From Actinomycetes bacterium (GTDB lineage: Bacteria > Actinomycetota > Thermoleophilia > BMS3ABIN01), in contig JAJYXB010000018.1 in the NCBI GenBank assembly GCA_021791195.1, forward strand, positions 1-64,000: a stretch of DNA of 64,000 bases, given 5' to 3'. Of this stretch, positions 1 to 64,000 are shown piece after piece. Position 1 is the stretch's first letter. Each line of letters starts with the position of its first letter. The notes under the pieces are model-generated. The model ran no database searches. It saw nothing but the letters and a program-made list of their open reading frames with translations, and was not told the origin of the DNA. The translations under genes were made by a program, and so were the position numbers.

Positions 1-31
1 CAGTGCGGGTTTAAGCCGGGATACCCCATGT

Positions 32-40
32 GCTATAATG
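32..40 (+). promoter_or_regulatory. Extended -10 promoter upstream of clpC
   Basis: TGC followed by a perfect TATAAT hexamer (35-40) makes an extended -10 element. No good -35 is visible, as expected for extended -10 promoters. It would start an RNA with a leader of about 475 nt before clpC. The same TGC-TATAAT string occurs at 22016-22024. Confidence 0.5.
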
Positions 41-522
41 GAACAGCTGATCCGGGGGAGAGTTGCATCTAGTATGAGAGCGGCGGCGACAGGCCGCATC
101 ACTGTAAACCACGCATTTTTCCCCAGCCGCGACGTAGCCGGCGCTTGCCAGGCGCCGGCGGCCGGTAATCCCAGGCAGGAGCCGGTCTCTGCGGCGAAGA
201 TCAGGTCACTCCTCTCTTACAGAGAACTATTACTGGCAACCGGATAAAGAAAAGAGGGGGATTGCTCAAGCCGGAGCCGGGCGCGGCCGATTGGCCACAG
301 GAAAGGAAAAGCGCGGGCGGCTGGCGAACGAGTTTCTCAGGCCCGCCGGGCGCCTCGAACGAGGCGGCAGCAACCAGGCGGGCGGCGCTTTTAGGGCACC
401 GGCTAAATAACCGGCATCCGTGGCTAATGCTCATGGAGCCGCCGTTTCGAGCCTCATTTGCCCGGGAAAGAACATTTTGAGGCGTTTGGCCGGGGCGGAC
501 CCCACAGGAAAAGGTGAGATAA
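41..522 (+). other. Long untranslated leader of clpC
   Basis: About 480 bases lie between the putative promoter and the clpC start with no credible coding sequence; the short open frames here lack ribosome sites and family resemblance. The stretch is GC-rich with several possible stems. I could not match it to a known riboswitch, a T-box, tmRNA, 6S or RNase P RNA, and I see no CtsR or CIRCE operator. The clpC ribosome site is the AGGAAAAGGTGAG segment just before 523. Confidence 0.4.
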
Positions 523-3033
523 ATGTTTGAACGATTCACCGAAAGGGCGCGGCAGGTAGTTGTCCTGGCCCAGGAAGAGGCCAGGGGACTCAAACACAAT
601 TACATCGGCACGGAGCACCTGCTCCTCGGCCTCCTTCGCGAAGAGGAAGGCATCGCGGCGCAGGTACTTATCACTCTTGAAGTCACACTTGACGAGGTGC
701 GCATCCAGGTGGCCCAGATCGTGGGCACGGGTGACGAGGCGGCTGCCGGCCAGATCCCGTTCACGCCGCGCGCGAAGAAGGTGCTGGAGCTGGCGCTGCG
801 CGAAGCCCTTTCACTGGGACACAACTACATCGGCACCGAGCACATCCTGCTCGGGCTCATCAAGGAGAACGAGGGCGTGGCTGCCCGCATCCTGCTCGAG
901 TTCGACGCTGACTCCGAAAAAATCCGCAACGAGATCATGCGCAAGCTGACCGGCTCGGCGCGCCGCACGCCGGTGCCGCAGAGCGAGCAGAAAAAGCGTA
1001 TCAAGCTGCTGGACCAGTTCGGCCGCAACCTGACCAAACTGGCTGCTGAGGGCAAGCTCGACCCGGTGGTCGGGCGCGAGACCGAGATCGAGCGCGTGAT
1101 GCAGATCCTCTCGCGGCGCACCAAGAACAACCCGGTGCTGATCGGCGAGCCCGGCGTGGGCAAGACCGCCGTCGTCGAGGGCCTGGCGCAGCGCATCTCC
1201 CACAACGATGTCCCCGAACTGCTGAAGGGCAAGCAGATCTATACGCTGGACCTGGCCGCGCTGGTGGCCGGCTCCAAGTACCGCGGCGAGTTCGAGGAAC
1301 GCCTGAAGAAGGTCATGAAAGAGATATACGAGCACGGCGAGATCATCCTCTTCGTTGATGAGTTGCACAATCTTGTTGGCGCCGGCGCCGCTGAAGGCGC
1401 TATCGACGCCGCCAGCATCCTCAAACCGGCGCTGGCCCGCGGCGAGCTGCAGACGATCGGCGCCACCACGCTGGAGGAATATCGCAGGTATGTCGAAAAG
1501 GACGCCGCGCTGGAGCGCCGCTTCCAGCAGATCCGCGTCGAGGAGCCCAGCGAGGAAGAGACTGTCGAGGTGCTCAAGGGGCTGCGCGACCGCTACGAGG
1601 CGCACCACCGGATCAAGATCACCGACGAGGCGCTCAAGGCAGCCGCGCGTCTGGCGGCGCGCTATATCTCCGACCGTTTCCTGCCGGACAAGGCCATCGA
1701 TGTCATCGATGAGGCTTCGTCGCGGATGCGCATCAAGACGATGACGGCGCCGCCGCAGTACCGCGAGCTCGAGGCTGAGATCGAGACCGTGCGCAAGGAA
1801 AAGGAAGCCGCCATCGAGGCGCAGGAGTTCGAAAAGGCGGCCAACCTGCGGGACAAGGAGCGCAAGCTTTCCAGCAGGAAGCGGGAGCTTGCCGAGGAGT
1901 GGAAGAACGACGAGGGCCGCGAGGTCGTCGCCATCGGCGAGGAAGAGATCGCCGACATCGTTTCCATGTGGACCGGCATCCCCGTGTTCAAGCTCACCGA
2001 GGGCGAATCGCAGAAGCTGCTGCGGATGGAAGGCGAGCTGCACAAGCGCGTTATCGGCCAGGATCCGGCCGTGGAGGCCGTATCGCGGGCGATCCGCCGG
2101 GCGCGGGCGGGGATCAAGGACCCGCGACGTCCCACCGGCTCGTTCATCTTCCTCGGCCCTTCGGGCGTGGGCAAGACGGAGCTGGCGCGGGCGCTGGCGG
2201 AATTCCTCTTCGGCGATGAGGATGCGCTGCTTCAGGTTGACATGTCAGAATATATGGAAAAACACTCCGTCTCCCGGCTGGTCGGTTCGCCGCCGGGCTA
2301 TGTCGGCTATGAAGAGGGCGGACAGCTCTCCGAGGCAGTGCGCCGCCGGCCTTATTCGGTGGTGCTGCTGGACGAAATCGAGAAGGCGCATCCGGATGTT
2401 TTCAATATCCTGCTGCAGATCCTCGAGGACGGCCGGCTGACCGACGCCCAGGGGCGCACGGTTGACTTTCGTAACACAATTGTTATAATGACATCTAACA
2501 TCGGGGCCAAGACCATCTCCAAGGGCGCACCGCTCGGGTTCGCGCACGAAGAGGAGGCGGGCATGTCCCACGATGAGATGAAAACGCGCATCACCGGCGA
2601 ACTGAAGAAGACCTTCCGGCCCGAGTTTCTCAACCGGGTGGACGAGGTAATCGTCTTCCACAAGCTCAGCCGCGACGACATCAAGCAGATCGTCGACCTG
2701 ATGATCAACCGGGTCGGCAGGCAGATGCAAGAACGCGAGGTGGCGATCAAGCTCTCCGAACCCGCCAAGGAGCTGCTGGCGGAGAAGGGCTATGAGCCCA
2801 GCCTCGGGGCGCGGCCGCTCAGGCGCGCCATCCAGCAATACGTGGAGGATCTGCTGGCCGACGAGGTGCTGTCCGGCGCGGTGCCGAGCGGTTCGACCGT
2901 GCTGGTGGACCGCAAGGCGGACAACACATTTCTGAAGCTGCTGCCGAAGGAGCGCAAGTCACGCAAGGATCTGATCCATGCGGCGAGCGACAGGCCCGAA
3001 GGGCCGGCGTCCACCGATGGCGAAGGTTCATAG
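523..3033 (+). CDS. clpC: ATP-dependent Clp protease ATPase subunit ClpC
   Basis: HSP100 unfoldase that feeds proteins into the ClpP protease in the cytoplasm. The 836 residues show two N-terminal Clp repeats (about 2-145), a first AAA+ module with Walker A GEPGVGKT near residue 208, a UVR-type coiled segment near 431 ([12 protein letters not shown]) and a second AAA+ module with Walker A GPSGVGKT near 545. The UVR segment and two-repeat N-domain identify ClpC rather than ClpA or ClpB. Length is normal for ClpC, plus a short basic/acidic tail. No ctsR or mcsAB precede it. The gene overlaps radA by 17 bases, so the two are probably co-transcribed and coupled. Confidence 0.97.
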
Positions 3034-4360
3034 CCTTTACACCTGCGGCCAGTGCGGCCATGAGGCGCACAAGTGGCTGGGGCGCTGCCCCGGCTGCGGC
3101 GCCTGGAACAGCTTCATAGAGGAACGCTTCGAGGGCCGGCCCGCAAGTCCGGCCCGTATTCACGGCGCGGAGCCCACGCGCCTGGCGGATGTGGAAGTGA
3201 CGGCGGCGACCCGGGTGAAGACGCGCATCTCCGAACTGGACCGGGTGCTGGGCGGCGGCGTCGTCCCCGGCTCTCTGGTTCTGGTAGGCGGCGAACCAGG
3301 CATCGGCAAGAGCACGCTGCTTTTGCAGGTATTGGGAAATCTTTGCTGTGACCACCGGGTGCTACTCGTCTCAGGCGAGGAATCGGCGGCGCAGGTGAAG
3401 CTGCGGGCCGATCGCCTGCTGCAGGACCTGGGTGCGGTCGAGGTGCTGGTGGAGACCGATATGGACGCGGTGCTGGCGGCGATCAAAAAGTCGCGGCCGG
3501 AGTTAGTGGTCGTCGACTCGGTGCAGACGCTTTACAGCAGCGAGATCGGCTCGGTGCCCGGCTCGGTCAGCCAGGTGCGCGAGGTGGCGGGTCGTTTCAT
3601 GCGGCTGGCCAAGGAGGATGGCATCTCTGTCTTCCTGGTGGGCCACGTCACCAAGGAAGGCGCCCTGGCGGGGCCGCGGGTGCTGGAGCATATGGTTGAT
3701 ACGGTGCTTCAGTTTGAGGGAGACCGCAACCTGACCTACCGGGTGCTGCGGTCGATCAAGAACCGGTTCGGCTCGACCAACGAGATCGGCGTGTTCGAGA
3801 TGAAGGAAGCGGGGCTGGAGACGGTTGACGATCCGTCCGCCCTGTTTCTGGAGGATGGCGCCCGCAGCTGCGGATCGGCCATCCTGGCGGCGCTGGAAGG
3901 CAGCCGCTCGCTGCTGATCGAGGTGCAGGCGCTGGTCGCCGGCAGCGGCCTGGCTTATCCCAAGCTGGTCGGGACCGGCATCGACCGTGGCCGGCTGGCG
4001 ATGATCGTGGCGGTGCTGAGCCGCCGGGCCGGACTGAATCTAGCCGGCAGCGACGTGTTTGTCAATGTCGCCGGCGGTGTCCGGGTCGAAGAGCCTGCGG
4101 CCGATCTGGCGGTGGCGCTGGCGATCGCTTCGGCGCATCGCGACTCGCCGCTGAAAGGCAAGACCGCCTGTTTCGGCGAGTTGAGCCTCACCGGGGATCT
4201 GAGATTTTGCATCGGGGCCGAGCGGCGCCTGGACGAGGCCGCCAAGATGGGCATCGAGGCGGTGGTGCTGCCTCACAAGAACGCCGGTTCGCTGAGCGTG
4301 CCGGGCGTGGAGGTGCTGGCGGCGGGCAATCTGTCCGCGGCGCTGGCGCAGGTTTTTTAG
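3017..4360 (+). CDS. radA: DNA repair protein RadA
   Basis: RecA-like branch-migration ATPase of recombinational repair, 447 residues. It has an N-terminal zinc finger (CGQC and CPGC near 10-27), Walker [11 protein letters not shown] near 92, the RadA signature KNRFG at about 248-252 and a C-terminal Lon-protease-like domain (about 270-447). I chose the ATG at 3017 because the zinc finger starts immediately afterwards; the in-frame ATG at 2978 adds 13 residues unlike the family. The start lies inside the end of clpC. radA-disA adjacency is conserved and fits RadA's role in restraining DisA at repair sites. Confidence 0.96.
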
Positions 4361-4508
4361 CGTTGATCAGGCGGGATGCGCTATTGAAGGGTCCGATGGT
4401 TTGGACGCGCTCCAGCCGGGAATGGTGATATCACCGGTTTTTGCAGGTGGATTTTGGGTCGCTGACCGGTGACGGCGGCTCCGGAACAAATCCTGGGTTA
4501 GGAGACCT

Positions 4509-5600
4509 ATGGTTGATGCCAGAGGCGAGCAGAAGCTGGTCAACAGGCTGGTGGAAGCTTTGCACATGGTGGCGCCCGGCACGCCCTTACGGGACGCGCT
4601 CGACAACATCATCCGCGCCAAGACCGGTTCTTTGATAGTCCTGGGCGACGTCAGGAAGATTTCGTTTCTGTTCTCGGGCGGCATCCGGCTGGATACGGAG
4701 TTTGCGCCCAACATGCTGTACGAGCTGGCCAAGATGGACGGGGCCATCATCCTCAACCGTCAGGCCACCCGCATCCACCGGGCCAACGTGCAGCTCATGC
4801 CCGACCCGAAAATCGAATCCGTGGAGACGGGGACGCGGCACCGCACCGCCGAGCGCGTTGCCAAGCAGACCGGCGCGCTGGCCATATCGATATCGCAGGC
4901 CAGGGATCTGGTCAGCATCTACGTCGACGACGCCAAGTACGTGCTCACCGACATCAGGGTGCTGCTGGCAAAGGCGGATCAGGCGCTGCAGACGCTGGAG
5001 AAGTACCGGTTACGCTTCGACCAGGTGGCGGACAACCTCACCTCGCTGGAATTCGAGGACGCGGTTACGCTGCATGATGTCATCGGGGCGCTGCAGCGGG
5101 CGGAGATGGTCGCCCGTGTCGCGGCCGAGATCGAGCATTACCTGATCGAGCTGGGCGCGGAAGGGCGTCTGATCGAGATGCAGCTGGAGGAGCTGATGAC
5201 CGGCGTTTCCCGCGACCGCGACGCGCTCATCCGCGATTACGCGCCGCCGCGCGGGCCGCAGCCGCAGCAGGTCGAGGGAAAGGTCTGCATGCTGTCCGCT
5301 GACGAGCTGTTCGAGGCGGACATCATTTCCAAAATATTAGGTTTCAGGAAGAAGGTCAAACCTTCGGAGATGCAGCTTTCGCCGCGGGGGTACCGCATCC
5401 TCTCCAAGGTGCCGCGCCTGCCGGCCACGGTGATCGAAAAGATCGTGGCGCGCTACGGCAGCCTGAAAGCTGTGCTGCTGGCCGATGAGGAAGACCTGGT
5501 GAAGATAGAAAGCATCGGCCGGGTGCGCGCCCGCGAGATCGTGGAGGGGCTGGCGCAGCTGCGGGAGCTGTCGCTGGCGGAGAAGTACAGTTTTCGTTAG
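4509..5600 (+). CDS. disA: DNA integrity scanning diadenylate cyclase DisA
   Basis: Makes cyclic di-AMP from two ATP and senses branched DNA. The 363 residues have the DAC domain in the first 140, with the DGA motif (in DGAIIL) and the RHR motif (in GTRHRTAE) that bind and cyclise ATP. A helical spine follows, then a helix-hairpin-helix DNA-binding tail (SIGRVRAREI region). Length matches Bacillus DisA. The ATG at 4509 follows a TTAGGAG ribosome site. It sits between radA and carD with a 148-base gap upstream, so it may have its own promoter. Confidence 0.97.
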   Translation: MVDARGEQKLVNRLVEALHMVAPGTPLRDALDNIIRAKTGSLIVLGDVRKISFLFSGGIRLDTEFAPNMLYELAKMDGAIILNRQATRIHRANVQLMPDPKIESVETGTRHRTAERVAKQTGALAISISQARDLVSIYVDDAKYVLTDIRVLLAKADQALQTLEKYRLRFDQVADNLTSLEFEDAVTLHDVIGALQRAEMVARVAAEIEHYLIELGAEGRLIEMQLEELMTGVSRDRDALIRDYAPPRGPQPQQVEGKVCMLSADELFEADIISKILGFRKKVKPSEMQLSPRGYRILSKVPRLPATVIEKIVARYGSLKAVLLADEEDLVKIESIGRVRAREIVEGLAQLRELSLAEKYSFR

Positions 5601-5702
5601 CGGCTGCCGGTGAGGCAGGAAAGCCGCCGGCGGGCACAAGTGTTTGTTTGTTTTGCCTGTGTGGCACAACTGTTCAGGTTTGTTACGAAAGGAGGCGAAG
5701 CA

Positions 5703-6224
5703 TTGACGTACGAAGTAGGCGATAAGGTGGTTTATCCCCACCATGGAGCCGGCACGGTTGTCAAAAAGGAAAAGCGCGAAGTGTTGGGCAGCAAGCGCGA
5801 GTACCTGACAATCCAGATTTTGCACAATGATATGACTGTGCTCGTGCCGGTAGACAGCGCCGACAAGGCCGGCCTGCGCAAGGTGATCGCCACGCGTGAC
5901 GTGAACGAGGTGATCGCCGTGTTGCGCCAGGACGAGACGCAGATGCCTAAAAACTGGAATCGCCGGTTCAAGCACAACCGGGAGAAGATCAAGACCGGTG
6001 ACATCTTCGAGCTGGCCGAGGTGGTGCGCAACCTCTCCATCCGCGAATCGGAAAAAGGGCTGTCAACCGGTGAGAAACAGATGTTCAACCGGGCCAAGAA
6101 GATTCTTGCCAGCGAGCTGATGTACGCGCGCGGCATGGCTGAGGGCGAAGCCGATAAATTCCTCGACGGAGTGTTGAAGGAGCTGAAGCCGGCCGCCGCC
6201 ACCCGCAGGATGGACGACGACTAG
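5703..6224 (+). CDS. carD: CarD family transcriptional regulator
   Basis: Global regulator that binds the RNA polymerase beta subunit and stabilises open complexes, mainly at rRNA and housekeeping promoters. The Tudor-like RNAP-interaction domain is at residues 1-60 (YEVGDKVVYPHHGAG), followed by a helical DNA-binding domain. I place the start at TTG 5703 because a strong AAAGGAGG site (5688-5695) lies seven bases upstream and the family begins right there; the in-frame ATG at 5610 would add 31 unrelated residues. Product is 173 residues. A terminator follows at 6297. Confidence 0.93.
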   Translation: MTYEVGDKVVYPHHGAGTVVKKEKREVLGSKREYLTIQILHNDMTVLVPVDSADKAGLRKVIATRDVNEVIAVLRQDETQMPKNWNRRFKHNREKIKTGDIFELAEVVRNLSIRESEKGLSTGEKQMFNRAKKILASELMYARGMAEGEADKFLDGVLKELKPAAATRRMDDD

Positions 6225-6296
6225 GGATGACCTCGGGAAGCGGCCGCGGCCATGACCGCCGTGCCGATTCAGGCCTGAGAATTTTTTTTATCGTAT

Positions 6297-6325
6297 CCCG
6301 CCGGCTGCCGCCGGCGGGTTTGCTG
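6297..6325 (+). terminator. Intrinsic terminator after carD
   Basis: A nine-base-pair GC-rich stem (6297-6305 with 6310-6318, loop TGCC) is followed by a T-rich stretch. It closes the clpC-radA-disA-carD unit. Confidence 0.7.
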
Positions 6326-6336
6326 TTTTCCACATC

Positions 6337-6547
6337 GGGGACGTTCCTTTCCTAACGTTCCTGATTTCAATACGGGAAAAAGACATCGGATAATAATCCG
6401 GAGTAAACCCCCGGCTCTGCCGGGGGGCTCCCGGAGTTTGACGTTTCCGGGAATACAGGAAAACCTGCCGCGCCGTGAACCGCTCAAAGTTTACGGCAAA
6501 GGAGGTTATCCGTGAAAAATTAGGATCGTTAGGAAAGGAACGTCCCC
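6337..6547 (+). repeat. 211-bp element with perfect 21-bp inverted ends abutting ispD
   Basis: Bases 6337-6357 are the exact reverse complement of 6527-6547. The right arm ends one base before the ispD ATG and contains its AGGAAAGG ribosome site. The interior holds an IS200-type left end (6403-6510). In RNA the two arms would pair into a 21-bp stem hiding the ispD ribosome site. The structure resembles a non-autonomous mobile or REP-like element. Confidence 0.8.
6403..6510 (+). mobile_element. Relic left end of an IS200-family element
   Basis: This stretch is closely similar to the left end of the IS200 element at 31676-31780: the same 19-base hairpin (6408-6426, identical to 31681-31699), the same TTTGACGTTTCCGGGA segment, and the same CCGTGAACCGCTCAAAG block followed by an AAAGGAG site. 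Only a GTG AAA AAT TAG remnant follows where the transposase would begin. No right end is present. Confidence 0.75.
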
Positions 6548-7240
6548 ATGCATTTAGCCGTCATCATCGCCGCGGGCGGCACCGGCACGCGCATGCGGCT
6601 GGGCCGCTCCAAGCAGCTGGCTGAGCTGGCCGGCCGGCCGGTGCTGGCACATACGCTTGCCATCTTCGAAAGCCATGCCGGCGTCAGCGAGATCGTCGTG
6701 GCTATCGACTCCGGCGACACCGGGCGCTGCGAAGAAGTTGTAGAGCGGTTTGGTTTTGCCAAAGTAAGCGCGGTAGTAGCCGGCGCCGGCAGCCGCGCCG
6801 GCAGCGTGAAAAACGCGCTGGCGGCGCTCGGCCCGGCAGCAGACACCGTTGCCGTCCACGATGGCGCCCGGCCGCTGTTTCCAGGCGAGTTGCTGGCGGC
6901 AGGACTGGGGGAGCTGGGCGGCGAATCCATTGACGGCGTTGTCTTCGGTGTGCCGGTGATCGACACCATCAAGGAGGTCGACGCCGCGGGCGCCGTGCGC
7001 GCCACACCCGACCGTAGCCGGTTATGGCTGGCGCAGACGCCCCAGATCTTCCGGCGGCAGGTGCTGGAGCGGGCCTACGCGCAGCCGCCTGAAGTGCTGG
7101 CGGGGGCCACCGATGACGCGCAGCTGGTGGAGCTGGCTGGCGGCCATGTCAGGATGGTGCTGGGCAGCCACCGGAACATCAAGTTGACAACGCCGACGGA
7201 TATGATTGTCGCCGAGGCAATTTTGGGACCGCGGCCGTGA
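6548..7240 (+). CDS. ispD: 2-C-methyl-D-erythritol 4-phosphate cytidylyltransferase
   Basis: Third step of the MEP isoprenoid pathway: joins CTP and MEP to form CDP-ME. The 230 residues begin with the nucleotidyltransferase loop IIAAGGTGTRM and contain VHDGARP and a conserved ALAQTPQ-like segment (WLAQTPQIF). Length is typical. The start ATG 6548 is fixed by the N-terminal motif. Its ribosome site lies in the right arm of the inverted-repeat element upstream, so expression may depend on that structure. ispF follows 58 bases downstream. Confidence 0.96.
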   Translation: MHLAVIIAAGGTGTRMRLGRSKQLAELAGRPVLAHTLAIFESHAGVSEIVVAIDSGDTGRCEEVVERFGFAKVSAVVAGAGSRAGSVKNALAALGPAADTVAVHDGARPLFPGELLAAGLGELGGESIDGVVFGVPVIDTIKEVDAAGAVRATPDRSRLWLAQTPQIFRRQVLERAYAQPPEVLAGATDDAQLVELAGGHVRMVLGSHRNIKLTTPTDMIVAEAILGPRP

Positions 7241-7298
7241 TCTGGCGTCCGGCGGTAGCACCAGAAGGCAGGATAAATCTCTCAGGGAAGAGCAGGTG

Positions 7299-7781
7299 AT
7301 GAGGAGCAGAATCGGCATCGGCTTTGACGCGCATGCATTCACGGAAGGGCGTCCGCTCGTGCTTGGCGGTGTGACGATCGAGCACCCGCTGGGTCTGGCA
7401 GGCCACTCGGATGCGGACGTGCTCTCTCACGCAGTGGCCGATTCGCTGCTAGGCGCAGCCGGCTTGGAGGATATCGGCCACTACTTTCCCGACACGGATC
7501 CGGCGTACAGGGACATCTCCAGCCTCAGGATCCTGGAGCGGGTCAGGGAGCTGATCACCGCCGCCGGATGCAGGATAGGCAACGTCGACGCCGTACTGGT
7601 TCTGGAAGCCCCCCGGATCGCACCGCATCGGCACCGCATGCGCGCGGCTGTCGCGGCGGCGCTGGCGATGCCGGAGGCTGACGTCTCGCTGCGCGCCACT
7701 ACCACAGAGATGATGGGGTTCGCCGGCCGGGGAGAGGGTATCGCGGCCATGGCGGTGTCTCTGTTAGAATCGGATAGTTGA
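7299..7781 (+). CDS. ispF: 2-C-methyl-D-erythritol 2,4-cyclodiphosphate synthase
   Basis: Fifth step of the MEP pathway: cyclises CDP-ME 2-phosphate with loss of CMP. The 160 residues carry the metal-binding GFDAHAF start (D and H ligands) and the LAGHSDADVLSHA motif. The ATG at 7299 is chosen because the family starts RIGIGFD; the in-frame ATG at 7206 lies inside ispD and adds 31 foreign residues. A GAGCAGGTG ribosome site precedes it. It pairs with ispD; the intervening-step enzyme IspE is not in this window. Confidence 0.96.
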   Translation: MRSRIGIGFDAHAFTEGRPLVLGGVTIEHPLGLAGHSDADVLSHAVADSLLGAAGLEDIGHYFPDTDPAYRDISSLRILERVRELITAAGCRIGNVDAVLVLEAPRIAPHRHRMRAAVAAALAMPEADVSLRATTTEMMGFAGRGEGIAAMAVSLLESDS

Positions 7782-7815
7782 GGGAATCAGGACAGTAAGA
7801 GCAGGAGAAATGATA

Positions 7816-8163
7816 ATGTACGCAATCAATTTTTATTCGCACTTCTATGACGATCAGCTCAAGAACCGGCGCAAGACTGCGACAGTGCGGCTGGGCGACA
7901 AAAGCCACAAATACCGGAAGGGTCAGCTGGTCTGGATCACAATTGGCCGCAAGTACGGGCCGCGGCAGAAGCTGTTTACCGCCATCATCGACAGCGTCGA
8001 GGTGAAGCCGATCGACGACCTCAGTCCCCGCGACATCGAGCGGGAGAATCCGGAATTCCGGCGCGTGGACGAGGTCATCCACCTGCTGGGCCAGATTTAC
8101 AACCGGCCGGTGACGCTGCAGGATACCGTTACGGTGGTTCATTTTTCGGATGTCACAGAATAA
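7816..8163 (+). CDS. ASCH domain protein
   Basis: Small (115 residues) predicted RNA-binding ASCH-type protein. The pattern is a beta-rich core with basic residues (NRRKTATVRLG), a YRKGQLVWITIG strand, then an EVKPIDDLSPRDIE segment and a histidine near the end. The ASCH fold is related to PUA; its role here is unknown. Of the two ATG codons (7810, 7816), the second has proper spacing to AGGAG at 7803-7807. It sits between ispF and gltX with short gaps, suggesting co-transcription. Confidence 0.7.
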   Translation: MYAINFYSHFYDDQLKNRRKTATVRLGDKSHKYRKGQLVWITIGRKYGPRQKLFTAIIDSVEVKPIDDLSPRDIERENPEFRRVDEVIHLLGQIYNRPVTLQDTVTVVHFSDVTE

Positions 8164-8190
8164 TCACCGGCGCAGTCTGGTCCTGCCATC

Positions 8191-9723
8191 ATGAACCTGT
8201 CCCTGGTCCCCCGGCCCGTCAGGGTGCGTTTCGCGCCCAGCCCCACCGGCACGCTGCACATCGGCTCCGCCCGGACGGCGCTCTACAACTATCTCTACGC
8301 CCGCCACCAGGAAGGCAGTTTCATCCTGCGGATCGAAGATACCGACGCGGCGCGCTCGACATCCGCTTTCGAGCAGTCCATCCTGAAGGATCTGGCCTGG
8401 CTGGGTCTGGACTGGGACGAAGGGCCTGACCGCGGGGGCGACTGTGGACCCTATCGCCAGAGTGAGCGCGTCCAGGCCGGCATCTACTCGCAGGCCGCCG
8501 GGAGGCTGCTGGACGAGAGGAAGGCATACCGCTGTTTCTGCAGCCAGGAGCGGCTCGAGCAGCTGAAACAGGAATGCCTCGACCGGGGGGAGATGCCCAA
8601 ATACGACCGGCGCTGCGCCGGGCTTTCGCCCGATGAGGCGCAGGCAAAACTGGCCGCCGGTGAGCCGGCCACGATCCGCTTCCGCGTGCCAGAAACCGAG
8701 ATCGTGGTCAATGACCTGATCCACGGCCATACGAAATTTTCCTCGGACGTGCTGGGTGACTTCATCATCATCCGTTCCGACGGCGGCGTGGCTTACAACT
8801 TCGCCGTCGTGGTGGATGACATCCAGATGGCTATCAGCCACGTGATCCGGGGCGAGGACCATCTCACCAACACCGCCCGCCAGCTGCTGGTCTTCCGGGC
8901 CCTGGGGCAGGAGCCGCCGGTCTACGCCCACCATTCGCTGATCCTGGGGCCGGACGGCGGCAAACTCTCCAAGCGTCATGGCGCCACTTCCGTGGGCGAG
9001 TTCCGGCAGGCGGGCTACCTGCCGGAGGCGATCATCAATTATCTGGCGCTGCTTTCATGGAAGCCGTCAGGCGACCAGGAGAACCTCTCCAGGTCGGAGA
9101 TGGTGCGCGATTTCGAGATCTACCGCGTTTCCCGCAGCCCCGCCATTTTTGATATCCAGAAACTCAACTGGCTCAACGGCCTGCACATCCGCGATCTGGA
9201 CCGGGAAGCCTTTCACGCAGCCATCGGCCCTTTCCGCAACCAGGCGGCCGCCGGGGCCACCGGGGCCCAGTTGGCCGTGGCCGAGAAGGCGATCCAGACC
9301 TCGCTGGTGACGCTGGCGGAGACGGAGGCGCGGCTGAAGGAATTCTTCGATGACTACAACATCGAAGCGGCGGAAGATTTCGCCGAGCTGCTGGAGCCGC
9401 AGTCGCTGCGCGTACTTGAGCTGGCGGTCGCAGAGCTGGCCGGGCTCAGCACCGACCAGGGCTTCGCGGTCACCGAAGTGGAACCGCAGATCGCCGCGGC
9501 CCGGGAGCTGGTGGCCAGGCTGAAACTCAAATGCCGCGAGGGGCAGATCCCCGCCAAACGCATGTACCGGACGCTGCGCATCGCGCTCACCGGACGTTCC
9601 TCCGGCCCGGAGCTGCCGTTCCTGCTGGCGGGGCTGGCGCGCGACACCGTGCGCCTCCGGCTGACGCGGGCGCACAGCTATATTGCTGCCCGGCTGGCTG
9701 AAAAGACGGAGCCTGGCGGATGA
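8191..9723 (+). CDS. gltX: Glutamyl-tRNA synthetase
   Basis: Class I aminoacyl-tRNA synthetase charging tRNA-Glu (possibly also tRNA-Gln, then amidated). The 510 residues contain the HIGH-type TGTLHIGSART, the zinc-binding-region cysteines (CFC...C) and the KMSKS-type KLSKRHG. The C-terminal anticodon-binding region is helical. The stop overlaps the cysS start by four bases (ATGA at 9720), which implies translational coupling. Confidence 0.97.
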   Translation: MNLSLVPRPVRVRFAPSPTGTLHIGSARTALYNYLYARHQEGSFILRIEDTDAARSTSAFEQSILKDLAWLGLDWDEGPDRGGDCGPYRQSERVQAGIYSQAAGRLLDERKAYRCFCSQERLEQLKQECLDRGEMPKYDRRCAGLSPDEAQAKLAAGEPATIRFRVPETEIVVNDLIHGHTKFSSDVLGDFIIIRSDGGVAYNFAVVVDDIQMAISHVIRGEDHLTNTARQLLVFRALGQEPPVYAHHSLILGPDGGKLSKRHGATSVGEFRQAGYLPEAIINYLALLSWKPSGDQENLSRSEMVRDFEIYRVSRSPAIFDIQKLNWLNGLHIRDLDREAFHAAIGPFRNQAAAGATGAQLAVAEKAIQTSLVTLAETEARLKEFFDDYNIEAAEDFAELLEPQSLRVLELAVAELAGLSTDQGFAVTEVEPQIAAARELVARLKLKCREGQIPAKRMYRTLRIALTGRSSGPELPFLLAGLARDTVRLRLTRAHSYIAARLAEKTEPGG

Positions 9724-11159
9724 AAATCTACAACACACTCACCAGGATGAAAGAAGAATTCGTCCCTCGCGAGGAGGGCAAGGTAGGCATCTATGTCTGC
9801 GGACCCACCGTGTACGGCTACGTGCACATCGGCAACGCCAGACCTTATGTCTTTTTTTCAGTCTTGACGCGATATTTGCGTAGTATCGGCTATGAAGTCA
9901 ACGTGGTGGAGAACGTCACGGACGTCGATGACAAGATCATCGAACGCGCCAACCACGAGTGCGTTCCCGCCGCCCAGGTGGCGGAGACCTATACCCGCGC
10001 ATACTTCAAGGACACCTCCGCGCTGGGGTTGGGGCGCCCCGACACTGAGCCGCTGGCCACCGGGCATATTCCCGAGATCGTCGATCTCTGCCGCCGGCTG
10101 GTGGACGCCGGCATGGCCTACGAGACTGGCGGCAGCGTCTATTTTCGCGTGGAGAAGTTTGCCGGCTACGGCAAGCTTTCGGGGCAGAAGACCGACCAGA
10201 TGCGGCATTGCGAGCTCGCCCGCGAGGGAGAGGCCAAGGAGAGCCCGCTCGATTTCGCCGTCTGGAAGGCGGCCAAGCCTGGCGAACCCAGCTGGGAAAG
10301 CCCGTGGGGGCCGGGGCGGCCGGGCTGGCACATTGAATGCACCGCCATGTCGCTCAAGTATCTGGGTGAGGGTTTTGACATCCACGGCGGCGGCCGCGAC
10401 CTGATCTTTCCTCACCACGAAAATGAAATCGCGCAAGCAGAAGCGCTGAGCGGCAAGGATTTCGCCCGCTACTGGATGCACAACGGCATGATTACCTCCA
10501 GGGAAGAAAAGATGAGCAAGTCGGTGGGTAACATCTTCCTGCTGCGGGAGTTTCTGAAGAACTACGACGCCCGGGTGCTGATCCTTTTCTTCGCCGGTTC
10601 ACATTATCGCAGCCCGCTGGAGTTCTCGGAAAGCAATCTCGAAGAAGCCGCCGGGCAGCTGGACCGCTTCCGTAACTGCTTCTGGAAGGTGGACAGCGTG
10701 CTGGCGGAGGCGGAAGCGGACGCGGACGCGTCGGGCGAGCTGGCCAGAGCCGGGCAGGAACTGGCTGGCGCCATCGAGCGGACGGAAAAAGATTTCGAGG
10801 CGGAGATGCAGGAAGATCTTAATACCGCCGGCGCCCTGGCGGCGTTGTTCGGACTCGTCCGCCAGATCAACGAGTATGCCGTCGCCGCGTCCAGCGCCGG
10901 CAGGGTCGACGCCGGGCTGCTGGGTCGGGCCCGCGATCTGATGGCTGGTCAGCTGGAAATCCTGGGAATCGTGATCAGGGAAGAAGACTATGCGGAAACC
11001 GGCGTCGAGGCGGAGCTGCTGGAGCTTTTGGAGCAGCGCGAGCAGGCCCGCGGCAGGAAAGACTTCGCCGCCGCCGACGCCGCCCGCGACAGGATCGAAG
11101 CTGCCGGCTACGAGGTGAGGGATACGCCCCAGGGACCCAGGCTGGTGAAAAAGACTTAA
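9720..11159 (+). CDS. cysS: Cysteinyl-tRNA synthetase
   Basis: Class I synthetase charging tRNA-Cys, 479 residues. It shows the HIGH-like [14 protein letters not shown] with the first zinc-ligand cysteine just before it (YVCGPTV), the second zinc site (WHIECTAMS...HHENE) and KMSKS exactly. The ATGA overlap with gltX couples the genes. In Bacillus an RNase III-like gene follows; here the next gene is the NYN nuclease, so mrnC and rlmB are missing from this block. Confidence 0.97.
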
Positions 11160-11220
11160 GCGGCAACGCCGGCGCCGGCAGGTTGAAGCGCCGAAGACCG
11201 GGCAGCCAGGCAGGTGGGTA

Positions 11221-11748
11221 ATGCTCTACATCATCGATGGTTACAACCTCATGCATGCGCTGGCTCCGGGCGGGATCACGGCCGCCAATCTGGAAGAGCA
11301 GCGCCGTGTCCTCGTGGAGCAGGTGATTAATTTCGTAGGCGGAAGCGGCGACAGCGCGGCTGTCGTTTTCGATTCCGCCCGGGCGCGGGGGGCGACCGCG
11401 CATGAGATTCCGCACACGGCTGTCACCGTTCATTACGCCTCGGCGGCGGAAAGCGCCGACATTCTCATCGGCAAACTCGTGCGCCGGGAGCTCGATGCCA
11501 GGTCTGCCCATCCGGGGAAAAATCCCACCCACATCCGCGTGGTCAGCGCTGACTGGGAAGTGCAGCGGGGCGTCATGCAGGAACACGTCGAGCGCCTCTC
11601 GCCCCGAAATTTCATCACCAATTTAAAAAAATCAGAAAAAGGGGTTGCAAATCAGCCCGGAATGGATAGAATGCGGTGGAAGCTTGAACATAAAGTTGAC
11701 GTAGAGACTTTACGGAAGCTTGAGGATCTGCGCAGGGGACGGGGATAG
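11221..11748 (+). CDS. NYN-domain RNA endonuclease, YacP/Rae1-like
   Basis: A 175-residue protein of the YacP (Rae1) family, which in Bacillus is a ribosome-associated endoribonuclease. The N-terminal PIN-like NYN motif (YIIDGYNLMHAL) and later acidic residues (VVFDSAR, SADILIGKL, VVSADWEVQ) form the expected metal site. The position between cysS and sigH is conserved in Firmicutes and related lineages. Start ATG 11221 follows a CAGGTGGGT segment. Confidence 0.88.
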   Translation: MLYIIDGYNLMHALAPGGITAANLEEQRRVLVEQVINFVGGSGDSAAVVFDSARARGATAHEIPHTAVTVHYASAAESADILIGKLVRRELDARSAHPGKNPTHIRVVSADWEVQRGVMQEHVERLSPRNFITNLKKSEKGVANQPGMDRMRWKLEHKVDVETLRKLEDLRRGRG

Positions 11749-11815
11749 CAGAAAGCAGGGGGCGGGCTTCATTCAGGCCGGTTTGCGGGTCGGCGAGCAA
11801 AGGATCGGAGGCGCT

Positions 11816-12445
11816 TTGAAGACTTCAACTGGGCAGGAGGAAGATTTAAAGCTGATCGGACAGGCGCGCTCGGGCAGGTTGGCCGCCTTTGAAGCGATCA
11901 TCTCCAAGTATCACGGTTTCGTCAAGCTCAAGGCAAGTTCGTATTTCATGTCCGGCGGCGACGCCGACGACCTGGTGCAGGAGGGGCTCATCGGCCTCAC
12001 CAAGGCGATCCGCGATTACCGTGACGACCGCGAGGCTTCATTCCGCAGTTTTGCCGAGCTGTGCATCACGCGGCAGATCATAACTGCCATCAAGACGGCG
12101 TCGCGCCAGAAGCACACCCCGCTGAACAGCTACCTTTCCCTGAGTCACTCACCGGCGTCGCATGAGGACGGCGAGTGCTCGCTCGGCGATATCCTCCCCG
12201 GCTCGCCGGTGCAGGATCCGCTCAATCAGGTGATCAGCTCCGAGGAAGTCGAGAGCCTGAAGGACTGTCTCACGCGCCTGCTGAGCATGCTGGAGACGAG
12301 CGTGCTCAGGCTGTACCTGGAAGGCCGCTCCTACGAGCAGATCGCCGAAAAGCTGGGCTGCGACACCAAGAGCGTGGACAACGCCCTGCAGCGGATAAAG
12401 CGTAAGGTCGACCTTCACCTGCAGAGCCGCCAGGTCTACCTGTAA
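11816..12445 (+). CDS. sigH: RNA polymerase sigma factor, SigH-like
   Basis: Sigma-70 family factor of the SigH type, 209 residues from TTG 11816. Region 2 includes GGDADDLVQEG and SFRSFAELCITRQI; region 4 is the helix-turn-helix EGRSYEQIAEKLGCDTKSVD. I chose TTG 11816 because GGAGG (11807-11811) is just upstream and the protein then matches SigH length; the ATG at 11720 overlaps the previous gene and adds a non-conserved segment. SigH governs early stationary or sporulation genes in Firmicutes; in this lineage its regulon is unknown. Confidence 0.88.
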   Translation: MKTSTGQEEDLKLIGQARSGRLAAFEAIISKYHGFVKLKASSYFMSGGDADDLVQEGLIGLTKAIRDYRDDREASFRSFAELCITRQIITAIKTASRQKHTPLNSYLSLSHSPASHEDGECSLGDILPGSPVQDPLNQVISSEEVESLKDCLTRLLSMLETSVLRLYLEGRSYEQIAEKLGCDTKSVDNALQRIKRKVDLHLQSRQVYL

Positions 12446-12457
12446 GGCCCCGGCAGC

Positions 12458-12487
12458 TTCACAATCCCCGGCTTTTATCCCTATAAT
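12458..12487 (+). promoter_or_regulatory. Promoter of tRNA-Thr
   Basis: TTCACA (12458-12463), an 18-base spacer and TATAAT (12482-12487) form a sigma-70-type promoter in the gap between sigH and the tRNA gene. Confidence 0.55.
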
Positions 12488-12563
12488 CAGTCTGGAATCC
12501 GCGATGCCGTGCCAGTATCCGGCGGCGCTTCCGAAACCGCGGATCCCCTCCGGAATCCTTCCA

Positions 12564-12640
12564 GCCGGTGTAGCTCAGTTGGCTAGAGCAGCTGATTTGT
12601 AATCAGCAGGCCACGGGTTCGAATCCTGTCACCGGCTCCA
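12564..12640 (+). tRNA. tRNA-Thr (anticodon UGU)
   Basis: Full cloverleaf: seven-pair acceptor stem (GCCGGTG with CACCGGC), D arm, anticodon stem GCTGA/TCAGC around a TTTGTAA loop (anticodon TGT), T arm with GGTTCGAATCC, and an encoded CCA end. Its 3' half is the integration target of the element to its right; the integrated copy keeps the tRNA intact. Confidence 0.97.
12595..12640 (+). repeat. attL, left 46-bp direct repeat in tRNA-Thr
   Basis: From the anticodon loop to the CCA end of the intact tRNA-Thr gene. It is identical to 19544-19589. Confidence 0.93.
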
Positions 12641-12708
12641 AGCTTTTTACCTGCAAATTATGAGTATTCAACCGCATAACTGCTCCCTGGAAGCCGGTAC
12701 TTTTGCAT

Positions 12709-12730
12709 TTTGACAGCCATTTTGACAGCC
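12709..12730 (+). repeat. Left pair of arm-type repeats
   Basis: TTTGACAGCC occurs at 12709-12718 and again at 12721-12730, 12 bases apart. A matching pair with the same spacing lies inside the right end (19418-19438). Paired repeats inside both att sites are the expected layout for integrase arm-binding sites. Confidence 0.55.
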
Positions 12731-12810
12731 ACCAATGAAGCAAGCCAATGTCTTGGCTGATAAAATACGTGAATCAAAGTCATTAGGTTTAGCCACAAAA
12801 GGGGTGTGTG

Positions 12811-13176
12811 TTGAAACGCAACATGGATTTGATTCGGGAAATTTTGCTGAAATTGGAACAAAAAGATAACGATTTCGTAGGGCCGCTTGAAATTGAAGGA
12901 TATGAGCAAAAAGACATCTCTTATCAGATAGGCCTACTGCATGATGCTGGACTAATTTCCGATCTGGATGATCTTACTCACATGGGATCACAGGGAAAAG
13001 AGTATTGGCCTGATCGTCTAACCTGGGAGGGTCATGAATTTCTTGAAGCTTCTAGAGATAAAAATAGATGGGATCAGGCAAAACAAACTATGGTCGAAAA
13101 GAGCGGCGGCATTGCTTTTTCAGTTTTCAGACAGCTGCTTTTAGAACTTACGAAGCGCGCAGTCTTTGGAACATAG
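12811..13176 (+). CDS. DUF2513 family protein
   Basis: A 121-residue protein of the DUF2513 family, common in phages and islands and of unknown function. The start MKRNMDLIREIL, the two-stranded middle (YQIGLLHDAGLI) and the WEGHEFLEASRD motif fit the family and a winged-helix-like fold. I chose TTG 12811 over GTG 12808 because the family starts with KR-DMDLIR; AAAAGGGG lies upstream. It is the first gene inside attL and converges on the integrase gene. Confidence 0.72.
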   Translation: MKRNMDLIREILLKLEQKDNDFVGPLEIEGYEQKDISYQIGLLHDAGLISDLDDLTHMGSQGKEYWPDRLTWEGHEFLEASRDKNRWDQAKQTMVEKSGGIAFSVFRQLLLELTKRAVFGT

Positions 13177-13191
13177 AAACCGGCTTTGTTG

Positions 13192-14334
13192 TTACAACTT
13201 GAATCCTAGCACTTCATCCATTTTCTCTGCCGCCTCTTTCATCAGCACCGGCATCACATGGCTATACGTATTCATGGTAAGACTGATCTGGGAATGGCCG
13301 AGGGTTTCCATAACGACGCGCGGACTGACACCCTGGACAAGTAACAGACTAGCGCACGAATGTCTTAGGTCATGGAAGCGGATATCTGGCAATCCTGCTT
13401 TACGGAGCAACATTTTGAAGTGACGAAAATAAAGATGCTGTCCGTCCAGCGGCGTCCCCAGTTTTGAAGTAAAAACAAAGTCGTGATCCTGCCAGTGGGG
13501 CCCTGCTAGCATCTTTTCTTCAAGCTGATGTTTCCGATGTTCTCTCAAGGCCAGTGTAGCGAACACGGGCAGACCCAGAGTTCGACGGCTGTTTTTACTT
13601 TTCGGCTCTGCCAACTCCCAGCCGCCGCCGTCCACCCGTTGCAAAGTGTGGCAAACTCTAAGAGTCCTTGCCTCCAGGTCGACGTCCTCCCAACGGAGGG
13701 CCAAGCACTCCCCACGACGTAAACCCAAAGAAACGGCAACTGTGTAGAGCGCTTCCAGTCGATCACCCTTGGCAGCTTCCAGAAAAGTGCGCGCCTGATC
13801 TGGCGAAAGCGGCTTTACTTCAAAATGTTGTGTTCGTGGAGGATCAACTAGTTTCGCCACGTTCCGCGGCACCAGTTCCCACTTTCGAGCTTGAACCAGT
13901 GCACGTCTGATAACAGCGTGAATATATTGGACACTGCGGGGGGATAAGCCTGAATCCAATTTTCGGTTAATAAGACTCTGAATATCCCTTGGGCATAACT
14001 TTGCCAGCTTAATATTTCCAAGGTCCGGCGCAATATGGCGCTCTACTAATTGCGAATAACTTTTAAAGGTCCGGGGCCGGACGCTCGGCTTAACGGAATC
14101 CTCCAGCCACTTGTCCAGGAATTGCCCAAAAGTGATTTTGTCATTGGATACCGGCAAGCCTAGCTGACGGTTCCTGAGAGCTTCTGTAAGCTTCGCCGAG
14201 ACTTCAGCACGGGTCTTTCCATAAAGATATTTTCGCTTCCTCGTGCCTCCTTGGTAGCCTAAATTCAAGCATCCTACCCATCTTCCATCTTTTGCCTTAT
14301 AGATGCTTCCTTCGTTTTGACCCCGTTTAGCCAT
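13192..14334 (-). CDS. int: Tyrosine recombinase / phage-type integrase
   Basis: Site-specific recombinase that presumably integrates and excises this element at tRNA-Thr. The 380 residues comprise an N-terminal arm-binding domain (NEGSIYKAKDGRWVG), a core-binding SAM-like domain and a catalytic domain. The catalytic residues are visible: R in LGLRRGECLALRW, HDLRHS (H-x-x-R), H in TLGHSQ and the nucleophile Y in NTYSHV. The gene is intact, so the element may still be mobile. The start follows a CCTCCTATT (minus-strand AATAGGAGG) ribosome site. Confidence 0.95.
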   Translation of the reverse strand: MAKRGQNEGSIYKAKDGRWVGCLNLGYQGGTRKRKYLYGKTRAEVSAKLTEALRNRQLGLPVSNDKITFGQFLDKWLEDSVKPSVRPRTFKSYSQLVERHIAPDLGNIKLAKLCPRDIQSLINRKLDSGLSPRSVQYIHAVIRRALVQARKWELVPRNVAKLVDPPRTQHFEVKPLSPDQARTFLEAAKGDRLEALYTVAVSLGLRRGECLALRWEDVDLEARTLRVCHTLQRVDGGGWELAEPKSKNSRRTLGLPVFATLALREHRKHQLEEKMLAGPHWQDHDFVFTSKLGTPLDGQHLYFRHFKMLLRKAGLPDIRFHDLRHSCASLLLVQGVSPRVVMETLGHSQISLTMNTYSHVMPVLMKEAAEKMDEVLGFKL

Positions 14335-14344
14335 TACCAGCCTC

Positions 14345-15361
14345 CTATTTCTTTGAAATCCACCTTTTTACAGATGCCAGATCAGCGTTTAATTGCTTAG
14401 CAATTGCTTCAGGTGAAGCGCCATCGCGATGAAGCCTCCGGGTTTTTGCTTGTCTCCTTCTCAAATCACGCTGTGCCTGCGATTTCGCACACGCGTAATC
14501 ACAATAGTCAACGCCTTTTAATCTATACCGCTTGCCAGAAGCTCGCCCTCGTTGCCGCACAAACACGTTTTTGCAAGTTTCATTACCGCAAGGCTTATAA
14601 GTTGCATTTTCATTTATATGATTTGCTAGCTGGAGACAGAGAAGTGAAAACAGATCAGGTACAGGCTGACCGACAGGAAAGGCATTATCGATATTGAAGT
14701 CAATTTCGAGCCTGACCTGGAATGCTTTAAGTCCACGATTTAGCAAATTTCCGAGCAGGAGAAGGAGAATCCAATCCTCCCCTTTGTGCGGCTTGGCTTG
14801 TTCTAAAAGGGGTTTCAACCAATCGCTTTCCATTTCGTTGAAAAAATCTTCCAAGGATAGTTGTCTCTTATATAGCTGCCAGGCTCTGGTCATGTCCCGA
14901 AGCATGGCTGCATAAAATATAAATTCATCAACTTGGCGAACAGCGATCAACTCCGAATCAAGGTATTGGATCGGAACGTTTCTTGTAAAAGCTTGTGCCT
15001 GTGTTTTTAATAGCTCCAGGAGATCAGAATTAATATCGTTAGAAGAGTCTCGGTCTAACTCCCAATCTGTCCACCCAAACCGTCCGTATTTGCGCGAAAA
15101 ATCAAGTATTGCTTTAGGGTCATGAAGATCCAACTCTTTTAATTCGCGCAAATACAACTCATCCGGGAGAACAACGGGATCGCCAGGTCTATTCTCGAAT
15201 ATTAGGAATTCGTCCTGGCATAGCCAGACAGGGAAAACGTAGGCAGCAGGAACGCTCACCTTGGATTCTGGCCAGGTAGTGATACGAAGCTGTGGATTTT
15301 TAGGCCTTTTTTTCAAATCATCTTCGTGATACTGTAATTCATTATAATGTCCCTCATTCAA
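14345..15361 (-). CDS. Unknown protein with C-terminal zinc knuckle and HTH
   Basis: I do not recognise the first 240 residues of this 338-residue protein. The C-terminus has a CGNETCKNVF...YCDYAC four-cysteine cluster followed by a basic helix (AQRDLRRRQAKTRR) and a short helix-turn-helix (SPEAIAKQLNADLASVKRW). The layout recalls CGNR-type zinc fingers and suggests nucleic-acid binding. It starts with TTG, is co-directional with int (10-base gap) and is divergent from the small HTH gene at 15421. It may be the element's regulator or excision control; that is an inference from position only. Confidence 0.6.
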   Translation of the reverse strand: MNEGHYNELQYHEDDLKKRPKNPQLRITTWPESKVSVPAAYVFPVWLCQDEFLIFENRPGDPVVLPDELYLRELKELDLHDPKAILDFSRKYGRFGWTDWELDRDSSNDINSDLLELLKTQAQAFTRNVPIQYLDSELIAVRQVDEFIFYAAMLRDMTRAWQLYKRQLSLEDFFNEMESDWLKPLLEQAKPHKGEDWILLLLLGNLLNRGLKAFQVRLEIDFNIDNAFPVGQPVPDLFSLLCLQLANHINENATYKPCGNETCKNVFVRQRGRASGKRYRLKGVDYCDYACAKSQAQRDLRRRQAKTRRLHRDGASPEAIAKQLNADLASVKRWISKK

Positions 15362-15420
15362 TTAGGAGGAAGTTTATCATTCAAAATGGTCTTAGTCAAT
15401 ACGAGACGGGAGAAGAGCAG

Positions 15421-15657
15421 ATGAAACAAGATGAACTAACACCTTTTTTACTTAAGATAAATGAGGCTGCACGTCTGGCATCGGTAGGGCGGAGCAAGGC
15501 TTATGAACTTGCAGCCAATGGTAGTTGGCCCGCAATCAAAATCGGTAGATCGCTCAGAATTCCGCGCGCAGGGCTTCTTAACTGGATAGCTCGGATGGAA
15601 GAAGAAGCTCAAGACTTAGCAGACGAGCGGAGACGCGAAATAAGAGATTTTTCATAG
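15421..15657 (+). CDS. Small excisionase/MerR-like HTH protein
   Basis: A 78-residue protein with a winged-helix DNA-binding pattern (LKINEAARLASVGRSKAYELAANG then IKIGRSLRIPRAGLLNWI), typical of AlpA/excisionase-type helix-turn-helix proteins. Such proteins direct excision or control the genes of integrative elements. It starts 60 bases from the divergent minus-strand gene. GGGAGA upstream serves as the ribosome site. Confidence 0.78.
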   Translation: MKQDELTPFLLKINEAARLASVGRSKAYELAANGSWPAIKIGRSLRIPRAGLLNWIARMEEEAQDLADERRREIRDFS

Positions 15658-15694
15658 TGGCCCCGACAAGTCCTTTTCAGGTGACAAAAAAATC

Positions 15695-15916
15695 ATGCTA
15701 AATCTCGACGTAGTTTATCCCTTGCCTTGCCGGGGAAGTCAACGCTCCTTAAATCGGGACATTCCAGAAATGGATTTATCCGCTTTGGAAGCAGATATTT
15801 ATCGCGCGAGGCACCGGCTTCTTCTCGAAACTGAAATGTTGAATCGCATGTACCTGAAAGAGCGTTTGCACCTTCTTACAGCCCGAGCTTCTGAATTGAA
15901 GCGAGCGATAGCTTGA
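15695..15916 (+). CDS. Hypothetical small helical protein
   Basis: A 73-residue product, unrecognised. The second half (residues 28-73) is predicted to be a long charged helix. It lies between the HTH gene and the ATPase gene and overlaps the latter by four bases (TTGA), so the pair is probably translationally coupled. No strong ribosome site is seen. Confidence 0.5.
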   Translation: MLNLDVVYPLPCRGSQRSLNRDIPEMDLSALEADIYRARHRLLLETEMLNRMYLKERLHLLTARASELKRAIA

Positions 15917-17415
15917 CCGGTGCAGACATAGAGGAAACGTTCGAAGCTTCGGTGCCTGTGCTGAAAGAAACATATACCGAAACAACCTCCAATGCTCCAG
16001 CGAAGCGGCCCACGATCTCGGAAAAGCTTGTCCGTCTAGGTGAAGCCGCTGAACTTTTTCATGAAGAAGACTGTACTCCCTTTGCATCCGTGATTTTAAA
16101 AGGGGGACACTCAGCAACATGGCCGCTTAATTACAAAGACTTCAGACTGTGGCTAGAGCGCGAGTATTGGTGCAAGTATGGCCAGGTTCCTAGTTCTCAA
16201 GCCATGCAGGACGCGCTACGCGTTCTGGCGGCAATGGCGATACATGACGGGCAGGAGCATCAGGTGTTTGTTCGTGTAGCAGGGACCGATGACGCCGTTT
16301 ATATCGACTTGGTAAACGACGCCTGGGAAGCGGTAGAGATAACAGCCGATGGCTGGCAAGTAATAGCCAATCCGCCGGTAAAGTTTCGCCGCGCCAAAGG
16401 GATGAAGCCGCTTCCGCATCCTGAACGCGGCGGTAGTATCGACGAACTGAGAGAGTTTGTAAATATCAAAAACGAAGTTAACTTCATTCTCTTTTCCGGT
16501 TACATAATCGGCGCTCTAAATGCAAACGGGCCTTACCCGGTGCTGGTAATTAACGGCGAGCAAGGTTCGGCAAAAACTTCCGCGCAGCGCGTAGCATGCA
16601 AGCTTATTGATCCCGGGCGCCCCGATCTTCGTTCAGCTCCGAGGAACGAGCAAGATTTTGTGATCGGAGCAAGAAACAAATGGGCGCTTGGCTTCGACAA
16701 TCTATCCCACATTCAGCCCTGGTTTTCGGACGCTATCTGTAGGCTGGCGACTGGCAGCGGTTTTGCAACCCGAACCCTTTATGAAAACGATGAAGAAACT
16801 ACCTTCGAGGCCACAAGACCGCAGCTTCTAAACGGAATAGGCGATATAGCAAACCGAGGAGACTTGCTTAGCCGCGCGCTTGTTATTACTTTACCGTCAA
16901 TATCGGCAAGCAGCCGAAAGAGCGAATCAACCTTTTGGCAAAGCTTCGAGGTTGCTAGGCCGCGCATTCTTGGCGCTCTTTATGATGCGGTTTCCTGTGC
17001 GATTAGGGATCTACCAAATGTTCACCTGGATGCTTTACCACGCATGGCAGACTTTGTTAAATGGGTAACAGCAGCTGAGCCGGCGCTGGGATGGGTTAAG
17101 CATACATTTGTGGACGCCTGCAATTACAACCGTAAGCAGGCTAATGAGCTAGCCCTGGAAGCATCACCGTTGACGCCGTTTGTTTTCCAGGTTGCAAAAA
17201 GTGACTGGCAGGGGTCACCGTCTGAGCTGCTAGTGAAGTTAAATGAACTTGCGCCGGACTCCCAGAAGCATCTCAAAGCATGGCCAAAAAGCGCCAAGGC
17301 ACTAACAAACGAGCTTGACAGGCTGGCTCCCGATTTAAGAGCAACGGGAATAAATGCCGAACGGGGCCGCAATATGCACGGGCGGTTCTGGACTATCGAA
17401 CGTCTTAAAGAATGA
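15913..17415 (+). CDS. Replication-type P-loop ATPase of the element
   Basis: A 500-residue protein with a central P-loop (INGEQGSAKTSAQR, about residues 213-226), a DNLS-type acidic strand (ALGFDNLSHIQPW) and a conserved RGDLLSRAL segment with an arginine-finger look. This is the layout of primase-associated or D5/VirE-like ATPases of phage satellites and islands. The N-terminal 120 residues lack a recognisable primase site. It begins with TTG overlapping the previous stop. The iteron array directly downstream supports a role in replication. Confidence 0.75.
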   Translation: MTGADIEETFEASVPVLKETYTETTSNAPAKRPTISEKLVRLGEAAELFHEEDCTPFASVILKGGHSATWPLNYKDFRLWLEREYWCKYGQVPSSQAMQDALRVLAAMAIHDGQEHQVFVRVAGTDDAVYIDLVNDAWEAVEITADGWQVIANPPVKFRRAKGMKPLPHPERGGSIDELREFVNIKNEVNFILFSGYIIGALNANGPYPVLVINGEQGSAKTSAQRVACKLIDPGRPDLRSAPRNEQDFVIGARNKWALGFDNLSHIQPWFSDAICRLATGSGFATRTLYENDEETTFEATRPQLLNGIGDIANRGDLLSRALVITLPSISASSRKSESTFWQSFEVARPRILGALYDAVSCAIRDLPNVHLDALPRMADFVKWVTAAEPALGWVKHTFVDACNYNRKQANELALEASPLTPFVFQVAKSDWQGSPSELLVKLNELAPDSQKHLKAWPKSAKALTNELDRLAPDLRATGINAERGRNMHGRFWTIERLKE

Positions 17416-17429
17416 GCATGCAAATATCC

Positions 17430-17569
17430 GTCACAAGCGTCATACCCGTCATATGCCTTTTATTAAACAAAAAAAACATGACGGACACAGGTGCTTCATG
17501 ACAGATAGTGTGTCCCTAAAGTACGTAGGAAATAGCAAACTTATGACACAAATGACAGATATGACGGAG
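17430..17569 (+). repeat. Symmetric 9-bp iteron arrays, putative replication origin
   Basis: Three GTCAY-headed 9-base repeats start at 17430, 17439 and 17448. Three copies of the reverse complement (ATGAC-headed, same 9-base period) start at 17543, 17552 and 17561. Two further ATGAC boxes lie between them at 17478 and 17498, next to an AT-rich run (17457-17477). The inverted arrangement around an AT-rich core beside an ATPase gene is what a small replicon origin looks like. Confidence 0.6.
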
Positions 17570-17582
17570 AGAAACGCACGGA

Positions 17583-17766
17583 TTCTTTTCAATGCCGATT
17601 GAAATTTGACCCTTTACCGACGATCGAAGATTGGCTCCCCTGGCCTTCTTCTTTTGCCCTATTCCTGATTTACGCTTGTCCTTGAGCCGATAGTTCTAGT
17701 CTTTAACTAAATCGTTGTGGCGTGGTGCAGCTGCCTCTCGGGAGTTTTAAAATGATTTTTAGCGAC
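17583..17766. other. Non-coding stretch between iterons and cargo
   Basis: Nothing recognisable is seen here: no open frame with a ribosome site and no clear hairpin. Together with the iteron block it makes a 414-base gap without a convincing gene. Confidence 0.4.
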
Positions 17767-17866
17767 TCTCTGGAAACGCTGGTTTGATAGTAGTATTATT
17801 CTTGGCCAAACGACGGGAGGGGAAGACAAATGACTAAAATAGTAATGGATTCTATCAGCGAAGATA
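17767..17866 (+). repeat. Duplicated upstream region, copy 1
   Basis: This block and 18634-18730 are near-identical through the leader (TTTGATAGTAGTATTATTC, then CTTGGCCAAAC), the ribosome site and the first codons of the following gene. They read as a duplicated promoter-leader cassette. The first copy drives the gene at 17830. Confidence 0.8.
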
Positions 17867-18519
17867 AAGGCCCGGTGAGAGTTCATAATAAATTCTCCGA
17901 AAATTTGTCCTTCTTCAAAATAATTTCCGTTGAATCGTTTGGCATCACGGATAGGAGGGCCTGCCCGTGCTGCAAGCGGGAATCCTTCTTTGATTTGGTA
18001 CAAATAAAAAAATGGATTTCTTTTTCCTTTATTCCGCTATTTGCCTATCAAAATAAATATTTCGAGATTTGTTCACTGTGTAAAAATGGCGAAGTAAAAT
18101 CAGGAATTGAGTTAACAAAGTTGAAGGAATATATTGCAATCAATAATAGAGCTTTGCCAGGTCCGCCTTCTTCGCCTCCGGATGAAAATGGAATTTATCT
18201 CAGACATCCCGTTCCCGAAAGCATCTTGAATGCTGTTCGCGATTTTAAGAATAAGGATGACTATTTCGCCTGGGCGGAGCGAGCAACTCGTATTCATCAA
18301 GCCCGGGTCAAGGAATACGATAGGAGATATCTGATGCGGAAAGTATGGGCGTCTGACTTGCACGCTGTATTCTTGCCATCGTCTTCCAGCGTTGATGTGG
18401 AACAACTGAGGATTGAGCTAGACCTTGGGGAGAAAGCAAGGCGCAAGGCTGAGGCATCAGGAGGAACCTTTGCAGATTGGCTTTTGGCGATTGGCCAAGA
18501 ACTTGATAGCAGGCATTGA
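17830..18519 (+). CDS. Cargo protein with zinc ribbon, unknown function
   Basis: A 229-residue protein I cannot name. It has a treble-clef or ribbon-like CPCC (about residue 45) and CSLC (about 80) pair with a hydrophobic aromatic stretch between them (WISFSFIPLFAYQNKYFEI), which is typical of small zinc-ribbon proteins of unknown role. A charged helical C-terminal half follows. Its first residues MTKIVMDSI are nearly those of the next gene, because the upstream cassette was duplicated into both. A strong GGGAGGGG site precedes ATG 17830. Confidence 0.65.
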   Translation: MTKIVMDSISEDKGPVRVHNKFSENLSFFKIISVESFGITDRRACPCCKRESFFDLVQIKKWISFSFIPLFAYQNKYFEICSLCKNGEVKSGIELTKLKEYIAINNRALPGPPSSPPDENGIYLRHPVPESILNAVRDFKNKDDYFAWAERATRIHQARVKEYDRRYLMRKVWASDLHAVFLPSSSSVDVEQLRIELDLGEKARRKAEASGGTFADWLLAIGQELDSRH

Positions 18520-18633
18520 TTGGCTGCCACTTCCTGTTTCGCTACCTCGATACTCGTCAATCTCTACCTTCAAATACGTTCGCCGCAGCTCGCGCTTGTC
18601 AATCTACGAATAAAGGTTATCTTTGATGGCAAA

Positions 18634-18730
18634 TCTCTGGAAATGCTGGATTTGATAGTAGTATTATTCTTGGCCAAACAATGGGGGGGAAAGACAAATG
18701 ACAAAAATCGTATTTGATTCTGTCGAAGAT
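18634..18730 (+). repeat. Duplicated upstream region, copy 2
   Basis: Second copy of the leader cassette at 17767-17866, with one inserted base and a few substitutions. It drives the membrane protein gene at 18698. Confidence 0.8.
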
Positions 18731-19156
18731 AAGTCGGAGCCAGAATTTCCTCCCGAGATCTACAAGTGGAATTGGGGGGCTTTTCTTCTAAGTTTTTTTT
18801 GGAGTATCAGTAACGGGGTTTGGATCGGTCTTCTTGTTCTTGTCTTTCCTATTGGTATTATCATGCCTTTCGTGCTCGGCACTCACGGCAGCAAGTGGGC
18901 ATGGCAGAAAGGCGATTATTCTTCAGTTGAGGAATTTATGCAGGAACAACGAAAATGGCGCAACGCTGGTCTTGCTGTTGTGGGGGCCTTCTGGATGCTC
19001 ATGGTGCTTCTTTCCGTGATTCTTTCCGCAACCTGGACACCATTGGTCATGACAGTAATTTTGTCTTGTGCTTTTATTTATTTCCGCAAAGTGAAGTCTA
19101 GTCGCAAAGGAAAGTCCCACGAGAAGAAATCACCGTGGGATTTTACCAAGCATTAG
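18698..19156 (+). CDS. Small membrane protein, DUF2628-like
   Basis: A 152-residue protein with three predicted membrane segments (about 27-45, 45-62 and 92-127). The conserved pattern WNWGAFLLSFFW, LGTHGSKWAWQKG and FMQEQRKW resembles small membrane proteins of the DUF2628 or zinc-ribbon-associated kind; function unknown. It shares the leader and start (MTKIVFDSV) with the previous cargo gene. A basic tail follows the last segment. It is the last gene before attR. Confidence 0.65.
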   Translation: MTKIVFDSVEDKSEPEFPPEIYKWNWGAFLLSFFWSISNGVWIGLLVLVFPIGIIMPFVLGTHGSKWAWQKGDYSSVEEFMQEQRKWRNAGLAVVGAFWMLMVLLSVILSATWTPLVMTVILSCAFIYFRKVKSSRKGKSHEKKSPWDFTKH

Positions 19157-19417
19157 TTAAGCAACGGGTATTGCTGGTGATGCAGCTGACAGCGGCATCA
19201 GGCGCCGCTGCCTCACTTAAGACTACAAATTATTTACAAGGTACTTTTTTATTCTAATTGCCATTCATTCAGTGGTGATTTATCATCCCATTGAGGCCTA
19301 AAATGTTTTTTAGTAAAAGAATCTGCGGGGGATAATTAGTTCAATAGCGGCCGATGGATAAAAACACCCAGCCCCTCGCGCAGTGTGCATGAGTTAATCC
19401 TGAGCATCCAATCTGAA
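19157..19417. other. Non-coding right end of the element
   Basis: About 390 bases separate the last cargo gene from attR. No coding sequence is supported. The arm-type repeats at 19418-19438 are the only structure seen. Confidence 0.5.
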
Positions 19418-19438
19418 TTGACAGCCACTTTGACAGCC
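19418..19438 (+). repeat. Right pair of arm-type repeats
   Basis: TTGACAGCC at 19418-19426 and TTTGACAGCC at 19429-19438 repeat the pair found at 12709-12730 with the same 12-base period and orientation. Confidence 0.55.
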
Positions 19439-19543
19439 AAAGGCGCAACGCTTTAGCCGGCGAAATAATGCAGCTTGGCACGATTTTCCCATAATCAAGC
19501 TAGAAACAACATGTTACGGCACTTGATATTATCCCAGACTTGA

Positions 19544-19589
19544 ATTTGTAATCAGCAGGCCACGGGTTCGAATCCTGTCACCGGCTCCA
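19544..19589 (+). repeat. attR, right 46-bp direct repeat
   Basis: Identical to the tRNA-Thr 3' part at 12595-12640. It is not a functional tRNA because the 5' half is absent. Confidence 0.93.
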
Positions 19590-19628
19590 GTTTTTTGCCT
19601 GCTTTCCGCCCGGACGGCGCCAACCGGG

Positions 19629-21659
19629 TTATCCCTTATCCGGCCGCCAGAGTGCGACTTGATTGCGTCCGGAATTCTTGGCCTGGTATAGGGCGGCATC
19701 AGCACGGGCAATGATATCTTCATCGCAGGAAGCGGCCCCATTGCAGGTGGCAACTCCCAGACTGACGGTCATGTGCATGATTCGCTCATTGTCAAACTGG
19801 AAATTAGCCGACGAGATCCTGGTTCTGATCCGCTCCGCAATTTCCGTTGCTGCTTGCGCACCAGTCGCTGTCAGAATTGCCACAAACTCCTCGCCACCGT
19901 AACGGGCGGCCAGGTCAACCTCCCGGAGCTCACAGGAAATAAAAGAGGCGACGGCGGTCAGCATCCGGTCTCCCATGATGTGGCCATAAGTATCATTGAA
20001 CTCCTTGTAATGATCCAGGTCGATCATGATTACCGTGAAGCTTTCGCCAATTCTTTTCGCCCGGGCAATGCTCTTGTTGAGAATGACTTCCATCAGCTTC
20101 CGGTTGGCAAGTCCGGTAAGCGGGTCGTGGAGAGAACGCCGCTTTATTTCCTGATACAGAAGTGTTTTCTCAATCGCGCTCCCGAGTTGGTCACCGAGTC
20201 CCTGGCAGAATTTCAGCTGGCTCTTGTCAAGCTTGACGTCCGCGGCCAGATACAGGTACATGACACCGACTACACCCTTTGCCGTCTTGAGTGGAATGAT
20301 CACGTGGCCGTGAGCGGTCATCCCCGGATACCTGATCGTATGGCGGCTGTCCTTCAGGGAATTTGTCGACGTGATGAGCGCGCCGGTTTTAGCCACCTGG
20401 CCGCAGAGGCAGTCCCCGACGGCCATGTTCTCATGGGCCGCCATAAACGATTCATCGCGCTCGAGGTGATAGGCGAGCCGCAGGCGGTCGCCCTCCACGA
20501 GAAAGATGCCGCCTTTATGCGGCAGATAGGCATCTTCAAGCTTTGAAATCTTGTCAAAGGAGCGCGCCAGAAGCTCATCGAGGTCGTATAGCTGCGTCGC
20601 CACCGTGGACAGCTCATACAGGACGGCCAGCTCCCTGTTGGCCCGGTCCAGGACTTTGCTCTGGCTAATGATCTTTTCCTCTTTTTCCTTGCGCTCGGAG
20701 ATATCGCGCAGAAACACGGTGAAGTAGGTCTCATCTTTCTGCTGCCACCGGGAAATCGATATTTCGACCGGGAATACCCGGCCGTTCTTTTTTTGACCGG
20801 ATAGCTCCATCAGTCTTCCGATCAGCGGTGATTGCCCGCGTGAAGCGACCAGGGAATCAAAAATTTTATTGCGTGCGTCGCGAAACTTCTCGGGAATCAG
20901 GGATTGAATGGACCTGCCCACGAATTCTTCGGCCGGGTATCCGAACATATCCGCTGCCCAGGGGTTTCCCTCGGTTATTGTTCCGTGGCCGTCGATGGTG
21001 ATGATGCCTTCGGCAGCTGAACCGGTGATCGAGCGCAAGCGCTTTTCGCTTTCCCGCAGCGCGTTTCTTTCCGTCAGCGCCACCTGCTTCTCGCGCCCTC
21101 TCTTTTCGTATCTCGACAGCAGCAGACCAAACAACAAAAACACCGTGACTACTGTCAGCGAGAACCCGAATAGGCTTAGTTCGGCCGTCCATCTGACAGA
21201 ATTTTGGAAATCCTGATCCATCGCTTTGGTCAGCTCGTTCATCTGCTCGAAACCGGGGTCTACCTTTTCGGCATCGGTGCGCCTGGCTTCTTCGACCCGT
21301 CCCTCAGCCAGTAAAGCGAACTCGTCCCGCACGGCTGACCTGTATTGACTGTAACTCTGGCTGAGTTTACTGCAGTTCTCTCCGCAATCTCCCAGGGCGT
21401 CAATCCGGGCTGCGATGCTGCGCTCGGCTTCGCCGGCCTTCTCCTTCACACCGGGTTCCAGTCTTCCTTTGCCGATAGCCTGCCATTCCAGGGCGCTAAG
21501 GCGGTTGGTCTGCTCCCTGATGCCGGCCAGCAGCGCATTGCCAGCATGAATCTCTTCAAACTTGTAAATCAGGAAAGACGAAATCAGGATAGAGCTGGCC
21601 GCGACAGCAGTGATTATGGCAACGGCGGCCCCCTTCCGAAATATCAGATGTTTGTTCAA
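19629..21659 (-). CDS. Membrane diguanylate cyclase with PAS, GAF and GGDEF
   Basis: Makes c-di-GMP from two GTP. The 676 residues contain a first membrane segment (about 10-32), an extracytoplasmic four-helix sensor, a second segment (about 160-182), a PAS domain (about 207-320), a GAF domain (about 340-500) and a GGDEF domain. The catalytic loop is RYGGEEF, preceded by the RxxD inhibitory site REVD at the correct five-residue distance, so it looks active and product-inhibited. DPLTGLANR marks the domain start. The start codon is TTG. An HD-GYP phosphodiesterase lies 6 kb away. Confidence 0.93.
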   Translation of the reverse strand: MNKHLIFRKGAAVAIITAVAASSILISSFLIYKFEEIHAGNALLAGIREQTNRLSALEWQAIGKGRLEPGVKEKAGEAERSIAARIDALGDCGENCSKLSQSYSQYRSAVRDEFALLAEGRVEEARRTDAEKVDPGFEQMNELTKAMDQDFQNSVRWTAELSLFGFSLTVVTVFLLFGLLLSRYEKRGREKQVALTERNALRESEKRLRSITGSAAEGIITIDGHGTITEGNPWAADMFGYPAEEFVGRSIQSLIPEKFRDARNKIFDSLVASRGQSPLIGRLMELSGQKKNGRVFPVEISISRWQQKDETYFTVFLRDISERKEKEEKIISQSKVLDRANRELAVLYELSTVATQLYDLDELLARSFDKISKLEDAYLPHKGGIFLVEGDRLRLAYHLERDESFMAAHENMAVGDCLCGQVAKTGALITSTNSLKDSRHTIRYPGMTAHGHVIIPLKTAKGVVGVMYLYLAADVKLDKSQLKFCQGLGDQLGSAIEKTLLYQEIKRRSLHDPLTGLANRKLMEVILNKSIARAKRIGESFTVIMIDLDHYKEFNDTYGHIMGDRMLTAVASFISCELREVDLAARYGGEEFVAILTATGAQAATEIAERIRTRISSANFQFDNERIMHMTVSLGVATCNGAASCDEDIIARADAALYQAKNSGRNQVALWRPDKG

Positions 21660-21699
21660 ATCGTTTCCGATACAGGAATTTGACCCTGGTGGCCGGATT

Positions 21700-21802
21700 C
21701 TTAAAGCGACGCCTTAAGCCGGGGCGATTGCTGCCCGAGCGCAGCCAAAGCTCGGCCGATGTCCTTCTCCTTAAAGCGACGCCTTAAGCCGGGGCAATTG
21801 CT
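21700..21802 (-). repeat. 70-bp spaced direct repeat
   Basis: A 26-base sequence (21700-21725) recurs at 21770-21795, with a similar ATTGCT following each copy. On the minus strand both copies read as the same C-terminal codons (RLKASL then stop), as if a gene 3' end had been duplicated. Confidence 0.65.
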
Positions 21803-21833
21803 TCAGCTTCCTTATGTCTGGTTTCCAGCCGGA

Positions 21834-21962
21834 TCAAACGTGACCGCCGAGGGATGGCGCGAAACGGTTTGATAGTCTGGAAAAAGTTGCTGATCCTTGA
21901 CCGCGAACCTTGACGACGCTGCCGCAGGGCGGACACTTGAAGACCTGTCCCACCTTCACCAT
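21834..21962 (-). pseudogene. Degenerate desulfoferrodoxin-like N-terminal fragment
   Basis: A perfect ribosome site (minus strand AAGGAGGTG) precedes an ATG at 21962. The 42-residue product starts MVKVGQVFKCPPCGSVVKV, which resembles the Dx rubredoxin-like domain of desulfoferrodoxin. The second cysteine pair (normally CC) is absent, and the frame ends at a TGA. It is either a decayed superoxide-reductase gene or a small CxxC protein that is still expressed. Confidence 0.45.
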
Positions 21963-22015
21963 CTTTCACACCTCCTTGAGCTGCCATCATGCCGATTTAA
22001 ATAGAATTATCCAAG

Positions 22016-22024
22016 TGCTATAAT
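22016..22024 (+). promoter_or_regulatory. Extended -10 promoter of hxlR-type gene
   Basis: TGC plus a perfect TATAAT (22019-22024) lies in an AT-rich divergent gap. It has the same TGC-TATAAT string as the clpC promoter. Confidence 0.5.
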
Positions 22025-22061
22025 TTATATATCATGATTACAATTCATAGTACTTTAAACC

Positions 22062-22079
22062 CTATCCCGCATGGGATAG
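22062..22079 (+). promoter_or_regulatory. Palindromic operator candidate
   Basis: CTATCCC and GGGATAG form perfect seven-base arms around GCAT, between the promoter and the regulator gene. HxlR-family proteins are dimeric and often autoregulate, so this is a plausible self-operator. Confidence 0.5.
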
Positions 22080-22098
22080 ACTGAAGCCGGTGGGAACC

Positions 22099-22446
22099 AT
22101 GGCAGACGAATGCGACGAGATCTTTTGTCCCGTGACGGCGACGACCCAGCTGCTGGGCCAGAAATGGACGCTGGAGATCGTCCGCACGCTGATCGGCGGC
22201 AAGAAGCGCTTCAATGAACTCTCGCAGGCGCTGGGCGGCCTCAATGCCCGCACCCTGAGCGCCCGGCTGCGCCTGCTGGAGACCGAGGGCATCGTCGAGC
22301 GCCGGACGCTCTCGGCGATCCCGCCCTGGGTCGAATACGAACTGACTCCAAAGGGCCGGGCGCTGAACGCGGTCGTGGAAAGTATGGCCAGGTGGGGACG
22401 GCGCTGGATGAAGCCGCCTGCCGAGAGCAGGGCAAAGTCCGGTTAG
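22099..22446 (+). CDS. HxlR family transcriptional regulator
   Basis: A 115-residue winged-helix regulator. The family N-terminal cysteine (DEIFCPVTATTQLLGQKWTLEI), the recognition helix region (RFNELSQALGGLNARTLSARLRLLE) and the wing (VEYELTPKGRAL) are clear. Some HxlR proteins sense electrophiles or thiol stress through this cysteine. ATG 22099 is preferred to GTG 22090. The downstream dedA-like frame begins inside or right at its end, so the two may be translated together. Confidence 0.88.
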   Translation: MADECDEIFCPVTATTQLLGQKWTLEIVRTLIGGKKRFNELSQALGGLNARTLSARLRLLETEGIVERRTLSAIPPWVEYELTPKGRALNAVVESMARWGRRWMKPPAESRAKSG

Positions 22447-22519
22447 GGCCGCAACGGAGTCGCAAGCCCAACACCTGATCAACCTTCTCGGCCCGTACGT
22501 CGATTCATACGGCTATCTG

Positions 22520-23179
22520 GTGGCCTTCTTCGGCATGATGCTGGAGAACGCCGGCATCCCCGTGCCGGCCGAGACCACCCTGATCACACTGGCCTTCTTC
22601 GCCAGCCAGGGAATCCTGAAGATCTGGCTGCTGATCCCGATCGCCGTCCTCGGCGACGTGGCCGGCGACAACATCGGCTACGCCATCGGGCGGCTCGGCG
22701 GCCGGCCGCTGGTGGAGCGCTACGGGCACTACATCCGCCTCGACCGCGACAAGCTCGACGCCATGGACCGGCTCTTCCGCGAGAAGGGCGGCCGCACGGT
22801 TTACAGCGCTCATTTCTTCTCCACCACCAGGATCACGGCGGCGCTGATTGCCGGCATCTCGCACATGAAATACCGCCGCTTCCTCGCCTTCAACGCGGCA
22901 GCGGCGACGACTTTCGTCACCGCGGTGGCGATGCTGACCTACCTCTTCGGCCGCAACCTGGACACGGCGCTGCATTACTTTGCCATCTATTCCTGGGTGG
23001 CGCTGTCGGTGGTGGTCCTGGTGATCGCCTGGTTCCTGTTTCGCTATTACCGCAAGAACCGCGAGTGCTACCGCTATCTGGGGGTGAAGATCGTCGCCGG
23101 CGTGGTGGTGGCGCTGATTGCCTTCCTCATCCTGCGCTATCTTTATCTCACCCGCCTAGCCGAAAGATTTCATCGCTGA
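22520..23179 (+). CDS. DedA family membrane protein
   Basis: A polytopic membrane protein of the DedA/SNARE-associated family, some of which are lipid scramblases or undecaprenyl-phosphate flippases. Family signatures are ENAGIPVPAETTL, GDNIGYAIGR and the basic GGRTVYSAHFFSTTR segment. At least four hydrophobic segments are visible in 219 residues. The start is unclear: family similarity continues upstream of GTG 22520 (HLINLLGPYVDSYGYL, from about 22472), but no ATG, GTG or TTG exists in frame before the stop at 22409; CTG 22475 is one candidate. Confidence 0.85.
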   Translation: MAFFGMMLENAGIPVPAETTLITLAFFASQGILKIWLLIPIAVLGDVAGDNIGYAIGRLGGRPLVERYGHYIRLDRDKLDAMDRLFREKGGRTVYSAHFFSTTRITAALIAGISHMKYRRFLAFNAAAATTFVTAVAMLTYLFGRNLDTALHYFAIYSWVALSVVVLVIAWFLFRYYRKNRECYRYLGVKIVAGVVVALIAFLILRYLYLTRLAERFHR

Positions 23180-23226
23180 CCGGACTGAAACGGGAAGCCT
23201 GCGGGAATAACGACCAGGGAGCCGCC

Positions 23227-25548
23227 GTGACCGCCACCAGCGATAACTTTGCCATCAGCCTCGACCGGGAGACCTTCCTCCGGACGATGGTGGTGGACAT
23301 CGCCTATCTGCTCGAATCCAGCCTGGGTGCCGCATGCGCCGGCGATTATGTCGGCCGGGTAGGCCTTTCGATGGGCGCCTGGATCGAGCGCACCTACCGC
23401 GATGCCTGCAATCTGAACGAGGCGCTGACGCCGCAGCAGTACGCCGGGATCATCGTCGATTCAAAGCAGCATACCGGCGGCGACTTCTCCATCCTGGAAG
23501 TGACGCCGGAAGCGGTGACGGTGGTCTCGCGCACCTGTCCTTTCGGCGAGGCGGTGGCGCGCACGCCCGGGCTGTGCCGCATGACCGCCAGCGTATTCGG
23601 CGGTATCGCCGCCCGCAATTTCAGCTTCGCCAGGGTCAACATCGTCCACTCTCTCGCCCGCGGCGACTCTGGCTGCGAAGTGACCATCTACCTGAAACCG
23701 ACGCCGGCGGCGCTGGCCGCAGGCGGAGACACATACACGCGGGAGATGGCCGACGTGTCGCCCCGGATCGAAGAGGCGGCGCCGGCCATCAGACAGAAGA
23801 TGCAGGAAGAGAGCCTGTTCTTCACCGTCCTGTCTACGGTCGTCGACGGCATCAGCGTCCAGGACCGCGACATGCGCGTCATCTGGGCCAATGAGGCGCA
23901 CATGCGCATGTTCGGCGGCGACATCCTCGGCCGGCACTGTTACAAGGCCTACCGGGGCGGGCACAGGGTGTGCGCCGGCTGCCCGGTCGAAAAGACCTAC
24001 CACACCGGCAAGCCGGTGCGCGTCGTCCGCGAGGAGGTCGGCAAGGGCGAGCAGCCGCTGTCGGTCGAGATCATAGCCGCGCCGGTCAAGGACCGGGACG
24101 GCGAGATAGTGGCCGGCATCGAGGTCGTACGTGATATCACAGAACAGCTGAATGCGCAAAAAGAGCTGATTGAGAAAAGCCGCCGGCTGGAACGCCTGGC
24201 GGCGGTTGCCAAGGATATCTCTTCCGGGCTCGACATCGATCATATTCTCAAACGCGTGGTGCGCAATGCCGTGGAACTCACCAGCGCCGAAGGCGGATCG
24301 GTGGCGCTGCTGGATGAGGAGAAGCATCTGATCAACTATCCGCATCACTACCAAATGCCGGCAGAATTATCAAACGTGACCGTGTCCGCCACCGAGGGCT
24401 TGGCCGGTGAAGTGATGAAGTCCGGGCAACCGCTGCTGGTGGAGGATTATGCTTCGCTGCCCGCCGGGCTGCGCGCTTTTGCCGCGACGGGGGTGAAAGC
24501 GGTGCTGGCGGTGCCGCTGCTGATGCGCGGCAAGCCGGTAGGGGCGCTGGGAATGTTCATGAAGAGCGCCGGCAAACGCTTCGGGCCGGAGGACACGAAT
24601 ATGGCGCTGGCGGTCGCGGACCTGGCGGCCGTCGCCATCGAGAACGCCAACCTGCTGGACGAGACGCGGCAGCAGCTCGATGTGCAGCGGGAGCTGGCCG
24701 GCGCCGCCACCAGCATCTCCCGGGAGCTGGAGCGGCGCGTCCACGAACGGACAGAGGCGCTGGTGCGCATGTACGAGGAGAGCGAGCGAAAAAGCCGGGA
24801 ACTGGAGCAGGCCAACATGAAGCTGCGCGAGGTCGACCTGCTGAAGTCGGAGTTCCTGGCAAACATGAGCCACGAGCTGCGCACGCCGCTTAACTCGATC
24901 ATCGGTTTCAGCAAGCTGATCCTGGACGGCCTGGATGGCGCGATCAATCCGGAGCAGGAGCATGATCTTGGCATCGTCTACGTCAACGCCGGCGAGCTTT
25001 TGCGGATGATCGACGACCTGCTGGGACTGGCCAAGATCGAGGCCGGCCGCGTCAGTCTGGAGCTGCAGCCGGCCGATCCGGCCGACATCGCCCGGGAAGT
25101 CGTGATGAGCTTCCGCTCCACCGCTGCCGAGAAAGGCCTGGAGCTTAAGCTGGAGCTGCCGCCTGAGATGGAGGCGGTGGTGACGGACCGGGGCAAGATC
25201 CGGCAGGTACTGATGAATCTTGTCGGCAACGCATTCAAGTTCACGGAAGCAGGAGGAGTGCGGCTTGCCATAGAACAAACGTCTGACTCAACCGTTTTCG
25301 TGGTGAGCGACACCGGCGCCGGCCTGACGCCGGACCAGATGGAGGCGGTTTTCGACCGTTTCTACCAGGTAGCGCCGAATCCGGCCGAGGTGGGTGGAGT
25401 CGGCCTCGGGCTCGCCATCAGCAAGCGGTTTGTCGAGATGCACGGGGGCCGGATCTGGGTTGAAAGCAGCCCGGGCAAGGGCAGCACCTTCTCCTTTTTT
25501 ATTCCCAGTCAGGGACCGGCCGCGATGGCCGGTAACCAGACCGGCTAG
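23227..25548 (+). CDS. Histidine kinase with MetOD1, PAS and GAF sensors
   Basis: A soluble sensor kinase of 773 residues. The N-terminal domain (about 10-160) matches the methanogen output domain 1 (MetOD1) pattern, with three cysteines at about 104, 117 and 150 (RTCPFGE, GLCRMT, DSGCEV). Then come a PAS with a HCYKAY...CAGCP cysteine motif (about 190-310), a GAF (about 325-485), a coiled coil, HisKA (phospho-His in MSHELRTPLN) and HATPase (NLVGNAFKF, DTGAG, GLGLAI). GTG 23227 with a nearby GGGAG is the probable start. A receiver protein follows 14 bases later. The cysteines suggest a metal, Fe-S or redox input; that is an inference. Confidence 0.9.
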   Translation: MTATSDNFAISLDRETFLRTMVVDIAYLLESSLGAACAGDYVGRVGLSMGAWIERTYRDACNLNEALTPQQYAGIIVDSKQHTGGDFSILEVTPEAVTVVSRTCPFGEAVARTPGLCRMTASVFGGIAARNFSFARVNIVHSLARGDSGCEVTIYLKPTPAALAAGGDTYTREMADVSPRIEEAAPAIRQKMQEESLFFTVLSTVVDGISVQDRDMRVIWANEAHMRMFGGDILGRHCYKAYRGGHRVCAGCPVEKTYHTGKPVRVVREEVGKGEQPLSVEIIAAPVKDRDGEIVAGIEVVRDITEQLNAQKELIEKSRRLERLAAVAKDISSGLDIDHILKRVVRNAVELTSAEGGSVALLDEEKHLINYPHHYQMPAELSNVTVSATEGLAGEVMKSGQPLLVEDYASLPAGLRAFAATGVKAVLAVPLLMRGKPVGALGMFMKSAGKRFGPEDTNMALAVADLAAVAIENANLLDETRQQLDVQRELAGAATSISRELERRVHERTEALVRMYEESERKSRELEQANMKLREVDLLKSEFLANMSHELRTPLNSIIGFSKLILDGLDGAINPEQEHDLGIVYVNAGELLRMIDDLLGLAKIEAGRVSLELQPADPADIAREVVMSFRSTAAEKGLELKLELPPEMEAVVTDRGKIRQVLMNLVGNAFKFTEAGGVRLAIEQTSDSTVFVVSDTGAGLTPDQMEAVFDRFYQVAPNPAEVGGVGLGLAISKRFVEMHGGRIWVESSPGKGSTFSFFIPSQGPAAMAGNQTG

Positions 25549-25562
25549 ACGGGAGCGGCTGC

Positions 25563-25964
25563 ATGTCGGGAGCGGAAAAAACAAAGATCGTGGTCGTCGA
25601 CGACAACGCCGACGTCCGCCGTCTGGTGAAGAAAGTGCTGGAGCGGGCCGGCTACCTGGTCGTGGAGGCGGCCAGTGGCGAGGAGGCCCTCAGCACGGTG
25701 GAGGCGCTGGTCCCCGATCTGGTGCTGATGGACATCCGGCTGCCGGGCGCCATCGACGGCCTGGAGGCCGCCGAGCGCATGCGGAAGGATGCCCGCCTGG
25801 CCCGCACGCCAATCGTCGCGCTCACCGCGAGCGTCTTCGCCGAGGACCGCGACCGCGCTCTGGCTGCCGGGTGCGCCGGCTTCATCGCCAAGCCGGTCGA
25901 TATCACTTCCCTTCCGGGCCTGGTGGAGAAATTCATTGCCAGGGGGGCGGCAGAGGGACGGTAG
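25563..25964 (+). CDS. Single-domain response regulator
   Basis: A 133-residue receiver with no output domain. VVVDDN gives the acidic pair, LVLMDIRLPG the phospho-aspartate, ALTAS the Thr/Ser and IAKPVD the lysine. It lies 14 bases after the hybrid-sensor kinase and is its likely partner, acting as a phosphorelay shuttle or by protein contact. Confidence 0.92.
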   Translation: MSGAEKTKIVVVDDNADVRRLVKKVLERAGYLVVEAASGEEALSTVEALVPDLVLMDIRLPGAIDGLEAAERMRKDARLARTPIVALTASVFAEDRDRALAAGCAGFIAKPVDITSLPGLVEKFIARGAAEGR

Positions 25965-26003
25965 TCATTTCAGCCAGTCATCAATTTCGTAAGCGAGGTA
26001 ACG

Positions 26004-28121
26004 GTGGAAACAGCACCCGGAGAAAGCAAGCAGGTCCTGATCATCGACGACGACCAGAATCACGTCCTCCTGCTGGAGAAGCGCCTGCGCGCGGCGGGCT
26101 ACAGGACGCTCACCGCGACCAACGGCATGGACGGCCTCCGGCAGGCGGTGCACCAGATGCCGGACCTGATCATCACGGATGTGCTGCTACCGAAACTGAA
26201 CGGCTTCGAGCTAACCTCTCAGATCAAGTCCAACCCCGAGACCAGCGGCATCCCGGTGATCATGATGTCGGCCGTCTATGTCACGGACGAGGACATGGCG
26301 CGCGGCTTTCAGATGGGGGCGGAAACCTACGTGTCCAAGGCGGACCTGGCGCTGCGCAAGCCGCTGCAGGAAGAGGCGCTGCTGGAGGCGGCGGAGGCGC
26401 TGCTGCGGGCGAAGTCCGCCGAGCCGGCGCGGCCGGCCCGCATCCTGGCAGTTGACGACGAGCCTGACATTCTGCGGCTGATCACCAAGCGCCTCGAACT
26501 CCAGGGCTACCAGTTGGAAACCGCGGCCGACGGCAGGCAGGCAATTGATAAAATGGAAGAAGCTGATTATGACCTCGTGCTTCTGGATGTGCGGCTGCCA
26601 AAGCTTGACGGACTGGATGTGCTGTCGCGGATCCGGGAGCGCCGGCCCGACGCCGCCGTGGTGATGATGACCGCCTACGGCTCGGAGCAGGTCGCTGCCG
26701 AGGCGCTGCGGCGCGGCGCTGACGATTACATCACCAAGCCGCTGGATGAAGGTGAGCTCACCGCTGCCGTCAGCGGCACGCTGAAGAAGGCCGCGCAGCG
26801 CTGGCGGATGAACAGCGCTGCCGCCCGCCTGAGGGAGGACGCGGCCCCTGAGCTGGCGGAAAAAGAAAGATTGATAGATGAGTTGAGGCAATCGAGCATC
26901 ACGCTGATGGACCAGTATGACCGCCTGCTGGCGGCCGAGGAGCAGAACCGCATCTATGCGGAGCGGCTGGAGCAGATGGTCGACGAGCGCGCCCGCGATC
27001 TCAAGCGCCGCAACGAGGAGCTGGCCATCCTGCATTCGGTGCTGAGCGCCGCCACCCACAGCCTGGAGCTGGCGGATGTGTTCAGCATCACGCTCGACCA
27101 GCTGGAGGCCATTCTGGGAACGCAGTCGCTGGCGGCCTTCGTCATCGACCCCGATTCGGGCCGGCTGCGGCTGGGCTCGCAGCGGAACATGCCGGCGGAT
27201 TTCCTGCGCTGGGCCTCGCGCGCTTCCGGTGGCGAGGGAGTCATCGCCGGCGCGCTCGACAGCGGCGGCCGGCGTGTGGTTGACATCGCGGATGATGCTA
27301 TGCTGGCGGCGTGGTTTCCCGGCGGCGCCGGTTCACGGTTGATCGTCTTCCCGATGACATCGCCCAACGAGGTGGTTGGCATTATCGCCGGCGTCTGCGG
27401 TGACTGTGAGCTGGATGAGGGCATCTGGCGCCTGCTTGATTCGATCGGGGACGAGCTGGGTGTCATCGTTGACAATGTGAGGCTTTATGATAATTTGCGC
27501 GGTGCTTATCTTTCCACTATCCGGGCGCTGGCGGAGGCGGTCGACGCGCGCGATGCCTACACCCGCGGACATTCCGACCGCGTTTCCGCGTTTGCGGTCG
27601 CCATCGCCAGGGAGATGGGCCTGGACGAGGAGATCCTCGCCGCGGTGCGGGATGCCGGCTACCTGCACGATATCGGCAAGATCGGCACGCCGGACGCGGT
27701 GCTGCACAAGGAGGGAGAGCTGACCGCGGAGGAGATGGGCACGATGAAGCAGCATCCCGGCACCAGCCACAAAATCCTGGCGCAGGCGAGCATTCCCGAC
27801 GAGATCAAGGAGATGATCCGCCATCATCACGAGCGCTTTGGCGGCGGTGGCTACCCCGACGGGCTGACGGAGGAAGGCATCCCGCTCGGTTCGCGCATCC
27901 TCTGCGTCGCCGATGCTTTCGAGGCGATGACGTCCGAGCGGCCCTACCGGCTGGCGCTCTCGGATGAAGCGGCGGTGACGGAACTGAAACGCTGCGCCGG
28001 CGAGCAGTTCGATCCCCAGGTCGTGGAGGCATTCTTGCAGATATGGGATAAGGTCGAAAGCGGAGAAACCGGCGGGCGGGATGGGAACAGCGGCGCCGAC
28101 GGGGTGTCCCCGACCGGTTGA
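26004..28121 (+). CDS. Dual-receiver GAF HD-GYP phosphodiesterase
   Basis: A response regulator that probably degrades c-di-GMP. The 705 residues contain REC1 (IIDDDQ, phospho-Asp in IITDVLLPK), REC2 (from about residue 146; AVDDEPD, LVLLDVRLPK), a coiled coil, a GAF-like domain (about 340-490) and a C-terminal HD-GYP domain with HDIGKIG, RHHHERFGGGGYPDGL and the other metal ligands (RGHSDRV). GTG 26004 is the start. It follows the kinase and the single receiver in one unit and could take phosphate from both. Confidence 0.93.
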   Translation: METAPGESKQVLIIDDDQNHVLLLEKRLRAAGYRTLTATNGMDGLRQAVHQMPDLIITDVLLPKLNGFELTSQIKSNPETSGIPVIMMSAVYVTDEDMARGFQMGAETYVSKADLALRKPLQEEALLEAAEALLRAKSAEPARPARILAVDDEPDILRLITKRLELQGYQLETAADGRQAIDKMEEADYDLVLLDVRLPKLDGLDVLSRIRERRPDAAVVMMTAYGSEQVAAEALRRGADDYITKPLDEGELTAAVSGTLKKAAQRWRMNSAAARLREDAAPELAEKERLIDELRQSSITLMDQYDRLLAAEEQNRIYAERLEQMVDERARDLKRRNEELAILHSVLSAATHSLELADVFSITLDQLEAILGTQSLAAFVIDPDSGRLRLGSQRNMPADFLRWASRASGGEGVIAGALDSGGRRVVDIADDAMLAAWFPGGAGSRLIVFPMTSPNEVVGIIAGVCGDCELDEGIWRLLDSIGDELGVIVDNVRLYDNLRGAYLSTIRALAEAVDARDAYTRGHSDRVSAFAVAIAREMGLDEEILAAVRDAGYLHDIGKIGTPDAVLHKEGELTAEEMGTMKQHPGTSHKILAQASIPDEIKEMIRHHHERFGGGGYPDGLTEEGIPLGSRILCVADAFEAMTSERPYRLALSDEAAVTELKRCAGEQFDPQVVEAFLQIWDKVESGETGGRDGNSGADGVSPTG

Positions 28122-28355
28122 GATTGCGCAAAATAATGATTGACAAAAGTGGGAACGGCACATAAACTTAACATTCACGGTAAGGTTAGTTCCTTCGGGA
28201 GCCGGGTTAACGGGGGATGTGGGTTTGGCATAGCTCCGTCCTGGGTAGAAGGCGGCAGCGGTTTTTTGGCGCGCATGTCTGAGCTGTGATGTCAGGAATC
28301 CGCGCCTGATGATTCGTAACCTTCGATTATTGGGGAATGGAATGGATGGTCGGCT

Positions 28356-28856
28356 ATGCACCTGACGCGGCAAAGCGATTATGGAGTTCGGGCAGTGCTG
28401 CATCTTTCCAGGCTGCCTTACGGCGACATCATCCAGACCAAACAGATCGCCGCCGCGGAGGATATTCCCCGCAAATACCTGCCTTCGATCATCCGCACGC
28501 TGGCGCGCGCCGGCGTCATCCGCACGCTGCGGGGTAACCAGGGCGGCGTCACCCTGGCGCGTCCGCCGGAAGAGATCACGCTGCGCGAGGTCATCGAGGC
28601 AGTCGAAGGGCAGATCTCGCTGGTACAGTGCATGCGTGAGCCCAACCAGTGTCCGCTGCAGGAAGGCTGTTCCTTTCTCAATGTCTGCGAGGGGATCCAG
28701 GACCTGATGGTCGGGCAGCTGGAAGGCACCACTTTTGGCGATCTCACCACCGGAACTTACGTGGACGCGACGGCGCTGAAGCGCGGCCGGAAGGACAGTC
28801 CGCGGCGGAAACCGGTTAAGGCGGCCGGCAGCGATTCGGTTAACGCCTCGGCGTAA
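28356..28856 (+). CDS. Rrf2 family regulator (copy 1)
   Basis: A winged-helix regulator of 166 residues in the IscR/NsrR/RsrR group. The DNA-binding start is HLTRQSDYGVRAVLHLS, and the wing contains RTLRGNQGGV. The sensor loop has cysteines spaced C-x6-C-x5-C (VQCMREPNQCPLQEGC), the pattern that holds a 2Fe-2S or 4Fe-4S cluster. The linker after residue 140 is basic and non-conserved. It is close in sequence to the second copy at 60566. Its targets are unknown; a histidine-kinase gene follows after a 246-base gap. Confidence 0.92.
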   Translation: MHLTRQSDYGVRAVLHLSRLPYGDIIQTKQIAAAEDIPRKYLPSIIRTLARAGVIRTLRGNQGGVTLARPPEEITLREVIEAVEGQISLVQCMREPNQCPLQEGCSFLNVCEGIQDLMVGQLEGTTFGDLTTGTYVDATALKRGRKDSPRRKPVKAAGSDSVNASA

Positions 28857-29102
28857 AGCGGTCAGGGTTTCTCCCGCACCGCCTGTGCCCCGCCGGCATG
28901 TGTATCTGCCTCCTTTCCCCCATTTTTTTATAGCCTATCCGGCGCTTGTCTGATACGATAAGACCTACTGGCCAGACGTCTTGTCAGGGGGGCTGACGTG
29001 AGCTGAGCCGCGGCGGGTTCTGGCGGATTCGAGCCACTGCCGGAAGCCGGTCCGACCTGCTCCTCCTGCGTCTGCGCTGCCCTTTTGACCCTGAGGAAGT
29101 TA

Positions 29103-30311
29103 ATGGAATCAGGCGGTCAAGATGCGATCTCCCCCGCGAGCTCCGCGGGCATCGGCCGGAATCAGCCGGTATCCGGCGCCGGCGGGCTGCGCGAACCGCA
29201 GCCGTCCGCGGCAGCCGGCGGCGAGATGGCGGGTGCAGCGGGGAGCTCCCAGGGCGACTGGGGCCTCCGGGTCTGCGGCGTGGTGAATCCGCTGATGCGG
29301 CGCATCCGGCGCCGGCCGCTGTTTCAAAAAGTCGTGATGGTCAACACGGTTCTGATCATCGTCGGGGCGCTGATCGGCCATTACTTCGAGGAAAGATATT
29401 TCACGGGCGGCGACTGGGGGCTGGTCGGTCTTTTCATCATCAGCGGCATCTCCCTTTCCATTCTGATAAATTACCTGATGGTCAAATTAGCTTTCCATCC
29501 GCTTGATGACGTCAGCGAAGCGATGAAGGCCATCCGCGCCGGGCACCGCGGCATCCGGGTGCCGGAAGCGACCGACGATCCCCAGGTGGAAAACCTCTCC
29601 CGCAGCTTCAACCTGATGCTGGATGCGATGGAGACAGCGCGCAAGCGGGCCGCGGCTTCGGTGATCAAGGCGCAGGAAGAAGAGCGGCGGCGCATCGCAC
29701 GCGAGTTGCATGACGAGACCAGCCAGTCCCTCACCGGCCTGATCATCGGCATCAAGATGGTGGAGGAGACGATTCCGAAAACGATGCCCGATCTGCGCGA
29801 ACGGCTGGCGAACATCAAGGACCTGGCGCATCAGACCCTCAACGAAGTGCATACGATGGCGGTGCGGCTGCGGCCGAGCATTCTCGACGATCTTGGCCTG
29901 GCGGCAGCGATGAGGTCTTATGGGAAGGAACTGTCGGACAACACCGGCATCATGGTTGACATGCAGCTGATGGGGCTGACCGAAAGGTTGACACCGGAGC
30001 TGGAGACTGTGCTGTACCGCGTGGTGCAGGAGGCGCTGACCAATGTCGTGCGGCACGCGGAAGCACATAATTGCCGCGTGAACCTGCGCCGCCAGGAGCA
30101 GGCGGTGCGGGTGATGATCGAAGACGATGGCAGGGGTTTCGAACCCGGCCAGACGATGGCGTCAGAGGGGAGCGGCCGCGGGCTGGGCCTGCACGGCATG
30201 CGCGAGCGCATCGAGCTGGTGGGCGGCACGATCGAGTTCGAATCGCGCCCGGGGGCCGGCGCGTCCATATTCATCGAGGTCCCTCTGAAGGGACAGCAGA
30301 GCATCTGGTGA
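29103..30311 (+). CDS. NarX/DegS-type membrane histidine kinase
   Basis: A sensor kinase of 402 residues. An unstructured 60-residue N-terminus is followed by two membrane segments with almost no loop (about 85-130), a HAMP domain, a HisKA_3 dimerisation domain (phospho-His in RRRIARELHDETSQSL) and an HATPase (EDDGRGF, GLGLHGMRER). The lack of an external sensor domain suggests it senses the membrane or an intracellular partner. ATG 29103 follows TGAGGAAG. The cognate regulator lies 60 bases downstream. Confidence 0.92.
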   Translation: MESGGQDAISPASSAGIGRNQPVSGAGGLREPQPSAAAGGEMAGAAGSSQGDWGLRVCGVVNPLMRRIRRRPLFQKVVMVNTVLIIVGALIGHYFEERYFTGGDWGLVGLFIISGISLSILINYLMVKLAFHPLDDVSEAMKAIRAGHRGIRVPEATDDPQVENLSRSFNLMLDAMETARKRAAASVIKAQEEERRRIARELHDETSQSLTGLIIGIKMVEETIPKTMPDLRERLANIKDLAHQTLNEVHTMAVRLRPSILDDLGLAAAMRSYGKELSDNTGIMVDMQLMGLTERLTPELETVLYRVVQEALTNVVRHAEAHNCRVNLRRQEQAVRVMIEDDGRGFEPGQTMASEGSGRGLGLHGMRERIELVGGTIEFESRPGAGASIFIEVPLKGQQSIW

Positions 30312-30371
30312 GTGGGCGCACGCCGCAGAATTTTGATACCTACCTTAGGGTAATATATCAAGGAGGGTGAA

Positions 30372-31049
30372 TTGGGCAAGATCAAGGTGCTGCTGGTTGA
30401 CGATCATGCGATCCTGCGCGCCGGCTTAAGCCGGCTGCTGTCGGAAGAGCAGGACATCGAGGTGGTGGGGGAGGCCGAGAACGGCCGCGAGGGGGTGCAG
30501 AAGGTGCAGGAGCTGCGGCCGGATGTGGTGCTGATGGATATTGGCATGCCGGTGATGAACGGCATGGACGCCACCAGGCAGATCAAGAAGCGCAACCAGG
30601 AGGTGAAGATCCTGGTACTGACGATGCACGACAACGAGGAGTACCTGTTCCAGGTGTTGCAGGCCGGCGCCTCCGGCTACGTCCTGAAGAGAGCCGCCGA
30701 CAGCGACCTGGTCAACGCCATCCACGTGGTGTACGGCGGCGACTGCTTCCTCTATCCTTCAGCCGCCAAGATGGTGGTGGAGGATTACCTCGAGAAGGTC
30801 AGGCACGGCCAGGAGCCGACCACCAGTTTCGACACCCTCACCGACCGCGAGCGTGAAATCCTGAAGCTGGTCGCCGAAGGCTACACCAACCGCGAGATCG
30901 CCGAGACCCTTTTCATCAGCGTCAAGACCGTCGAGACGCACAAGACCAACATCATGGAAAAGCTCAACCTGCACAAGCGCGCCGAGCTGGTGCGTTACGC
31001 CATCAGGAAGGGGTTGCTGCAGGTGGATTTCGATGAGGGGATGGAATGA
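30372..31049 (+). CDS. NarL/LuxR-type response regulator
   Basis: A 225-residue DNA-binding response regulator, partner of the preceding kinase. Receiver: LLVDDH, phospho-Asp in VVLMDIGMPVMNG, and YVLKRA. Output: the LuxR-type helix-turn-helix LTDREREILKLVAEGYTNREIAETLFISVKTVETH. The start is TTG 30372 after a strong AAGGAGGGTG. The last 313 bases (30735-31047) are repeated exactly at 36378-36690. Confidence 0.94.
   Translation: MGKIKVLLVDDHAILRAGLSRLLSEEQDIEVVGEAENGREGVQKVQELRPDVVLMDIGMPVMNGMDATRQIKKRNQEVKILVLTMHDNEEYLFQVLQAGASGYVLKRAADSDLVNAIHVVYGGDCFLYPSAAKMVVEDYLEKVRHGQEPTTSFDTLTDREREILKLVAEGYTNREIAETLFISVKTVETHKTNIMEKLNLHKRAELVRYAIRKGLLQVDFDEGME
30735..31047 (+). repeat. 313-bp direct repeat, left copy (3' end of narL-type gene)
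   Basis: Compared base by base with 36378-36690, I found no difference. The copy starts in the receiver-to-HTH linker and ends inside the stop codon, after which the two sequences diverge. Confidence 0.93.
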
Positions 31050-31176
31050 ATTCCAACGGCAGGTATTGACAACAAGAAAGATCGGGATATAGAATACCAC
31101 CCAACAAGAAAACAGGAATAAGAGTGGCAAAACGGTAGGATTGTCGCACAGTAATTCTCTTTGGGGGAGGAGAAGA

Positions 31177-31679
31177 ATGCTCAAGACTATCGTTTTCGGT
31201 GAAAAGCTGATCCGGGGGGCAATTCCCGGGCTCTGTTGCCAAATCTGTTGCCAGACTGATAATTACAGGCGGCGCACCGCGTCGTTTTTTGGTTTTCCAG
31301 ACCCTTTTTCTCCTCACACTGATATTACTTCCTGTCTGCCTGGCCCACGCCCAAACCGCCCTTTATGATCCCGCCCGGCAGTACGTCTTTGGCGATGACT
31401 CGCCGGTTACCGCCACACACGGCCGATCAGATAAGTCCTGCAATCAGCGGCAACATAGCCGTCTGGGAGGATTTTAGGGATGACAATTATTCGGGCCATC
31501 CCACCAGCATCTACTACAAGGATCTTTCAACCAGTAAAGCCGAGCAGCTCCTAGTGCCGGTCCCAGGAAACAATCAGGTAGTATCCAGCCAGAGCGAGCC
31601 GGCAATTGATGGCAATCTGGGAGTCTGGCTGCTGGTGGGCAGCGGCATACATTACCTGTATTTAATTAAAAACTGGTAA
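31177..31679 (+). pseudogene. Broken secreted beta-propeller protein
   Basis: An open frame begins at ATG 31177 after GGGGAGGAG. One frame encodes a signal-peptide-like stretch (FLLTLILLPVCLAHAQ, near 31310); another, from about 31428, encodes TolB-like propeller repeats (ISGNIAVWEDFRDDN, IYYKDLSTSKAEQL, IDGNLGVWLLVG). The change of frame and the abrupt end at the IS200 left end (about 31676) mark it as a frameshifted, truncated remnant. Confidence 0.65.
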
Positions 31680-32285
31680 ACCCCCGGCTCTGCCGGGGGA
31701 CACCCAGGGTTTGACGTTTCCGGGAGTATAAGAAAGAGTCTCCTACCGTGAACCGCTCAAAGTTTACGGAAAGGAGACTCATGAATGATATACAGAACTT
31801 AAGCCACACAGCATGGGATTGCAAGTATCACGTGGTCTGGATTCCGAAGTATCGCAAGAAGTTGCTCTACGGTCAGCTCAGAAAGCACCTGGGAGAGGTG
31901 CTAAGGGAGCTGGCCAGAAGAAAGGAAAGCGTGATTGTGGAAGGCCACCTGATGGCTGATCACGTACATATGCTGGTCGCGATTCCGCCCAAGTAAGCCG
32001 TGTCGCAGGTGGTCGGCTTCATGAAGGGCAAAAGCGTCATTCACATTGCCAGGAATTACTGCGGCAGGACAAAGAACTTCACCGGGCAGCACTTCTGGGC
32101 CAAGGGATATTACGTGTCAACGGCGGGACGAGACGAAGATGTTGTCAGGGAGTACATTCGCCGGCAGGAAGAGGAAGACCAACGACTGGAGCAGCTAAAC
32201 ATTTTCAGGTAGAAGGTTTTAAACCGCTTTGAGCGGTTCACATTATCCAAGCCTCCGGCTCTGCCGGAGGTCATGACTTAATTTT
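31676..32285 (+). mobile_element. IS200-family insertion sequence (inactive)
   Basis: The left end has a 19-base hairpin (31681-31699) and the right end a related hairpin (32252-32270); each would be the recognition fold of a single-strand transposase. A 15-base GTGAACCGCTCAAAG block upstream of the gene recurs inverted near 32225-32239. The element has no accessory tnpB. It sits at the break of the propeller pseudogene. Confidence 0.85.
31781..32212 (+). pseudogene. tnpA: IS200 transposase TnpA with in-frame nonsense codon
   Basis: A Y1 transposase of the HUH type. The HUH motif (ADHVHMLV) and C-terminal catalytic tyrosine region (YYVSTAGRDEDVVREYIRRQ) are present. Bases 31994-31996 are TAA where relatives have a tyrosine codon; the same frame resumes directly (AVSQVVGFMKGKS) and runs to the normal end. 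Restored length would be 143 residues. One point mutation inactivates it. The ATG at 31781 follows AAAGGAG. Confidence 0.9.
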
Positions 32286-32376
32286 ACGGGGAGGGGTGCC
32301 TGGGGAAAACCTGCAAAGAGCAAGAAATTGAACGCTGCAAGGGAAAATAGTTGTGATGACTAAAAAAGGAGTAACG

Positions 32377-33108
32377 ATGCGTAGAATAAGAAATGTTTTT
32401 ATCACGACTGTTGTTATCTCATGCATTACGCTTGCCCTAACATCAGTAGCTTCAGCAGCTCAAGCAAAAACTGAAGATATCACTTACCATGGTATACGCG
32501 ATAAAAATGGTGGTTGCACGTACACGATGTCTGCCCCTGCCGGTACTCATGGCAAGAGTATTCACTCAGACCCTGCCAGTTGTACGATGGTTATGGAGCG
32601 TCAATCCGGCCGGGCGCCAGACGCACCTCCGGTGGGCGTCGTGGGCCCGAAAACGGAGTACACACCGTCGATAAGAACCTCGTCTGGAGGATCCGATCCG
32701 ACCACCCAGGGACACTTGCAGGTGTGGACTTGGGATGCAGATCGCGGCACGTACGGCGCTGATGACTCTCTGTTTGCCTATCTACAGTGGTCATGGGACG
32801 GCAACTACATCGTCGGCACTGAATATATGTGGCCCGCACAGTGGGCGAACAATGCCGCCTACTGGTTTGTTGATTGGTATAATAATACCTATTACTGGGG
32901 GGACAGTGGCCATAATATTGGGAGCGCCTCGCGGGGGCAATTTCATTATTATTCCGCGAACCCGCTGTTGGGCATACGTCATGATACGTACAACTATGTA
33001 GAATTCATTGGATTTTCGGATGGGCATGGGCAGTGTTATTGGAGCGTCAACCAGGACTACCCAACCGGAACGCCCGGCTACCAGTGCGTGACCGATTGGA
33101 CAAACTAA
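32377..33108 (+). CDS. Secreted protein of unknown function
   Basis: A 243-residue product with a clear signal peptide (basic MRRIRN, a hydrophobic run, and cleavage after VASAA near 28). The mature part is rich in Trp, Tyr, Gly and Asn with four cysteines (two near 50-70, two near the end), as expected of an exported, disulfide-bonded beta protein. I recognise no family. ATG 32377 follows AAAAGGAG. GC content is lower than that of the core genes. A strong terminator follows. It may be a target of the nearby ECF sigma factor, by position only. Confidence 0.7.
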   Translation: MRRIRNVFITTVVISCITLALTSVASAAQAKTEDITYHGIRDKNGGCTYTMSAPAGTHGKSIHSDPASCTMVMERQSGRAPDAPPVGVVGPKTEYTPSIRTSSGGSDPTTQGHLQVWTWDADRGTYGADDSLFAYLQWSWDGNYIVGTEYMWPAQWANNAAYWFVDWYNNTYYWGDSGHNIGSASRGQFHYYSANPLLGIRHDTYNYVEFIGFSDGHGQCYWSVNQDYPTGTPGYQCVTDWTN

Positions 33109-33143
33109 TGACGCTCGAAATTAGCATGCTATAAGAAACCGCG

Positions 33144-33186
33144 AACCAGGGAGAGCTACGTGGTTTGTAGCTCTCCCTGGTTTTGG
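33144..33186 (+). terminator. Terminator after the secreted-protein gene
   Basis: A perfect 16-base-pair stem (33144-33159 with 33167-33182, loop GTGGTTT) is followed by a short T run. Confidence 0.85.
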
Positions 33187-33468
33187 TAAAAGAAAATTGA
33201 TGAAAAAGAATTTGTCATTTGTCCTATTCTTGGTCTTGACGGCCCCTTGGCGTTTTTCGAAGGTTCCCTAGTGAGCCCTTGGGTTTGCCTCTGATTTCTC
33301 TTTTCGGAAAACTGACACCTGAATGCTGATTTCATTCACCAGTTTTGGATCTCTAGTCTTTTTTTGGTAACCATTCTGGGGCCATTCCACGCAACTATTT
33401 CCGCTATTGGACATTATGGGGTTAGAGGTTGAAGCTAAGTTGCTATTATCGAGTATTGAAAGGATCAG
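33187..33468 (+). promoter_or_regulatory. Gap upstream of the sigma-factor gene, with extended -10
   Basis: An ATG at about 33200 opens a 23-codon frame resembling a truncated signal peptide (MKKNLSFVLFLVLTAP), probably a gene relic. TGC-TATTAT at 33441-33449 is a likely extended -10 element for the sigma gene. Nothing else is recognised. Confidence 0.4.
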
Positions 33469-34125
33469 TTGCCAGTGATTCCTGAGACAGAAAAGCAGTT
33501 GATCGCCAGGGCAAAAACTGACCCGGCGGCCTTTGGGCGCTTATTCGAAACGTATTATCCCAAGATTTTTGGCTACGCCCTGAAGCGGGTGGGGGCGGTG
33601 GCTCCTGCGCAGGACATAACCTCAGAGGTTTTCTACAAAGCACTAAGCAGACTCTGGCAATTCCGCTGGCGCAAAATTCCGTTTTCTGCATGGCTGTACC
33701 GTATTGCCACTAACGAAATCAACCTTTATTTCAAAAAGGGGGCTAGGTACAGAACGGTCTCGCTAGAGTCCCTGGAAAAGGCGAACTTCGACCATCCTGC
33801 TTCTCACGAGCTGTGGGAAGAACTAGAGGCGGCCGAGATAGAGATTAAGCGGCACCATGCTTTTCTTGCTATTCAACAAGAGATTGTAAGGTTGCCGCAA
33901 AGATACCAGGAAGTGATTGCGCTCAGATTTTTTGAAGGGAAAAAGATAAAAGAGATCGCCTTGATATTGGGCAAGAAGGAAGGCACAGTCAAATCCCTGC
34001 TTTCGCGGGCGCTCGCCCGGTTGCGAGGCACCCTGGACGATTCTCCGACGCAACCTTCGCTTCGAGTCGGCATTATACGTATTGAGAGGTCAAAAAATAA
34101 TCCCGAAGAAAGGTCGGTAAAATGA
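33469..34125 (+). CDS. ECF-type RNA polymerase sigma factor
   Basis: A 218-residue sigma-70 family factor with only regions 2 and 4. Region 2: AFGRLFETYYPKIFGYALKR and ITSEVFYKALSRL. Region 4: LPQRYQEVIALRFFEGKKIKEIALILGKKEGTVKSLLSRAL. The start is TTG 33469 or GTG 33475, both near AAAGGA. The stop overlaps the next gene by four bases (ATGA), the usual arrangement with an anti-sigma factor. Confidence 0.88.
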   Translation: MPVIPETEKQLIARAKTDPAAFGRLFETYYPKIFGYALKRVGAVAPAQDITSEVFYKALSRLWQFRWRKIPFSAWLYRIATNEINLYFKKGARYRTVSLESLEKANFDHPASHELWEELEAAEIEIKRHHAFLAIQQEIVRLPQRYQEVIALRFFEGKKIKEIALILGKKEGTVKSLLSRALARLRGTLDDSPTQPSLRVGIIRIERSKNNPEERSVK

Positions 34126-34895
34126 GTGCTTTCGAAGAAAACAGAAATGAAAATGATATCGCAAAAACGCTGGAGATTCTGGATCTTCCCGAAGTCGAAA
34201 CACCACTTCACAAAAATCGCCTGAAGCAAGTCTTGCTTTTTTCGGATGGCGTCATCGCAGCCAGACCCCATTTTTGGAACGGGATGGTCCAACGCACGTC
34301 ATCCATTTCGGTGGGTAAAAAAATCGTTTCCCTGGGATCCATAGCCGTAGTAGTCGCGGTGGGTGTTGTTGGTTATATTGGTTATCAAGGACTTTCCGGG
34401 ACAACACCGCAGGCACAGGCTCAGGTTGTTGCTGAGCAGGGTATCGCGAAGCTCGGAGATTCGAATCTCTCTGGGGCGGAAAGGGCCATGATGAACCAGG
34501 TCGGCGGCCCTGCGAATTTGAAAAAAATGTTGCAGTCCGCGAAGAACGCCAAGGATCTGACTGTGCTGACATATGATGAATTCGCGGCCCAGCACCCGGA
34601 ATATTTGCCTAGCGCTCAGAATCCGACAATAAGTGCCGAAATTCGCAGTGGAAAATTTCTGAAATTTACTGATACCGACGGGTCAAAAGTCACCATCGGC
34701 CTCGGTGAGAATAATTTGCCGTTCTGGTGGGAATCTGCAGGTTCACAATCAAGCAGTGGTGGCTCAATCGGGGGAATTAGTGTCGGCCGGCCTGGGGAAC
34801 CCGCACCAGTAAAGGTCACAGGTGGCACCACCATCTCGGGCTCAGCCACTGCAACAGTGTCGGGCTCAGCCAACCCAACAGTGGTGGCGCCATGA
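34122..34895 (+). CDS. Putative membrane anti-sigma factor
   Basis: A 257-residue protein coupled to the ECF sigma gene by an ATGA overlap. The N-terminal 65 residues are cytoplasmic and charged, one membrane segment follows (about 70-88, IVSLGSIAVVVAVGVVGYIG), and the rest is predicted to be outside, ending in a Ser/Gly/Thr-rich tail with two copies of ISGSATATVSG-like repeats. No HxxxCxxC zinc motif is present, so the anti-sigma role rests on gene order and topology. Confidence 0.6.
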   Translation: MSAFEENRNENDIAKTLEILDLPEVETPLHKNRLKQVLLFSDGVIAARPHFWNGMVQRTSSISVGKKIVSLGSIAVVVAVGVVGYIGYQGLSGTTPQAQAQVVAEQGIAKLGDSNLSGAERAMMNQVGGPANLKKMLQSAKNAKDLTVLTYDEFAAQHPEYLPSAQNPTISAEIRSGKFLKFTDTDGSKVTIGLGENNLPFWWESAGSQSSSGGSIGGISVGRPGEPAPVKVTGGTTISGSATATVSGSANPTVVAP

Positions 34896-34981
34896 CGGTA
34901 AGAGATGTTAAGCGAGCATAGAAGTGGTCGGGGTTGTCTGAACAGCATATCTGGATATATAAGTGATAAGCTGCCCCTTGC

Positions 34982-35808
34982 TCATACTGCTACCAGCCCC
35001 AGAAGTGTAGCCCAATAGACCGAGTCCGGAGTTCTTCTGCCGATCCCCTGGTGCCGGCGACGAAGATTGTAACGCTCAAAGTATGCTGTCAGTTCGCGGC
35101 GGGCCTCGCTGATTGAGCCATACGCCTTCGGGTAGACTTCCTCGTATTTGACGCTGCGCCAGAGGCGCTCGATGAAGACGTTGTCGACCCAGCGTCCTTT
35201 GCCGTCCATGCTGATTTTGACGTTATTCGAGATGAGGACTTTTGTAAATGCCTCGGAGGTAAACTGGGAGCCAATCTGAGTTGAATATCTCCGGCGGGCC
35301 GAACTTTTCCAGCGCTTCCTCCAGTGCTTCTGTGCAGAACGAGACATCCAGAGTGTTGGAAAGGCGCCAGGCCATCACCCGGCGGGAAAACCAGTCCATG
35401 ATCGCCGTTAAGCTAGCAGAAACCCCTGGCCATGGGCAGATAGGTTATATCCGCCGCCCATACGTGGTTTGCGTGCGTGACCTCCTTGTTCCTGAGCAGG
35501 TAGGGATAGATTTTATGCGCCGGGTGCGGCTTTGAGAGCCGAGGCTTCTGATAAACCGCCTCAATGCCCATTTTTCGCATGAGCGTGCGGATGTGGTCGC
35601 GGCCGACGAAGTGACCGAGGTCTTCAAGCTCGTCCTGGATCCTCCTGCTGCCGTAGTCCGGATACTTCAGGTGGATCTCGTCGATTAAGCGCATGAGCAT
35701 GAGGTCATGCTCATTTACCGGCACCGGCTCGTAGTAGAGGCTTGACCGGGAGAGCTCAAGCAGCTTTGCCCGGTGGGAAAGCGGTAGTTTGTGCTCGCGG
35801 CTGATCAT
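34982..35808 (-). pseudogene. IS3 orfB transposase (DDE), frameshifted
   Basis: The N-terminal half (35413-35808; HTH_21-like REHKLPLSHRAKLLELSRSS, and HANHVWAADITYLP with the first catalytic Asp) is intact up to ARGFC. It then shifts frame into SLTAIMDWFSRR and shifts again near 35285 into GSQFTSEAF...WVDNVFIERLWRSVKYEE, which carries the final catalytic Glu. At least two frameshifts make it inactive. Confidence 0.85.
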
Positions 35809-36109
35809 CGCTTTGCGTCCGGACCGGTCATGCGACCGAGCGGACCGGACAAAAAATCGTTCTCCACCGCCAACTGCCCGATCTTGGCGTGCAGCTCTTT
35901 GACGTCGGCCTCATCACCATCACGATTCTTGCCGATGGCAAAAACCTCGGGGGCATCTTCCAGCAACTTCTTCTTCCACTGCGAGATCTGGTCGGGTTGC
36001 ACCTGGAAACGTGCGGAGAGCTCCGACAGGGTCTGCTCTCCCTTGATCGCTTCCAGCGCCAACTTGGCTTTAAATGCCGGACTGTGGTTCCTTCTGGGTC
36101 TTTTGTCAT
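35805..36109 (-). pseudogene. IS3 orfA, frameshifted
   Basis: A helix-turn-helix plus leucine-zipper protein of IS3 elements (LALEAIKGEQTLSELSARF, QISQWKKKLLEDAP). The start MTKDP lies in another frame at 36109; a one-base shift separates it from the conserved RRNHSPAFKAKL part. The 3' end overlaps orfB by four bases, the usual site of programmed frameshifting. Confidence 0.75.
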
Positions 36110-36160
36110 TTGCTGCTCCTTTCGCTTGCGCTATTTTTTAGAGCAGCGTCATCACTTATA

Positions 36161-36282
36161 GGGGTGTTTGAATGTATAAGTCCCAGTCTGGCGGCGGAAG
36201 CCTCCCGGTGATAATAATCGCTTTGAAAAGCGGGCTGGGCCGAGAGGTCTCGCCCAGAATTAATCACCAAAGGAGGCTTCCT
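36161..36282 (+). other. Non-coding left end of an IS110-like remnant
   Basis: A 120-base leader lies between the IS3 end and the IS110 transposase start, with a hairpin-prone CGGGCTGGGCCGAGAGG region and an AAAGGAGG ribosome site. In active IS110 elements this end encodes the bridge (seeker) RNA; here only position supports that. Confidence 0.3.
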
Positions 36283-36377
36283 GTGAAGAGTATCTACTAC
36301 ATCGGCCTGGACGTCCACAAAAAGACGATCAGCTACTGCATCAAGCTGATAGATGGCACAATGGTAAAGCAGGGGAT
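36283..36377 (+). pseudogene. 5' stub of an IS110-family transposase
   Basis: GTG 36283 opens KSIYYIGLDVHKKTISYCIK, the RuvC-like N-terminus of IS110 DEDD transposases with its first catalytic aspartate. After about 32 codons the sequence switches at 36378 into the narL fragment. The remaining catalytic domain and the serine-containing C-terminal domain are absent. Confidence 0.85.
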
Positions 36378-36692
36378 GGCGGCGACTGCTTCCTCTATCC
36401 TTCAGCCGCCAAGATGGTGGTGGAGGATTACCTCGAGAAGGTCAGGCACGGCCAGGAGCCGACCACCAGTTTCGACACCCTCACCGACCGCGAGCGTGAA
36501 ATCCTGAAGCTGGTCGCCGAAGGCTACACCAACCGCGAGATCGCCGAGACCCTTTTCATCAGCGTCAAGACCGTCGAGACGCACAAGACCAACATCATGG
36601 AAAAGCTCAACCTGCACAAGCGCGCCGAGCTGGTGCGTTACGCCATCAGGAAGGGGTTGCTGCAGGTGGATTTCGATGAGGGGATGGAATAG
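36378..36692 (+). pseudogene. Duplicate narL 3' fragment fused to the IS110 stub
   Basis: Identical to 30735-31047. It encodes the complete LuxR-type HTH output domain. A GTG or ATG within it (ATG 36414) leaves an intact 92-codon frame for the isolated DNA-binding domain, ending in TAG. No ribosome site is evident, so expression is uncertain. The cobalamin promoter begins nine bases after it. Confidence 0.85.
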
Positions 36693-36700
36693 GAGCCTCC

Positions 36701-36729
36701 TTGAAAAAAGTCCTCCCTTCCCGTAAACT
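36701..36729 (+). promoter_or_regulatory. Promoter of the first cobalamin unit
   Basis: TTGAAA (36701-36706), 17-base spacer and TAAACT (36724-36729). Transcription would begin near 36736, just before the riboswitch. Confidence 0.6.
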
Positions 36730-36749
36730 TCTCCTCTAACATAATCAGC

Positions 36750-36930
36750 TTCAGCTTGTGGGTCGCCCGTTGGGCGCCTGAGGGAAGCCGGTGCGATGCC
36801 GGCGCGGTCCCGCCACTGTAACTGGAGCTCCCGCCAGGCCGTTCCGTGCGGAACGGGCCACTGGGTCAAGCCCGGGAAGGTTCGGCGGGGGCGCAAATCC
36901 AGGAGCCAGGAGACCTGCTCACAAGCTCTG
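36750..36930 (+). promoter_or_regulatory. Cobalamin riboswitch 1 (upstream of cobU)
   Basis: An adenosylcobalamin-type aptamer. Conserved blocks are present: GTGGGTCGCCC, GAAGCCGGTGCGATGCCGG, the GCGGTCCCGCCACTGTAA core and the GAGCCAGGAGACCTGC box. P1 pairs 36753-36759 with 36921-36927. It should switch off the downstream unit when cobalamin is plentiful. Confidence 0.95.
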
Positions 36931-36975
36931 GCCTGGAAGCTCTTCGCGGAGGGAGCGGCTAGGGTGATGGTCGCC

Positions 36976-37006
36976 TGCCCGCTTCGGATACGAAGGGGGT
37001 TTTTTA
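36976..37006 (+). terminator. Riboswitch-controlled terminator overlapping the cobU ribosome site
   Basis: A CCCGCTTCG stem arm pairs with CGAAGGGGG around GATA and is followed by a run of six T. The only Shine-Dalgarno candidate for cobU (AAGGGGG) is in the 3' arm and the start codon is right after the T run, so the same hairpin may both stop transcription and hide the ribosome site. Confidence 0.7.
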
Positions 37007-37007
37007 T

Positions 37008-37595
37008 TTGAGCGCCGTGACGGAAAAAAGTAACAGCAGTCCAGGAGCGTCCCTGACTTTCGTCACGGGCGGCGCGCGGAGCGGCAAGAGCGGCTTCGCG
37101 GAGCAGCTTGCGGTTCAGGGCGGAGCGCCCGTGACTTACATCGCCACCGCCGAGCCCGGCGACACGGAGATGCGGCGGCGCATCGAGGAGCATCGCCGCC
37201 GGCGCCCCGGCAGCTGGCGCACGGTGGAGGCGCCGCTGGATTTGCCGGGGGCAGCGACCGCGGCGCTGGCCGGCGGCGGCACCGTCCTGGTCGATTGCCT
37301 GACGGTGTACCTGTCAAACCTGCTTTTGCGGGATGAGCGGCTCGACCTGGACGCCGCGAGCGCGGCAGCCGAGCGCGAGACGGGCCGCCTGGCGGCGCTT
37401 TGTTCACAGGATGGCGCGGTCGCGGACGGCAGCCGCCTTATCATCGTCAGCAACGAGGTGGGGATGGGGATCGTGCCCGACACGGAGCTGGGCCGGATCT
37501 TCCGCGACGCGGCCGGCCGGGCGAACCAGCAGCTGGCGGCAGCCGCCGAAGCCGTCTATCTGTGCGTCTCCGGTATATCAGTAAGGATAAAATAG
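37008..37595 (+). CDS. cobU: Adenosylcobinamide kinase / phosphate guanylyltransferase
   Basis: Phosphorylates adenosylcobinamide and transfers GMP from GTP to give AdoCbi-GDP, in the nucleotide-loop assembly of B12. The 195 residues include the P-loop GGARSGKS, the guanylylation-region histidine (EEHRRRRPGSW) and VSNEVGMGIVP. TTG 37008 is the probable start (GTG 37017 is the alternative). It is the first gene after riboswitch 1, followed 10 bases later by cobQ. Confidence 0.95.
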   Translation: MSAVTEKSNSSPGASLTFVTGGARSGKSGFAEQLAVQGGAPVTYIATAEPGDTEMRRRIEEHRRRRPGSWRTVEAPLDLPGAATAALAGGGTVLVDCLTVYLSNLLLRDERLDLDAASAAAERETGRLAALCSQDGAVADGSRLIIVSNEVGMGIVPDTELGRIFRDAAGRANQQLAAAAEAVYLCVSGISVRIK

Positions 37596-37605
37596 AGGTT
37601 TATAG

Positions 37606-39264
37606 TTGAAACTTGCCAGGACACTCATGCTGCAGGGAACGGCGTCGCACGCGGGCAAAAGCCTGCTGGTGGCCGGCCTGGCGCGCATCATGGCGCAGGA
37701 CGGCTTTTCCGTGGCGCCATTCAAGTCGCAGAACATGTCGCTTAACTCCTACGTGAGCGCCGACGGCGGCGAGATGGGCCGCGCGCAGGTGGTACAGGCC
37801 GAGGCGGCGGGCATCGATCCGCGCACGGACATGAATCCGGTGCTGCTGAAGCCTACCACCGACACCGGGGCGCAGGTGATTGTCCAGGGGCGGCCGGTCG
37901 GCACGATGGCCGCGCTTGATTATCACGATTTCAAGCTCAGCCTGCTGGACGCCGTCTCCGAATCGCTGGAGCGGCTGCGGCGCGAGTTCCAGGTGGTGCT
38001 GATCGAGGGCGCCGGCAGTCCGGCGGAGGTCAATTTCCGCGGCCGCGACATCGCCAATATGACCGTGGCCGAGATCGCCGATGCGCCGGTGCTGATGATC
38101 GGCGACATCGAGCGCGGCGGCGTGTTCGCTTCGCTGGTGGGGACGATGGAGCTGCTGGAGGAAGAGGAGCGCCGGCGCGTGGCCGGCCTGGTGATCAACA
38201 AGTTCCGGGGTGATCGCTCCATTCTGGAGCCGGGGATCGATTTTCTCGAGGCCCGCTGCCAGCGGCCGGTGCTGGGCGTGGTCCCCTATATACACGATCT
38301 TCGCATCGAGGAAGAGGATTCGGTCTCGCTGTCAGCCACGGCCGGCGGGGTGGGCACGCGCCGGGCGGCTGACGGCGGCGGCCTGCGGCCGGGACGGGAT
38401 CTGCCTCAGGTCGAGGCGCTCTGGCCCTCGGACGTGGGCGGATCCAGCCGCGCGGCGGGCGGCGCGGCTCGCGGGCGGCCGGGCCGCAAGCAGGCGGTCG
38501 CGGGCGCCACTCGCTCAGCTATAAACGGCGGCCGGGTGAAAGTGCGGATCGCGCGGCTGCCGCGCATGTCCAATTTCACCGATTTCGACTCCCTGTCCCG
38601 TTACCCCGCCTTCGACTGCCAGTACGCCGAGCATCCGGCGGGGCTGGCGGACGCCGACCTGATCGTCATCCCTGGCACCAAGAGCACGCTCTCAGACCTG
38701 CGCTTCCTCTGGTCCAGCGGCCTGGCGGCGGCGATCATCCGCCGCGCTGATGCGGGCACGCCCGTGATCGGCATCTGCGGCGGCTACCAGATGCTGGGCC
38801 GGCGCGTGCTCGATCCCCACGGCATCGACAGCGCCGCCGGGAGCGCCAAGGCTCTAGGTCTACTGGACGTTGAGACTGTCTTCGACGAGGAGAAAGCCAC
38901 CCGGCGCGCCAGGGGCACGGTGACCGGGAAGAGCCCGTTGCTGGGCCCGGGCACGCTGGTGACCGGCTACGAGATCCATATGGGGCGGACCGACCTGGGC
39001 GATGCGGCCGCGCCGCTGCTGGCGACCGAGTTCGGCGCCGACGGGGCCGTCAGTCAGGACGGCCTGGTGCTGGGCACCTACCTGCACGGATTCTTTGACA
39101 GCGACGAAGTGCTGGCGGAGCTGCTTGCCTACTTCGGCTGCCCGGCGGAGCTGCCGCTCCTGGGCAGCGACGCGCTCAAGGAGCACGAATATGACCGGCT
39201 GGCGCGCGAGCTGCGGCGCTCGCTCGACATGGAAAGGATTTACCGGATTGCCGGCCTGGCCTGA
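37606..39264 (+). CDS. cobQ: Cobyric acid synthase
   Basis: CobQ/CbiP amidates four carboxyl groups of adenosylcobyrinate diamide using glutamine and ATP. The 552 residues have the N-terminal DTBS-like ATPase (LMLQGTASHAGKS, FKSQNMSLNSYV) and the C-terminal class I-like amidotransferase (ICGGYQMLG). The start is TTG 37606. A Gly/Arg/Ala-rich low-complexity insert (about residues 240-305) separates the two halves and makes the protein longer than the usual 480-510. The 3' end overlaps cbiB by 17 bases. Confidence 0.95.
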   Translation: MKLARTLMLQGTASHAGKSLLVAGLARIMAQDGFSVAPFKSQNMSLNSYVSADGGEMGRAQVVQAEAAGIDPRTDMNPVLLKPTTDTGAQVIVQGRPVGTMAALDYHDFKLSLLDAVSESLERLRREFQVVLIEGAGSPAEVNFRGRDIANMTVAEIADAPVLMIGDIERGGVFASLVGTMELLEEEERRRVAGLVINKFRGDRSILEPGIDFLEARCQRPVLGVVPYIHDLRIEEEDSVSLSATAGGVGTRRAADGGGLRPGRDLPQVEALWPSDVGGSSRAAGGAARGRPGRKQAVAGATRSAINGGRVKVRIARLPRMSNFTDFDSLSRYPAFDCQYAEHPAGLADADLIVIPGTKSTLSDLRFLWSSGLAAAIIRRADAGTPVIGICGGYQMLGRRVLDPHGIDSAAGSAKALGLLDVETVFDEEKATRRARGTVTGKSPLLGPGTLVTGYEIHMGRTDLGDAAAPLLATEFGADGAVSQDGLVLGTYLHGFFDSDEVLAELLAYFGCPAELPLLGSDALKEHEYDRLARELRRSLDMERIYRIAGLA

Positions 39265-40225
39265 CGGCAACGGCGCGGGAGCCCGCCTGTGCCTGGCCTT
39301 CGCGGCGGACGCCTGCTTCGGCGAACCGCCGCTGCAGTGCCATCCTGTTTACTGGATGGGGAAGCTGGTCGATCTGGCCGACTGGGGCATGCCGGGGCGC
39401 GAGCGCGGCCCTGCCGCCGAGCGCATCGCGGGCACGGTTGTGGCCCTGGCGCTGCCGGCCGGCACCTACCTGGCTACCGCGTGGCTGCTGCAGTCGGTGC
39501 CGCGGCGGCTGCGCCGGACAGCCGAGGTGATGCTGCTTTCCTTCGCGCTCGCCGGACGCTCGTTATATGAGAGCGCCGGCGACGTGCAGCGCGGGCTGGC
39601 CAAAAGCGAGGAGGAGGGACGGGATCGCGTTTCGCGCATGGTCGGGCGCGATACCCACTCGCTCGATGAGGCCGGCATCACCCGCGCGGCGATCGAAAGT
39701 GTGGCGGAGAACTGCAACGACGGCGTCGTCGCACCCGTGTTTTACGGGCTTATCGGCGGGGCGCCGCTGGCGCTGGCCTACAAGATGGTCAGCACGCTTG
39801 ATTCGATGATCGGCTACCGCAATTTGAGGTACGGGAATTTCGGCTGGGCCTCCGCCAGGCTGGACGACGCCGCCGGATTCATCCCCGCGAGGCTGACGGC
39901 GGCGGCGGCCTCGCTGGCCGGTCCGCTGGTAGGTGGCAGCACCGCCGGCGCGCTGGGCAGCTGGCGCCGGGACGCGGCTGCGCACGCCAGCCCCAACGCG
40001 GGCGTCTGCGAGAGCGCTTTCGCCGGCGCGCTGGGCGTATGCCTGGGAGGCGGCAACCGTTACGGCGACATCCCGGTCGATACCCCGTTGATGGGCAAGG
40101 GCCTGCGCGAGCCGGCCTGGGAGGACATCGGCCGGGCGGCGAACCTGATGTATGTGGCATCCACGCTGGTGCTGATGTTCGGCGCCGTGCTCCGCTGGAT
40201 GCTCCGGGGCTGGAGGCGCGCATGA
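39248..40225 (+). CDS. cbiB: Adenosylcobinamide-phosphate synthase
   Basis: Integral membrane protein (CbiB/CobD) joining aminopropanol phosphate to adenosylcobyric acid. The family start FAADACFGEPPLQCHPVYWMG, the SVAENCNDGVVAPVFYGLIGG motif and the DSMIGYRN segment are clear; four or five hydrophobic segments are visible. I place the start at TTG 39248 behind GGAAAGGA (39232-39239), inside the end of cobQ; the ATG at 39002 would add 82 residues of wrong-frame sequence. Product is 325 residues. The stop overlaps the next start (ATGA at 40222). Confidence 0.93.
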   Translation: MPAWPDGNGAGARLCLAFAADACFGEPPLQCHPVYWMGKLVDLADWGMPGRERGPAAERIAGTVVALALPAGTYLATAWLLQSVPRRLRRTAEVMLLSFALAGRSLYESAGDVQRGLAKSEEEGRDRVSRMVGRDTHSLDEAGITRAAIESVAENCNDGVVAPVFYGLIGGAPLALAYKMVSTLDSMIGYRNLRYGNFGWASARLDDAAGFIPARLTAAAASLAGPLVGGSTAGALGSWRRDAAAHASPNAGVCESAFAGALGVCLGGGNRYGDIPVDTPLMGKGLREPAWEDIGRAANLMYVASTLVLMFGAVLRWMLRGWRRA

Positions 40226-40821
40226 GTGGACCGGGAAAGGCCGCCAGCGAGGCCGACGGGCTGGCGCGCATCCTCTGGGAGCAGTCGCGCCGGCTGGGGT
40301 TGGTGCATCTTTACACCGGCAACGGCAAGGGCAAGACCACAGCGGCGCTGGGGCTGGCGCTACGGGCGCTGGGACGCGACCGCAGGGTGGCGGTCATCCA
40401 GTTTCTGAAGTGCACGAGCGTCAGGACCGGCGAGCTCGTGTTCGCCGAGAAGATCGGCGCGCCGTTCACCATCGAGCAGTACGGGGCTTCGCGGTTTGCT
40501 TCCCGGGAAGAACAGGAGCGGGTCAGGGAAAGCGGTCAGACCGTGGAGCGCGGCTGGCAGGCAGCCAGGGAGCTGGTAAAGCGGGAGGATCTCGACCTGG
40601 TCATCCTGGACGAGGTCACGCATCTGGTCCGCAATGGCTACATCGGGCTGGAGGATATCCTCGATCTGGTGGCGGGCAAGGCCGCCGGCCTGGAACTGGT
40701 GCTGACCGGGCGGCATGCGCCTCAGGAACTGATCGATGTCTGTGATTATGTGACGGAGATGCGAGAGATCAAGCATCCGTTCAACCATGGCGTCAGGGCG
40801 CGCCCGGGAACGGAATTCTGA
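40222..40821 (+). CDS. cobA: Corrinoid adenosyltransferase
   Basis: CobA/CobO/BtuR-type ATP:co(I)rrinoid adenosyltransferase, which adds the upper 5'-deoxyadenosyl ligand. The 199 residues contain the P-loop YTGNGKGKTTAALG, VILDEVTH and the C-terminal EIKHPF motif. ATG 40222 overlaps the cbiB stop. It belongs to the CobA family rather than PduO. Confidence 0.95.
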   Translation: MSGPGKAASEADGLARILWEQSRRLGLVHLYTGNGKGKTTAALGLALRALGRDRRVAVIQFLKCTSVRTGELVFAEKIGAPFTIEQYGASRFASREEQERVRESGQTVERGWQAARELVKREDLDLVILDEVTHLVRNGYIGLEDILDLVAGKAAGLELVLTGRHAPQELIDVCDYVTEMREIKHPFNHGVRARPGTEF

Positions 40822-40851
40822 AAATGGTATGGCGGTCAAAGGATTGATGGC

Positions 40852-42105
40852 ATGAAGCGGCACAGTGAGGAAGAGCAAGGCGTTGTCGACCGCGGCGAGC
40901 ACGCCGGCGGCAGCGGGGGCGTGGCCGGCAGCGAGCGCGTGGCCGGCGGGCGGGAAGATGGGGCCGGCGGGCGGGAAGACGGCGGCGCGGCGCCGGTTGG
41001 CGTGGCGCCGGAGCATGGCGGCCGGCGGCGCGAGGCAGCTCGCCGCCTCGGCATCCCCAAGGAGGAGCTGCTGGACTTCAGCGCCAGCATCAACCCGCTG
41101 GGGCCGCCGGAAGCCGCCGTGGGCGCGGTCCGCCGGACGCTGGCGGAGATCCCGTATTATCCCGAGGAGCGCGCCGGTTCGCTGACGGAGCTGATCGCCG
41201 GTTTTCTCGGCATTGCGCCGGAAGAGGCGGTTCCCGGCAACGGCAGCATCGAGCTTATCTACTGGCTGGCGGCCGTGCTCAGACCGCGCAGCGTCCTGAT
41301 CGTCGAGCCGACCTTTTCCGAGTACCGCCGTGCCTGCGAGGCGGCGGGCGCGCGCTGCCAGAGCTTCGCGGTGCGGCCGGAAGACGGGTTCCAGCTGGAT
41401 GTGACGCGGCTCGATCCCCGCGGCCATGACATGGTCTTTGTCTGTAATCCAAATAATCCCACTGGTCAACTGATCTTGGCTGAGGACCTGTCATATCTGT
41501 GGCAGAAATGCCGCTCTGCCGGGGCGGCGCTGGTCGTCGACGAGGCTTTTATCGATTTTGTCGGTCCGGGGGCCTCGTTGCTTTTTCGCGGCGCCGCCGG
41601 ATGCGCTGCCGGCAATGGCGGCGTTCCCGCAGGGCTTTTTGTCATCCGTTCATTCACCAAGTCGTTCGCGCTGGCGGGGCTGCGGGTCGGCGCCCTGGCG
41701 GCGGCCGTGGATTCCGCCCGCAGGCTGCGCGACTCGATGCCGCCCTGGCGCATCAACGTGCTGGGGCAGGCGGCCGCGGCGGCGGCGCTGGCAGAGGGGG
41801 ATTATCTGGCGCGGACCCGCAAGGAGACAGCGCGGCTGCGGGCGCGTCTGCAGGCGGATCTGGCCGCCATCGACGGTGTCGAGCCGCTGCCGTCGGCCGC
41901 CAATTTCATCCTCTGCCGCGTGGCGGGCAGAAACGCCGGCGCGGTGACGGCGGGGTTGGAGCGGCAGGGCATCCTGGTGCGTGACTGCCGTTCCTTCGCC
42001 GGGCTCGAGGACGGTTACATCCGCGTGGCGGTGCGTGCCGGACACGAGAATCATCAGTTGATAACGGCGCTTAATAAGATCATGGCGGCGGGGGACGGCA
42101 GATGA
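40852..42105 (+). CDS. cobD: L-threonine-O-3-phosphate decarboxylase, CobD-type aminotransferase
   Basis: A PLP enzyme supplying (R)-1-amino-2-propanol phosphate for the nucleotide loop. The fold-I aspartate-aminotransferase signatures are CNPNNPTGQL, VVDEAFIDF and the PLP lysine in RSFTKSFALAGLRVG. The catalytic part starts near residue 55 (HGGRRREAARRLGI). The first 54 residues are a Gly/Glu/Arg-rich extension with a 21-base tandem duplication (40942-40983, AGGREDG twice). Total 417 residues against about 360 usual. The stop overlaps cbiA by four bases. Confidence 0.9.
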   Translation: MKRHSEEEQGVVDRGEHAGGSGGVAGSERVAGGREDGAGGREDGGAAPVGVAPEHGGRRREAARRLGIPKEELLDFSASINPLGPPEAAVGAVRRTLAEIPYYPEERAGSLTELIAGFLGIAPEEAVPGNGSIELIYWLAAVLRPRSVLIVEPTFSEYRRACEAAGARCQSFAVRPEDGFQLDVTRLDPRGHDMVFVCNPNNPTGQLILAEDLSYLWQKCRSAGAALVVDEAFIDFVGPGASLLFRGAAGCAAGNGGVPAGLFVIRSFTKSFALAGLRVGALAAAVDSARRLRDSMPPWRINVLGQAAAAAALAEGDYLARTRKETARLRARLQADLAAIDGVEPLPSAANFILCRVAGRNAGAVTAGLERQGILVRDCRSFAGLEDGYIRVAVRAGHENHQLITALNKIMAAGDGR

Positions 42106-43508
42106 CGCGCCCCGTAGTCATCGCGGGTGCGGCCAGCGGCGTCGGCAAGACGACGCTCGCCGCCGGCATCATGGGCGCCTGCCGCCGCCGGGGGCTGAAG
42201 GTGGCGCCATTCAAGGTCGGCCCGGACTATATCGATCCGGGTTTCCATCAGCGGGCAGCCGGTGCGCCGTCGCGCAACCTTGACACATGGTTGACTTCGG
42301 CGGATGAGGTGCGGGCAATCTATCGGCGGCGGGCCGCGGCCGCGGACGTCAGTATAGTCGAGGGTGTCATGGGGCTGTTCGATGGCCGCGCCGGAGCCGG
42401 CGCCGGGGGCAGCACGGCCGAGGTCAGCGGGCTGATCGGGGGCGCCGTGATGCTGGTCGCCGATTGCGCCCGGCAGGCGCGCAGTCTGGCGCCCCTGCTG
42501 AAAGGGTTCGCCACGTTCGATGCGGGCACGGCGGTGGCCGGATGCATCCTCAATAATGTCGGCGGCGCCGGGCACGAGCGCATCCTCCGGGACGCGGCGC
42601 GCGAGGCCGGCGTCACGGTCTTCGGTGTCCTGCCGCGGCAGCCGGAGATAGTGCTGCCGTCGCGCCACCTGGGCCTGGTCCAGGCCGGCGGGGCGGATGC
42701 GGAGCAGGCAAAACTGGAGTTGATAATCGACCACGTTCAGCAGAATGTCGATATCGATGCCTTGCTGGCGCTCGCCCGGGGCGCCGGCGGCAAAGCGGCC
42801 CGCGAGGATGGAAAGCGGCCGCCTGGAGTCGGCTCCGTCAGGGAACTGCCGCCGGGCGCAAGCGCGCGGATCGCCGTGGCCCGGGATGAGGCCTTTTCCT
42901 TTTATTATGTTGACGGCCTGGAAGCTTTGGAGGAGGCCGGCGCGGAGCTGGCCTATTTCAGCCCGCTGCGCGACGAGACGCTGCCGGCCTGTGATGGCGT
43001 CTATCTCGGCGGCGGCTATCCGGAGGTCTACGCCGCGGAGCTGGAGGCCAACCGGTCCATGCGTGAATCGGTGGCGGCCGCGGTATCCGGCGGCCTGCCC
43101 ACTTATGCGGAATGTGGCGGCCTGGTGTATCTCTGCCGGGAGCTGGAGGAGCACGGCCGCAGCCGGCGCATGGCCGGAGTGCTGCCGCTGACGGCGCGCA
43201 TGACCGGCCGGCGGCAGGCGCTGGGGTATGTGGAGGCGACAGCCCGCCGGGACAGCATCCTCATGCCGGCCGGCGCCAGCGTGCGCGGCCACGAATTCCA
43301 CTGGTCGGCCATCGACTGGTCGGTTGATGATTCTGCCTATGATTGCTATTCCGGCCGGCTGGGCCGGAGCACCCCCGACGGCTATCTTGCCGGCGGCCTG
43401 CTGGCCAGTTATGTCCACATCCATTTCGGCGGCAACCGCGACGCGGCGGCCGCTTTCGTCGGCGCCTGCGCCCGCGCCCGGGGGGTGAGCGCGCGTGTCC
43501 ACGGTTGA
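42102..43508 (+). CDS. cbiA: Cobyrinic acid a,c-diamide synthase
   Basis: CbiA/CobB amidates the a and c side chains of cobyrinate with glutamine and ATP. The 468 residues carry the P-loop GAASGVGKTTLAAG, the KVGPDYIDPGFH motif, VEGVMGLFDG and the C-terminal amidotransferase with its nucleophile in PTYAECGGLVYL. ATG 42102 overlaps the cobD stop; the 3' end overlaps cbiXC by 14 bases. Confidence 0.96.
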   Translation: MTRPVVIAGAASGVGKTTLAAGIMGACRRRGLKVAPFKVGPDYIDPGFHQRAAGAPSRNLDTWLTSADEVRAIYRRRAAAADVSIVEGVMGLFDGRAGAGAGGSTAEVSGLIGGAVMLVADCARQARSLAPLLKGFATFDAGTAVAGCILNNVGGAGHERILRDAAREAGVTVFGVLPRQPEIVLPSRHLGLVQAGGADAEQAKLELIIDHVQQNVDIDALLALARGAGGKAAREDGKRPPGVGSVRELPPGASARIAVARDEAFSFYYVDGLEALEEAGAELAYFSPLRDETLPACDGVYLGGGYPEVYAAELEANRSMRESVAAAVSGGLPTYAECGGLVYLCRELEEHGRSRRMAGVLPLTARMTGRRQALGYVEATARRDSILMPAGASVRGHEFHWSAIDWSVDDSAYDCYSGRLGRSTPDGYLAGGLLASYVHIHFGGNRDAAAAFVGACARARGVSARVHG

Positions 43509-44562
43509 TCCGGCAATGGGGACGGAGAAAGCCGGAGCCCCGGAGCGGACGGCTGTCGTCATCCTCGGCCACGGCAGCCGGGCGCCCGAGGCCGCCGGCC
43601 TGCTTGACTGGGTCGCCGGGCGGCTGGCGGCGGATGCCGGGTTGCCGGTGATGGCGGCCTCGCTGCAGTTCAACCAGCCGACGCTGGCGGACTGCTGCCG
43701 CAGGCTGGCTGCCGCAGGCGCGCGCCGCATTCTGATTGCGCCCTACTTCCTGTTTGAGGGCAACCACATGCAGCGGGACATCCCCGAGGAGCTGGACGGG
43801 CTGCGGGCGGAGCTGGACGGGGTGGAGCTGGTGCTGACGGCGCCGCTGGGAGCGGACGAGCGGCTGGTGGAGGTCATCCGGAGCCGCATCGCCGAGGCCG
43901 GGGGTGCGCGGCAGCAGGAAAAAGTGCAGCACCAGGAAAAAGTTTTGAGTCAAAATCCGATCGAGAAGCAGAGTTTCGAGATCATCGACGCGCTGCTGGG
44001 CATCACCGGCAGCAACGAACCAGAGTATCAGGTGGTCCGGCGGGTGATCCACGCTACCGGCGATCTCTCGCTGGCGGATGCGCTGGTTTTTTCCAGCGGC
44101 GCCACGGCGACGGCAGTAGCCGCGCTGGCGAAAAAAGCAAATATCGTCTGTGATGTAAACATGGCCGCGGCGGGCATCGAGCCGACCGCCAGCCGCCTCG
44201 GCTACCGGCTCGACTGCGCCGTGACCGCGCCCGGTGTGGCGCGCATGGCGCAGGATGAAAACATCACCCGCAGCGCCGCCGGCATCAGGCAGCTGGCGCG
44301 GTCCCGCCGCCTCGATGACGCGGTGATCGCTATCGGCAACGCGCCCACGGCACTGTGGGAAGTGCTGCGGCTGGAGCGCCAGGAGGGTGTCAGGCCGGCG
44401 CTGGTGGTCGGCGTGCCGGTCGGTTTCGTCGGCGCCGCGGAGAGCAAGCAGGCGCTGGCGGAGTCAGACATCCCGCATGTGACCCTGCCGGGCAACCGCG
44501 GCGGCACCAGCATCGCTGTGGCGATCGTCAATGCCCTGATGCGGCTGAGCGCAGCCGGATAA
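43495..44562 (+). CDS. Fused sirohydrochlorin cobaltochelatase and cobalt-precorrin-8 methylmutase
   Basis: A 355-residue fusion. Residues 18-140 are a single short CbiX domain, which inserts Co2+ into sirohydrochlorin; the metal histidines H26 (LGHGSR) and H91 (EGNHMQRDIP) are present. After a Gln/Lys-rich linker, residues about 152-355 are CbiC, which moves the C11 methyl to C12 (IEKQSFEIID, catalytic His in RRVIHATGD, GNAPTAL, VGVPVGFV, SNRGGT-like PGNRGGTSIAV). One protein thus catalyses an entry step and a late step of ring synthesis. The start is GTG 43495. It ends the first unit. Confidence 0.92.
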   Translation: MSTVDPAMGTEKAGAPERTAVVILGHGSRAPEAAGLLDWVAGRLAADAGLPVMAASLQFNQPTLADCCRRLAAAGARRILIAPYFLFEGNHMQRDIPEELDGLRAELDGVELVLTAPLGADERLVEVIRSRIAEAGGARQQEKVQHQEKVLSQNPIEKQSFEIIDALLGITGSNEPEYQVVRRVIHATGDLSLADALVFSSGATATAVAALAKKANIVCDVNMAAAGIEPTASRLGYRLDCAVTAPGVARMAQDENITRSAAGIRQLARSRRLDDAVIAIGNAPTALWEVLRLERQEGVRPALVVGVPVGFVGAAESKQALAESDIPHVTLPGNRGGTSIAVAIVNALMRLSAAG

Positions 44563-44613
44563 CCGGTTTACAATATGCAGTATTGTAGTATAAAATCCAG
44601 CCGCCGGGCCCGT

Positions 44614-44642
44614 TTGAAAATATCCCCGCGGTTTCATATACT
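44614..44642 (+). promoter_or_regulatory. Promoter of the second cobalamin unit
   Basis: TTGAAA (44614-44619), 17-base spacer and TATACT (44637-44642), with start near 44649 just before the riboswitch. A second, weaker candidate is TTTACA (44567) with TATAAA (44589). Confidence 0.6.
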
Positions 44643-44658
44643 TATTGCTGTTGAAGAT

Positions 44659-44805
44659 GGTCAGTGGGGCCTCCGTCATTTTGGCGGATGCTTAAATGGG
44701 GCAAGACCGGTGCAAGACCGGCGCAGTCCCGCTACTGTAAGTGCGCACACTGATGTGACCTGTTCGTCGTATCGTGCTCACGAGCCAGAAAACCCGCCCC
44801 TGACC
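44659..44805 (+). promoter_or_regulatory. Cobalamin riboswitch 2 (upstream of cbiM)
   Basis: Conserved core GACCGGTGCAAGACCGG, GCGCAGTCCCGCTACTGTAA and the ACGAGCCAGAAAACC box. P1 pairs 44659-44664 with 44800-44805. It controls the cobalt transporter and the ring-synthesis genes. Confidence 0.95.
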
Positions 44806-44860
44806 CTGGATTCCAGAACCTTCGCGAGAAAGGGGCAGGATCATGATGACGTTTCCATAG

Positions 44861-44895
44861 ACCCTTTGTTCCGATTCCGGGATGAAGGGTTTTTT
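44861..44895 (+). terminator. Riboswitch 2 expression-platform terminator
   Basis: ACCCTT and AAGGGT close a stem with an inner GTTCCG/CGGGAT helix and a T tract (44890-44895). It lies between the aptamer and cbiM, so control is probably transcriptional here. The remaining 110 bases to cbiM hold no other feature. Confidence 0.8.
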
Positions 44896-45008
44896 AATCT
44901 CACCCGGCTCCGGAATATCATTCCCTGCGTTCGCAACGAAATCGAAAATTCAACCTTGCCGATCGGCCTTTGACAGATTGGCCATGGTTTTGACAGAAAG
45001 GTATTACA

Positions 45009-45668
45009 ATGCACATCCCTGAAGGATTGCTTCCAATCGACCAGGCTGCCGGCTGGTATGTGCCGGCGATGGCGTTTCTGGGCGCCGGCCTGGCCAAGCT
45101 GAAACGGCGCCTGAAGGAGCAGCCCAGTTCCCGGCCGCTGGTGGGCCTGATGGGCGCGTTTGTCTTCGTGGTATCGCTGATGCCGGTGCCGGTGCCCGGC
45201 CTGGGCACAGTGTCACATCCATGCGGCACGCCGCTGGCGGCCATCCTCCTGGGGCCGTTCACTGCTGTGGCCCTCGGTGCCGTGGCGCTGCTGCTGCAGG
45301 CGCTGTTCTTCGCTCACGGCGGCATCAGCAGCTGGGGGGCCAACATCCTCTCGATGGCGGTGGGTGGTTCGTTCGTCGGCTACGGCGTCTACTGGCTGAT
45401 GCGCCGGCTCGGCGCCGGCCTGGGGCTGGCAGCGGGTCTGGGCGGCCTGGCCGGTGACATCGTCACATATGCCATCACGTCGTTCCAGCTGGCGCTGGCG
45501 CTGCACGGCCAGGAATCCATCGCCGCCACCTGGCTGGCCGCGTTTGGCTCGTTCATGCCGACACAGATACCGCTGGCGATCGCGGAGCTGTTCTTCACCT
45601 CCGGCGTCGTCGTCTTCGTCGCCAAGCGGCGGGCGGATCTGCTCGGCGGGCTGGAGGTGCAGCCATGA
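45009..45668 (+). CDS. cbiM: Cobalt ECF transporter S component CbiM
   Basis: Substrate-binding membrane subunit of the cobalt importer. It begins MHIPEG, whose amino terminus and His2 bind the metal, followed by six or so membrane segments and the conserved SHPCGTPLAAILLGP and FFAHGGISSWGANI. The 219 residues are full length. It overlaps cbiN by four bases. Confidence 0.96.
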   Translation: MHIPEGLLPIDQAAGWYVPAMAFLGAGLAKLKRRLKEQPSSRPLVGLMGAFVFVVSLMPVPVPGLGTVSHPCGTPLAAILLGPFTAVALGAVALLLQALFFAHGGISSWGANILSMAVGGSFVGYGVYWLMRRLGAGLGLAAGLGGLAGDIVTYAITSFQLALALHGQESIAATWLAAFGSFMPTQIPLAIAELFFTSGVVVFVAKRRADLLGGLEVQP

Positions 45669-45973
45669 GACGCAAGCTGATCATCGCGGCGCTGGCGGTC
45701 CTTTTCATCGGCGCCGTGCTTGGCACCAGCAGCGAGTGGTTGGGGACCGACGACACCGTCGTCGGCGGCCTGGCGCAGAAGGCGGGCGTGCATGAGTCTC
45801 AGCTGCTGCCCTGGGAACTCACCGGCGACCTGCAGCTGTTCGTCTTCTGCGCCGGCGGCGCGATTGCGGGCTTCGCGGTCGGTTACTACTGGCGCACCCT
45901 GTTTGGCGAGGGGCCGCGGGAGCGGGTGGAGGAAGTTGACGAACCTGCCATCGCTGACAGGAAGGCGCCGTGA
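45665..45973 (+). CDS. cbiN: Cobalt transport protein CbiN
   Basis: A small auxiliary membrane protein (102 residues) needed for metal insertion into CbiM. It has two membrane segments (about 5-21 and 57-76) joined by a GTDDTVVGGLAQKAG loop. Order and ATGA-type overlaps with cbiM and cbiQ support the call; sequence conservation in this family is low. Confidence 0.88.
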   Translation: MRRKLIIAALAVLFIGAVLGTSSEWLGTDDTVVGGLAQKAGVHESQLLPWELTGDLQLFVFCAGGAIAGFAVGYYWRTLFGEGPRERVEEVDEPAIADRKAP

Positions 45974-46740
45974 GCGGCGCCCATCACAACTCAGACGGAT
46001 TTGCCTGGAGCAGCAGCTTCCTGGCGCGCATCGACCCCCGCGTCAAGCTGGCGGCTGTGGCCGGTTTTCTCTGCGTCAATCTGCTGGCGCGCACGGCGCT
46101 GGTGCCCGCGGTGATCGCGGCGGCGATGGTGTTGCTGATGCTCGCCAGCCGGGCTCCTTACCGCCGGCAGCTGCTGATGATCGCCTTTCCCTCGACGTTC
46201 GCCATCTTCGTGGTGGCGAGCCAGACGGTGTTCCACGGCGGCAGCGTGTTCGCTACCCTGGGGCCGTTCGACCTGCACCGCGACGGGATGCTGCACGGCC
46301 TTTTCCTGTCGCTGCGGATAGTCGCCGGCGGCCTGGTAGTGGTGGTGCTGGGAGTATCGACGCCGCTGAACCGCCTCTGCCTGGCGCTCAAATGGTTCCG
46401 GGCGCCGGCCACTTTTGTGGAAGTGATCCAGTTGACTTACAGATATCTTTTTGACATGCGGGCCGAGTTCTTCCGCATGCGGGATGCGCAGCGTTCGCGT
46501 CTGGGGTGGTCCTCCGCGCGCCACGGGCTGGCCAGCAGCCGCATGCTGGGCGGCGCCCTCTTCCTCGATGTCTACGAGCGCGGCCTGCGCTCGGCCGAGG
46601 CGATGCGCTGCCGCGGCGCCGGACCGGTTGCGGCAGGCAGCCTGCCGCGGTTGAGCCGGCTTGACCTGGGGGCGGCGCTGGCGTCCGCGGCGCTGGTGAT
46701 GGTGCTGGCCGTGGCGGCACTGATGGCGGTGGGCCCGTGA
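45970..46740 (+). CDS. cbiQ: Cobalt ECF transporter T component CbiQ
   Basis: Energy-coupling membrane subunit, 256 residues, start GTG 45970. Several membrane segments are visible (55-75, 105-125, 235-254 among them). The cytoplasmic coupling motif is MRDAQRSRLG and later RSAEAMRCRGAG, the two Ala-Arg-Gly-type boxes that contact the ATPase. Overlaps with cbiN and cbiO are four bases each. Confidence 0.94.
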   Translation: MSGAHHNSDGFAWSSSFLARIDPRVKLAAVAGFLCVNLLARTALVPAVIAAAMVLLMLASRAPYRRQLLMIAFPSTFAIFVVASQTVFHGGSVFATLGPFDLHRDGMLHGLFLSLRIVAGGLVVVVLGVSTPLNRLCLALKWFRAPATFVEVIQLTYRYLFDMRAEFFRMRDAQRSRLGWSSARHGLASSRMLGGALFLDVYERGLRSAEAMRCRGAGPVAAGSLPRLSRLDLGAALASAALVMVLAVAALMAVGP

Positions 46741-47576
46741 TCCGGATAGACGATCTTCACTACGCATATCCCGGCGGCGCCGCGGCGCTGGACGGCGTTT
46801 CGCTGCGGGTGCCGCCCGGCTCGTTCCTGGCTTTGATGGGGGCAAACGGCTCCGGAAAATCCACGCTGCTGAAGCATATCAACGGCCTGCTGATCTCCCA
46901 GACCGGCGGCGTGACCGTCGGCGGCGTCGCCGTCAGCCGTCAAACCTTTGATGAGGTCAACGGCACGGTCGGCTTCGTCTTCCAGGATCCCAACGACCAG
47001 ATCTTCGCGCCCACTGTTTTCGACGACATCTGTTATGGGCCCCGGAACCTCGGCCTCGACGAGCGCGAGGTCGAAGCGCGCGCCCGGGAGGCGGCGGCAC
47101 AGGTCGGCATCGCCGACTTGCTGGAGCGGCCCATCCATCATCTCAGCTACGGCCAGAAGAAGCGCCTCTCGATCGCCGGCGTGCTGGCGATGGAGCCGCG
47201 CGTGCTGGTGCTGGACGAGCCGACCGCCAGCCTCGACCCGATGGGCGAGGCGCGGCTGATGCGCATCCTGCTCCAGCTCAATAAGGGAGGGATGACGGTG
47301 GTGATGGCCACGCACGACGTCGATCTGGTGCCGCTCTACGCCGAGCAGGTCTGCCTGCTGCGGAAGGGCAAGGTGGCGGTGCAGGGGCGGCTGCGGGAAG
47401 TCTTCGGCGATCCGGAGCTGATCGAGCGCTGCCATCTGCGCCTGCCGCGGGTCGCTTCCCTGTTTGACATCTTCCCCGATCTGACGGAGCTGCCGCTGAC
47501 GGTGGGCATGGCTCGCCGGAAGCTGGAGGAGTTGATGGCAGAAAGGCTGGCGCCGACGGAGCCGGCGGGCAGATGA
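46737..47576 (+). CDS. cbiO: Cobalt ECF transporter ATPase CbiO
   Basis: ABC-type ATPase powering CbiMNQ, 279 residues, start GTG 46737. Walker A GANGSGKST, Q-loop FVFQDPNDQIFAPTV, signature LSYGQKKR, Walker B VLVLDEPTASLDP and H-loop MATHDVD are intact. Confidence 0.96.
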   Translation: MIRIDDLHYAYPGGAAALDGVSLRVPPGSFLALMGANGSGKSTLLKHINGLLISQTGGVTVGGVAVSRQTFDEVNGTVGFVFQDPNDQIFAPTVFDDICYGPRNLGLDEREVEARAREAAAQVGIADLLERPIHHLSYGQKKRLSIAGVLAMEPRVLVLDEPTASLDPMGEARLMRILLQLNKGGMTVVMATHDVDLVPLYAEQVCLLRKGKVAVQGRLREVFGDPELIERCHLRLPRVASLFDIFPDLTELPLTVGMARRKLEELMAERLAPTEPAGR

Positions 47577-48661
47577 ATGCGCGGGCGAAAGCCCTGCGGC
47601 GGGGTTTCACTACCGGCGCCTGCGTACAGGCGGCGACACGCGCCGCGGCGCTGACGGTGGCCACCGGCTATGTTCCCTGCGAGGCCGCCAAAGAGGACGG
47701 CCCGCTGGGCGACCGGGAAACGACCGGTTCGGTTTTGATCACACTGCCGAGTGGTGAAGAGGCGGTTTTCAAGGTGGCGATGCACGCCGAGGGCGTCTGT
47801 TCGACGGTGAAGGACGCCGGCGACGACCCTGACGTCACCAACGGCATGCAGATCTTCGTCTGCGTCACGGCGCGGCTCGACGGCCGCTTCTATGTCGACG
47901 GGGCCGAGGGGGTCGGCCGGGTGACGCTGGCCGGCCTGCCGGTGAAGCCGGGGCGGGCGGCGATCAACCCGGTGCCGCTGGAACACATCCGCGTGGAGGC
48001 GCGGCGGGTTTTGCCGCACGGCGCCGAGGTGACCGTCTCCATCCCGGAGGGAGAAAAGCTGGCGTCGCGGACTTTCAATCCGCGGCTTGGCATCGTCGGC
48101 GGTCTCAGCATCCTCGGGACCACCGGCCGCGTCGAGCCCTGGTCGGCGGTGGCATACCAGGAAGCCCTGCTGCCGCAGCTGGATGTGGCCCGGGCGGCCG
48201 GCCATCGCAAGCTGGTGCTGGTGCCCGGCGCCAAAGGCGAGAAAGCGGCGCTGGCGGCCGGGTTTGAGCCCGGCGCCGTGATTCAGACGGGGAATTTTGT
48301 CGGCATGATGCTCGGCGCTGCCCGCGAACGCGGGTTCCGGCGGTTGACGCTGCTGGGACATGTCTCCAAGCTGGCCAAGCTGGCGCGCGGCGATTTCAAC
48401 ACGCATTCGCGCGCGTCGGCGATGCCGCTGGATGTGCTGGCGGCGGCGGCCGCTGGCCGCGGCTGGAGCCGGCAGCGGACCGCCGCCTTGAAGCGCCTGG
48501 CGACGACGGAGGCCGCGATCGCGAAGCTGCGGGCTGCCGGGGCGGGCGAGGTGCTTGACGATACCGCCCGCCTGGTGGCGGAAAAGATTGAAGCCGAATT
48601 TGGCCTTAAAACAGAGATATTGTTAACCGACGCCCGCGGAGCGCTCGTTGGACGCAGCTGA
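47573..48661 (+). CDS. cbiD: Cobalt-precorrin-5B C1-methyltransferase CbiD
   Basis: Methylates C1 in the anaerobic ring-contraction pathway. The 362 residues start RRGFTTGACVQAATRAA and contain the DAGDDPDVTNG motif and the GRVTLAGLPVKPGRAAINP segment. CbiD is diagnostic of the oxygen-independent route. The ATG overlaps cbiO by four bases, and the end overlaps cbiET by 14. Confidence 0.96.
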   Translation: MNARAKALRRGFTTGACVQAATRAAALTVATGYVPCEAAKEDGPLGDRETTGSVLITLPSGEEAVFKVAMHAEGVCSTVKDAGDDPDVTNGMQIFVCVTARLDGRFYVDGAEGVGRVTLAGLPVKPGRAAINPVPLEHIRVEARRVLPHGAEVTVSIPEGEKLASRTFNPRLGIVGGLSILGTTGRVEPWSAVAYQEALLPQLDVARAAGHRKLVLVPGAKGEKAALAAGFEPGAVIQTGNFVGMMLGAARERGFRRLTLLGHVSKLAKLARGDFNTHSRASAMPLDVLAAAAAGRGWSRQRTAALKRLATTEAAIAKLRAAGAGEVLDDTARLVAEKIEAEFGLKTEILLTDARGALVGRS

Positions 48662-50024
48662 AAAACACATCCTTTATATCGTCGGCGCCGGGCCGGGCAG
48701 CGCCGGTCTGCTGACCCCCGGGGCGGAAAAAGTGATCGCTGCCGCCCGCGTGGTTGCCGCCGGCCGCCGGTTGCTGGCGCTGGCGCCGCCGGAAGCGGAG
48801 ACGCATGCCATCGGCGCCGACCTCGAATCCACGCGCCGGTTCATCGAGGCGCGGCTGGCGCAATCCGACGTCTGCGTCCTGGTCAGCGGTGACCCCGGCT
48901 GCTACAGTGTCCTGCCTTTTCTCAGCCGGTATTTCCGCGATCGCATCCGGGTGCTGCCGGGCATCTCGTCGGTGCAGTTGCTGGCGGCGCGGCTGAAAGC
49001 GCCGTGGCACGGCTGGCGCATGATCAGCCGGCACGGGCGCGGCGCTCCGCGGCTTGATACGGCTTCCGGCCCAGGCGCACCGGCAGAGCCGCTGCTGTTT
49101 TTTTGCGACGAAGAGAACTCGCCGCAGGCGGTGGCGCGGTCGCTCCTGGCTGCTGATCCTGATCGCCGGGTGGCGGTGGGTTCCCATCTGGGATCAGTGG
49201 ACGAGCGCATCTGGCAGGGAACACTGAGCGCGGCGGCGGCGGGGAAGTTCCCCGGCAACTCGCTGCTGCTGGTGCTGCCTGCCGGGGAAGGGGATCCGCC
49301 TGAAAGAGATGATCCTGAAGGGGAAATCGCGGCAGGGAAAGTCCCCGAAGGGGAAATCGCGGAAGATGAAATCCCGGGAGGGGAAACCCCCGGAGGAGGA
49401 GCGGGAGAGGGAGAAGCCCCGGAAGGGGATGTCCCTGTCCGGCCGGCGGCCGCGGCGCCTGGCATACCGGATGATCTGTGGCTGCGGCGGGAGGGCGTGC
49501 CGCTTTCCAAAAGCGAGTTTCGCGCCGTGCTGATGGCCCGGGTGCAGCCGGCGCTCAGGCGCGTGATCTGGGACGTAGGCGCCGGCACCGGCTCCTACTC
49601 CGTGGAGTGTTCGCTGCTGTCGCCGGCGGCGGAAGTCTATGCCATCGACCGGAACCCCGAGGCTTGCGGCCTGATCGCGGCGAATGCAACACGGTTCGGA
49701 GCAGACGTAAAAACCGTCTGCGCGGCGGCGCCGGAGTGCCTTGCGCGGCTGCCGCGGCCGGACCTGGTGATCATCGGCGGCAACGACGGGCGGCTGGCGG
49801 AGATCTTTGCTAAAGTCGTGGAAGCGGTGCTGCCGGGGGGCCGCGTCGCCGTTACGGCGGTGCTGGACCGGACACGGCAGGAGGCGCACGGACTGTTTGC
49901 CGGTTCGGGACTGGAGGCGCGGCAGGCGGTCCGGGTGGAGATCGCCCGCGGCCACGAGCATGAGTGGGCTGCGAACAATCCCGTTATCCTGTTTACGGGA
50001 GACCGGCCGGGGAACAGCGATTGA
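48648..50024 (+). CDS. Fused cobalt-precorrin-7 C5-methyltransferase and C15-methyltransferase/decarboxylase
   Basis: A CbiE-CbiT fusion (as in CobL) of 458 residues. CbiE occupies about 6-205 (YIVGAGPGSAGLLTPGA, LVSGDPGCYSV, VLPGISSVQ). CbiT occupies about 282-455, a Rossmann SAM methyltransferase (RVIWDVGAGTGSYSVE, LVIIGGNDGRL). Between them, about 210-275, is an acidic Gly/Glu/Pro linker encoded in part by a 30-base tandem repeat (49317-49376). GTG or TTG starts are possible; I use 48648, which gives MDAAEKHILYIVG. Confidence 0.94.
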   Translation: MDAAEKHILYIVGAGPGSAGLLTPGAEKVIAAARVVAAGRRLLALAPPEAETHAIGADLESTRRFIEARLAQSDVCVLVSGDPGCYSVLPFLSRYFRDRIRVLPGISSVQLLAARLKAPWHGWRMISRHGRGAPRLDTASGPGAPAEPLLFFCDEENSPQAVARSLLAADPDRRVAVGSHLGSVDERIWQGTLSAAAAGKFPGNSLLLVLPAGEGDPPERDDPEGEIAAGKVPEGEIAEDEIPGGETPGGGAGEGEAPEGDVPVRPAAAAPGIPDDLWLRREGVPLSKSEFRAVLMARVQPALRRVIWDVGAGTGSYSVECSLLSPAAEVYAIDRNPEACGLIAANATRFGADVKTVCAAAPECLARLPRPDLVIIGGNDGRLAEIFAKVVEAVLPGGRVAVTAVLDRTRQEAHGLFAGSGLEARQAVRVEIARGHEHEWAANNPVILFTGDRPGNSD

Positions 50025-50182
50025 GCGCGTGGGCGGGCGCCGGCATCGCACGGTCGACGGCACCGCACGGTAGCCGGCACGGTCGCCGGCATCGCACGGT
50101 CGCTGGCACCGGTGCAGGGAGCCGGCGCGGTCGCCTGCACCAGCACGCGATGCAGATGAAAATTGCCAACAACTATTAAATT
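50025..50182 (+). repeat. GC-rich degenerate repeats between cbiET and cbiL
   Basis: A 19-base sequence at 50039-50057 recurs at 50085-50103, with related CACGGTCGCC pieces around it. No coding frame is supported. The cbiL start has no obvious Shine-Dalgarno sequence in the AT-rich bases directly before it. Confidence 0.5.
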
Positions 50183-50944
50183 ATGTCAAAGAAACCGACA
50201 TTCGAACAGGAATCGCGTGCGGACCCGGAAACGGGCACGCTTTACGGCGTCGGCGTCGGGCCCGGCGATCCGGGCCTGGTGACCGTGAGGGCGGTTGAGA
50301 TCATCCAGAGCGTGGTCACGGTTGCCTATCCGGTGCACCGGCAGGGTGCCGGCAGCCGCGCGCTGGAGGCGGTCCGGCGCTACCTGCGTGACGGCACCGC
50401 GCTGCTGCCGCTGCTGATGCCGATGACGCGGGACCGCGAGCGGCTGCGGCAGGCGCATGCAGCCGCCGCGGCAGAACTGGCGGCGGCCGGCGGCAGCGGC
50501 AGCGTCGCCTATCTGTCCCTGGGAGATCCGCTGTTTTACAGTACTTTCGCCTATCTGGCGGGCGGCTATCCCGGCAGCGTCAGGATGATCAGCGGCGTCA
50601 GCGCCGTGAGCGCTACCGCGGCCGCGGCCGGCCTGCCGCTGGCCACGGGCGATACGCCCATGGTGGTCGTGAGCGGCGCCGATACGGCGGGGCTGCGCGC
50701 TGCGCTGGGAATGGCCGGCGCCTCCATCATCATCATCAAGCCGCGGGCGCTCAAGGCTGCGGCGTTCGACCTGCTGGACGCCGCCGGCGTCTGGCAGCGT
50801 ACCTGCGCCGCGGTCGAGCTGGGGGGCGAAGACGAGCGCGTCATCAACCCGCTCGATCGCCGGGAAGCGGAGCGGCTGCCGTATTTCGCGGTCATCTGGG
50901 TCCAGCCACCCGTGGAAACCGAAGAGGCGTCCGGGAGTGCCTAG
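50183..50944 (+). CDS. cbiL: Cobalt-precorrin-2 C20-methyltransferase
   Basis: SAM-dependent methylation of C20. The 253 residues show the tetrapyrrole methylase start YGVGVGPGDPGLVTVRA, YLSLGDPLFYSTF and ISGVSAVSATAAAAGLPL. CbiL/CobI is the early methylase in the pathway. The 3' end overlaps cbiF by eight bases. Confidence 0.94.
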   Translation: MSKKPTFEQESRADPETGTLYGVGVGPGDPGLVTVRAVEIIQSVVTVAYPVHRQGAGSRALEAVRRYLRDGTALLPLLMPMTRDRERLRQAHAAAAAELAAAGGSGSVAYLSLGDPLFYSTFAYLAGGYPGSVRMISGVSAVSATAAAAGLPLATGDTPMVVVSGADTAGLRAALGMAGASIIIIKPRALKAAAFDLLDAAGVWQRTCAAVELGGEDERVINPLDRREAERLPYFAVIWVQPPVETEEASGSA

Positions 50945-51767
50945 GAAGATGGAACAGCCCGACTGCGGCGGCAGTGTGCCGGCCGGGGGAAGCGTCTGCT
51001 TCGTGGGCGCCGGGCCGGGCGACCTGGAGCTGATCACCGTTAAGGGGCTGAGGCTGCTGGAGCAGGCGGACGTGATCGTTTACGCCGGTTCGCTGATCAA
51101 CGCCGACCTGCTGCAGTTCAATCCGGACGCCGAGCTGATCGACAGCGCGCCTCTATGTCTTGACGACATCATCAGTCTTATGGTCAACCGCGCCCGGGCG
51201 GGCAGGAAAGTCGTGCGGCTGCACAGCGGCGATCCGGCTTTCTACGGGGCGATCAAGGAGCAGATCGTCCGCCTGCGGCCGGCCGGCATCGGCATCTGTG
51301 TCGTTCCGGGAGTGTCGTCGCTGAACGCCGCCGCCGCGGCGCTGGCCAGCGAACTGACGGTGCCGGGAGTGACGCAGACGGTGATCGTCACCCGCGCGGC
51401 CGGACGCACGCCCGTGCCGGAGCGGGAGGATCTGGCCGCGCTGGCCGCCCATGGCGCCACCATGGCGATTTTCCTGAGCACGGGGCTTGCGGCGCAGGTC
51501 CAGGAGAAACTGATGGCGCATTACCGGCCGGAAACGCCCGTGGTGGTAGTGCACCGGGCGAGCTGGCCGGATCAGCGGGTCATCCGCACAACCGTCTCCG
51601 GATTGACCGGCAGCATCAAGAACGCAGGCATCGACCGCACGGCGATCATCCTGGTTGGAGAGGCGCTGGCCCAGGAGGGAGACGAGTCGCTGCTGTATGC
51701 GCGCGGTTTTTCCCATGGATACCGTGCCGGCGAAGCACCCGTTAATCCGGAGCAGGGCGAAAGATGA
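50937..51767 (+). CDS. cbiF: Cobalt-precorrin-4 C11-methyltransferase
   Basis: SAM-dependent C11 methylation. The 276 residues have VCFVGAGPGDLELITVKGLRLL, VRLHSGDPAFYGAI and VPGVSSLNAAAAALASELTVPG, typical of CbiF/CobM. The start is GTG 50937 or ATG 50949; both are within or near the end of cbiL. The stop overlaps cbiGH by four bases. Confidence 0.95.
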   Translation: MPRKMEQPDCGGSVPAGGSVCFVGAGPGDLELITVKGLRLLEQADVIVYAGSLINADLLQFNPDAELIDSAPLCLDDIISLMVNRARAGRKVVRLHSGDPAFYGAIKEQIVRLRPAGIGICVVPGVSSLNAAAAALASELTVPGVTQTVIVTRAAGRTPVPEREDLAALAAHGATMAIFLSTGLAAQVQEKLMAHYRPETPVVVVHRASWPDQRVIRTTVSGLTGSIKNAGIDRTAIILVGEALAQEGDESLLYARGFSHGYRAGEAPVNPEQGER

Positions 51768-53749
51768 GCCGCGCTGCCGGCAACACGCCCGGGGGTGAGC
51801 CGGGCTACGCCGCCGGAGCCGGGCAGGGTCAAGCCGCCGGGCCTGGGCCGGGTCAAGCAGCCGGGCCTGAGCCGGGTCAAACAGCCGGAGCCGGGCAGGA
51901 CCGCATCAGTTATTTCTCGCTGACGGCGGGCGGGACGCTGCTGGCGCTGAAGCTGCGCGACCGTTTCGGCGGCGAGGCGCATCTGCCCAGCTGTTACAGT
52001 CTCGGCTGCCGGCGCTGCCGTCCGTTTGACAGTATTGCCGAAGCGTTGCCACAAAGTTTTCAGGCCGGCGAGACCATCATTTGCGTGATGGCGGCCGGCA
52101 TCGTCACGCGGCTGCTGGCGCCGCATCTGAAGTCGAAGCATGACGACCCCGCTGTGCTTGTCCTTGATGAAGAGGGGAGGCATGTCATCCCCCTGCTGGG
52201 CGGCCATGCCGCCGGCGCCAATGCTATGGCGCGCGAGATCGCTGATTTCCTCGGGGCGGATGCCGCGATCACCACCGCCAGCGATGTCCAGGGGATGACC
52301 GCCCCGGACGAGTTGGCGCGGGCGCTGGGGGCGGCGATCGACGATCTGCTGGCGCTCAGGAAGGTGACGGCGCTGCTGGTGGACGGCGAACCGGTCTGCA
52401 TCCAGTCGGCGTGCAATCCGGAGGTTTCCGGATACAGCTGGCTGGCGCCGGATGCGGATGCGCGAGAATTTTCCGGCCGGCTGCTGATCTCTTACCGGCT
52501 TCCCGGGAAGGACACCGAGGTCGATCCCGGCGCCGCCGATCCCGGCGCCGCTGCGGCCGGAGCCGGACCGCGGCAGGTGACGGCCCGGCTGATCCCGCGG
52601 ATCGTCACCGCCGGCGTCGGCTGCCGGCGTGGAGCCGGCGCCGATTCGATCCTGGCCGCGATCGATGCGGCCTGCCTGGCGCACGGCATCGACCGCCGCG
52701 CCGTCGGCGCGCTGGCCTCGGTGGCGGCCAAGCGGGACGAAGCGGGGCTCAGCGAAGCCGCCGCCCGGCTGGGCGCGGAGCTTATCTTCTATAGCGCCGC
52801 CAGGCTGCGGGAACTGGACCGTCCGGGCAGCAGTTTTGTCGAAGCGGCGGTGGGCACTCCTGCCGTCTGCGAGCCGGCGGCGCTGCTGGGCGCGGGGCCG
52901 GAGGCCCGGCTGCTGGCCGCCAAAACCGCCGCGGACGGCGTCACCGTGGCGCTGGCGGCAGCGGCGCCGAAGCCGCCAGCGCTCCCCAAAACCGGCGCCG
53001 GCTCTGGCGGCGTGGCGGTAGTCGGCATCGGCGCCGGCACCGGACCGCTGCTCACCGCTGAGGCCCGCCGGGCGATCCGCGACGCCGACATCGTGCTCGG
53101 TTACCGTACCTACATCGAACAGGTGCGCCATCTCTTCCCGCACAAGGAATATATCCCGGGCTCGATGGGCGCCGAGATCGACCGCTGCCGGCAGGCGCGC
53201 GAGCTGGCCGAGGCAGGCCGGCGCGTGGCCCTGGTTTCCAGCGGCGATCCTGGCATCTATGGCATGGCGGGCCTGATGCTGGAGCTGGCCGGCGGCGTGC
53301 GGGTGAGCGTCGTTCCGGGAGTGACGGCCGCCCAGCTGGCGGCTGCGCGCCTGGGGGCGCCGTTGATGAACGACTTCGTCACCATCAGCCTCAGCGATCT
53401 GCTGACGCCCAGGGAAGAGGTGCTGCGCCGCGTCGAAGCGGCCGCCGCTTCCGACCTGGTCATCTGCATCTATAACCCCACCAGCAAAAAACGCCGCCCG
53501 CTGTTCGAGGCGGCATGCGCGGCGCTGCTCCGGCACCGGTCCGGCTCGACGCCGGCCGGCTGGGTCAGGGACGCCGGCGGGCCGGAGGAAACAGTCCGCA
53601 TGTGCGCCCTCGGCGAGCTGGCGGAGCAGGAGGTCGACATGCGCACGGTCATCATCATCGGCAACTCGCAGACGGTGCTGGCGGAGGGCAGGATGATCAC
53701 CCGGCGGGGGTATGAGAATAAAACGGCGGCGCCTGAGCGGCGGCGATGA
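51764..53749 (+). CDS. Fused cobalamin biosynthesis protein CbiG and C17-methyltransferase CbiH
   Basis: A 661-residue fusion. The CbiG part (about 45-405) opens the delta-lactone ring of cobalt-precorrin-5A and releases acetaldehyde (IICVMAAGIVTRLLAPHL, IPLLGGHAAGAN, VTAGVGCRRGA). The CbiH/CobJ part (about 410-655) methylates C17 with ring contraction (VVGIGAGTGPLLTAEARRAI, VSSGDPGIYGMAGL, VVPGVTAAQLAAARLGAP). Both act consecutively, so fusion makes sense. The N-terminus (about 10-43) is a low-complexity Gly/Gln/Pro segment made by a 24-base tandem repeat (51812-51901). Confidence 0.94.
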   Translation: MSRAAGNTPGGEPGYAAGAGQGQAAGPGPGQAAGPEPGQTAGAGQDRISYFSLTAGGTLLALKLRDRFGGEAHLPSCYSLGCRRCRPFDSIAEALPQSFQAGETIICVMAAGIVTRLLAPHLKSKHDDPAVLVLDEEGRHVIPLLGGHAAGANAMAREIADFLGADAAITTASDVQGMTAPDELARALGAAIDDLLALRKVTALLVDGEPVCIQSACNPEVSGYSWLAPDADAREFSGRLLISYRLPGKDTEVDPGAADPGAAAAGAGPRQVTARLIPRIVTAGVGCRRGAGADSILAAIDAACLAHGIDRRAVGALASVAAKRDEAGLSEAAARLGAELIFYSAARLRELDRPGSSFVEAAVGTPAVCEPAALLGAGPEARLLAAKTAADGVTVALAAAAPKPPALPKTGAGSGGVAVVGIGAGTGPLLTAEARRAIRDADIVLGYRTYIEQVRHLFPHKEYIPGSMGAEIDRCRQARELAEAGRRVALVSSGDPGIYGMAGLMLELAGGVRVSVVPGVTAAQLAAARLGAPLMNDFVTISLSDLLTPREEVLRRVEAAAASDLVICIYNPTSKKRRPLFEAACAALLRHRSGSTPAGWVRDAGGPEETVRMCALGELAEQEVDMRTVIIIGNSQTVLAEGRMITRRGYENKTAAPERRR

Positions 53750-53815
53750 TGACCGCAGCAGCCGGCATGGCATGAAGAAGACCTTATCGAGGCCGGCCGC
53801 AGCACCTGACATGGC

Positions 53816-54640
53816 ATGAATAAGACCATATATATCATCGGTGGCACCACGGAGGCGGGACGCGCCGCTGCGCGCCTTCAGGCCGATGGATACCGCGCGG
53901 TTATCAGCGTTGCCACGGCTTTGGGGGAACGGGCCGCGGCCGCCACGGCTTTAGGCGAACGGGCCGCGGCCGGCTTTGGGGCCGGCGCGGCTCCCGGCGG
54001 GCCGGAAGGCAACAGCGCCGGTGGCCTCCGGCTCGATCCCGGCCGCAAGACGGCCGCGGAGATGGCGGCCGCGGTGAAAAGGACCGGCGCTGCGGCGATC
54101 CTCGACTGCTCCCATCCTTATGCGGTCGCGGCCACTGCCGAAGCGCGGCAGGCCGCCGGGATCGCGGCTGTGCCTTATCTGCGCTACGCCCGCCCGCCGG
54201 TGGAAGCACCTGCTGCGGAATGCTTCAGGGATGCCGCATCGGCTGCCCGCCGGCTGGCAGAGACAGGCGGCCGGGCCCTGCTGACGATCGGCGTCCGCAA
54301 TCTTGAACCTTTTATCAGCGCCGGCGCCGGTTTTGCCGTGCGCATCCTCCCGGTTGTCGAGTCGCTGGAAGCGTGCCTTGAACTGGGGATCGCACCGCCG
54401 GACATCATCGCCGCCCAGCCGCCCTTTGATGTGGATTTTAACCGCGCCTGCCTGCGGCGCGCGGCTGCCCGTTTCCTGGTGACCAAGGATAGCGGCGCCG
54501 AGGGCGGGCTGCCGGAGAAGCTGGCGGCGGCCGCTGCCGAGGGCGTGCGGGTGCTGATGCTGAAACGGCCGCCCGAGCCGGATGGCGCTTATTACGATCT
54601 GGAGAGTGTCATGAACCGGCTGGCGGCGGTCTCGGGATGA
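53816..54640 (+). CDS. cbiJ: Cobalt-precorrin-6A reductase
   Basis: NADH-dependent reduction of the macrocycle, CbiJ/CobK family. The 274 residues have the Rossmann-like YIIGGTTEAGRAAARLQ, ILDCSHPYAVAATAEA and VTKDSGAEGGLPEKL. A perfectly in-frame 30-base duplication (53912-53941 and 53942-53971, two mismatches) repeats the ten residues ATALGERAAA near residue 33. There is a 66-base gap from cbiGH, and the end overlaps cobS by four bases. Confidence 0.92.
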   Translation: MNKTIYIIGGTTEAGRAAARLQADGYRAVISVATALGERAAAATALGERAAAGFGAGAAPGGPEGNSAGGLRLDPGRKTAAEMAAAVKRTGAAAILDCSHPYAVAATAEARQAAGIAAVPYLRYARPPVEAPAAECFRDAASAARRLAETGGRALLTIGVRNLEPFISAGAGFAVRILPVVESLEACLELGIAPPDIIAAQPPFDVDFNRACLRRAAARFLVTKDSGAEGGLPEKLAAAAAEGVRVLMLKRPPEPDGAYYDLESVMNRLAAVSG

Positions 54641-55455
54641 CGCCGGCGGTGCGCGCGCAGGAAGAAGATGTCAGCGCCAGCCGCGGCCTGAACCCGCTGC
54701 TGCGCCTGCGGCTGGCGTTCGGATTTTTCTCGGTGCTGCCCCTGGGCAAGACGGCGCCGTTGCAGGAAGTAGCCGCGGCCGCGACGATGCTGCCGCTGGT
54801 GGGCGTCGTGCTGGGCGGACTGGAGGGAGCTGCCGGCTGGGGGGCGCTAAAGCTGTTCGGGCCGCTGGTCGCGGCGGCCGTTGTGCTGGCGCTGGCGCTG
54901 CTGCTGAGCGGGATGCACCACGCCGACGGCCTGGCGGATGTGGGCGACGCGATCATGGTCCACGGGGACGCCAGCCGCCGCATCGCCGTGCTGAAGGACC
55001 GGACGCTGGGGGTCGGCGCCTCCGGGGCCCTGATCATCACATATCTGCTGTCCTGGTCAGCCCTGGGTCAGCTGGCCTCGCTGCGGGGAGGATTGATGCT
55101 TGTCTTTTTTATGATGGCGTCTGAGGTTTGCGCCCGGCTGGGGCTGATCTTCACCGCGGCGGCGAATCAGCCGTCGCATCCAGGGAGCGGCAGCGAGTTC
55201 GTCAAGGCTCTGAAAGGAGGGAAGGCGGCGGCGGCGATTGCCGCGGCCGTCCTTCTGCTGGCGCTGCTGGTCTGGCCGATCGGTGCCGCCGTTGCGGCGG
55301 CAGCGGTAGCGGCAGCCTTCCTGACCGCCCTGCTGTTAACGGTTATTTCCCGCAAGCTTTTCGGCGGCGTGGGCGGAGACGTGCTGGGGGCGTCGGTCGA
55401 GCTTTCCCGCATGGCCGCCCTCCTGGCCATGCTGGCAGCCGTCCGGCCGGGCTAG
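54637..55455 (+). CDS. cobS: Adenosylcobinamide-GDP ribazoletransferase
   Basis: Membrane enzyme (cobalamin-5'-phosphate synthase) joining AdoCbi-GDP to alpha-ribazole (phosphate). The 272 residues have FGFFSVLPLGK near the start, the metal-binding LSGMHHADGLADVGDAIM and several alanine-rich membrane segments. It ends the supercluster. The stop codon is separated by one base from the stop of the oppositely directed gene, with no room for a terminator. Confidence 0.94.
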   Translation: MTPAVRAQEEDVSASRGLNPLLRLRLAFGFFSVLPLGKTAPLQEVAAAATMLPLVGVVLGGLEGAAGWGALKLFGPLVAAAVVLALALLLSGMHHADGLADVGDAIMVHGDASRRIAVLKDRTLGVGASGALIITYLLSWSALGQLASLRGGLMLVFFMMASEVCARLGLIFTAAANQPSHPGSGSEFVKALKGGKAAAAIAAAVLLLALLVWPIGAAVAAAAVAAAFLTALLLTVISRKLFGGVGGDVLGASVELSRMAALLAMLAAVRPG

Positions 55456-55456
55456 G

Positions 55457-57748
55457 TCAGCTGCCGGAAAGCAGTCCTCCGCCTTCTTCCCCGTCTCTCT
55501 GACCGCCGTCATTCATCGTCGCGGCGCCGATAACGCCGCCGGCGGTTTCCCGGTGGACGTGGATCGCCACAGCCATCTGGTTGGCGATGCTGTTGACCGT
55601 GTCGACCAGCGAAGCGGAAAACGGGTTCTTGTCGGGGAACAGCATCGCCATCGCCCCGACCACGTCATCTCCGTATATCAGCGGCACGGTGCACATGCGA
55701 TTTTTATCAAAACCCAGCCCGTGAAGGATGTAAGCGTCCCCCTTCGAGATGGCGGCGGGGTCGAGATCTTTTTGCGTCAGCAGCCGGCGCTCCAGAGCGG
55801 CGCGCACCAGCATGGTGTCTTCGTCCAGACGGCGGATACGGAGATGCTCGGTCACTTCAGCCGACGCCGAACCGATAAAAGCCAGGTTGACAAGCGCCCG
55901 TAATTTGCTATCGAGATAGGAGATGCTCGCTACCTGGCAGCCCAGCTGGTCATAAATGGATTGCAGGGCCTGCTGGGCGATCTGTTTCAGATCGAAATCG
56001 CCGGCGCAGGCGGCGGCGACATCGCGCAGCAGCGCAGCTTTGGCAAGTTCGCGTTTTGTGTTGTTGTGCAGCAGCGAATTCTGCACCGCCAGGGAAGCGC
56101 GGTCCGCGATCACCTGGATCAGCTCCCAGTCCCGGACCGAAAAGGCGGCGGGCCGCATGTTGCCGATGGCCAGTACCCCCGCGGCGTCGCCGTTCACTCT
56201 CAAAGGCACCATCAGCGCGGAACGCATCCCTGAGCCGCTGAACAGCGGGCAGACGCTGTCCTGCGCAAGCAGGTCATCGATCTTCATGGGCGCGTTTGCC
56301 CTGAAGGCCCTGCCGGCCAGTCCGACATCGGCTTTGATGCGGCTGCCGGGCAGGGGGCAGGACCCTTCGCCGGTCATGGCGCGGATCTCCAGGAACCCGC
56401 GGCTTTCGTCCGCCAGCAGGATAACCGCGGTGTCCATCTTCATGACATGCTGGGTCCGGTTGACGAGTTCTGAAAGCACCTCTTCGATATCAAGCGAAAC
56501 CAGCCCTGCCTCTGAAACCGCTTCGATCGCCTCCAGCGACACGCGCGCCGCCTGCTCCTTCTCATAGATGGAGGCGTTTTCGATCGCCAGGGCGCCGTGC
56601 GACCCGATGACTGAGGCGAATTCGATCTGATCGCGGGTAAACGGCCTGGAGCCTGCCGTCTGGTTAAGCCAGACAGCGCCCACGGGGCGACTGCCGGCAA
56701 CCAGCGGCACCACCATGCATGACTTCCCTGCCGGCGGCAGGATACCTCTCGGCGACGAGCCGGCGCCGGCCTCCATGATCCGCACCTGCCGGCTTTCAAT
56801 CGCGTCGACTCCGGCGTCGAGATCGTCGTAGGGGGCCCGCAGCCGCAGCGGCTCGCCATCGGGGAGACCGCTGTCGCCGAACATGGCGCGCCTCTCCCAC
56901 TGTTCGTCTTCCAGCAGGAAGAGCGCGCCGACATCCGTGCCGGTGATGTAGATCAACCCGTCGAGCACCAGCCGCACGGTTTCGTTGACGTCCAGGCTCG
57001 ACATGATCGTGGTGCTGATGCGCAGGGAGGTCTCCCGGATACGGTTGCGCACCACCTGATCCGTGATCTCGAAAGCAAACAGCGTGATCGAAAGCGGATT
57101 GGCATGACTATCAGACAGATCGGGAATAATGTCAAAGTTCCAGAATGTGTTGCCGCTGTTCGCGGCTGGCAGGGAAAACTCCACCCCCTCTATCTGGCGT
57201 CTGTCGGCAGCGGCCCTGTCCATCAGTGTCCCCATGCGGGCGGCCGCTTCTGCCGGAAACGCGCGTGCCAGCGAGTTGAAGCCGCGGCCGCCGGACTCCG
57301 CTGACATCTGCTCAAAGGCCTGGTTATGGGCGATCAACCGGTAGCCGGGGAAGCTGAAACGGGCGTATGCCAGGGGAGAGCTCTCCAGCGCTTCCCGCGG
57401 CGAGCTCATGAGCCGGAGGAAGCGGCGCACGTAGATCGACAGGAAGCCCGTCAGCAGGCCGAACAGCGCGATGAATGAAGCACTCCAGAGGTTGACGGCG
57501 GTGAATTCGCCCGAGACATCGTCGCTGGCCAGGCAGAACATCGTGGAGAGCAGTCCGGCCGTCACGGTCTCCACCGGTCCCAGAAATATCGCCGCCATGA
57601 CGATCGGCACCGTGAATGCCAGGTCGACGAAGGGAAAAATCCTCACGACGCTGTAATCGAGCCAGAAAACGGCAAGCATCAGCACGAAGACAAGCACCCA
57701 CAGCAGGTCGCGCCTGCCGGAGAAGCTGACCTTTCTGTGCTCAGGCAT
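55457..57748 (-). CDS. Membrane PAS-triple-GAF protein without output domain (copy 2)
   Basis: A 763-residue protein. About four membrane segments in the first 110 residues are followed by a PAS-like region (from ESSPLAYARFSFPGYRLIAHNQAF, about 140-240) and three GAF domains (about 255-405, 415-570 and 590-740). After the last GAF only a 30-residue Gly/Glu tail remains: no kinase, GGDEF, EAL, phosphatase or DNA-binding domain. Its ATG overlaps the stop of the paralogous upstream gene by eight bases, implying coupled translation. It could be a sensor that works through a partner. Confidence 0.8.
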   Translation of the reverse strand: MPEHRKVSFSGRRDLLWVLVFVLMLAVFWLDYSVVRIFPFVDLAFTVPIVMAAIFLGPVETVTAGLLSTMFCLASDDVSGEFTAVNLWSASFIALFGLLTGFLSIYVRRFLRLMSSPREALESSPLAYARFSFPGYRLIAHNQAFEQMSAESGGRGFNSLARAFPAEAAARMGTLMDRAAADRRQIEGVEFSLPAANSGNTFWNFDIIPDLSDSHANPLSITLFAFEITDQVVRNRIRETSLRISTTIMSSLDVNETVRLVLDGLIYITGTDVGALFLLEDEQWERRAMFGDSGLPDGEPLRLRAPYDDLDAGVDAIESRQVRIMEAGAGSSPRGILPPAGKSCMVVPLVAGSRPVGAVWLNQTAGSRPFTRDQIEFASVIGSHGALAIENASIYEKEQAARVSLEAIEAVSEAGLVSLDIEEVLSELVNRTQHVMKMDTAVILLADESRGFLEIRAMTGEGSCPLPGSRIKADVGLAGRAFRANAPMKIDDLLAQDSVCPLFSGSGMRSALMVPLRVNGDAAGVLAIGNMRPAAFSVRDWELIQVIADRASLAVQNSLLHNNTKRELAKAALLRDVAAACAGDFDLKQIAQQALQSIYDQLGCQVASISYLDSKLRALVNLAFIGSASAEVTEHLRIRRLDEDTMLVRAALERRLLTQKDLDPAAISKGDAYILHGLGFDKNRMCTVPLIYGDDVVGAMAMLFPDKNPFSASLVDTVNSIANQMAVAIHVHRETAGGVIGAATMNDGGQRDGEEGGGLLSGS

Positions 57749-60011
57749 CGAATTGCTCCGTCAGCTGCGTCTTATTTTTCGCGCTGTAGCCGGAATTGTG
57801 GAACGCGACCGCGAGCTGGTTGGCGATACTTTTGAGCACATCCAGCTCGGAGGTGGTGAAGATCCCCCTGGAGGAGAAGGCCAGCGCCATGCCGCCCACC
57901 GCCTTGCCCTTATAAATAAATGGCACCGCGGCCCTCCGGTTGTCCTCCGCTCCCAGGGAGTGGAGGATGAAAGCCTCGGTCTGCGATGCTTCACTGCTGG
58001 GGTGCGTCTGATCCGTAACGACGGCGTGTGTGCGCATGGCTCTGGTCAGGAACGTATCCTGATCCATCCTGATGGTGGCGATCGCATCCATGACCTCGCG
58101 CGAATGCCCCAGAAACGCCACGTTGACCAGAGCATCTTTTTCGCGGTCGAAATGAAAAATGCTGGCCAGGTCGCAGCCAAGCTGCCGGTAGATGGCTTCC
58201 AGCGCCGTTTCGGCTATGCTCCTGATGTCATCGCCGGCGGCGCAGGCGGCGGCGACATCGTGGAGCAGCGCCACCCGCGTCAGCTCCTGGCTGGTTTCGT
58301 TGTGCAGCAGCGAATTCTGCACCGCCAGGGAAGCGCGGTCAGCCAGCACCTGGATCAGTCCCCATTCATGGGCGGCAAACGCGCCTTCGTGGCCGCTGCC
58401 CAGCTGCAGGACGCCGGCCACCTTGCCGCCGATCCTGATCGGCACCGCCAGCACGGAGCGGATGCCGTGCTTCTCCGAGAACGGGCAGGAACCGCCCCTG
58501 TAGGAGCCGTCGGGACAAATTTCGTCCTCGTGACCGGTGATGTCGTCGATTTTCAGAGTGACACCCTCACCAAAGGCGCGGCCGGCGAGCCCTTCGCCGA
58601 TCCTGAGGCGCAGGTCGGAACTGGCTTCGCCGAATCTCCCGGCGGTCGCCTGCGCCTGGAGAAACTCCCCGGAAGAGTCCACCAGGAGGATCATCGCCGC
58701 GTCCATCTGCGTCACGTCCTGCGTGCGCGTCACCAGCTCGTTGAGCACTTCATTCAGGTCGAGGGAGGTCAGACCTGCTTCCGAAACCGCTTCGATCGCT
58801 TCCAGCGACTTGCGCATCATGTGTTCGCTCTCGTAGGCGGAGGCGTTGTCGATCGCCAGCGCCGCCTGGGCGCCGATGATGGCGGCGAATTCGATTTGTT
58901 CGTCGGTGAAGCTCTTGACGCGGTTGGTCTCCAGCAGCCAGACGACGCCGATCCTGCGGTTGCCGGTGACCAGTGGCACGGCCAGGCCGGACTGGAAATC
59001 AAGCGGCGGAATCTTTTCCCTGATCCCCTGGCTGGCCCGGTCATCGGTCCTGGCGTCCTCGATGGCGATGGCCTGCTTGGTTTCCAGCGCCTCGACGGCT
59101 ATGGGCAGCGCGTCGTAACGCAACCGCAACCGCCGGATTTCTTCATCCCCGCTTTCTCCCCAGCCGGCGGCGCCGACCCAGTGGCCGTCCTCGATCAGGA
59201 AGAGCGCGCCGGCGTTAGCGCCGACGATATAGGCGAGGCTGTCGATCACGACGCGCAGCGTCTCCTCGAGGTTCAGGCTCGACATCACGGCGCTGCTGAT
59301 GCGCAGCGCCGCGTCCCGCGTGCGCCCGCGGTGTACCGCGCCGGTGACATCCAGCGCGAACATGCTGATGGAGCGCGGCGTGGAGCGCCCGGGCATCGTG
59401 GAGGGTATGAGGCTGATGTTCCAGTAGGAATTCCGGCCGTCCTCGCTCCTGATCACCTGTTCGCTGGCCATCTGCCGCGTTCTGGTGGAGATGGCGCGGT
59501 CCATCAGGAATGAGAGTTCTTCGGCGGTTTCGGCCGGCAGGCACTGGGCGAGCGTCTCGCAGCCCTCGCTCCGCATTAACTGCCGGAAGGCATGGTTATG
59601 GCCGCGCAGCGGATATCCGGGAAAGCCGAACTCCGCGTAGGCCAGCGGCGACGAGGCCAGCGACTCGCGGGCGGCGCCGATGTGCTTGAGAAAGCGGCGG
59701 ATCTGCATCGAAGTCAGCGCCGCCAAGGCGCCGAAACCGCCTACGCCCACGGCGGTCCAGAGGTCGCCAGAGTCCCTGGCCAGCGTGTGCGCTTCCGTGA
59801 TCAGCTCCAGCATCATGGACACCAGGCCGGCGGCCAGGGTTTCGATGGGGCCGAGGAAGAAAGCCGCGACCAGGATCGGGATCAGATAGGCGCTGTCCGC
59901 GGCCAGCAGGCCATCCAGCAGATGACCGACGATGAAAGCGCCGAGAGTCAGCCCGCCCACCAACAGCAGCAAGAGCGCGTGCTTGACCGGATTTTTTTTC
60001 GGTGAGGACAT
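57741..60011 (-). CDS. Membrane PAS-triple-GAF protein without output domain (copy 1)
   Basis: A 756-residue paralogue of the downstream gene with the same architecture: N-terminal membrane region (about 12-110), PAS-like region (SSPLAYAEFGFPGYPLRGHNHAF), GAF1, GAF2 with an ICPDGSYRGGSCPF cysteine pair, and GAF3, then a stop soon after. Shared segments such as SLEAIEAVSEAGL and DRASLAVQNSLLHN show tandem duplication. No output domain. The gap of 125 bases upstream to the J-domain gene probably holds the promoter; I could not define it. Confidence 0.8.
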   Translation of the reverse strand: MSSPKKNPVKHALLLLLVGGLTLGAFIVGHLLDGLLAADSAYLIPILVAAFFLGPIETLAAGLVSMMLELITEAHTLARDSGDLWTAVGVGGFGALAALTSMQIRRFLKHIGAARESLASSPLAYAEFGFPGYPLRGHNHAFRQLMRSEGCETLAQCLPAETAEELSFLMDRAISTRTRQMASEQVIRSEDGRNSYWNISLIPSTMPGRSTPRSISMFALDVTGAVHRGRTRDAALRISSAVMSSLNLEETLRVVIDSLAYIVGANAGALFLIEDGHWVGAAGWGESGDEEIRRLRLRYDALPIAVEALETKQAIAIEDARTDDRASQGIREKIPPLDFQSGLAVPLVTGNRRIGVVWLLETNRVKSFTDEQIEFAAIIGAQAALAIDNASAYESEHMMRKSLEAIEAVSEAGLTSLDLNEVLNELVTRTQDVTQMDAAMILLVDSSGEFLQAQATAGRFGEASSDLRLRIGEGLAGRAFGEGVTLKIDDITGHEDEICPDGSYRGGSCPFSEKHGIRSVLAVPIRIGGKVAGVLQLGSGHEGAFAAHEWGLIQVLADRASLAVQNSLLHNETSQELTRVALLHDVAAACAAGDDIRSIAETALEAIYRQLGCDLASIFHFDREKDALVNVAFLGHSREVMDAIATIRMDQDTFLTRAMRTHAVVTDQTHPSSEASQTEAFILHSLGAEDNRRAAVPFIYKGKAVGGMALAFSSRGIFTTSELDVLKSIANQLAVAFHNSGYSAKNKTQLTEQFDA

Positions 60012-60136
60012 GGCCGCTTTTCAAGAGAGAAGCGAAAAGGAAAGCTGCCAGTGATCTGGGAGCCCCCCCACCTGAACTGCCACAGATTATAAGCCATTGC
60101 CCGCGAAAGGCAAGAAGCTGCGTCCGGAAAAGAAGG

Positions 60137-60412
60137 CTAGCGCCAGCGGCGCGACAGTCCCGCCAGTCCCTCGCGCCAGAACAGCCGCCAGAACTCCAGC
60201 CGCCGCCAGCGGTCGTATTCGGCGCGGCGGCGCGGATCCATCAATATGTCGCGTGCCTCGTTGAGCTCCTGCATTTTTTTGGTAGCCCACTGACGCCGCT
60301 CCACGGGGAAGCCGTCGGGATGATATTTGCGCGCCAGTGTCTTGTAGGCCCGCTCGATCACCTCCACAGAGGCGTCCTGGTGGACCTCCAGAATCTTAAA
60401 GTAATCTTTCAT
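60137..60412 (-). CDS. Minimal J-domain protein
   Basis: A 91-residue protein consisting of one J domain (KDYFKILEVHQDASVEVIER, YKTLARKYHPDGF with intact HPD, NEARDILMDPRRRAEYDR) plus a short basic tail. It would stimulate an Hsp70 ATPase; there is no substrate-binding region as in full DnaJ. ATG 60412 is chosen because the J domain starts there; the longer frame from 60535 adds 41 unrelated residues. It is co-directional with the two GAF genes. Confidence 0.85.
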   Translation of the reverse strand: MKDYFKILEVHQDASVEVIERAYKTLARKYHPDGFPVERRQWATKKMQELNEARDILMDPRRRAEYDRWRRLEFWRLFWREGLAGLSRRWR

Positions 60413-60565
60413 GCGTCCATCCGGTCGGGAACAGCTGGCAAGATAGTACATTTTCGAATTTCGAATGTCGAACGGGGAGGTACGGGCGGGCCTGGCAGCA
60501 AAGATGACGGCTGAGCGACCGTGCGGCCGCGTCAACCGCCATCGATGTGAAGCGCTTTCGGATCC

Positions 60566-61033
60566 CTAGGCGGGGACCGTCTCACGCGCTCCTGAGTATT
60601 GCCATTCCTTGGAAGACCCACTCTGGACAGCGTTCTCGCTGGCCAGATCTGCAAATGTGGTGGACTCCAGGCGCTCGACGAGCGATTCCTGGATACGGGT
60701 CCAGACCGGATAGACCGGGCAAAGATCGTCGCGGCTGCACTCGCCGTGGTCGCGGAGGCAGCGGTTCAGCACGATCGGCTCCTCGATCGCCTCGATCACC
60801 TCGCGAAGGTTGATCTTGTCGGGCTTGCGCGCCAGCAGCACGCCGCCCTGATTGCCGCGCAGCGTTCTGACCAGCCCCGCGCGCGCTAGGGTGCGCATGA
60901 TCGTGGGCAGGTACTTCTCCGGGATGTCCTGACTGGCGGCTATCTCCCTGGTCTGGACGACGTTCCCCGGCTCCTGCCCGGAAAGGTGCAGTAGCGCCCT
61001 GATTGCATAATCTGCCTGTCGTGTGAGTTGCAT
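60566..61033 (-). CDS. Rrf2 family regulator (copy 2)
   Basis: A 155-residue winged-helix regulator, close paralogue of the gene at 28356 (both have VRTLRGNQGG or IRTLRGNQGG and LREVIEAIE-type segments). The cluster-binding loop is C-x6-C-x5-C (NRCLRDHGECSRDDLC), so it probably holds an Fe-S cluster. A near-perfect CAAGGAGGTG ribosome site precedes ATG 61033. Two palindromic G4-A4-C4 boxes lie in its leader. Confidence 0.92.
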   Translation of the reverse strand: MQLTRQADYAIRALLHLSGQEPGNVVQTREIAASQDIPEKYLPTIMRTLARAGLVRTLRGNQGGVLLARKPDKINLREVIEAIEEPIVLNRCLRDHGECSRDDLCPVYPVWTRIQESLVERLESTTFADLASENAVQSGSSKEWQYSGARETVPA

Positions 61034-61077
61034 GTGTCACCTCCTTGTACTCGACGACTAATTTCCGAAAAGCTACC

Positions 61078-61177
61078 GGGGGAAAACCCCGCAACTTTGG
61101 CAGTCCTACCGCTGCCTCCTGTCTGCCCGAGAAGCATATCGCGGCCGGAGATGAGCCGGCCATAGGGGAAAACCCCC
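61078..61177 (-). promoter_or_regulatory. Twin GGGG-AAAA-CCCC palindromes in the Rrf2 leader
   Basis: GGGGGAAAACCCC at 61078-61090 and GGGGAAAACCCCC at 61165-61177, 87 bases apart, flank a region with further short stems (GGCAG/CTGCC). They may be operators for the regulator itself or parts of a structured leader. The rest of the 61034-61284 gap shows nothing recognisable. Confidence 0.4.
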
Positions 61178-61284
61178 ATTTTTCATATCGTGATGACTAA
61201 TTTGAGTAGAAAGGTTAGGTAAAGCGGGCAGGTTTTCGGTGTGCGTGGCCGGCTGGCGGCACGCAGGCATAGCGTATCGGACCC

Positions 61285-63072
61285 TTAGCGGGCGGTTGCG
61301 CGGCGGCGGTAGTGCTTTCCCTTATCCCGGCGTCCGGCGGGCGCCGATGGCCTGACCGATCGCGGGGTTTCAGCGGCGCCGGCATCAGCGGCCCGGGTGC
61401 CTTCAGCAGCTGCGGGTCGAGCTTCCTCAATGGCTGCGGCCGGCCGCCAGCCGGCCAGGATGCCGGCGAAGAAGAAATAGGGCAGCGTCAGGGCGAACAT
61501 GTTCCAGTCCCAGTCGTAAGAGGCATGAATCAGGTACGTGACCAGAAAAGCCATCAATGCCGCGGCCAGGCCCCGCTGCCAGCGATCTGACGTTCTTGCC
61601 AGGTTGCGAATGCCCAGTCCCAGCGTCAGCCAGACGAATGCGCCCATGAGGACGAACCCCACCAGACCGAGTTCGCTCAACAGGCTGAAAGGCATGCTGT
61701 GCGCCTGTTTGACAAAGGGCATGCCGGCTTGACGGGTCATCATATGTGTCAGGTGGAAGCTTTGCGCTCCGGAGCCAGCGACGATGTGTTGTTTCCAGTT
61801 CGAAACCGCTTCCTTCCAGAGATTCCAGCGGATGGAGGAATTAACCTCGAGTAGGCGCGCGGCGCCAGGATCTGTTCTACTCCCCATGGTAAAATCTTTC
61901 CAAGTTTGACTGGCCCAGCCGCTGACAGACGGCTTCGATGACAGGAACAGGCTAGCGGGAACGACAATCGCCATCAGGGCCACGATCAGGATTGCGGTTC
62001 CCAGGATAGCCCTGGCCCGCGAGGGCCAACTGAATCTTCGTCCGGCCGCGAGAGCAACGGCGAAGATGACGATTGTGGCAGCTATCACGAGAAGGAGATA
62101 TAGCTGCAGGGGCGCCGCGGCAGCGAGCCTAAGCGCCAGCGGCGAGTTGTCGTGCATCAGCGCATCCTGAGCATTGCTCCAGATCAACACGGGCAAGGCG
62201 GCACCAGCGGCAAGCAGCAGCGCCGCGAAGCTTCTGATGCGCAGCGGGGACAGGATGAAGTACGTTATCAGGCCGACGACGATGGCAATGGTCGCCCCGC
62301 GGGAGATGGTGAAAAACAGGGCTATCAGCGCGATGGGCGCCCCGACCGCCGCCAGTATCCTGATCGCCCAGTGCGCATCTTTGCGGGCCGCGAAAAAGAT
62401 TGTGGGCACGAACGTCAGTGCCGCCAGTAGCCCCTGCGCGTTGGCGTATCCGATCGGGATCGAGATTCGCGCAAAGTCGTCCGGGTTGTCAATCGTGGCC
62501 GGGAAGAGCTTCGGACCCAGTGAGTAAAAGACGGCTGCGCCGGCGGCTGCCAGAAAAAGGCCGGCAGCGAGCGTGCGGGCGAAAGGATAGCGTGCAACCA
62601 CTAACCCTACAAAAAAGATAGCAAGATAACCACCGGTGCGGTTGAATTCGTTCCAGGTCAGGTCGGCTGAAATCGACCAGAAGATGGAGGTCCCGGTCCA
62701 GAGCCAGAAGCTGGCCAGCAGCGCGACGGACACCGCGGCCAGGCGCGAATCAAGCAGTTCAGGGAAGACATCGGCAGCGGCCCAGACGGCCAGGACGACG
62801 ATAATCCAGGAGCCGATTACCGCGAGCGTCATCGGCCCCTGGAAATAGGCCCCGTTGAAAAAAATCGCAAACGCCTCGATGAGCATCAGCGCCACTACAG
62901 CCAGAATCGTGGTGCACTCCAGCTTCGAAGGCAGGGACTTTACGCCGCCCGTTGAAGGAAGATGCGAAGCGCGGCCGCCCCTTCGGAATGGCCACGCAGA
63001 CGGACTCTTCTCCCGACCGGCATCGCCTGTTCCGCGTTTGCCTGATTTGTCCTGAAAACTAACGTTTTGCAA
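61285..63072 (-). CDS. O-antigen ligase / Wzy-like membrane protein
   Basis: A 595-residue polytopic protein with about 12 membrane segments. The periplasmic loop ends in the Wzy_C-type region (SSIRWNLWKEAVSNWKQHIVAGSGAQSFHL, then QAHSMPFSLLSELGLVGF), the conserved part of O-antigen ligases and polymerases. It would join or polymerise lipid-linked glycans at the cell surface. The C-terminus is a basic Ala/Arg tail. The start on the minus strand at 63072 faces the divergent Wzz-like gene, which fits an exopolysaccharide locus continuing beyond the window. Confidence 0.85.
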   Translation of the reverse strand: MQNVSFQDKSGKRGTGDAGREKSPSAWPFRRGGRASHLPSTGGVKSLPSKLECTTILAVVALMLIEAFAIFFNGAYFQGPMTLAVIGSWIIVVLAVWAAADVFPELLDSRLAAVSVALLASFWLWTGTSIFWSISADLTWNEFNRTGGYLAIFFVGLVVARYPFARTLAAGLFLAAAGAAVFYSLGPKLFPATIDNPDDFARISIPIGYANAQGLLAALTFVPTIFFAARKDAHWAIRILAAVGAPIALIALFFTISRGATIAIVVGLITYFILSPLRIRSFAALLLAAGAALPVLIWSNAQDALMHDNSPLALRLAAAAPLQLYLLLVIAATIVIFAVALAAGRRFSWPSRARAILGTAILIVALMAIVVPASLFLSSKPSVSGWASQTWKDFTMGSRTDPGAARLLEVNSSIRWNLWKEAVSNWKQHIVAGSGAQSFHLTHMMTRQAGMPFVKQAHSMPFSLLSELGLVGFVLMGAFVWLTLGLGIRNLARTSDRWQRGLAAALMAFLVTYLIHASYDWDWNMFALTLPYFFFAGILAGWRPAAAIEEARPAAAEGTRAADAGAAETPRSVRPSAPAGRRDKGKHYRRRATAR

Positions 63073-63149
63073 GATGTAGCAATTATATATAAACTCATGC
63101 CAAATATTTTTCAGTTTGTACTATCAACTGACGAAAGGCGGGCCTGAGA

Positions 63150-64000
63150 GTGGATGCGCCATATCTGAGAACCAGTGCGCCCGAGTTTCGGGAGTTTCTG
63201 GGAGTTATCTGGTTGCACCGCTGGCTTGTTGTCATTTCCGTGGTGGTGATCACTACGATAGCGGTCGGGGCCACCATCATTTTCATCACCCCCAAGTATC
63301 AGGCTTCCACCGATCTGCTTCAGCGCCGCAGCGGCATCGACAGTGCCCTCGTCGGCTCCAACATCCTCGGCAACTATCAGGATCAGCCGGCGCGGGCCCT
63401 GGATACTACCACCGAGCTGGTCAAATCCTCTGCTGTCATCCAGGCGGTCGCGGCAGCGATCGGCAGCGATCGGCTCGGCAATCGCAATCTCAAGAGCATG
63501 GTGGCCGTCTCCCCGGTTAGTCAGACCGACATCTTCCGCATTACTGTCACCGACACAGATCCGCAGCTGGCTGCCGATGTGGCCAATGCCTTCGCCACCA
63601 ATTACATCAGCTGGCGCCAGCAGGTCGACCACGATACCATCGAGCAGGCGCGCAAGCCGATTGAGGCACAGGTGAATGCAACCCCTGCTGAGCAGAGGGG
63701 TTCGGCCGAATTCCAGAGCCTGAGCGACAAGCTGCAGTCGCTCAGGCTCTTGGAGAGCATGCAGATCACCAATGAGGAGATCGTCAGGTCGGCGGTCGCC
63801 AATCCGGCGCCGGTCTCTCCCAAGCCCGTGCGTACCGGAGCCGTTGCCCTGGTTATCAGTCTGCTGATCGGTGTCGGCGCAGTCTTCACGGTCGACCAGC
63901 TGGATACCCGTGTGCGTAGTGTGGACGAGGTTACGCGGCGGATGGATAAGCCGGTACTGGCCGCGATTCCGAAGCAGCAGCCAGCGGACGCCAACATGGT
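63150..64000 (+). CDS. Wzz-type polysaccharide chain-length protein (3' end beyond the window)
   Basis: The first 283 codons of a polysaccharide co-polymerase or capsule-export protein. GTG 63150 opens VDAPYLRTSAPEFREFLG; the first membrane segment is about residues 26-48 (VVISVVVITTIAVGATIIF). Then comes the Wzz motif (PKYQASTDLLQ), an external coiled-coil region, and a second membrane segment about 230-250 (PVRTGAVALVISLLIG), followed by a cytoplasmic start (KPVLAAIPK) typical of proteins that lead into a BY-kinase domain. The frame is open at the window end. A TTGCAA/TATAAA promoter may lie at 63067-63093. Confidence 0.85.
   Translation, partial: MDAPYLRTSAPEFREFLGVIWLHRWLVVISVVVITTIAVGATIIFITPKYQASTDLLQRRSGIDSALVGSNILGNYQDQPARALDTTTELVKSSAVIQAVAAAIGSDRLGNRNLKSMVAVSPVSQTDIFRITVTDTDPQLAADVANAFATNYISWRQQVDHDTIEQARKPIEAQVNATPAEQRGSAEFQSLSDKLQSLRLLESMQITNEEIVRSAVANPAPVSPKPVRTGAVALVISLLIGVGAVFTVDQLDTRVRSVDEVTRRMDKPVLAAIPKQQPADANM

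Follow-up and report, generated by a model that had tools for sequence, protein, structure and literature searches.

A cluster of short repeats immediately 3' of an ATPase gene in the 64-kb window (the whole stretch of 64,000 nucleotides analyzed here) very probably serves as the origin from which a 7-kb integrative element replicates, with the ATPase encoded upstream as its initiator helicase (Rep). We favor this reading because of the predicted fold of the ATPase, the conserved layout of the repeats, and the SaPI and pFP11 precedents of a Rep that binds repeats. The array lies 3' of the rep gene, its box and mirrored 9-bp layout recur at distant homologues, the predicted fold is D5/SaPI-Rep-like, and the element is an inserted one.

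The array comprises eight RTGACRS boxes, which a 7-mer count across the window located within positions 17428–17567. The left iteron triple (17426–17454, minus strand) has its 7-mer starts at 17428, 17437, and 17446, and the right triple (17543–17569, plus strand) at 17543, 17552, and 17561, both at 9-bp steps. Between them are an AT-rich run (17456–17478), a candidate DNA unwinding element, and two single boxes (17478–17506, plus strand; starts at 17478 and 17498). These positions match the three inverted, two single, and three direct boxes with an AT-rich run that the sequence-only reading had described after the ATPase gene; it had placed the array correctly, but the bounds given there, 17430–17569, are better set at 17426–17569. 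The inverted and direct triples flank positions 17456–17542, the AT-rich run included, which is the arrangement expected of a SaPI-type origin. The window contains 73 RTGACRS boxes in total, eight of them inside the array; the densest 145-bp stretch elsewhere in the 64 kb holds two, and 200 Markov simulations of the window stayed at or below five, compared to eight in the array. The stop codon of the ATPase gene occupies 17413–17415, and the array begins approximately 10 bp 3' of it. An 82-aa ORF (17354–17602), which starts within the ATPase gene in another frame and has no Pfam match, spans the array. When the array was folded as a single strand, the z of -2.5 was only modest and is accounted for by the inverted boxes.

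The element that carries the array is inserted in a tRNA gene. It is approximately 7 kb long and is bounded by a 53-nt direct repeat of tRNA-Thr, whose two copies are 94% identical. The attL copy (12595–12647, plus strand) consists of the 3' part of tRNA-Thr(TGT), which a tRNA scan placed at 12564–12640, and the bases following it, and attR (19544–19596, plus strand) was located by the repeat match; in congeners the tRNA directly precedes other conserved genes. Four congeners (G001, G002, G004, and G005) possess the same tRNA without the element, and homologues of the genes at 24–31 kb of the window lie within a few kilobases after the tRNA in them. Judging from its relatives, the window probably belongs to the Actinomycetota. 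The att repeat and the empty sites establish the integrative element that had been proposed from the sequence. Its G+C content is 0.47, compared to 0.615 for the whole window, and an RNA family scan found nothing besides the tRNA. The element encodes a tyrosine integrase (13192–14334, minus strand; PF00589, E 1.1e-26; phrog_1, E 6e-77), an HTH_17 protein that is probably an excisionase or regulator (15421–15657, plus strand; PF12728, E 5.6e-10; phrog_66 excisionase, E 3e-6), a 73-aa ORF (15695–15916, plus strand) with no Pfam or PHROG family, and the 500-aa Rep-like ATPase (15913–17415, plus strand), identified by its ORF, invariant residues, model, and PDB match. The 73-aa ORF overlaps the ATPase start by 4 nt, and the two genes probably form one operon. 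A few cargo genes complete the element. Pfam and PHROG scans recognized no primase, relaxase, partition, or packaging genes among the ORFs of the element. An integrase and an att site are present as in a PICI, and the other PICI marks (primase, capsid-interference, small-terminase, and phage-responsive repressor genes) were found in none of the eight element ORFs by Pfam and PHROG; since no satellite genes were found, we do not classify the element as a PICI.

Some further features of the element were observed. A DUF2513 protein is encoded at its attL end (12808–13176, plus strand; PF10711, E 8.5e-25). Adjoining the integrase is a gene for a 338-aa protein (14345–15361, minus strand) that combines a CGN-type motif rich in cysteine with an HTH-like stretch at the C-terminus and whose family matches are weak only. 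A 74-nt leader is duplicated (88%) at 17783–17856 and 18651–18724 ahead of two cargo genes; both copies contain the same promoter-like pair, TGGAAA and TATTAT, and both cargo proteins begin with MTKIV.

The ATPase consists of an N-terminal domain, a P-loop helicase core, and a C-terminal winged-helix-like domain (residues 421–497), which is helix-helix-helix-strand-strand in the model. The core motifs are GEQGSAKT with K221, D262/N263, and R321. G218, K221, D262/N263, and R321 were invariant or nearly so among 40 sequences, revealing a Walker A motif, an acidic Walker B region, and a conserved arginine. No Pfam, NCBIfam, or PHROG family matched the ATPase, only some members of its family showed weak VapE-like and AAA matches, and sequence searches of the PDB returned noise only. 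An AlphaFold2 model built from the 40 sequences (pLDDT 89.2, pTM 0.85) superseded an earlier one from seven sequences, in which the ATPase core was poor. The top PDB structure match of the model was the SaPI5 primase-helicase Rep (7ola; E 2.7e-9, probability 1.00, TM 0.50/0.57), and the other solved structures that matched were SCCmec Cch (5dgk, E 2.6e-7), viral D5-type helicases, and the C-terminal region of the NrS-1 phage primase. In a viral structure library, full-length matches were obtained with a phage ATP-binding protein (TM 0.88) and the Zeta1847 helicase (TM 0.82). By its predicted fold, the ATPase is a D5/SaPI-Rep-like (SF3-type) helicase. The earlier statement that neither the ATPase type nor the origin could be named therefore stands in part: no named family was found for this widespread type, the ATPase matching none in Pfam, NCBIfam, or PHROG, but the predicted fold is D5/SaPI-Rep-like, and the order of a rep gene and then flanking iterons is that of the SaPIs.

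Homologues of the ATPase were found on plasmids of Streptomyces, Methylobacterium, Stanieria, Chlorohelix, and the archaeon Methanothrix, as well as on a few chromosomes, in one isolated phage, and in a viral collection, where over 50 contigs carry one. In several of them a Prim-Pol is fused to, or precedes, the ATPase; the search by homology for primases in the upstream DNA lacked the sensitivity needed to count losses. The closest homologue, L022 (G137; 48% identity), is interrupted by an in-frame TAG within the conserved C-terminal part, and the array beyond the TAG is intact.

The mirrored layout was examined at 56 non-redundant ATPase loci (pairwise amino acid identity below 60%) by scanning 450 nt past the ATPase core for two inverted boxes at a 9-bp step and, no more than 250 bp further on, two direct boxes at the same step. 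Mirrored doublets were present at 14 of the 56 loci, and both triples at eight (the window, L026, L105, L083, L088, L082, L069, and L075), so that the 9-base period anticipated downstream of homologous ATPase genes, the lack of which had been named as grounds for abandoning the proposal, does occur there. Eight of the 14 loci with mirrored doublets were fetched after the motif had been fixed. Control steps of 6–8 and 10–15 bp yielded zero to one locus, and none was obtained from a Markov simulation or from a region of the same length within the coding core of the ATPase. The carriers are scattered over the family tree and do not form one small clade. No clear mirrored array with this box was seen at this place in the remaining 42 loci, and some of these homologues may use other boxes or another site. 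The array search downstream was unclear or negative for Rhodovulum, Methylobacterium, and L027. At L027 (G167), the gene order is the same as in the window (integrase on the minus strand, HTH and ATPase on the plus strand, and no primase seen), and no GACG array was found near the ATPase gene; its origin may be elsewhere or may use another box.

The box itself is shared more widely. Exact 6-mer clustering missed the array of the window, the boxes of which are degenerate, and was replaced by a search with a degenerate box. In a k-mer scan, most of the plasmid homologues had an array downstream, and arrays follow the homologues on Chlorohelix, Streptomyces, and Stanieria plasmids. The Chlorohelix plasmid has TGTGACGCT repeats in both orientations 3' of the ATPase gene, the pFP11 homologue has nine GGGACGC boxes 554–803 nt 3' of the gene, and the Stanieria plasmids have two-plus-two boxes around an AT-rich stretch. 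The boxes of G217 (CCCGTCATC CCCGTCACA CCCGTCATC ... ATGACAGCA ATGACAGCG ATGACGGCC) are nearly identical to those of the window, and viral contig L072 carries GATGACGCG GATGACGCA GAATTTTAAAAAC GTGCGTCAT CTGCGTCAT in the opposite (facing) order. With the box fixed as (T/G)GAC(A/G), a significant cluster just past the ATPase core was detected in 22 of 54 newly fetched viral loci, a set that includes two re-fetches of loci seen before; 55 same-strand steps in the clusters of these loci were exactly 9 bp. Pooling the boxes across arrays gave n(T/G)GACG(G/C)TG, with TGACG or GGACG as the shared box. A motif-free 5-mer scan was dominated by GC bias, and CGTCA ranked second downstream and outside the top 15 in the control. 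In the window, L022, L026, L075, and L088, there are 16–19 nt from the last position of the conserved core to the start of the left triple. In L069, L071/L105, L075, and L022 the 3' coding tail contains the array, and in other relatives it comes after the stop codon, which indicates that the conserved unit is the DNA box and not a peptide. In L069, L071, L075, and L022, the array in the coding tail gives rise to a repetitive, low-complexity protein C-terminus. L025 and L028 contain clustered repeats with the cores ATTCCAC and CCTCCAC in the 3' coding part, which suggests subfamilies with a switched box.

The nearest functional parallels are the Rep/ori systems of SaPI5 and SaPIbov1 and Cch/Cch2 of SCCmec. 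The C-terminal domain of SaPI Rep recognizes the short repeats that make up the origin immediately past the rep gene, and Cch2 binds a sequence 3' of its own gene in the same manner, its iteron being AAGTG in three copies (PMC7581432). The window shares with these systems an integrative element, a related self-loading hexameric helicase fold, a C-terminal DNA-binding domain (predicted here), and a short-repeat origin directly 3' of the helicase gene, a position that is the same in the homologues. It differs from them in the ATPase sequence (approximately 12% identity, no Pfam match), in the box (TGACG at a 9-bp step, 3+3 mirrored), and in that no primase or satellite genes were recognized in the element. 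By analogy, the origin would work like a SaPI origin, the ATPase being placed in the D5/SaPI-Rep-like fold group.

Among replicons with a homologous ATPase, the nearest that have been studied in print are the pFP11-type Streptomyces plasmids. The theta plasmid pFP11 encodes a homologous ATPase (30% identity) with GACG boxes downstream in both orientations, and its Rep is mentioned as binding its iterons (PMC3583192, citing Zhang 2008). Its Prim-Pol/ATPase pair is the only evident annotated replication locus, and we infer that the ATPase homologue, WP_011265226.1, is the published RepA. Unlike the window element, pFP11 is a free plasmid; it encodes Prim-Pol and ParA, neither of which was found in the element, and its array begins approximately 550 nt past the stop codon with irregular spacing. 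The repA/repB locus of pWTY27 combines a Prim-Pol with a second Rep and has 7–8 bp repeats in both orientations that were footprinted with RepA (PMC3583192); its box, GTGGGAAC, is unlike that of the window, and the likeness lies in the described organization of the locus. The pRN1 orf904 and ICETh2 Ppol-Hel proteins are likewise primase-helicase modules of mobile elements. For pRN1 to replicate, a 166-bp segment immediately after the rep gene is required (PMC4234260), but its origin is a stem-loop and iterons are absent. Among relatives of ICETh2, a DUF927 domain makes up the helicase part (PMC7693054), and the window ATPase has no Pfam match to this domain.

These comparisons suggest how the origin might operate. 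Int/Xis would first excise the element, and the C-terminal domain of Rep would then bind the TGACG boxes, each of the two oppositely facing triples seating one Rep hexamer. The AT-rich stretch between the triples would melt, and the two helicases would depart in opposite directions. A 9-bp step would rotate successive boxes by approximately -51 degrees, and since this is close to the 60 degrees between neighboring hexamer subunits, three boxes could touch three adjacent subunits. The host primase and polymerase would probably finish replication, given that the element has no recognized primase gene.

The missing primase also bears on whether this copy is still active. The replicon may have decayed or may depend on a helper, no primase having been detected in it, unlike in many relatives, which have one upstream or fused. 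We nevertheless consider it unlikely that the layout is merely inherited from a replicating ancestor and that the copy has been inactive since the primase was lost: the ATPase frame, Walker A, and the other invariant residues are intact, and the boxes are well kept. Primase loss is not necessarily fatal, because the SaPI primase is non-essential in vivo (PMC7581432) and ICETh2 replicates without its Ppol primase (PMC7693054).

Inverted operator sites are common beside regulators, and two cargo genes downstream of the array share the duplicated leader with promoter-like sites, so the array might be an operator through which Rep or the HTH_17 protein controls transcription of rep or the cargo, with no origin involved. 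This is quite improbable. The position of the array is 3' of rep, and several relatives have it within the 3' coding tail and not at a promoter; over plasmids and phages it tracks the helicase and not the HTH or cargo genes; and 3+3 boxes flanking an AT-rich stretch are more than an operator usually has. Repeated short boxes are also typical of accessory sites for Int/Xis recombination and of parS-like partition sites. There is only a very slight chance that the array has such a role in place of initiation, as attL is approximately 4.8 kb away and attR 2 kb, the ORF list, Pfam, and PHROG revealed no ParA/ParB gene in the element, and arrays also occur at plasmid homologues without a neighboring integrase. 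Least credible is the view that the repeats are a by-product of an M-T-rich repetitive peptide encoded over 17354–17602, the other finding that would have counted against the original proposal. Although 9 bp is a multiple of 3, the 82-aa ORF crosses the array, and some relatives have the array inside the 3' coding tail, the array of the window lies past the ATPase stop codon and the ORF has no Pfam relatives. Moreover, the boxes occur on both strands, and their position relative to the stop codon varies by homologue while the DNA box is constant.

Beyond the window, we regard it as possible, with a little less than an even chance, that the initiator and origin form one old portable module across Actinomycetota, Chloroflexota, Cyanobacteriota, probably Pseudomonadota, and an archaeal plasmid, carried by integrative elements, plasmids, and phages. 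The D5/SaPI-Rep-like helicase would mostly read a GAC-centered 9-bp box, the fullest form being the 3+3 mirrored array that seats two facing hexamers, and the window element would use the module without a primase of its own. The helicase family as such, its GACG box, and the maintenance of the 3+3 mirrored layout over hosts and element types appear to be new. For a member of this helicase family, the origin can often be read at the 3' end of the gene, and replicating integrative elements now annotated as hypothetical become recognizable by the helicase and its 3' array. Three boxes at 9-bp steps facing three others offer a clean geometry for studying the head-to-head placement of hexameric self-loading helicases. 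The arrays also supply a set of minimal origins, such as the short 2+2 origins of the Stanieria plasmids and L072. Two different plasmids of one Stanieria strain, L032 and L033, have near-identical minimal two-plus-two boxes about an AT-rich stretch, in each case located between the ATPase gene and a NADAR gene.
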